Part shown: in pieces, positions 1-64,000 of the stretch
How the letters are laid out: each line of letters opens with the position of its first letter
Numbering within the stretch: position 1 is the first letter of the stretch
Notes under the pieces: generated by a model
What the model saw: the letters and a program-made list of their open reading frames with translations, nothing else
The model's database searches: none
Told to the model about the DNA's origin: nothing
Made by a program: the position numbers and the translations under genes
Origin: Odontesthes bonariensis
Taxonomy: Eukaryota; Chordata; Actinopteri; Atheriniformes; Atherinopsidae
Direction: 5' to 3'
Length of the DNA stretch: 64,000 nt
Assembly: GCF_027942865.1 (NCBI RefSeq)
Contig: NC_134509.1
Location: 8,942,754 to 9,006,753, forward strand

Positions 1-32
1 AAAAGAAATGGTTTGATGGATTGTTCGGCTTA

Positions 33-33329
<33,297 letters not shown>

Positions 33330-33780
33330 CCTCAAGCAGGTGCCAAAGGCTGTATGGAGAAGCAGATAAGGTGCACTCACAAGCTCTATCCCCCTCACTC
33401 GGTCGTCAACTCCGCCCGATTTTGTCCTGAACCTGCAAACCAAACGGAGGGATTCATGCACGGCTCAGGCGCATCAGCAAACAGCTCTGCTGGAATGATT
33501 TCTGCGGCAAGAGCACTGCCTGCGCGAGCTGCTTCGGTCTGGGACGCGAGAGCTTCCGGCGTTATTGGTCGCGCTTTCTTCCTACTCTTCACATGCAGCG
33601 GCTTGTCACAGCTCGTGGACGCAGCATTTTGTGTGCATTTCGGTGTCTCCGGAGCGTTTCCGTCCAACGATGTGTTGTCTTTCTGCGCGCATCAGACGCC
33701 GCACTACCGCGCTACCCCCAACTGTGCGCTCAGTCCCGCCCCTTTTCCTGCATCCTCTCACAGGCCAGTTACAATGGACA
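33330..33780 (-). promoter_or_regulatory. GC-rich 5' flank of the CaMKII gene (putative promoter and leader)
   Basis: The stretch directly upstream of the kinase start codon is clearly richer in G, C and CpG than the surrounding AT-rich DNA, for example around 33525-33560 and 33640-33745. That fits a CpG-type promoter and 5' UTR. No TATA box is evident. Open frames in this stretch on both strands look like by-products of the base composition. The transcription start cannot be placed from the sequence. Confidence 0.5.
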
Positions 33781-33971
33781 ACATGGCAAAAACTGTACAT
33801 GTTTGTGTAAAGGTAATGTTAACAACAATAGGCTCGCCATGCGTGGCTATTTTCAGTGCAGATGCCATAAAGCAGAGTAACCATACTGCATTTGGCTAAA
33901 ACGTATATGGCATCTGTGAGGGCTAGAAAGTAAGTAACCATTGATCATTGCTATTCAACAGCTGAAGCAGA

Positions 33972-33997
33972 GGGGGGGGGGGGGGGGGGGGGGGGGG
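33972..33997 (+). repeat. 26-base poly-G tract upstream of the CaMKII gene
   Basis: Uninterrupted G run about 640 bp upstream of the kinase start codon. Confidence 0.95.
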
Positions 33998-34167
33998 CTG
34001 CATGAACAACTTCACTAAAATCCTAAGCTCTAATTTGTGTTAAATCAAATCTTTTCATGCTTTGGTGTTGTTTCTTTATTGAGTCATAGCAAATCATCAT
34101 TTTCTCAGTAAAATATTTGAAAGATTAGCGGATAAACAACTGGAAGAATAGCTCGTGTATAAGATAT

Positions 34168-34250
34168 CCGATCCAATCCAATCCAATTTTATTTATAAAG
34201 CACTTTACAACAACCTCAGTTGACCAAAGTGCTGTACAGAAAAATAAAAA
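34168..34250 (-). repeat. Interspersed repeat tail (ATTGG)n / TTTATTTATAAAGCAC
   Basis: ATCCAATCCAATCCAATTTT followed by TTTATAAAGCACTTTACAAC is a common fish repeat tail, here on the minus strand. Family unassigned. Confidence 0.5.
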
Positions 34251-35479
34251 CCAAAAAATTTAAAAGAATAAAATACAAGAATAAATTAAAAGACATACAA
34301 CAGCTATATAATTTAAAACAATAATAATAATAGTCAAATAAAATAAAAATAAAAATATGTACCCTACCAGTAAGGTTTCAGAGCCTCATAGGGGCACCAG
34401 GGAGGAGCTGGGGTGCGCCGTAGCTAGTCACTGATTTGAAATATAAATATAACTCATTTAAAATATATATATTATTTTAAGACCAAGAAAAATACCATCC
34501 AACCAATGGGTGCAGAAAGCATTGAACTTTTGACCTTACTTGAACTTTCTAGGATCTATAGCTTTAGCAAAGCCATCATTATGGATTGTGTCTTACAACA
34601 TAAACATCCTCATTTGGAGATTCAGTCAAAACCTGGAAAAAAGAGCAATTTTGAGCCTGACAGGACCACTACAGGTGATGTTGACAGGTGTCATGAACAC
34701 ATAGACAACCCTGGCGGTCGCTGACCAGGACCAAAAGAGGGCAGAGGATGTTGATGAGGTAGGCTGGCTACGTGTTCTCCAGAATTTGTGAGTCAAATAT
34801 TTTGATATATATTTCTTATATATTTTTAACAAAAGCTGATTGTACCTCTATGCATGACTGGACTACAACATTTCTAAATATGCAGCATTTTGCTACGCCT
34901 GTCGGCAGTCTTTTAAAATATGGGCACATATTTCATTTGAAGCCAGTATTTACCAATAAGGGTATTAACAACTGTCAAAGTAACTTCGGAATCTGTCACA
35001 CCAGGGTGGGGACACAGATTTGCCATGGAGGTGTGAAATGAGTTTAAACAAAAGACAGAAGAGAGGCTCATAAATTACAAATATGATCGACAAGGCATAG
35101 TCGATTTGGGTTATGGAGAACAGAAAGTACATGAAGGCTGCAATAGAATGTCTATGATTAACAGATTTTCAGGGGATCAAACTCCAAGGTCACAGTGTGA
35201 AGGTGAGGAGTCATCCAACGGGGGGCAATTAGGGCAGTGTTTGGGATGTTTGATGCAACAGTACAGAAGAAGTTTTCCGGCAATCATGTAGAGTGCCAAA
35301 TACATCCACCATGACATATAAAGATATTACTGTATTGGCTGATATGATACAAAAAGAAATGGATGATTAGGTGAGATATGCTTTGTTCTTTTGTTGGATG
35401 AAAGTAAAGACTCCAAAAAAAAGTCAAACAAAATAAGTAAATAAAAAGGAACAGGTTTGAGTCACCGTACAATACTTGA

Positions 35480-35860
35480 AGCCAGTGTCAGAGGAAGTGT
35501 GACGTCATGGGCAAATTCTTGTTTTTATTTCCAAATCACTTCCAAACATGCAGTTATTGACTAAACTCTTGAGTCTCCACTCGTCTCTCAATGTTTCCCT
35601 TCCAAGGAGCCAGACTTTCCGGTAATCTTTTAAAGTGGTCTTGACGGATAGTTCTCCAGGCTTTTTGAAGGACTTTGGTTGCTTTTTCACTCATTTTCAG
35701 CTCAGTCCTTGTACTTGATATAGATGAGTTTGATGATAATGAGTTTTTCTTCAGTCTCTTAAGCCACTTAACACTGTTCTATTATTCATTTAAGCATAAG
35801 AAAGGCCCCTGACTCAAGGATGAGACGCTGTTGTGCCTTCACACAATTCACAACTTAGCA
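35480..35860 (-). mobile_element. Decayed Tc1-like fragment
   Basis: Minus-strand frame 35505-35690 keeps a KSFKKPGELSVKTTLKDY segment resembling the FKKSGELFLKTNERNY segment of the Tc1 fragment at 2283-2702, so the two share an ancestor. No intact termini. Confidence 0.45.
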
Positions 35861-36539
35861 AAGAACTTCTTTTAAATGGGATCTATTGGCACTTGCAGGC
35901 TGTTGAAAAACACATAATTTGCTCCCACTTTTTTAGATGTATCTAAAGAAAAATAAAGAGATAACACAGTTTGACAGCATACATTTTTTATCAAATAATA
36001 TGCAATATTTTTACCAACAAGTTGTCTCTCAAGACCTATCGGTTTAAAACATGAAGCATATCTCAGCATGGTGTGCAGTGTGTCCTGAAACTGGACAAGT
36101 GGAGGACAAAAAAAGAAGTGACAGGACTGAAATCAGTATCTACAACAGTATCTGAAAGTGATGTCCTTAAAAGAGAGAGGGGACAAAAAAACACACGTTT
36201 CTGAGAGAAGCATCTTGTCTATCAGTTGATCTATCATAACTAGTATGAACATTCAACCTCGTTAGAATTGTACAAAGTCTGTTTTTGTCTGATAAACTGG
36301 ATTTACGTTGATGTGTGCACATATTTCAATGAATCACTGCACCCATCATCAAATTTTATACTCATACAAACACTTTATATTAATTTACTCAGGTTACCAT
36401 GAATTAAGCATCTCTGGAAGAAAGCAACATATACTGATTTGGGTAAACTAAAATCACTGGTGCGCCAAAAGAAGCATTACTCTCGGGCAGAGTTTTCAAT
36501 TACTCAATTTTCAACTCCAAAATGTGAAATATGTCTTAG

Positions 36540-36605
36540 ATTAGAATAGAAAATAGTTTATTCATCCCCCGTGGAGGGGAATTCAAATTGTCATGCAGCT
36601 CAATT
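36540..36605 (+). repeat. Non-LTR-type tail fragment
   Basis: ATAGTTTATTCATCCCCCGT and GGAGGGGAATTCAAATTGTC resemble the tails of fish LINE-like repeats. Too short to classify. Confidence 0.4.
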
Positions 36606-37418
36606 AAAATATTTATAATGATTGTATATTAGAACAAAAATAGTAACATAAAATAAATAGATAAATTGTATTGTATGTATCATAAAAGCTCCAAGTATGA
36701 GTTTCATTAAATTAAACAGGAATAGAAAATAAGAAAAATACTTTATTCAGCTGATACTTGAAAACAAAGTGACACCTTAAAAACATTAAGCTGGCGCTCT
36801 TTGACACATTTCAGAGTTCTTAACCATAGCCGAAATATATATTTTCCAGTAAAACTCGAAGATGATTTAAGGGAAACTTTGGAGGCTCAAAGCAGTTAAA
36901 TGTTCTATTGTTTAAAAATAAGAGGCAAAAAAGAAAAAATATCCCAAAAGTGATATGAATCTGTGTTGCAGTGTTCTGTTCTCTCTCAGTTTCGACCCGA
37001 TCTATCATCGGGAATTTCTTCGCATTTATATCCAAATGCTTTGGAGTGATGTATGGAGGCTCTGGACTTAATTAGAGGACTGCAGATGTCTATACAAAGT
37101 AATAAAAGAAAACTGAAAGAGGTCACTTTTACAGTGAGGCGGTGACTGTCTAAATATGTCTGCGGGGACATTGTTAAACAGAATAAATGTCTTAGATTTA
37201 AGTATCTTTACTGTCAAATTTTCTGGTCAAGGTGAGGATCTGACTGCTAAGTATTATGTCTCTATAATAGATATATTCTATATAAAAGGTTGAAATTTTT
37301 AACTGGTATTAGACATCAAAAAATTCCTCCCTTGCAAAGGACATGCAGCACAATAAATCAATGTATAACAACTACTTAAAAAACCAAGCATTTCTATTTA
37401 GGGTTCCAGGTGAATATT

Positions 37419-37472
37419 TTTATTTGAATAGAATAGACATCATAAATAGATACATAAATAAATATGTTAAAT
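37419..37472 (-). promoter_or_regulatory. cxcl8 3' UTR: AU-rich element and poly(A) signal
   Basis: On the minus strand, four ATTTA pentamers (two overlapping in TATTTATTTA at 37455-37464) lie at 37443-37472. AATAAA follows at 37419-37424. This is the layout of an unstable cytokine mRNA. Confidence 0.6.
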
Positions 37473-37746
37473 CACAATAGAATAAGACAGTAGTGCAGGT
37501 TTACAAACTGCAAGATCAGCCAAAATAAGATACTGGCTACACCATATGTATGTGACACACAAACAAGAGGAGACGTGGATATAAACTGCATGTTTGATAC
37601 AAACAACTTGAGTACGTAGATTCTGTTGTCAATTTCAACAGGACAATAATTCTGTGGTATTAAAAGGAAAGTGTAATGGCTCTTATCATTGGATCAATAA
37701 ATACTTTGTGGTACTTTGAATTTGTTAACTTGTCTCTTGCTTCTCT

Positions 37747-38427
37747 TCAGCGCCTTTTGCTGCAGAAAAAGGAAAAGAGAAAAGAATGGTTATTATTTTT
37801 TGTATCCAGACAAGAGTGGAGTCAAACATTTGTTCCTTATTTAGTAGACACGTCAATAAGGTGCATCTTACTTTGACAAGATCCTCTGAATCACTTTCTG
37901 GACCCAGGGAGCCTCGGGGTCCAGGCAAACCTGTTGGCGTGACTTTTTCAGAGTGGCACTGTGAAACGAAGCAATAGGCAGAGATGTAAGTTTTGATAAA
38001 GACCTCACGCCAAAGCCAACAAGTGACCATGAAAAAAAATCAATCAGGTACAATCATCATCACCACAATCCATAGACGAAGAACACTTTGATTCTTACAT
38101 GATCTCAGTCTCCTCGCAGTGGGAGTTGGCAGGAATCAGCTCCACTTTCTCAATGTGGCGGCCGATGGGTCTGCTCTCCGTCTGGATGCAGCGACAGTGC
38201 AGCTCCACTCCCAAGCTTCTCAGACTCATCCCTAAACAGACACAGGAGTTGCATGGTCACAAAGTGCAAGAGTGTATGCCAATATCTCTCTGTGCATTGA
38301 AGAAAAGAGGAATGCAATAAAAGGATTAGCTCATTACTGTTTCAGATAAATGAGGCTTACCTTCACTGATGGCGAGGAAGGTTAAGAACACCACAATGGA
38401 GGTGACAATAACTCTGCTGCTCGTCAT
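37747..38427 (-). CDS. cxcl8: CXC chemokine, interleukin-8 (CXCL8)
   Basis: Secreted neutrophil-attracting chemokine. Four exons join as 38427-38361, 38231-38099, 37958-37872 and 37759-37747 (67+133+87+13 bp), giving exactly 99 codons plus TGA, the usual IL-8 length. Residues 1-22 form a signal peptide (hydrophobic VIVTSIVVFLTFLAI). The mature part has C35-R-C37, C61 and C78 in the chemokine pattern, with RPIGRHIEKVELIP, then ATLKK, VCLDPEAPWVQKVI and a basic tail. The ELR motif of mammalian IL-8 is replaced by ELH, as in other fish CXCL8. All introns are GT/AG. Product identification is secure; the fish CXCL8 sub-lineage is not assigned. Confidence 0.93.
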
Positions 38428-38604
38428 TTTGCCCTTTACAAATTCTGCAACGCAGTAACTAACAATAAAGGATTGGAATTCCCTTCAGAAAGCAAAGGAA
38501 GAGTGTATCTATTCTTCTTTTTCTCAGCTCCTTTTCTTTTCTGCCCTTCCAGGTTCAGCTGCTTTCTCCTTGTGCTGTTTGAATCTAGCGCTGAGAGGCC
38601 TCTC

Positions 38605-38612
38605 CTTTTATA
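38605..38612 (-). promoter_or_regulatory. TATA box of cxcl8
   Basis: TATAAAAG on the minus strand, 178 bp upstream of the start codon. It predicts a 5' leader of about 150 bases. Confidence 0.8.
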
Positions 38613-38627
38613 GCCAGCTTCTGGAAG

Positions 38628-38694
38628 TGAGTCATTTCGTCAGTTCAAGCAGGTTGCACAAGACTGGAGTGTTGCCTGCTGAGTGGGAATTTAC
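38628..38694 (-). promoter_or_regulatory. AP-1, C/EBP and NF-kB-like sites of the cxcl8 promoter
   Basis: TGAGTCA (38628-38634) is an exact AP-1 site, TTGCACAA (38654-38661) fits C/EBP, and GGGAATTTAC (38685-38694) is one step from an NF-kB consensus. All three lie within 90 bp of the TATA box. The same three factors control mammalian IL-8, so this supports inducible expression; the order differs slightly. Confidence 0.6.
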
Positions 38695-40090
38695 CATGCA
38701 CGAGTTCCTCTGCTAACCCATTCTGTCACTGATTTATCATGAAAGATGCAAGTGACACCAGGAAAATCACAGTGACTAAAGCATCTGTAATATACTGATT
38801 ACTGTCACAAGAATGCTTGAGAGAAAATATTTTCTAACTGTTGATCCATGTTCTGTCATAAGTGCTTTACATGAATGCTCATACCAAGCTCAGAGGTTGG
38901 AGATTGATCAACGGACAACTGATTCACGGCTGGTGTGTAATTAAAAGAACAATTAGATGAATGAGTGGCCGATGAAATTTACCCCAAAGTTTTGTCACAG
39001 CACTTAAGCTCACGAAAGGGGCTCTTGTGAGTTGCTCTATAACATATACATATATATTAGATACGTCATATAACATATGTCATATATACAGTCTTTATTT
39101 TTTCATTGTTCTAACCATTGACCTTTAAACAACCTGACAAACACGTTACTAATAGACCCATCCAAAGTTCGGAATTGCCACCTCATGTTTAGCCTGATGC
39201 AACCTCAATAGGCTCAAACACATCCATTATCACGTCACAGAAGAGCAGACGGATGTATTGAGAAACAAGGGGGCAAATTTGACAGTTTTGTCACATTAAT
39301 TCATCAGATGTTGCCTTACTTAAACCACATGCAAGGATTCAAGGTTTTGGGACAGAGGACAAGATTCAGCAGTTAAAAGTGTGAAGTTGTTTCAGTTGTA
39401 TTCATCTGTTCTTTTCTTATTGTCCTTTTTGGTCATTTCTGCTTTTATTGCAAGGAAAGTGAAAAAAGAAAAAAAAAATCACATATGGTTACATACAAAA
39501 CATGTGATACAGTGAAAAGGCATGTGACCAGCACAAGGTAGGTCCCACAAAGACCACGTTCTTCCTCAAAATGATTATTCCTATTATGGGAGCAGAAAGA
39601 ACCAAGAATTCTGCAGATTGTACATATGTTATTTTTTTTAAAGTTGAGGTGTTCAGGATGGGTTTATGGCATCTGTTGCCCTTAAATACATAATAATAGT
39701 AAAAGCAAATTATTAAACCTTATATTACAGTTACCAAATTGAACATTGAATTGTATATAGCAGAATTGCGTTATAAACGCACACACACAGGCATTCAACA
39801 AATAGAGGAAACTAAACTAAAAATGGGAGGCTCTGACAACCAAAGAAAACTTTTCTTTCAAAGATTTTGGGATATTCCAAAACTCTGTGACTCCGGATAG
39901 AACCGGCAGTCATTGTTGCAGAGAAAGAAAAAAAATACCCCAAACATTATGGATACATTTATCAAATTAGAAAGGTGCACAGAGAATCATTTGTAATCTT
40001 CATGACTGACCTGAATGTGCTACAAAAATGTTTCTTCTTATCTAAATTCAAGCACCGTGAAATTTGGCAGACAGACAATGCTTCTGCCTC

Positions 40091-40470
40091 TGTTACGGTT
40101 CGGTAGTAAGTGGAGGCGAGGAAGACGAACCCAAGTGCAGACACGGAGCAGGAGGTACGGAAAACTAAACTCAGTTTATTTGGAGAGTAACAAAAATTGC
40201 AAAGAAGCTGGAACACCATAAACTAAACTTGTCAAAACCAAAAACGCCTAAGAAATAACAACCAGAATGTAACAATACGCAGGCGCTGAAACAGAGAAAC
40301 CCACGGATGAACAACGACAAAGATCAGACAAGGAAGGACTGAAGAAAACCGGGAGTTTAAATACTGTGGGGAGAGTGATTAGTGAATTAGAGCAGCTCAG
40401 GAAAAAGATCAGGGAAATGGCAAAAAACTGAAACCAGACAGAAAAACACAAAAATACATAGGTCGTGACA
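40091..40470 (-). mobile_element. Candidate solo LTR
   Basis: 380 bp that on the minus strand starts TGTCACGACC and ends CCGTAACA (TG..CA with short inverted ends). It has an AATAAA near its middle, and 5-bp flanks GCCTC/GTCTC that differ at one base. No internal retroelement sequence was found. A distantly similar stretch may exist at 23270-23660. Confidence 0.45.
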
Positions 40471-41998
40471 GTCTCAGCCGGTTACTTAGTAGTGGCAATT
40501 GGCTCTGTATAATGATAACTGTCTTATCATTCAACAGTATTGTAGAATATATTTAAGAAAACAACAGTAAATAGATGACAATGGGAAACTGACCCAAATT
40601 TTCAATGGGGACATATAGTGCATGTGCATGGAAGTGGAATGAGCCATTTGACTCCACTCCACCCTTCTCTTAGGCGAGGTGTGTCTCTTTTAAAATTGGT
40701 CACCTCCCATGCAAAAGTTGATTCTGGTACAGATCCCACTAAGTAACATTCTGCATGTTATTATCATATGAAAGAGGATATAGTTCCAAAACTTGGAGCT
40801 CACACTACCAGACACTGAACTGATTAAAAAAAAATTGTAAGTAGCAGTTAGTGCCGATCTTATTCTCAACAGCATCTCCTTCATCTGTAGTTCAGCTACT
40901 GATAGTTGGCGCTAAACCGTCTTTTTGGCACAATTGTGACGCAAGTCAGGTGTTAAACTGGCCCAGTTTGGGAAGCCACCGCACCACAGATAGGAACACT
41001 GAAGTAACTTATGGCCTGTCAGTAGACAATATACATGTCAATAATTACACTGCAACCATCTGTCATACAGGCTCGATAAACCCTGGGCTTCGCTGCCAGT
41101 CCACATCTCAGCGTTTTAAGTTTTTAGAGGCTAGCATTAAGAAATATCCATTTCTTAATTGGCAATGGCAACATTTTTACCGGTGTTTAAAAGCTTGATT
41201 TAGTTAACTGTGGTTCCTACTGTTCTGCAATTGATGCTGCGTTCAGTAACAAATGTAATTTGGAATTTCATACCTCTATGAAAAAAAAAAGATTAAAGAA
41301 AGGCCAACAAGCAGTCAGCTTTCCTCATCAGAATATAAAACATTAAACGTAAAAAGTACTGATAGAGTATTAAAAGCTTATTTCTTTCTTAAGTTAAGTG
41401 AACTGTACAACAGCTGGTGAGATTTGTTGTTAATAACAAAGCAAAAGAGCAAAACTAAGAGTTTCAACTTCCCATTTCCAAGGAACAGTGAATGCAGCAC
41501 GCATCTTTATCTCCGCCAATGAATTTCATTTCATAAAGATGGGGAGGCTGGATACTACACTGAGGTGCTACTGGGACTTAACAGTTGACTTCAAATCTGA
41601 GCCTCTCAGTGAATTACGCTCAAAAACAAAACAAAAGGGTTTTGTTATGTCGGAATTTTTGACTTGGTGGTCATGTCAGACATCAAACTATGCGCTCTCA
41701 AGCACAAAAAAAGTGACTTTTTTTCATCGTGTGTCCCCTATAAAGTTTCGAAAGGATGCGTTCTGATTACTTTTAAAATATTAACAGCAATGTAAAGCTT
41801 TTACAGCAGTATATTTTAAAATATGTTTCTTACTATTTACTAAAAGGTGATATCTGATTTTGTGCAGAGATTAAAAGTTTACAGGTAAATGTGTATAAAT
41901 TATGGAGGTAAAGAACAAGTAAACCCAAAGACAAAGGAAATCTAACTGCCACCAGACAATTAATTCGCAACATATCCTGTCTTCCACACTCTGCTTAA

Positions 41999-42669
41999 AG
42001 GGATAGTTTGCCTCTTTTGACATGAAGCTGTATGACATCCCATATTAGCAACATCATTTATGAACATTTTCTTACCCCGCTGCGTACTGTGAGCCGAGTT
42101 CCAGCCGAGTTTTGGCGTTGACGAAGGTAGTCCGGCTAGTTGGCTGGTGTCGCAAAAATAAAGCGTCTTGCTTCTCAAAACAATATGCGTTCAAAAGAGT
42201 AATACATTTGCATCACAAAATCGTTCATCCAGAAAAAGTCAGACCTCGCTATTTTTGCCTCCCTTCATATCAATGCGTCCAGCCACCTAGCGATAGCCGC
42301 ACCTGTTACGGTGTTTACTTCTCGGAAGCAGGGGACTGCTCGGTCTGCACTTCGGTCTGCACAGTTTTCACAGCCCGTAGTGATACAAAGGTAGAGAGAA
42401 ATAGCACCAAGCGATTGTGAGCTCTGACTTTTTCCTGGAGAACGATTTTGTGATGCAAATGTATTACCCTTTTGAACGCATATTGTTTTGAGAAGCAAGA
42501 CACTTTATTTTTATGACCCCAGCCAACTAGCCGGAGTACCTTCGTCAACGCCAAAACGAGGCCGGAACTCGGCTCACAGCACGCAGCAAGGGATAAGTCA
42601 ATGTTCATAAATGATATTGCTAATATGGGATGTCATACAGCTTCATGTCAAAAGAGGCGAACTATCCCT
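41999..42669. mobile_element. Palindromic MITE with TTAA target duplication
   Basis: Termini AGGGATAGTTTGCCTCTTTT and its near-exact complement extend as about 240-bp inverted arms around a 180-bp centre. TTAA flanks both sides (41995-41998, 42670-42673), as for piggyBac and Kolobok elements. No transposase. Short frames in both arms mirror each other and are not genes. Confidence 0.8.
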
Positions 42670-43093
42670 TTAACTTGTACATTGCACAGTGAAGCAAGAC
42701 TGCATAGCATTCCATTAGAAAGCTTACAGTTTACATTAGTATGGCATGCTAGACTTCACTGCTATACACAGAGGTTGCTTAATCTTAAATGGCAAATTCC
42801 CGGATGACCTCAATCTTCATTGTTTTGTCATGTGTGATTTAAAAAATCCTTGAGTACACAAAACTCTGCATGCTGATCCTAAGCACAAAAGCCGAAGATT
42901 ATAACAATGAAAACAAATGCTGGGAAAAGTCAAGACTGAATCATGAACTTGTCACACCGGTTCTTGTTTCGAAGTTGGCTCCATTCTACGGCGTCTACAG
43001 GAGCATACAGCCAGTGTGAGCAAGGGCTGGACTGTTGTTACGAATGATTTACAGCACAGGGAAGTGAGAGCCGGCAGAAATCAGTCAACCGCT

Positions 43094-43107
43094 GGGAATT
43101 CCGGGAA
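43094..43107 (+). promoter_or_regulatory. Overlapping NF-kB-like and STAT (GAS) sites upstream of the CXC chemokine
   Basis: GGGAATTCCG (one base from consensus) overlaps TTCCGGGAA, a perfect TTCN3GAA STAT site. They lie about 600 bp upstream of the TATA box of the plus-strand chemokine. Confidence 0.4.
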
Positions 43108-43702
43108 ATGATAGGCAATTTTAAGACTTACAAATGCCGGGTGAATAGGAGGGTTGTGACTAAGAATTGATTGCTTTTACCCCTAAATCATACAAAACTT
43201 AAAGTTCTGTGGGTAACCCTGCAGCTTACATTCCACATCTGTGTGATTATTTCCCTCTGACGTAAAATGTCATGTCAGGACAAGCTTGCTGGCTTGCCAT
43301 GACTTACCACTGTAAAAACAACTGCAGATCACACATGTAAAAGATTTTGACGAGAATACGGGAGAAAAAATATTTGCATTTGGTTTTGTGCTGGTTTACA
43401 AGTTCCACATAACCATCTGCGAAGTGGTCACATATGCAGCAGTGTTTTGATGGGTTAGTTATCTTCCTGATATCCTCCTGCTGAGTGTCACAGCAAATGC
43501 AGAACCTCAAAAAGAAAGTCAAGACCAAAAAACTAGAAAATGAATGCCAAAACGAATCATGCATGGAGCAGAAGACAAATAAAGCAGTTTCCTTAGAATC
43601 CTGTACTTCCTTTTTTTCCCCACGAGAAATCTAAATGTTGATGTAATGCGCCTTTCAGAAAAAAAAAAAAACCTCTTCCCTCAAATGAGTGGAGGAGGGA
43701 CA

Positions 43703-43708
43703 TATAAA
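43703..43708 (+). promoter_or_regulatory. TATA box of the CXC chemokine gene
   Basis: TATAAA, 154 bp upstream of the start codon, a distance similar to that in cxcl8. Confidence 0.7.
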
Positions 43709-43861
43709 CAGGGCAGAAGTGTTTGCAGAGCACACTTGCAACAGCGCACAGCTGCAGAGGAGGCAGCTGAGCTTTAAACAAATGTTTGCAGTCTAGTGAC
43801 TAACAATAGTTTTGTGATTTAGATTATAGCTCTGAGATCCAGATTCCTTCACCGGGCAGGT

Positions 43862-44968
43862 ATGTCTCACATCATTACTGTAGCACTCCTGCTCCTCCTG
43901 GCCACACATGAAGGTGAGTAGAGGTGTATATCTAAATATACAAATTGGGATGGGAATTTAACATCCTTTCTCAGCATTACAGTGATTTGTGTCTTGTGCA
44001 AACAGACATATGTAATAATTTGTTAAAGCGCAGACATTGATTGTTTGGTTGATTGATTATTACTTTTCTCTGACATCTTAAAAATCTCAGGTAGCTCTAT
44101 GGGGGATCAAGGTGTAATTCAACGATGTCAATGCATCACCAAGGAGAAAAGGCCAATTGGGCGCCTCGTAGGAATGGTGGAGGTGAACCTTCCAAACTCT
44201 CACTGCAAAGACATTGAGATAATGTACGTCTTCTGGGCAAAGTTGCAATGATTATGTGCACTCAAAATACTTTAAGCATGCTTAAATTCCTGTCTTAATG
44301 GGTTTGGGATAATTAGGTTGCAAGGTCTTAGACTGTTTCTGATGTCTGGGATGTGTCTCTGATCCTGCAGTGCAACTCTTAAAAAGGATGGGAGAAAGAT
44401 TTGTCTGGATCCTGATGCTCTAGGGGTTAAAAAAGTGCTGAAGTTCAAACTTCCTGGGTGAGTCTACCTTTATTTTTGTGCTTGAGTGAATAGATTAGCA
44501 CGAAAGTAAAGAAATACGGATTAGTACTTGTTTGGGTTACCCAGCTGAAAGAAATTTGGTCCCGCAATCTGAGAAGCATCTTGCAACACAGAGGTATTTT
44601 GTTATATGAGTTTCAACTGAATGCTCCATGTGCCATTCACTGGTTATTCACCCTTAGTCAGAGTTTAGAGAAAGATGAGAATGACTGCAGAGAAAACTTT
44701 AAATACTGTAACATTTCTGATCATCCAATCATAGTCAAAACGTTAAAGGTGAGTTCACATGACATTCCATTTCAAATTACGGTATCGAATTTCAGTTCTG
44801 ATTTGGAATTAAATCGGTTACTCGTATTTGTAAATTGTTGCATTTTGATCACACTGTGAGTCAATGGCCGTTAGCACAAATTTCTCAAAAAGTTTGTGAC
44901 ACTAAAGTGATGTGGCTTTCCTGTTACACATGTTTTGTTTTTTTCTTCTCTGTAGACAAACACCTTGA
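43862..44968 (+). CDS. Non-ELR CXC chemokine (CXCL9/10/11-like)
   Basis: Secreted chemokine. Four exons join as 43862-43913, 44091-44223, 44371-44457 and 44956-44968 (52+133+87+13 bp), giving 94 codons plus TGA. Residues 1-17 or so form a signal peptide (IITVALLLLLATHEG). The mature part has C30-Q-C32, C56 and C73, RPIGRLVGMVEVNLPNSHC, then ATLKKDGRKICLDPDALGVK. The residues before the first Cys are VIQR, not ELR, so a CXCR3-type (T/NK-cell attracting) ligand is likelier than a neutrophil factor. The last exon adds only QTP; its TGTAG acceptor has a good pyrimidine tract, but other 3' ends are possible. AATAAA lies at 45451-45456. Subfamily is inferred from sequence feel only. Confidence 0.85.
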
Positions 44969-45450
44969 AGAACAAACCTTCACCATGAGGACTTTCAGCA
45001 TGGAACCACTGATTGCAACTTTGGAGCACGAAGTTTCCTTTGATAGGAAAGATTCATGCAGCAGCTGGAGCATTGAAGACACAGCGTGAAGAGTGCCCAG
45101 ACCCAAGTGCCAATACAAACAGGGACATAGTGACAGGAAATGATTTTGTGGTCAACATCTTAAAAAAAACACACGTCTGCTCACTTTAAAAGAGCTGTTT
45201 TTGTAAGTAATGAAATGCTTGCTCGTTTGTTATTTTTTTCACACAAAGAGTTTTTTGCGGCAGTGTCTGTGAAAAAAACGAGGCATGTTTCAGGTTTTAC
45301 TGTCGTTTTACTTATCAACTTTGCTTCTTCGTTTTTTTAACAACAGAAATCCGACATTATCCAAACAGTTAAAGTCATATCCATGCCTATGTATGCACAG
45401 TGTAAACATACATATTCATTTGTGCTCTTTGCATTAAAAGAACAATTGTG

Positions 45451-45456
45451 AATAAA
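45451..45456 (+). terminator. Poly(A) signal of the CXC chemokine gene
   Basis: AATAAA about 480 bp after the stop codon, the first strong signal on this strand. Confidence 0.65.
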
Positions 45457-45718
45457 ATGTAATCCTTTCTAATTCCAGCAATGATTGCTTATTTTTTGAG
45501 TACAAAAACGTGATTTCATCAAACGCCTTGTCACTCAATGCAAAGTTCAAACCTTTTACTATGAGAAATAACAAAAGGGGATTTCTTTGTTGCAACATGA
45601 ACTGTGATGTTGACATTTGGGATTTAAATCACAACCTTGGAATGACTCAATCAACCTTGTTTGATTTGATATCACTTTTAAATAAAGCTGACTCTTTGGG
45701 GCTCCACCATCTCCTCCA

Positions 45719-45995
45719 GGATGGTGCAGCAGCGGTTAGATCTGTCACCTCACAGTAACTGGGTTTGGATCTCAACGGGATTTACATTTTCTCTCTGTGC
45801 CAAAGTGGGCTTTCTCCCATGAGCATGTGAAGCATATGGGTGTGCATGGCTATCCATCTCTGCGTTAACCCTGTGTTGGACTGGTGACCTGCAGTGGGTG
45901 CATCCCACTTCTTGCCTGATATAAAATGAATAGGCTCCAACCCCCTGCGACCCGAACAGGATAAAGCATGTGTGTAGAACGGACAGATGGATGGA
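45719..45995 (+). mobile_element. tRNA-derived SINE
   Basis: Head with Pol III boxes: A box around TGGTGCAGCAGCGGTTAG and B-box-like GGGTTTGGATCTC. The body includes GTGGGCTTTCTCC, GTGTTGGACTGGTGACCTGC and TAGGCTCCAACCCCCTGCGA. The tail is ATGGATGGA. This is a very common fish SINE layout; this copy is diverged. Confidence 0.85.
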
Positions 45996-46372
45996 TTTTC
46001 AAGTTGGACTCCCCATTGCTCTCGCTCCTCGTTATTTCTCTCCAAGAAAGGCATACAGAAAATTTCACTAATACTGCTTTCAAGAAGACATTTAAGAAAA
46101 CAGGTCAGTCTTGAAAAGTGGTGTGTGCCACAGAACACTACACTGGCTCCTCATATTCTGCGTAGCCCTCATCACAGAGGCACAAAAATCCTTTCCTTTG
46201 AGCTGAAATAGGGAAATAAGCATTTCTCGAGTTGCACCATGGAGGACGTTTTACAGTCAAATTTTCTGCAGAAGGACATCGCCATCTTCTGGGCATCGAT
46301 GCACACCATCTGAAACATCAGTTTGTGTGGCTTCAAAGGGTACCACTTCAGTCACAGCTGACGCTATCAGTG

Positions 46373-47208
46373 CAGTGTTGTATAGTAACGAAGTAAAAAT
46401 ACTTCACTACTGTACTTAAGTATATTTTGGAATACTTTGTACTTTCCTCGAGTTTAAAATTTTATGACAACTTTCACTTTTACTTCACTATATTTCCGAA
46501 CTTAATTGCATACTTTTACTCCAATACATTTTCATTGTTCGGTTTAGTTACTCGTTACAAAAAAAAGAGAGAGAGAAAAAACGCAACAGTGTTTTGACCC
46601 CATGCATGTTATGCCTGCCCAAAGACGTGGAAATTCTATCTTACAGAAACTCCCCTTTTTTAGGTTTTAAGGTAGTTTTACAAAAAAGTCTTCCTCTTCT
46701 GATGCCAGATAAGCTTCAGTTTTCTCCTATTTTTTCTTTAAATTTTGTTTATAATGATGGCAATAACAGTAGCAGCCTCTTTTGTTTAATTTTTTTCTTA
46801 ATGGTGTAATGTACGCCTCATTTTCAGCACTGACCTTACTTGAAGAAGAAAAACTTAAAGGTTCACAAAGTTTGTATTTTCTGTCTAAACCTGGTCTAAA
46901 TTTTGCCTGCACTTGGTTGTGTGTAGATTTTAAGTGTATTTGACCTTCAAAGTTTACCAAAATATAAAAAATGGCATTCAAACTGCATTTGCCTTGTTTA
47001 CTTTTTACTTATACTTTTCATTACATTACTTAAGTACATCTATTTTTACAGTAATTCTCATTCTTAAGTACAAGACGTTTCGGATACTTTAAGACTTTAA
47101 CTCAAGTAACATTTCAGTCAGTGACTTGGACTTTTACCAAAGTCATATTTTGGAGGGGTACCTATACTTTTACTTGAGTGTGAGATTTCAGTACTTTATA
47201 CAACACTG
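46373..47208. mobile_element. hAT-type MITE (836 bp)
   Basis: Termini CAGTGTTGTATA at left and the complement of TATACAACACTG at right. Flanks TATCAGTG and TACCAGTG form an 8-bp target duplication with one mismatch. AAGTA/TACTT motifs are dense near both ends. No transposase frame. Confidence 0.8.
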
Positions 47209-47216
47209 TACCAGTG

Positions 47217-48127
47217 TAACATCAGTCCAAAATTAAAGTTTTTCCATGTGTCATTCTCAAGCAAAACGATGGCTACCTTCCAGCCTTGTCAAATGATTAG
47301 GGATAGCAAGCAGTTGACGTGAAGCAATAGTTCATGTAATTAAATAAAAACATGTTGATTTCTGTCAGTGCTTTTGCAAAGGCTTCTCTGGAAATTCGGG
47401 AGTATTTTGTTGCATTTTTAAAAGGAACTCTCTGAAGTCTCTGTGAAAGAGTATAGTATTTCCTGTGTTTCCGTCCTGTTCTCTGCCGGCCAGATTTGGC
47501 CTTTTCTGAACTCACCCTTTTTTTCCTCTTTTTCCCTCCCTTTTCTTTTTGACCCTTTGGGTGAGCCGATCTTATCGTTCTGCCTTGAGATCCAAATAGT
47601 GAGCCATTACAGCTGTGAAGTCAAATCAACAAGGGAATGTTCTCCGGTTCAGTTTTGAGAGACTTGGCTTGTGATGACAGCACCAGCAGCCACAGACTGA
47701 ACCGCGGTCATGAAACCAGATGGGAGCCATGTGGTTTCATTTGGTTTTCATACCAAATGAGTTTTAAATGCACAAGCACAAACAGATAGAACATCTGGTC
47801 ATAACATTTTCATATTTTCATCAGCAAATTTTGACATTATGGTTGATTCTTTGAAATGCACACACTGAGTCAGCTTTCTTTGTCACTTTTGCCACAGTTA
47901 ATCTGTTCATATCAAGACAATACATTTTTCTTTGGTTTCCTGGGATGTTGCGTCTGGGGTTGCTTGGCTTGTTAATGAAAGGAGTCCCAGCTCTCTTAGA
48001 CCTAGGATTAATTGCCTAATTGGTCTGTATAGTGTTCTCCCAGCAGTATGGAGAGAGTTTGGATTTTTCCACGTTACTATCCAGCATTACTGATACTGTT
48101 AGGGCATTATTTTCTCCCCTTTTGTGT
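47217..48127. other. Stretch between the hAT MITE and the transposon nest
   Basis: About 900 bp. I see no gene, repeat or signal that I can assign. Confidence 0.6.
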
Positions 48128-48303
48128 CTAAATAGCAGTGTTGTGCCAGTTCACAGCTTTTCTGAACTAGTTCAAGTTCAGTTCATACATGCTCAAAGTG
48201 AACAGTTCACGTTCAAAGTTCACAATTTTAATTCTGAACTAGTTCAAAGTTCAGTTCATTTTACTTTTTTCGTGAGATATTCAAATAAATACTTTTTTTC
48301 ACA

Positions 48304-48717
48304 CTACGAGCTAGAAATCACTATACGTTCTTTGAAACTGCTCATTGTAGACATTTGCTCATGACACTGCATTTGTGGGTTTCTTACCAGGTGATGAAAC
48401 TTGCAGCAGTACAGACAAGGTAGACCAGTTGGCTGTGTCATTTGCGTTTGGGGTTGGCAGGGGGTCTTTTTTCCCTTTCCTCCCTTATAACCCTCGAGGG
48501 CGTGCATATATGCATTCAACTGGATGGGATGTTTTAACTCAATGTGCCGTTTCAAATTCGAGAAGGACGTTGTTGATGTCCTAACTTGTTTTTGCTGCGC
48601 AGGTGGACATATCTTACACAGAAAAGTAAGATTTTTGCCGTCGGGGTCTTGGTTTGCAAGAGTGTAAAATTGTTTTAAATGTTCATAAGGAGAATCGGTG
48701 TCTGTCTCCGTGCCATC
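48304..48717 (-). pseudogene. hAT transposase remnant: BED-type zinc finger exon
   Basis: Minus-strand reading contains SPYEHLKQFYTLANQDP, then CKICPPAQQKQVRTSTTSFS and NLKRHIELKHP. This gives Cx2C and Hx4H of a BED finger, the DNA-binding N-terminus of many hAT transposases. A start codon near 48768 is separated from it by a 10-A run that puts it out of frame. No RNase H-like catalytic domain follows before the terminus at 48136, so this is an internally deleted copy. Confidence 0.75.
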
Positions 48718-48771
48718 ACTTCCACTAGCCTTTTTTTTTTTATTGCAACGCTTTCACTCACTCTCGTCATT

Positions 48772-48815
<44 letters not shown>
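48772..48815 (+). repeat. (CT)n microsatellite
   Basis: Over 20 CT units inside the outer hAT element, in the putative leader of its transposase. Confidence 0.95.
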
Positions 48816-48818
<3 letters not shown>

Positions 48819-49042
48819 CCTCCAGCCCTCCGCGCGCAATTCATCACGGGTAACGTCGTTCGGAAGCCAGTATGTTATTCAACTATTCTCAGCCGGACAC
48901 TACGTTGCCCGCAATGCATTGCGCACACAATGTCAAAACCATTTCTGTCTGGTGATACATGATTTAAGCGGCACCAGCGAGAATACAATGGAAGCAAATC
49001 GTAATCAAAATTCAAATTCAAATGCATTATCAGAAATGCTTT

Positions 49043-50225
49043 TGTAACCGATTCTTGCGTCACTCCACGGTGTTAGGACTGACCAAATAACCCCTTGACT
49101 CTGCGTTGTGTATTTTTAATGAAGACAAGGAGTTTCTGGACAGTGGACACTTTATTTCCTGCGTGGGAACATAAGTTTGCATCAGTGCAGTTGGTTTAGC
49201 TTCACACAGCACACTCTGACGCAGCTTTCACAGACTGGCCCAAATTACAGTAACAATATTCACAATGTACAATAAAGAAAATAATAATAAATGGTGTACC
49301 TGCGTGGGAACATAAGTTTGCATCAGTGCAGTTGGTTTAGCTTCACACAGCACACTGCAACAGAGCGTCACGTTAGCATTTAAGGCTGATTCATACTCGG
49401 CGCAACCTCGCTCATACTAGCTGGTCGCAAATGGCGCAAACGGTCACGTGTCCCAAAATTCCGCCACGCCCCCCTTCGCAAGCTAGAAAATCCTCGCGCG
49501 GCGCAAGGTCGCGCACACAACTTTTTTTCTGACTTCGCGCGCGCTCAACCGGAAACAGCTGACCAAGAAAAAGAAAAAATGAACACTGCAGAGACCGCGG
49601 TGACCGAGAGGATGCGCCTCTACAAACATCTGTACGACACGTCTATGAAGTTACACTGGGACAACGTTTGACAAAGTTCGTCTTGTTGCAAAGGACGAAC
49701 AATCCACCATCTCTTCTGTTTTTGCCGCAGCCGCTTAGCTCTGAGATACATATACAGTTCTACACCCAGAGTAAATTCATTCCGCATCAGATGTGCCAGC
49801 CTCTGCTGACGTGACACCACAGGTGGCATTGTGTATGCTTTCTTTGTATGCTTTTCAGCTTGTTTCCTCAACAGTGACGCTCGCTGGTCTGGAGAGAACT
49901 GCAAATGTGACGCATACTCGGCGCAAACTGCGCTTATGAGCTGAAGGAACTGTGAAGGGGCTGGCGCTTTCGATGACGTCATTAATGGTTCTCGAGCCAG
50001 AACAGTTGCGCGTTTGCGCCGAGTAAGAATCAGCCTTTAGCGTTAGCGTGTATCGTTCTATGCTCTGTGCTGAAAAACGCGACTCACCTCTGACGCAGCT
50101 TTCACAGACTGGCGCGGATTAACGGAGCCAGCAGCATATAACCAGCCACACCGAGAGGGGGCGCAACTTCCCCACTGTACCCATACACAAAGCAAGTGGA
50201 ACTCTACAACTTAAACCTTGTTACA
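49043..50225 (-). repeat. 3' LTR of the gypsy element, enlarged
   Basis: 1183 bp. The first 138 and last about 140 bases match the 5' LTR with two substitutions that I can count. The extra middle contains an imperfect tandem duplication (the segment from about 49157 recurs from 49299) and the Harbinger MITE at 49383-50036. Confidence 0.88.
49383..50036 (-). mobile_element. Harbinger-like MITE inside the 3' LTR
   Basis: Termini AGGCTGATTC.TACTCGGCGCAA are inverted over about 23 bp, with TTA duplicated on both sides (49380-49382, 50037-50039), as for PIF/Harbinger. A minus-strand frame (49620-49982, 120 codons) ends with LRAKRLRQKQKRWWIVRPL, similar to the start of Harbinger nuclease proteins. 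It is a partial transposase, so the copy is non-autonomous. Confidence 0.8.
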
Positions 50226-50234
50226 TTCCCCCCT
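50226..50234 (-). other. Polypurine tract of the gypsy element
   Basis: AGGGGGGAA on the coding strand directly abuts the 3' LTR, where plus-strand DNA synthesis would start. Confidence 0.8.
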
Positions 50235-50700
50235 GCTGAATTCCACTTGCACCCATAAAAAAAAATAAACAGGTACACCACTACAACCAGGAGAGAAACA
50301 GAGAACAAAAACACAAACATTATATACAGTTCCTAATAGCTCATCCACAGCTATCGAAATGTGATCATTCAGCTCAGCAATCCCAGACAGTACAGTTACA
50401 ATGAAATTCCAGTCAGAGGACTATTCACAAAAGAATCAGTATAAAAAGAAGTTGGCCAGACCCCTTCATCACACATGCGGGAAGCAAAAAAAATAAAAAT
50501 ATGCCCATTACATATTTCACTATATTGTAACTGTATGTCATTCTGATACAACTAAAGCACAACAAAAGCATTCTCACAGTTATGAAACTCCAATTTCCAT
50601 TTCAAACACTATAAAATTAACTTTTGCTCTACAGGACTCAAACCTTTACAGTCCTCTGGTGCATTATCTCAATCAATCTAGAGACAGGTTTAAGTAACCT
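50235..50700 (-). other. Gypsy stretch between integrase and the polypurine tract
   Basis: AT-rich, no envelope-like frame and no other coding signature. Confidence 0.6.
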
Positions 50701-52137
50701 TCACACCCTCGATCTAGCATGAGTCCGTCCCACCCCGTCAACAACAGATTGGTCTCCAGTGGGAGCATCGGTTTCAGGTGAGCCAAGAACCTTAACCAAA
50801 GGCAGACATTCTGTTTCACATTCAACGGGTCTCACGGACACGACCAGGTCGGACCGTTGATCATCACCGGGAGACTGTTCTGGTACATCAGAGTCAACCG
50901 TGGGGACACAATTAGAGGGCGGATGATCCTCCACAGTAGTGCCTTCCAGTTGAACACACTCAGTCATCAGCAACTCGTCGGACACCTCAGACTGTAAGTC
51001 AGAAACCCAAGCTCTTGTCCTGTAGTCAGCAGATGCCACAGACACATCACAGACAGCTTCTCCATCAACCATCAGCGAGCCAGAGTCAGCCGACACACTC
51101 CCTTCATCCTGAAATGAGTCATCCCCGAGGGGGAGAAAGTTCACTGGCATAATCAGGTTGCGGTGTACAACCTTCCTCTGTCCTGTGACAGCATTCTGCA
51201 GCTTAAAGGTGTGACTCGTGTCATTCTTGTCAACAACTGTGTAGACAACACTCTCCCAGCGATCGGCAAGTTTTCTTTTGCCACGCCCCTTTTTGTTGGC
51301 CAAAAGGACGCGGTCACCAACCTCCAGAGGGGATCCCCTAACTTTCTGGTTATAGAGATCTGTGTGGCGCTGCAACTGTCTACACGCCGTCTCTCGTGCA
51401 ATGTCTACAGCCTCCTTGAGGTCTTTCCTCAATGTCTGAACATATCGATCATAATCTGTGATGTCATGATGGTCAATGACTGAACCAAAGATTACATCAA
51501 TAGGGAGTCTCGGCACCCTGCCAAACATTAACAGAAATGGCGCATAGCCAGTTGTCTCATGGACGGTGCAGTTGTATGCAAACGTGAGGGCTTTCAGCAT
51601 ATCAGGCCACCTCTGCTTAGCTCTCGGGGGTAAAGCACGAATCATATTGCCCAAAGTGCGGTTCATCCTCTCACAGGACCCGTTTCCCATTGGGTGATAT
51701 GGAGTTGTATGGGACTTCTGGACACCAGCAACACTTAACAGTTCTGAAATTAGCGTGCTCTCAAAATTTGCTCCCTGATCAGAGTGCAATCGTGTGGGAA
51801 AGCCGTAGATGCAAAAGTAATTATGCCACAGTTGGTGCGCCACTGCCTTGGCAGACTGATTGGGGCATAAAAAGGCATGTGCCATCTTTGTAAAGTGGTC
51901 AGTTACCACAAGCACATCCACTGATTTGTTTGCAGAGTCTTCCGCCGACCAAAAGTCGATGCAAACCAGTTCAAGGGGCTCAGACGTCTTGATGTTCCCC
52001 AATGGTGCTCTGGCCTCCGGCTCAGGCGACTTGCTAATAACGCATCGCTTGCAGCAGTGCACATACTCTGCCACCTGTTTAGCCATGCCAGGCCAGTGAA
52101 ATCTTTCCCGGGCAAGATAAAGGGTTCTTCGTTGGCC
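50701..52137 (-). pseudogene. Gypsy pol: integrase catalytic core and C-terminus
   Basis: Same frame as the preceding segment, after the nonsense codon. It shows CCKRC of the zinc module and the DDE triad: LVCIDFWS, RLHSDQGANF and GNGSCERMNRTL. A long acidic C-terminal tail follows. No chromodomain is visible. It ends about 470 bp before the 3' LTR. Confidence 0.83.
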
Positions 52138-53100
52138 TTAGTGACCCGCTTCATCATGAACCCCCTTCAGAACAGCAGAGCGTAGGGCCGGTGGAACAAC
52201 ATACAGGTAGGTTTTAGCCTTTGTTACCGGATTCTTAGAGACTCTATACAGTACACCATTTTTCACAGTCAACTTGGTCCATATTCTCAGAAGTCTCTTT
52301 GTATCAGCTGCATCATTAGCTCGCTCTCTCCTCGACGGTCTCCGGCCCCTGTCCACATAGAAGATCACCCTACACAGGGCATCATTAGACCGCTGCTGCC
52401 TCCCTAGCTCTTCATGTGATAAGATTTCAGAATCAGATTGATTTGACGTGAACACAGTCTGGGAGAACTGAGGCAAGAGGAGAGCATGTGGCCACACCTT
52501 GGACTCATGTTCTGTATGAACTTGGAAGACAGCTCCCACCTCAGAAGATGTCATTCCCCCAGCCTGCACAACAGCTGTGCACTGAGAAATACTAGGCTGG
52601 TCATTGTCTGGGGTCTTATCATCTGAGTGAACAGTCCATCTGAAGGCCTCCTGTACTCCACCCGTGGCAACTGCCTCTGCCTCAGCCAGAAGATCATGAT
52701 AAGGCACTCTTATCAAGCGATGGGAGGCACTGGGCTGCACAAAGGGTTCCCTACTCAATGCATCAGCAACTACATTCTTAGGACCAGGAATATATTTTAT
52801 GTCAAACTGGAAGGGTGCTAGCTTTGCAATCCACCTCTGCTCGCATGCGTCCAATCTTGGCTTAGACAGTATGTAAGTCAGAGGGTTATTATCTGTCCAA
52901 GCTGTAAACGGATGACCCCTCAACCAATGATGAAACTTATCACACACCGCCCACTTCAACGCAAAGAACTCCAGCCTATGTGCTGGATACTTGGACTGTG
53001 CGTGACTGAGTGTCTTACTGGCAAAGGCGACTGGCCTAGATAGAAGCCCCAGCAGGAACTTGAGACAGCACTGCACCAAGGCCACTGCTGGAAGCATCAA
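52138..53100 (-). pseudogene. Gypsy pol: RNase H and integrase N-terminus
   Basis: It contains RPVAFASKTLSHAQSKYPAH, the RNase H Asp in FTAWTDNNPLTYIL, and the connection to integrase. It ends inside the integrase zinc-binding HHCC module after the Hx4H pair (HDEAGH), where an in-frame TAA (52138-52140) truncates it. Confidence 0.82.
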
Positions 53101-54010
53101 CAGATAGAAGGAAGGGCTCCTGAAAGTTTGGATGAGTCAGGAGCACTCGATCCAACAACGACTGCTTCAACTCATAAAAAGCTGTCCTGCATTCATCTGT
53201 CCAATCCTCCTCACACAGCTTTGTACGCACCAGCCGGCACCTTCTCTTTGGACCACGAGGACCTTTATCCCCAGATGTTAGCCGGAACAGAGGTCTCGCA
53301 ATAGATGAACAGTTCTGAATGAATTGTTGGTAGAACATCACCATTCCCAGAAATGAGCGTACTCTCTTTTGGGATGGAACACTTGAACCTTCTTCCATGA
53401 GGTCTGATTCCGTAAGGGATGTAATGGATGCTATTTTGTCAGGGTCTGACCTTATTCCTTCAGCATCAATGATGTGCCCCAGGAATTTCACGGACCGCCT
53501 CAGGAAGTGGCACTTCTTTGGCGCCAACTTGAGATTGTGAGTCTGCAATCTCTGGAAAACCATATGCAAGCGCTGCAGTGCCACTTCTTCTGTGGGGGCA
53601 AAAACCAGGACATCGTCAAGATAACACAGCACACTAAGGAAGTTCTGATCTCCAAAAATGCCCAACATCATCCTCATAAAGGTGGCCGGACTGTTGCATA
53701 ATCCTTGTGGCATACGATTGTACTCGTATAAACCAAACGGTGACGTAAATGCTGTGTACTTACGATCCTGCTCATGCACCTCCACATTGTAATAGCCTGA
53801 AGTCAGATCCATTGTCGAGAAAAATCCGTTTCCTCCTAAAGCAGCCAGCGCATCGGCCGGATGCGGAAGAGGGTGAGCATCTTTGACAGTTCTAGCGTTA
53901 AGCCAGCGAAAGTCATTACAAATTCTTAAATCACCAGTCCTTTTCCAAACCAAGACCAATGGTGATGCAAACTCACTGCAAGACTTTCGAATTATTTCAC
54001 GTTCCTCCAT
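53036..54010 (-). pseudogene. Gypsy pol: reverse transcriptase and start of RNase H
   Basis: Clear RT fingers and palm: SPLVLVWKRTGDLRICNDFR, LDVTSGYY-like FSTMDLTSGYYNVEV, MPQGLCNSPATF, and the catalytic YLDD in VLCYLDDVLVF. It ends in the first RNase H motif VDASSSGLGAVLS, where the frame is lost near 53050. Confidence 0.85.
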
Positions 54011-54015
54011 TTCAT

Positions 54016-54606
54016 TCAGAGCCTGTCATAATGAGTTGGTGGCATACGTCGGCATGGTAACCGGAATGGCTTGTCATCCACCACTCGAATCCGATGGAGA
54101 CAGCCTTTAGCCTTGCCGCAATCTAGCTTGTCTCTCGTGAAAATGGACTTGAACTGAGCTATGAGGTTGACCAGATGCTCTTTGCTAGCTGTTGACACTT
54201 CACATGAGTCGATATCAATATCAGACAGCCTCAGATCTTGCTGCACTGCATGTAAAGAGCTACTGCCACCTGTCACTTGCTGTGAAGATGGATGATCTGG
54301 CAGAGTAGAGACATCAGTGACAAGACTCTGCTCATCATGGCACTGTGCCAAGTCAGTCGGCAGTTTTTACAGGGAGCCACCCCTCACTGTTCAGATGTGC
54401 CACTGTTCTCCCGACCATAACTGATCTTAGCCCTGACCTTGCTGCTGTGGGTTCTATTACTACAGTACTGCCCACTTCCTCACTATTTACTAGCTGCAGT
54501 CGGCCCCAAACCAGGTGCTCAGTCAAAGGCTCTAAGGTGATGGCTCTCTTTATCTTGACAGTTCCAATCTTATCACCACCACTCTCTGGAACCGCCACTT
54601 TCGACA
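54016..54606 (-). pseudogene. Gypsy pol: protease-RT linker and start of RT, frame-shifted
   Basis: Two frames (54353-54607 and 54016-54351) cover the spacer. The second ends with the RT N-terminal segment KPFRLPCRRMPPTHYDRL. Frame changes occur near 54355 and again near 54013. Confidence 0.65.
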
Positions 54607-55197
54607 TTAAAAACTGTGTACATTTTTATCAGCCATATCCTCAGCATTCAAAGTTTTGCTGCATTTCTTCCCCAAATCACCTTTTCCCTTAAGGTGATCA
54701 ACCAAATGCCTCATAAGGTTGCTGCCCACAATAAGGTCCTCACCCTGTCCTGCAACCACTAGCATAGGCACAACAACTTTGCAGCCATACATCTCCACTG
54801 TAACATCACACACACCTGTTGGAATGGTTCTTGAACCACCACAACCAATCAGGACGACGTCAGTGGGTTGCAAGGTGGGAGTCTGCAATACTGCATGATG
54901 TAACAGCTGTGGCATCAGATTGGTGCTGAGAGTACAGGCCATGGAGCCACTATCAAGCATTGCTTTAACAGAAACTTTGCCACCTAGAGTCACATTTTCA
55001 TAGAACAGTTCGTCATGCTGTTTTAATCTGTGGGTGTTCTGAAGTACTGGTCGACGTCCTAACTGTCGTTCCTCACAAACGGTGTGGTATATAGACTCCA
55101 AGTCATCAAAATCAGTCTCTTCAGGGGCAACTTCAGGCCTAACACTTGCCCCCTCCACATGTAGGCCAACTAGTTTCCCAGCTGCTGGGCAGCTGAT
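54607..55197 (-). pseudogene. Gypsy pol: aspartic protease segment
   Basis: Opens in the -1 frame of gag. It contains the retropepsin active-site motif LDSGSMACTLS (Asp-Ser-Gly) and a flap-like IGCGGSRTIPTG, then LIVGSNLM. The frame closes at 54607 and the following polyprotein segment continues in another frame, so a frameshift has occurred near 54610. Confidence 0.8.
55124..55179 (-). promoter_or_regulatory. Programmed -1 ribosomal frameshift signal (gag to pol)
   Basis: The slippery heptamer G GGA AAC (55179-55173) sits in the gag frame directly before the TAG stop (55172-55170). After a 5-base spacer, GGCCTA (55167-55162) pairs with TAGGCC (55141-55136). The loop sequence GGGGCAA (55152-55146) pairs with TTGCCCC (55130-55124) further on, forming an H-type pseudoknot. 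The pol frame is the -1 frame and is open from 55197. Confidence 0.85.
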
Positions 55198-56501
55198 TCA
55201 CATCCCCCCCTTCTGGTAGATAGTGCCCTGGGACACCGAGCCCGTGTGTGGTCAGCAGCATAGCAGATGAAGCATAGCTGATTGACCCTACAGTGGTAAT
55301 AGGTGGAGTGTTCAGTGTCACTGCAGATTGCACAAGGCATTACTTTGTGTGTTTGAGGCCGATTACCTCTGACATCATCTTTAGCAGGTAGCTTTACTTG
55401 TTGAGATTGGCCCTCCAGAACTTTCTCTAACAGGGCTATCACATGATCAAGACGATCAGCAGGCACTTGTGCATTAATTCCAACAGATGGTACTGAGGTA
55501 GAGGTCTGTAATGGTGCTGTACATTTACTACTGGATGTCACTTGTTGCACACGAGGACTCACCTCCTGTTGCTGAGAACTCAAGGCACTGAATGCATTAA
55601 GCTGAGAGCCGCACTTCTGAACTTTGCTATGCTCCAGCAACTTCTCGTACACGTCAGCAGCTGTCCACTGTTGCAGAGGTTTGCACTTGAAAATAAGAGA
55701 CAGTTCTGAGTCTGGGCAGTGACGAATGAACATTGCAGTCAGTTCTTTTGTCAGGTATGCAAAGGACTTATTCTGTCTCTTGAGGCAGTCTTCTGTCAGG
55801 TCCATGGCTCTGTTCAACCGCAGCCAGTAATCAAAAGGGGTCTCACCTAAGTTAGGCAATGTTGCGTAAAAGTCAGCTAAAGGCATGTCTGAACAAGCAG
55901 TGTCACTAAAGTGTTGTTTCAGGATTTCAAAAATAGGCTCTGGGCTCACCTTAAGACATACGGATGGCTTACTACGTATGCCCACCCTGACTATCTCTTG
56001 CGCCCTCCCCGCCAGTTTACCAAGCACTTCATCAGCTTGTTCAGCTACTGGTACCCCCTTTCTTTTCAAATAGGTCATCATCATTTCTTCCCATTCTTGA
56101 ACACTGCATGTATCACAGCCATCCCCTCTAAAACACACAGGCTCTTTAACATCAGATTTCACAATCACATTCAACAGTGAAGGTTCTGAGAGCACATTAC
56201 TGGGAGACCCAATTCCACAGCCTAAACGAGACTGAATGCAAGAGGCAATGCTTTCACCAATAGAAAATCCTATTTGTGTTGCTATCTCTGCATAAAGGCT
56301 CTCTGTAGTAGGTTCGGTGTCTGATTTGGGATGATATGAATCATCACATCCCCCATCAACAGGTCCCTCATGTAACTCAGCAAAGGCGGCCCCAGGCGGG
56401 AATGAGAGTGGAGCTATCAGCCTTCCTCCCCTACCCCTGCCGAGTGAATGCAGTGGGGAAACGTTCCCTCTCCCCCTGCCAAAACTGGGAAAATCTGCCA
56501 T
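55170..56501 (-). CDS. Gypsy gag polyprotein
   Basis: 443 intact codons. The N-terminus is Gly/Arg rich (FGRGRG, LGRGRGGR). The middle is a capsid-like region with CFRGDGCDTCSVQEWEEMMM and later helical stretches. Near the C-terminus lies one CCHC zinc knuckle CFICYAADHTRARC for RNA binding, preceded by another Cys/His cluster. The frame ends CAG CTG GGA AAC TAG, and the last seven sense bases form a -1 slippery site. It is the only long undamaged frame of the element. Confidence 0.88.
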   Translation of the reverse strand: MADFPSFGRGRGNVSPLHSLGRGRGGRLIAPLSFPPGAAFAELHEGPVDGGCDDSYHPKSDTEPTTESLYAEIATQIGFSIGESIASCIQSRLGCGIGSPSNVLSEPSLLNVIVKSDVKEPVCFRGDGCDTCSVQEWEEMMMTYLKRKGVPVAEQADEVLGKLAGRAQEIVRVGIRSKPSVCLKVSPEPIFEILKQHFSDTACSDMPLADFYATLPNLGETPFDYWLRLNRAMDLTEDCLKRQNKSFAYLTKELTAMFIRHCPDSELSLIFKCKPLQQWTAADVYEKLLEHSKVQKCGSQLNAFSALSSQQQEVSPRVQQVTSSSKCTAPLQTSTSVPSVGINAQVPADRLDHVIALLEKVLEGQSQQVKLPAKDDVRGNRPQTHKVMPCAICSDTEHSTYYHCRVNQLCFICYAADHTRARCPRALSTRRGGCESAAQQLGN

Positions 56502-56965
56502 GACTGAGCAGTTCTTGTTGCTTTACCTTCTTTTTTTTTTTTTTTTAGTTGTCCAAAACAGTAAATTCAATGTGTAAAGAAAGAAAATATTTCAAATGGA
56601 ATATTCAGCAAAATCTCAAATAAAGGAATCCCAGAAAATAAAACAAAATCAGCAGTAGATCCAAATAAGAAAAAAAAACAGCAAAGCACAATGGATGGGG
56701 GAAGTACTCCAGAAACACACATCAAAGCAATGCTGCAAAATGGCTAAAAACACCACTGGAATGTTGCTACTGCTTCTGTTAAAGAATGAGGGGAGTATTT
56801 TCCTTTTCCCCTTTTTCAGTAAAAGTACAGAATCCCACCTCAATGTCCCAAGGGAAACAGCAAATGGCGGAAAGGAGGGAAATCCCCCAAGGACACAGTC
56901 CACGTGGCGACCTCCACCACTGTCCAGGAATTAGACGGCCCCACCACAGATACAGGATCGCAGAA
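56502..56965 (-). other. Gypsy untranslated leader
   Basis: Stretch between the primer site and the gag start codon. No coding signature was found; it would hold the packaging region. Confidence 0.5.
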
Positions 56966-56983
56966 GCTCGGATCACGGCACCA
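56966..56983 (-). other. tRNA primer-binding site of the gypsy element
   Basis: One base after the 5' LTR the coding strand reads TGGTGCCGTGATCC. TGG is the complement of a tRNA 3' CCA. I cannot name the tRNA with confidence. Confidence 0.65.
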
Positions 56984-56984
56984 A

Positions 56985-57283
56985 TGTAACCGATTCTTGC
57001 GTCACTCCACGGTGTTAGGACAGACCAAATAACCCCTTGACTCTGCGTTGTGTATTTTTAATGAAGACAAGGAGTTTCTGGACAGTGGACACTTTATTTC
57101 CTGCGTGGGAACATAAGTTTGCATCAGTGCACTCACGCGACTCACCTCTGACGCAGCTTTCACAGAGTGGCGCGGATTAACGGAGCCAGCAGCATATAAC
57201 CAGCCACACCGAGAGGGGGCGCAACTTCCCCACTGTACCCATACACAAAGCAAGTGGAACTCTACAACTTAAACCTTGTTACA
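56985..57283 (-). repeat. 5' LTR of the gypsy element
   Basis: 299 bp with termini TGTAAC/GTTACA. Relative to the other LTR it lacks the 49181-50084 segment. Confidence 0.9.
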
Positions 57284-57770
57284 CTTTTTCATTTTAAGAA
57301 TGTGGCTGTATTATTTGACTCATAAATAAAATTACTAATCAATCATCCTATTTGCATTTCAATTTTCTTCTTCAAGACTGCTCATTCTTTCACTTAATTC
57401 AAATGAAAAGGACAAAGACATTTGAAATTTAATTTTCAAAATATGCCTCAGCAAATAGATACCAAAATTCAATTTGAAATGTAAAAGTTGAAAATTCAAA
57501 TGCATTATCAGAAATGCTTTTTCATTTTAAGAATGTGGCTGCATTATTTGACTCATAAATAAAATTACTAATCAATCATCCTATTTGCATTTCAATTTTC
57601 TTCTTCAAGACTGCTCATTCTTTCACTTAATTCAAATGAAAAGGACAAAGACATTTGAAATTTAATTTTCAAAATATGCCTCAGCAAATAGATACCAAAA
57701 TTCAATTTGAAATGTAAAAGTTGAAAATTCAAATGCATTATCAGAAATGCTTTTTCATTTTAAGAATGTG
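57284..57770 (+). repeat. Tandem 233-bp repeat in the left arm
   Basis: Two complete 233-bp copies starting CTTTTTCATTTTAAG at 57284 and 57517, and a third partial copy from 57750. The right arm has one copy fewer (about 62735-63010). Confidence 0.88.
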
Positions 57771-57968
57771 GCTGCATTATTTGACTCATAAATAAAATGA
57801 CTAATCAATCATCCTATTGCATTTCAATTTTCTTCTTCAAGACTGCACATTCTATGCCATAATCAAAAAGAAAACAAAGCGAACATTGCTTTTTCGTTTT
57901 CGTGGTCTGCATGCAAAATACTGCCCACAATTCGATAATGAAAAAGCAATCTGAGCGGCGCAGGAGAG

Positions 57969-57976
57969 TGACGTCA
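57969..57976 (+). promoter_or_regulatory. Perfect CRE palindrome in the left arm
   Basis: TGACGTCA in a GC-rich patch. The same site is at 62549-62556 in the right arm. It may be part of a promoter of the P-like element. Confidence 0.4.
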
Positions 57977-58410
57977 CGCCTGCTGACCGTGCTACCCATC
58001 ATGTAGGCTACGGTAGGGGGCGGTGTGCATATTTGCTGTACAGTTAGCTGCCCAGGTGGAGTCAAACAATATATCCGATTCTGATGCCCGTGACCGGGTT
58101 GAACGGGTCACAGAGAGCTTGGCTGCATACTCTGCCGTCACAGATTCAGAGGTTGGTGCAGCAAGGGCTTGCGCGCCGAGGCCGCGGCCACGACCAGCCA
58201 TGACTTTCTGGCCGCGGCCATTACTGAGGGAGCAGCCATTAATGAGGCTGAGACAGACGTTGCGAACAGGAGTCGGGGGATTACCTTTCACAGGTAGGAT
58301 TCAACATTATTATTGGTTGTATTTTGTCAATAGAATATTATTGTACTGTATTTGTGTCTGCCGGCGAAATCGTAGCCAGCAAACGTTAAACTAGGATATG
58401 TTTATAGCCG

Positions 58411-59134
58411 GTGTTATGCCGAGAAGTGCACCCCCTGCTGGTCGTACTTTAAGGAGAGTCTGTGATGGAGTGATATTGTTAAGAAATGTTAAAGAAAGCG
58501 CCTTTACTCATGTGTTTATAGGCAATACTTTTATTTTGAAGGAAGTTTTCTCCCGGAAGTGATGTGTGTTAGTAACCCCGGGAAAATTGTTGTAACCTGT
58601 CTTGTGTTCAGCGAATAAAGCAATGAATGATAAAACTTGAACTTGCTGCAAAGATTGAGTATCCTTAACAGATATGATATAACTACATCATAATTTGTTT
58701 ACCTAATTGAATTAACGGATGCAAATCTCAATAAGTCCAAATTTGTATATAAAATTAAAATAACCAAATTTCATAGTTTCAGGTTCATTTTTATATCATT
58801 TCATCTGGGCTATAATGAGTTGAGATTGTTAATAGAAAATGTATCCAACCGTCTTTCGTGTTGACTACAAAAGTATTAGTCACGGCCCTTACTTTTGAAT
58901 ATATGTCCAATAATATAAAAATAGTTAGGAATAGGAATACTCTAAACTCTACAATTGTCGGATTATCATAATTGTACACGTATTATTAATTTACATGAAG
59001 AGATGTGAAAAAAGATGCACGAATGAAACACCATTGTCAGCTCAATATTATTTTTTTGGGATAAATGTAATAATCCACACCTGAAACGGTTTACGCGCGC
59101 TCCGTGAATGGGAATGCACTTCTCGGCATAACAC
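58411..59134. repeat. Inner inverted pair within the left arm
   Basis: GTGTTATGCCGAGAAGTGCA at 58411-58430 and its exact complement at 59115-59134 frame a segment, as a transposon would. The mirror copy is at 61589-62114. No flanking duplication was found. Confidence 0.55.
58477..58670 (+). mobile_element. Solo LTR inside the left arm
   Basis: 194 bp starting TGTTAAG and ending CTTAACA, containing AATAAA, with a perfect 5-bp duplication GATAT on both sides (58472-58476, 58671-58675). The right arm reads straight through the corresponding site with a single GATAT, which proves the insertion. Confidence 0.88.
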
Positions 59135-59518
59135 CTCTGTTCACACGGCTATTAGGCCAACGGAGACTTCATAAATCATATATTCCATAACACAGGCTTA
59201 GATTACAACTAACACAAGAATGCTACTTTTGAAATAATGCAAATATTACTGTTATAACATTGACCATCAGATTTTACTCAGGTTTATTAATGACGTTTAT
59301 TATGCCTGTATTATTCACATGTAATTCTTTCATCCTAACAAAAGTATTTACCTCATGTCTCATACCCACCCCTCAGATTGTCCGACCGAGAGTTGGTGTT
59401 ATTCCCTCCATCTTGGGCTTACAGGTTCACCTAATAAGAGTAGGTGTATCATCATAAGGCTATTAGCATTCAAAATTGAAATATTATCAATAACAGGGCG
59501 GGGTGAAATACTTATCCC

Positions 59519-59537
59519 TGTGTGTGTGTGTGTGTGT
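59519..59537 (+). repeat. (TG)n microsatellite, left arm
   Basis: Mirrored by (AC)n at 61186-61202 in the right arm. Confidence 0.85.
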
Positions 59538-59672
59538 ATTTTTATATATTTTAATATTATGCTTCTTCATTTTAGCCAGAAAAGGGCAGGACTACATGTT
59601 CTTCCAGAAAAGCTGAAGAGAGCCTGTCTGTGACCACTCAGGATGACAGCAAGGGCTCGCGCATTTTCTGGC

Positions 59673-59697
59673 GGGGGGGGGGGGGGGGGGGGGGGGG
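59673..59697 (+). repeat. 25-base poly-G tract at the arm-spacer junction
   Basis: Uninterrupted G run 26 bp beyond the end of the left arm. Confidence 0.95.
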
Positions 59698-60445
59698 TAC
59701 ACACTAGGGCCAGAACACCAACTACAGGTACCATACATTAACAGCAGAATGACAGTGTGTGATAGACTGGTCAGTAGGCTATATTTATAAGACACCGATG
59801 CCCGTTGTCAGCTGCCGCTGTTTTGGCAGCTCGAGCCTTGTCGTAATTTTGTACTTTGGAACGGATGGAATGAGAATCCAGCTTTGTTATATACATATGT
59901 ATGTGTATATATATATTTCTAGTGTAAGGTAGAGGATGTTTGTTTTGTATGTGTATTTATTTGACGATTGCCTATGGTGCCTACGAATGAATGAGTACGT
60001 ATGTATACACACTGCTTGAAGATCATTCAAGCTGTTGACCTAACGAATTTTCCAATCATGTACTACAAGCTTTGTATCATTGAAGAGGAATAAAGACACT
60101 ATACAGCTGTTGTGATTTTTATGTAACATCTTTATCAAATCTGTAATAAAGTATTTCACAAGGCCAAAACAATGTAAGAAAATATCTTTGATTTTTGCTT
60201 TTTTGGCTTCACAGCATAACTTTGTTATGACCATGACCATAGCATCAAGGTTCAAGGTGCAATGTTTTTTAAATTGCCAATTGTGCATGAACCGCAGTCA
60301 AGACACATGCATTACTTGTTCAGGGATCTCTCTGAGTTAGTCTAGAAAAATAGAAATACTATAATAAAATATAAAGAATATAAAAAACACTGTACAAGAA
60401 GGTAGTTGTATATACACAAGTTTTAATATTTTGAATGGTATCAAC

Positions 60446-60985
60446 CTAAAGCAAAACAAAATGAGCTAAAAGCCCTGAAAGAGGAGTGTTTTGCAGAGCT
60501 TCTGTCTCATGCTCCCTTTTATGCAGGTCAAGAGAGGTCAGTTTGCCAATGTGGTGGAGCCTTATTTTCAGAAACACAGACACAAACAATGACAACAAGT
60601 TGGAATAATGGTTGTTGATGCCAAACTTTGTCTCCTCAATGTGTTCCCCAAGCTGAAAAACATCCTCCGTTCTCCTCCCGGATGATGTACGTGACTGTCG
60701 CCGTCTTTACAGCTTTGCTGAAGCTTGGCGAATCACCCACTCTGCAGCTCTCAGCACCTTCACTGTGCCACATGATGGAATCACTAGTACACCGTTGTTT
60801 TTCAGGGCTAGAAAGTGGTAGCTATCATGAAATGATGAAGGTACAGCATCTCTGACCAAGCTTGCATGGCACACACCACAGGACAGCTTTTGCAGAATCT
60901 GGAGGACTACAAACCCTGCGATGTAGTACAAAGCATTGTCCACAACATCCACCAGTATAAATATTGAGAAGTAGCTATTTAACAT
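60446..60985 (-). pseudogene. P/THAP9-type transposase, C-terminal remnant
   Basis: The minus-strand frame contains VVDNALYYIAGFVVLQILQK, LSCGVCHASLV, FLALKNNGVLVIPSCGTVKV and AAEWVIRQ. This is the order of motifs at the C-terminus of P-element/THAP9 transposases (YIAGFVV, paired Cys, LKNNGGL-like). A TAA (60707-60709) interrupts it. The same frame stays open beyond that and continues with LLSLFVSVFLKIRLHHIGKL, a further family-like segment, to TAG at 60446. The THAP finger and catalytic core are absent from the window. Confidence 0.7.
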
Positions 60986-61074
60986 ATTTAGAACGGTAAT
61001 TTTGATATGATGTTTAAAAAAGAAATACTCAAATCATTAGGCTGAGTTAGTGAGTTTGAGGTTGAAGCTTCTGG

Positions 61075-63059
61075 GTCATCCTGAGTGGTCACAGACAGGC
61101 TCTCTTCAGCTTTTCTGGAAGAACATGTAGTCCTGCCCTTTTCTGGCTAAAATGAAGAAGCATAATATTAAAATATATAAAAATACACACACACACACAC
61201 ACAGGGATAAGTATTTCACCCCGCCCTGTTATTGATAATATTTCAATTTATGAATGCTAATAGCCTTATGATGATACACCTACTCTTATTAGGTGAACCT
61301 GTAAGCCCAAGATGGAGGGAATAACACCAACTCTCGGTCGGACAATCTGAGGGGTGGGTATGAGACATGAGGTAAATACTTTTGTTAGGATGAAAGAATT
61401 ACATGTGAATAATACAGGCATAATAAACGTCATTAATAAACCTGAGTAAAATCTGATGGTCAATGTTATAACAGTAATATTTGCATTATTTCAAAAGTAG
61501 CATTCTTGTGTTAGTTGTAATCTAAGCCTGTGTTATGGAATATATGATTTATGAAGTTTCCGTTGGCCTAATAGCCGTGTGAACAGAGGTGTTATGCCGA
61601 GAAGTGCATTCCCATTCACGGAGCGCGCGTAAACCGTTTCAGGTGTGGATTATTACATTTATCCAAAAAAAATAATATTGAGCTGACAATGGTGTTTCAT
61701 TCGTGCATCTTTTTTTCACATCTCTTCATGTAAATTAATAATACGTGTACAATTATGATAATCCGACAATTGTAGAGTTTAGAGTATTCCTATTCCTAAC
61801 TATTTTTATAATATTGGACATATATTCAAAAGTAAGGGCCGTGACTAATACTTTTGTAGTCAACACGAAAGACGGTTGGATACATTTTCTATTAACAATC
61901 TCAACTCATTATAGCCCAGATGAAATGATATAAAAATGAACCTGAAACTATGAAATTTGGTTATTTTAATTTTATATACAAATTTGGACTTGTTGAGATT
62001 TGCATCCGTTACTTCAATTAGGTAAACAAATTATGATGTAGTTATATCATATCATTCCATCACAGACTCTCCTTAAAGTACGACCAGCAGGGGGTGCACT
62101 TCTCGGCATAACACCGGCTATAAACATATCCTAGTTTAACGTTTGCTGGCTACGATTTCGCCGGCAGACACAAATACAGTACAATAATATTCTATTGACA
62201 AATTACAACCAATAATAATGTTGAATCCTACCTGTGAAAGGTAATCCCCCGACTCCTGTTCGCAACGTCTGTCTCAGCCTCATTAATGGCTGCTCCCTCA
62301 GTAATGGCCGCGGCCAGAAAGTCATGGCCGGTCGTGGCCGCGGCCTCGGCGCGCAAGCCCTTGCTGCACTAACCTCTGAATGTGTGACGGCAGAGTATGC
62401 AGCCAAGCTCTCTGTGACCCGTTCAACCCGGTCACGGGCATCAGAATCGGATATATTGTTTGACTCCACCTGGGCAGCTAACTGTACAGCAAATATGCAC
62501 ACCGCCCCCTACCGTAGCCTACATGATGGGTAGCACGGTCAGCAGGCGTGACGTCACTCTCCTGCGCCGCTCAGATTGCTTTTTCGTTATCGAATTGTGG
62601 GCAGTATTTTGCATGCAGACCACGAAAACGAAAAAGCAATGTCCGCTTTGTTTTCTTTTTGATTATGGCATAGAATGTGCAGTCTTGAAGAAGAAAATTG
62701 AAATGCAATAGGATGATTGATTAGTCATTTTATTTATGAGTCAAATAATGCAGCCACATTCTTAAAATGAAAAAGCATTTCTGATAATGCATTTGAATTT
62801 TCAACTTTTACATTTCAAATTGAATTTTGGTATCTATTTGCTGAGGCATATTTTGAAAATTAAATTTCAAATGTCTTTGTCCTTTTCATTTGAATTAAGT
62901 GAAAGAATGAGCAGTCTTGAAGAAGAAAATTGAAATGCAAATAGGATGATTGATTAGTAATTTCATTTATGAGTCAAATAATGCAGCCACATTCTTAAAA
63001 TGAAAAAGCATTTCTGATAATGCATTTGAATTTGAATTTTGATCACGATTTGCTTCCAT
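61075..63059 (-). repeat. Right arm of the giant palindrome
   Basis: 1985 bp, nearly identical to the left arm in reverse orientation. It is uninterrupted and so preserves the empty sites of the gypsy element and of the solo LTR. Confidence 0.88.
62549..62556 (-). promoter_or_regulatory. Perfect CRE palindrome in the right arm
   Basis: Mirror copy of the left-arm TGACGTCA, followed on the minus strand by a GC-rich patch. Confidence 0.4.
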
Positions 63060-63313
63060 AGAATACAGGAGGGAGGAATTTCTCTCGTTGCTTTTCAAAA
63101 GAGAAAACAGATGTCACTCAGTTTTCAATGGAAAACAAATTCCAACGTTCATTTACAGTGATGTCTGCCGTTCATGACACATAATGTGAACTCATTCACG
63201 TTCAAGTTCTTTATTAAAAAACGTGTTGCGTTCAGTTCAACGTTCGCGAAAAAATGAGCGTGTTCAATGAACGCGTTCTTTTGAACTCGTTCACGCACAA
63301 CACTGCTAAATAG

Positions 63314-64000
63314 CCTAAATATATGTTCAACTCATTTTTATCATTCTCTGGTCTGGAGTCGAGCAGGTCCAGCAGATTTAGAGAACTTTTTATCCACAAT
63401 AATTACATAACCGTTGCATGATGCAATCAGTTTACTTATTGATGTAAATCACCAAGAGTAAATTCTCTATGTAATAAAATTTTGTTTGGAAAACACATTT
63501 AAGCTCTTCCTTTCATACCACAGCCCAGTCAGAGAAAAACGGTACTCTTGGCCAGTGAGATATGCAGAGCCCACATGTGCTGCAAACTGCTGCAAACTGC
63601 TGCAAACTAATTTATTGTTAACAAGTTGCGAGTGTCCCCTGCATTGGGGCCTCTCAGAAGACAACAGAACAAAAATTCAAATTAAAGCGATACAATGTAA
63701 CTTCTCAAAAAGCCCACTATGGAGCTCCCCCTACAGGCTTGGAGGTAATGTACGGTTACACTGTCGTAAATACAACACCCTTTTGCTTTCACGTTTCACG
63801 TTTGTTTACGAACCGGCGAGGAGTCAGAAGGTGCAAGCTATGTCGACCGAGAAGGTAAGAGTAATCAAATGTACCTGGGAGCGTGAGAGGGGTCTATTTG
63901 TTTTTGCAGTAGGTGTGCCAGAAAGCAAGTCGAAGTACTTCCGCTTAGCTCCCGGGCCGGTCCAGCAAAGTTACATTGCGCAGTTTTTCCAACTCAGACC
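63314..64000 (+). other. Flank beyond the transposon nest
   Basis: Ordinary AT-rich DNA with a three-unit GCTGCAAACT repeat at 63577-63607. Near the edge, ATGTCGACCGAGAAG is followed by GTAAGAG (63839-63860), which could be a tiny first coding exon, but nothing confirms it. Confidence 0.4.

Follow-up and report, generated by a model that had tools for sequence, protein, structure and literature searches.

Five transposon insertions in four nested layers in Odontesthes bonariensis, including a palindromic family with IS3EU-like ends and a P-type transposase relic

Between positions 48128 and 63313 of the window, the 64,000 nt of Odontesthes bonariensis DNA analysed here, mobile elements are inserted one into another. 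A hAT element, a palindromic element, a Ty3/gypsy element, a Harbinger-type MITE and a solo LTR all lie where an earlier note on this DNA had placed them, and direct reading of the sequence found the five claimed target duplications at their boundaries. The nesting is genuine and comprises five insertions. Its depth is four layers, not the five previously claimed, because the solo LTR and the gypsy element sit side by side inside the palindrome, as sisters. Since matching letters alone are insufficient proof of a duplication, independent support was drawn from sibling copies and from the opposite palindrome arm, where the target site can be read without the insertion. Such empty sites back four of the five insertions, the outer hAT being the exception. 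A scan against Rfam at gathering thresholds gave no match.

The outermost layer is a hAT element (48136-63305, minus strand) with the TIR CAGTGTTGTGC, flanked by the 8-bp duplication CTAAATAG at 48128-48135 and 63306-63313. Without its cargo it measures 1,090 nt, and in this form, with the palindrome removed, it aligned over its full length to all seven fetched siblings with 7-52 gap columns. The siblings carry other duplications, different in sequence: perfect 8 bp in five of the seven, 7/8 in one, and unmatched in register in one. A genome search gave 40 matches at 96-100% identity (the best 40 of 251 candidates scored). No empty allele of the outer hAT was found. A minus-strand frame (48304-48753) resembles a BED finger, judged by eye only, while Pfam reported neither a BED nor a hAT domain in the 149-aa hAT frame at E≤1. 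The assignment to hAT is made by duplication length and ends, with no transposase domain seen.

The second layer is a palindromic element (48988-63059) of 5,628 nt when the gypsy element and the solo LTR are subtracted. Its left arm (57284-59650, plus strand, with the outer 55 nt at 48988-49042) contains an extra 233-bp tandem unit as well as the solo LTR; its right arm (61072-63059, minus strand) is 1,988 nt long. Aligned with each other, the arms show 13 mismatches over 1,964 nt. The consensus ends of the family are TATGGAAGC..GCTTCCATA; in the window's copy the left terminal T is replaced by A, and the right terminal A is base 63060. The target, GCGAGAATACAGGAGG, is uninterrupted in the three hAT siblings read at this point, and the remaining four align across the site. 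Exact TIR ends of this family number 129 genome-wide against 0 in a control. A search with the arm gave 42 matches (best 40 of 382 candidates scored), in which a count by eye found 13 inverted pairs. The family is multi-copy; its arms, about 2 kb long, contain 233-bp tandem repeats, and in its centre lies a relic of a P-type transposase. It pairs the ends of one transposon type with the transposase relic of another. A stretch of about 754 nt, absent from one arm in older copies, was considered as a further nested element and rejected: no TIR was seen, and the gap resembles a microhomology deletion.

Within the left arm lies the third layer, a Ty3/gypsy element with broken frames (49043-57283, minus strand) between copies of CTTT (49039-49042 and 57284-57287). 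Reverse transcriptase, RNase H and integrase domains were found, bearing out its identity; the LTRs and the PR-RT-RNaseH-INT order of Ty3/gypsy are present, with a weak protease match (E 2.8e-4, under the cut-off). In a search with the integrase, the top-scoring match was 76% identical. Sibling elements are flanked by TCTG, TAGG and TAAA, read by eye. When the target site is joined, it matches the opposite palindrome arm at 165 of 168 positions, and of 12 sibling fragments tested, 11 read straight through the site, the twelfth being without the search string. The left LTR is the 3' LTR (49043-50225, minus strand) and consists of 526 nt plus the MITE and its TTA, and the right LTR is the 5' LTR (56985-57283, minus strand; 299 nt). 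Relative to the 526-nt LTR, the right one has lost 230 nt and gained 3 nt, a net loss of 227 nt, and other LTR copies identify it as the deleted partner. A picture in which the two LTRs were alike until the MITE entered the left one was discarded, as the left LTR has, besides the MITE, 230 nt that the right one lacks.

The MITE itself, the fourth layer, spans 49383-50036 (654 nt, TIR AGGCTGATTC) between TTA copies at 49380-49382 and 50037-50039. Seven of seven other fetched LTR copies span the 526-nt LTR without it, six of them gap-free, and a genome search gave full-length matches at 98-100% (best 40 of 773 candidates scored). Its 138-aa frame had no Pfam match. A 3-bp TWA duplication and TIRs are the marks of Harbinger elements, and the element is called Harbinger-type by its TTA and its ends only.

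The solo LTR (58477-58670, 194 nt, TGTTAAG..CTTAACA) is flanked by GATAT at 58472-58476 and 58671-58675. As the earlier note had it, this insertion is in the same arm as the gypsy element; at the equivalent place the opposite arm shows just one GATAT and no LTR. Its genome search gave seven matches, the window's included, and a copy bearing two such LTRs contains a copia-type reverse transcriptase (RVT_2, E 1e-62). The solo LTR belongs to Ty1/copia.

Usual duplication lengths are 8 bp for hAT, 4 bp for Ty3/gypsy, 5 bp for Ty1/copia and 3 bp for Harbinger elements. The layers here have the length usual for their kind, as in known nested insertions of these four kinds, from which the present nest differs merely in its depth and clean boundaries. 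More distinct 8-mers do recur within the 15.2 kb than in shuffled sequence (2,257 versus a mean of 1,680 in 20 shuffles), yet CTAAATAG is confined to its two boundary sites across the whole window, and empty sites rule out a chance origin of the duplications for four layers. When copies of each layer were sought elsewhere in the genome, they were found for every one at 96-100% identity. With such families, recent nests are to be expected, and the nest, described before as unusual, is ordinary in itself. It is nevertheless a clean worked example: all insertions save the outermost can be checked within a single genome, because the palindrome arms and the sibling copies provide the empty sites.

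In the most likely course of events, a deleted hAT element in host DNA received the palindrome, a non-autonomous DNA transposon of 5.6 kb. The left arm of the palindrome was entered by a Ty3/gypsy element and, in a separate event, by a Ty1/copia element that was later reduced to a solo LTR, presumably by LTR-LTR recombination; a Harbinger-type MITE then entered one gypsy LTR, and the other gypsy LTR was deleted in part. The absolute order and the age of the insertions we infer. Of the order of events, which the earlier note took to be legible without dating, only a partial one can be upheld: neither the gypsy element nor the solo LTR can be placed before the other, and nesting by itself does not show whether an outer element had cargo aboard when it moved. 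The outer layers might have been loaded with cargo already when they last moved, and the layering would then be no guide to the order of arrival here. Composite movement is compatible with containment, and the inner insertions would be tied to the elements rather than to the host site. We nonetheless regard this as unlikely, given that none of the seven fetched hAT siblings, a sample of a larger family, carries the palindrome, and that among six fetched loci, likewise a sample, solo-LTR sequence lies beside a palindrome arm at the window's own locus only. Overall, we consider it likely that five ordinary and recent transposition events built the four layers; the palindrome would have been mobilised by an IS3EU-type transposase.

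The duplication of the palindrome had been read as the 8-bp AGAATACA (48980-48987 and 63060-63067). Judging from its family, the duplication here is probably the 6-bp GAATAC (48981-48986 and 63061-63066). Both ends were read in 34 copies. In 21 of these, the window's copy among them, a perfect 6-bp duplication stands beside TATGG..CCATA-type ends; a perfect 7-bp duplication was seen in two, and neither in 11, two of which have mirrored flanks. The 34 comprise a first set of 14 (9 with perfect 6 bp) and 20 others picked for exact ends (12 with perfect 6 bp); in one batch of ten fetched copies both ends were found in three, one end in six and none in one, and only the three enter the 14. Flanks paired across different copies matched in 0 of 380 cases. 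The base preceding ATGG is T in 15 of 17 family copies, and the base following CCAT is A in 19 of 19. Taken alone, the window's copy fits the 8-bp reading equally well (8/8), because the target has an A flanking GAATAC on either side, and its left end starts with A, not T. The family counts do not support an 8-bp duplication of P type or the 7- to 8-bp duplication of Galileo. A duplication read from a single copy may thus be overlong, here to the point of indicating the wrong superfamily. One of the 11 copies with neither 6 nor 7 bp, that on C16, has an 8-bp repeat, CCAGGAGT, at some distance from the ends, as judged by eye.

Both length and ends recall IS3EU. In fungi, IS3EU elements are described with 6-bp duplications, ends of TAYGG..CCRTA and TIRs of more than 30 bp (excerpt of PMC12730594); an excerpt of PMC10045372 gives TA..TA ends and a duplication of usually 6 bp, and a table in PMC4746887 lists IS3EU among zebrafish transposons. 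The palindrome family shares the 6-bp duplications, the TIRs of more than 30 bp and the TAYGG..CCRTA-type ends, apart from the initial A of the window's copy. Unlike IS3EU, its only coding relic is of P type and its arms reach about 2 kb. The family would then be moved in trans by a putative IS3EU-type transposase recognising its ends, and the P relic would be captured cargo. Within a limited collection of literature, no title or opening of an abstract was recognised as dealing with a palindromic fish element of IS3EU or P type.

The relic, the C-terminal part of a P-type (THAP9) transposase, occupies the palindrome centre (60480-60970, minus strand) and is interrupted by a stop codon. In a protein search, 37 of 123 candidate proteins matched at E≤1e-3, every one of them with PF22824; the six best matches are 67-74% identical, the named ones being fish proteins. 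Pfam THAP9_C matched at E 0.0067, below the family cut-off, and a search against PDB gave no match. The label "P-like" in the earlier note therefore suits the transposase relic and not the ends, which carry the IS3EU signature. These matches speak for a rival explanation, in which the palindrome is genuinely a member of the P superfamily and corresponds in vertebrates to Galileo, with the relic as the remnant of its own transposase. So does position: of 47 family-like relics that could be checked, 36 have an exact TIR end no more than 10 kb away. This explanation takes the Galileo lineage as making 6- to 7-bp duplications with TATGG ends, and draws on the foldback architecture, the tandem repeats and the extension of the arms as in Galileo, whose duplications measure 7-8 bp (excerpt of PMC4168063). 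The ends fit IS3EU (TAYGG..CCRTA, 6 bp) rather than the zebrafish P element Pdre2, with its 13-bp TIR CATACCTGTCAAC and 8-bp duplications (excerpt of PMC10983969); Pdre2 and the palindrome share the P-type (THAP9) kinship of the relic, but the palindrome family has mostly 6 bp with TATGG..CCATA ends. More distant P C-termini lie near exact ends in 0 of 14 checkable cases (16 rows taken), and P GTP-binding-domain matches lie within 20 kb of one in 0 of 31 checkable cases (of 39), so that the family yielded no sight of a complete P transposase; these two proximity counts cover exact ends on contigs other than C23-C29. A true P element is a possible but less probable reading than an IS3EU-ended palindrome with captured P DNA. 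At C13:23.13 Mb, a 232-aa frame had hinted at a fuller transposase; this was rejected, as the sequence upstream of the relic there is arm and not further transposase. At two related P elements on C2, similarity fades towards the termini into no recognisable end.

The right end of the nest with its flank (63034-64000) recurs inverted on the same contig, C4, 226 kb away and at almost 100% identity: the palindrome end (27 nt) lies at C4:9233061-9233087 and a further 933 nt match at C4:9232121-9233053, with the 7 nt between unread. Two sibling palindromes, at C13:30.49 Mb and C4:34.47 Mb, have mirrored flanks. This pattern suggests a parallel with Galileo of Drosophila, beside the alternative of mis-assembly. 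Galileo, a member of the P superfamily with 7- to 8-bp duplications (PMC4168063), has generated inversions (PMC4168063, PMC2775673). In excerpts of both sources it shares with the fish family long foldback-like inverted arms with tandem repeats, variable arm length, central sequence taken in and other transposons nested inside. The fish family differs in its mostly 6-bp duplications and TATGG..CCATA ends, and whereas Galileo made inversions, its own role in rearrangement is merely suggested. Tentatively, and with more doubt than belief, we propose that the IS3EU-ended family with captured P DNA acts in a Galileo-like manner, its arms seeding inverted duplications and inversions, and that the copy in the nest sits at one edge of an inverted rearrangement on its chromosome, recent and 226 kb in size. 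If the arms do seed inverted duplications, the family would parallel Galileo in a vertebrate and allow the making of inversions by transposons to be tested directly.

Near-identical arms are difficult to assemble. Part of the structure could be an artefact, with palindrome arms or inverted copies collapsed or turned back; the near-identity of the inverted copy 226 kb away would fit this, as would the mirrored flanks at C4:34.47 Mb, identical across the 150 nt read. Such an origin is very improbable, since the target duplications are clean, the arms of the window's copy differ at 13 of 1,964 sites and the palindromic arrangement was found again, by eye, at 13 places. The mirrored flanks at C13:30.49 Mb, moreover, differ at 34 of 614 columns.

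All five target duplications that the earlier note had claimed were present when their boundaries were read directly, and the observation was right and careful. The nest (48128-63313) is nevertheless four layers deep rather than five, namely hAT, palindromic element, Ty3/gypsy and MITE. The remaining insertion, a solo LTR, is a sister of the gypsy layer, and there is no relative order between the two. Containment orders the insertions into each element relative to one another and gives no dates for the locus. The window is part of contig C4 (8942754-9006753) in a genome of 945 Mb in 187 contigs, and its transposon proteins are similar to ray-finned fish proteins, which suggests a fish genome. 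In a genome rich in young families such a nest is ordinary; what is new is the palindromic family. Outside the nest, an inverted repeat of about 255 nt (41995-42247 and 42419-42673, 92%) is perhaps another MITE, and an abundant repeat, 96-98% identical among 40 scored of 2,002 candidates, lies at the window's right edge (63663-64000).

The outermost layer, a hAT element at 48136-63305, measures 1,090 nt without its cargo. Its left part returned at least 40 matches (40 scored of 251 candidates). Eight loci were fetched, one being the window itself, and all seven others aligned to the joined hAT along its whole length, the alignments having 7 to 52 gap columns. Their own 8-bp duplications were perfect in five of the seven, matched at 7 of 8 positions in one and had no match in register in one. 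The palindrome target site is uninterrupted, as GCGAGAATACAGGAGG, in the three siblings printed across it. For the empty site of the outer hAT, a joined 251-nt query found no joined copy; the left flank occurred once and the right flank twice.

The third layer, the Ty3/gypsy element (49043-57283, minus strand, duplication CTTT), has RT (E 1.3e-33), RNase H (9.7e-18) and integrase (2.2e-12) domains, a weak protease and broken reading frames. Three siblings, paired by position, have duplications that read by eye as TCTG, TAGG and TAAA, and the joined site in the window matches the opposite palindrome arm at 165 of 168 positions. The Harbinger-type MITE (49383-50036) lies within the left gypsy LTR. 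It is absent from seven other copies that span the 526-nt LTR, six of which do so gap-free; compared with these 526 nt, the right LTR (299 nt) has lost 230 nt and gained 3. Close copies of the MITE are numerous, with full-length matches at 98-100% (40 scored of 773 candidates). On another contig of the same genome, at G000:C17:4088387-4089681, two Harbinger-type copies adjoin in opposite orientation with a 3-nt overlap. The solo LTR (58477-58670) is missing from the opposite palindrome arm, where a single GATAT is found. Its sequence has seven genome matches, the window copy included; a copia-type RT (E 1e-62) lies between the members of a pair on contig C2, 4.4 kb apart, whose duplication is GGTAG (by eye).

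The palindrome (48988-63059) measures 5,628 nt without gypsy and solo LTR, with arms of about 2 kb around a centre of 1.4 kb. Between the arms there are 13 differences in 1,964 aligned sites (0.66%), and between the gypsy LTRs 2 in 296 shared sites. By sequence both pairs look young, and this divergence is no clock because arms can convert each other. In the left arm (57284-57853) a 233-bp tandem unit is present in about 2.5 copies, one unit more than in the right arm, and the number varies in siblings too. An arm query gave at least 42 matches (40 scored of 382 candidates) with 13 inverted pairs by eye, and a centre query at least 45 (40 scored of 149). Among the fetched copies, L013 and L019 include centre sequence in their arms, and the centres of L002 and L007 are short. 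In all six older copies tested, a junction marks the loss of about 754 nt from one arm; four keep this stretch in the other arm, which was not seen for two. A 26-bp imperfect inverted pair within each arm (GGTGTTATGCCGAGAAGTGCA.., 58410-58435/59110-59135 and 61588-61613/62090-62115) is possibly an older nested element, with no visible duplication. G-runs of 25-26 occur in the centre (59673-59697) and at 33972-33997.

Ends were compared in two sets. The first comprised 14 copies with both ends read, the window included; eight further entries had one end only, and one fetched copy with no recognisable end was left out. The second comprised 20 other copies from 28 further pairs built from 100 listed exact end matches, and was picked for exact ends, hence not a random sample. 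Perfect 6-bp duplications with ends TATGG..CCATA were found in 9 of 14 and 12 of 20 copies, perfect 7-bp ones with these ends in 1 of 14 and 1 of 20. Pairing left and right flanks from different copies gave no perfect 6-mer in 380 combinations. ATGG is preceded by T in 15 of 17 ends, and CCAT is followed by A in 19 of 19. The earlier note had read 8 bp, which fits the window locus without deciding the matter: the duplication reads as AGAATACA because the target has A on both sides of GAATAC. A copy on contig C16 has an 8-bp repeat, CCAGGAGT, offset from the ends. It is the family that favours 6 bp.

These features resemble published IS3EU elements, which are described with 6-bp duplications with ends TAYGG..CCRTA in fungi (PMC12730594) and ends TA..TA (PMC10045372). 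They differ from zebrafish P, which has 8 bp and other ends (PMC10983969), and, being mostly 6 bp, from the 7-8 bp of Galileo (PMC4168063). The palindrome centre, however, contains a coding relic of the C-terminus of a P-type transposase (60480-60970). Of 123 candidate proteins, 37 match it at E<=1e-3, and each of the 37 has a THAP9 C-terminal domain; the relic's Pfam score (E 0.0067) is under the Pfam cut-off. Its stop-free piece has 103 genome matches, of which 75 were compared in position with exact copies of the family end; those on contigs with a complete list of such ends were checkable. Among the first 59 (>=89%), 47 were checkable and 36 of these had an exact end no more than 10 kb away; among the next 16 (15 at 64-72%, one at 96%), 14 were checkable and none had one so close. 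Of 39 matches to the P GTP-binding domain, 31 were checkable, and none lay within 20 kb of an exact end. From these positions, a piece of P transposase is common to the family, and no complete one was seen. The simplest reading is that the relic would be cargo captured by an element whose ends are of IS3EU type; the rival, a P lineage, has to take the duplications as shortened.

A second, inverted copy of the nest's right end and adjoining flank (63034-64000) lies on the same contig at a distance of 226 kb (G000:C4:9232121-9233087, almost 100%). Right flank, hAT end and target duplication are covered at 933 of 933 nt (C4:9232121-9233053); next, at 9233061, comes an exact palindrome end, spaced as in the window. 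Near this copy no second copy was seen of the left flank, solo LTR, hAT left part or inner right arm (for the latter two in ranked lists, 40 candidates scored each), so that the duplicated block probably starts within the outer right arm (61801-63034). The far limit of the block seems to lie between 64000 and about 73,950, since a 66-nt probe 10 kb past the window is single-copy. Mirrored flanks replace target duplications in 2 of the 14 first-set copies, matching at 580 of 614 columns in L063 (C13:30486700-30492900, 30.49 Mb) and at 150 of 150 nt in L088/L007 (C4:34472150-34476770, 34.47 Mb). Mis-assembly may account for both the inverted duplication and the mirrored flanks. Recombination between Galileo copies made an inversion, and duplications beside an inversion can stem from staggered breaks (PMC2775673); in cod, hAT MITEs accumulate at inversion breakpoints (PMC12368964). 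For the palindromic family, a possible role of this kind is a lead. L063 and L088/L007 each have, on one side, another exact end motif 2.0-2.4 kb farther out.
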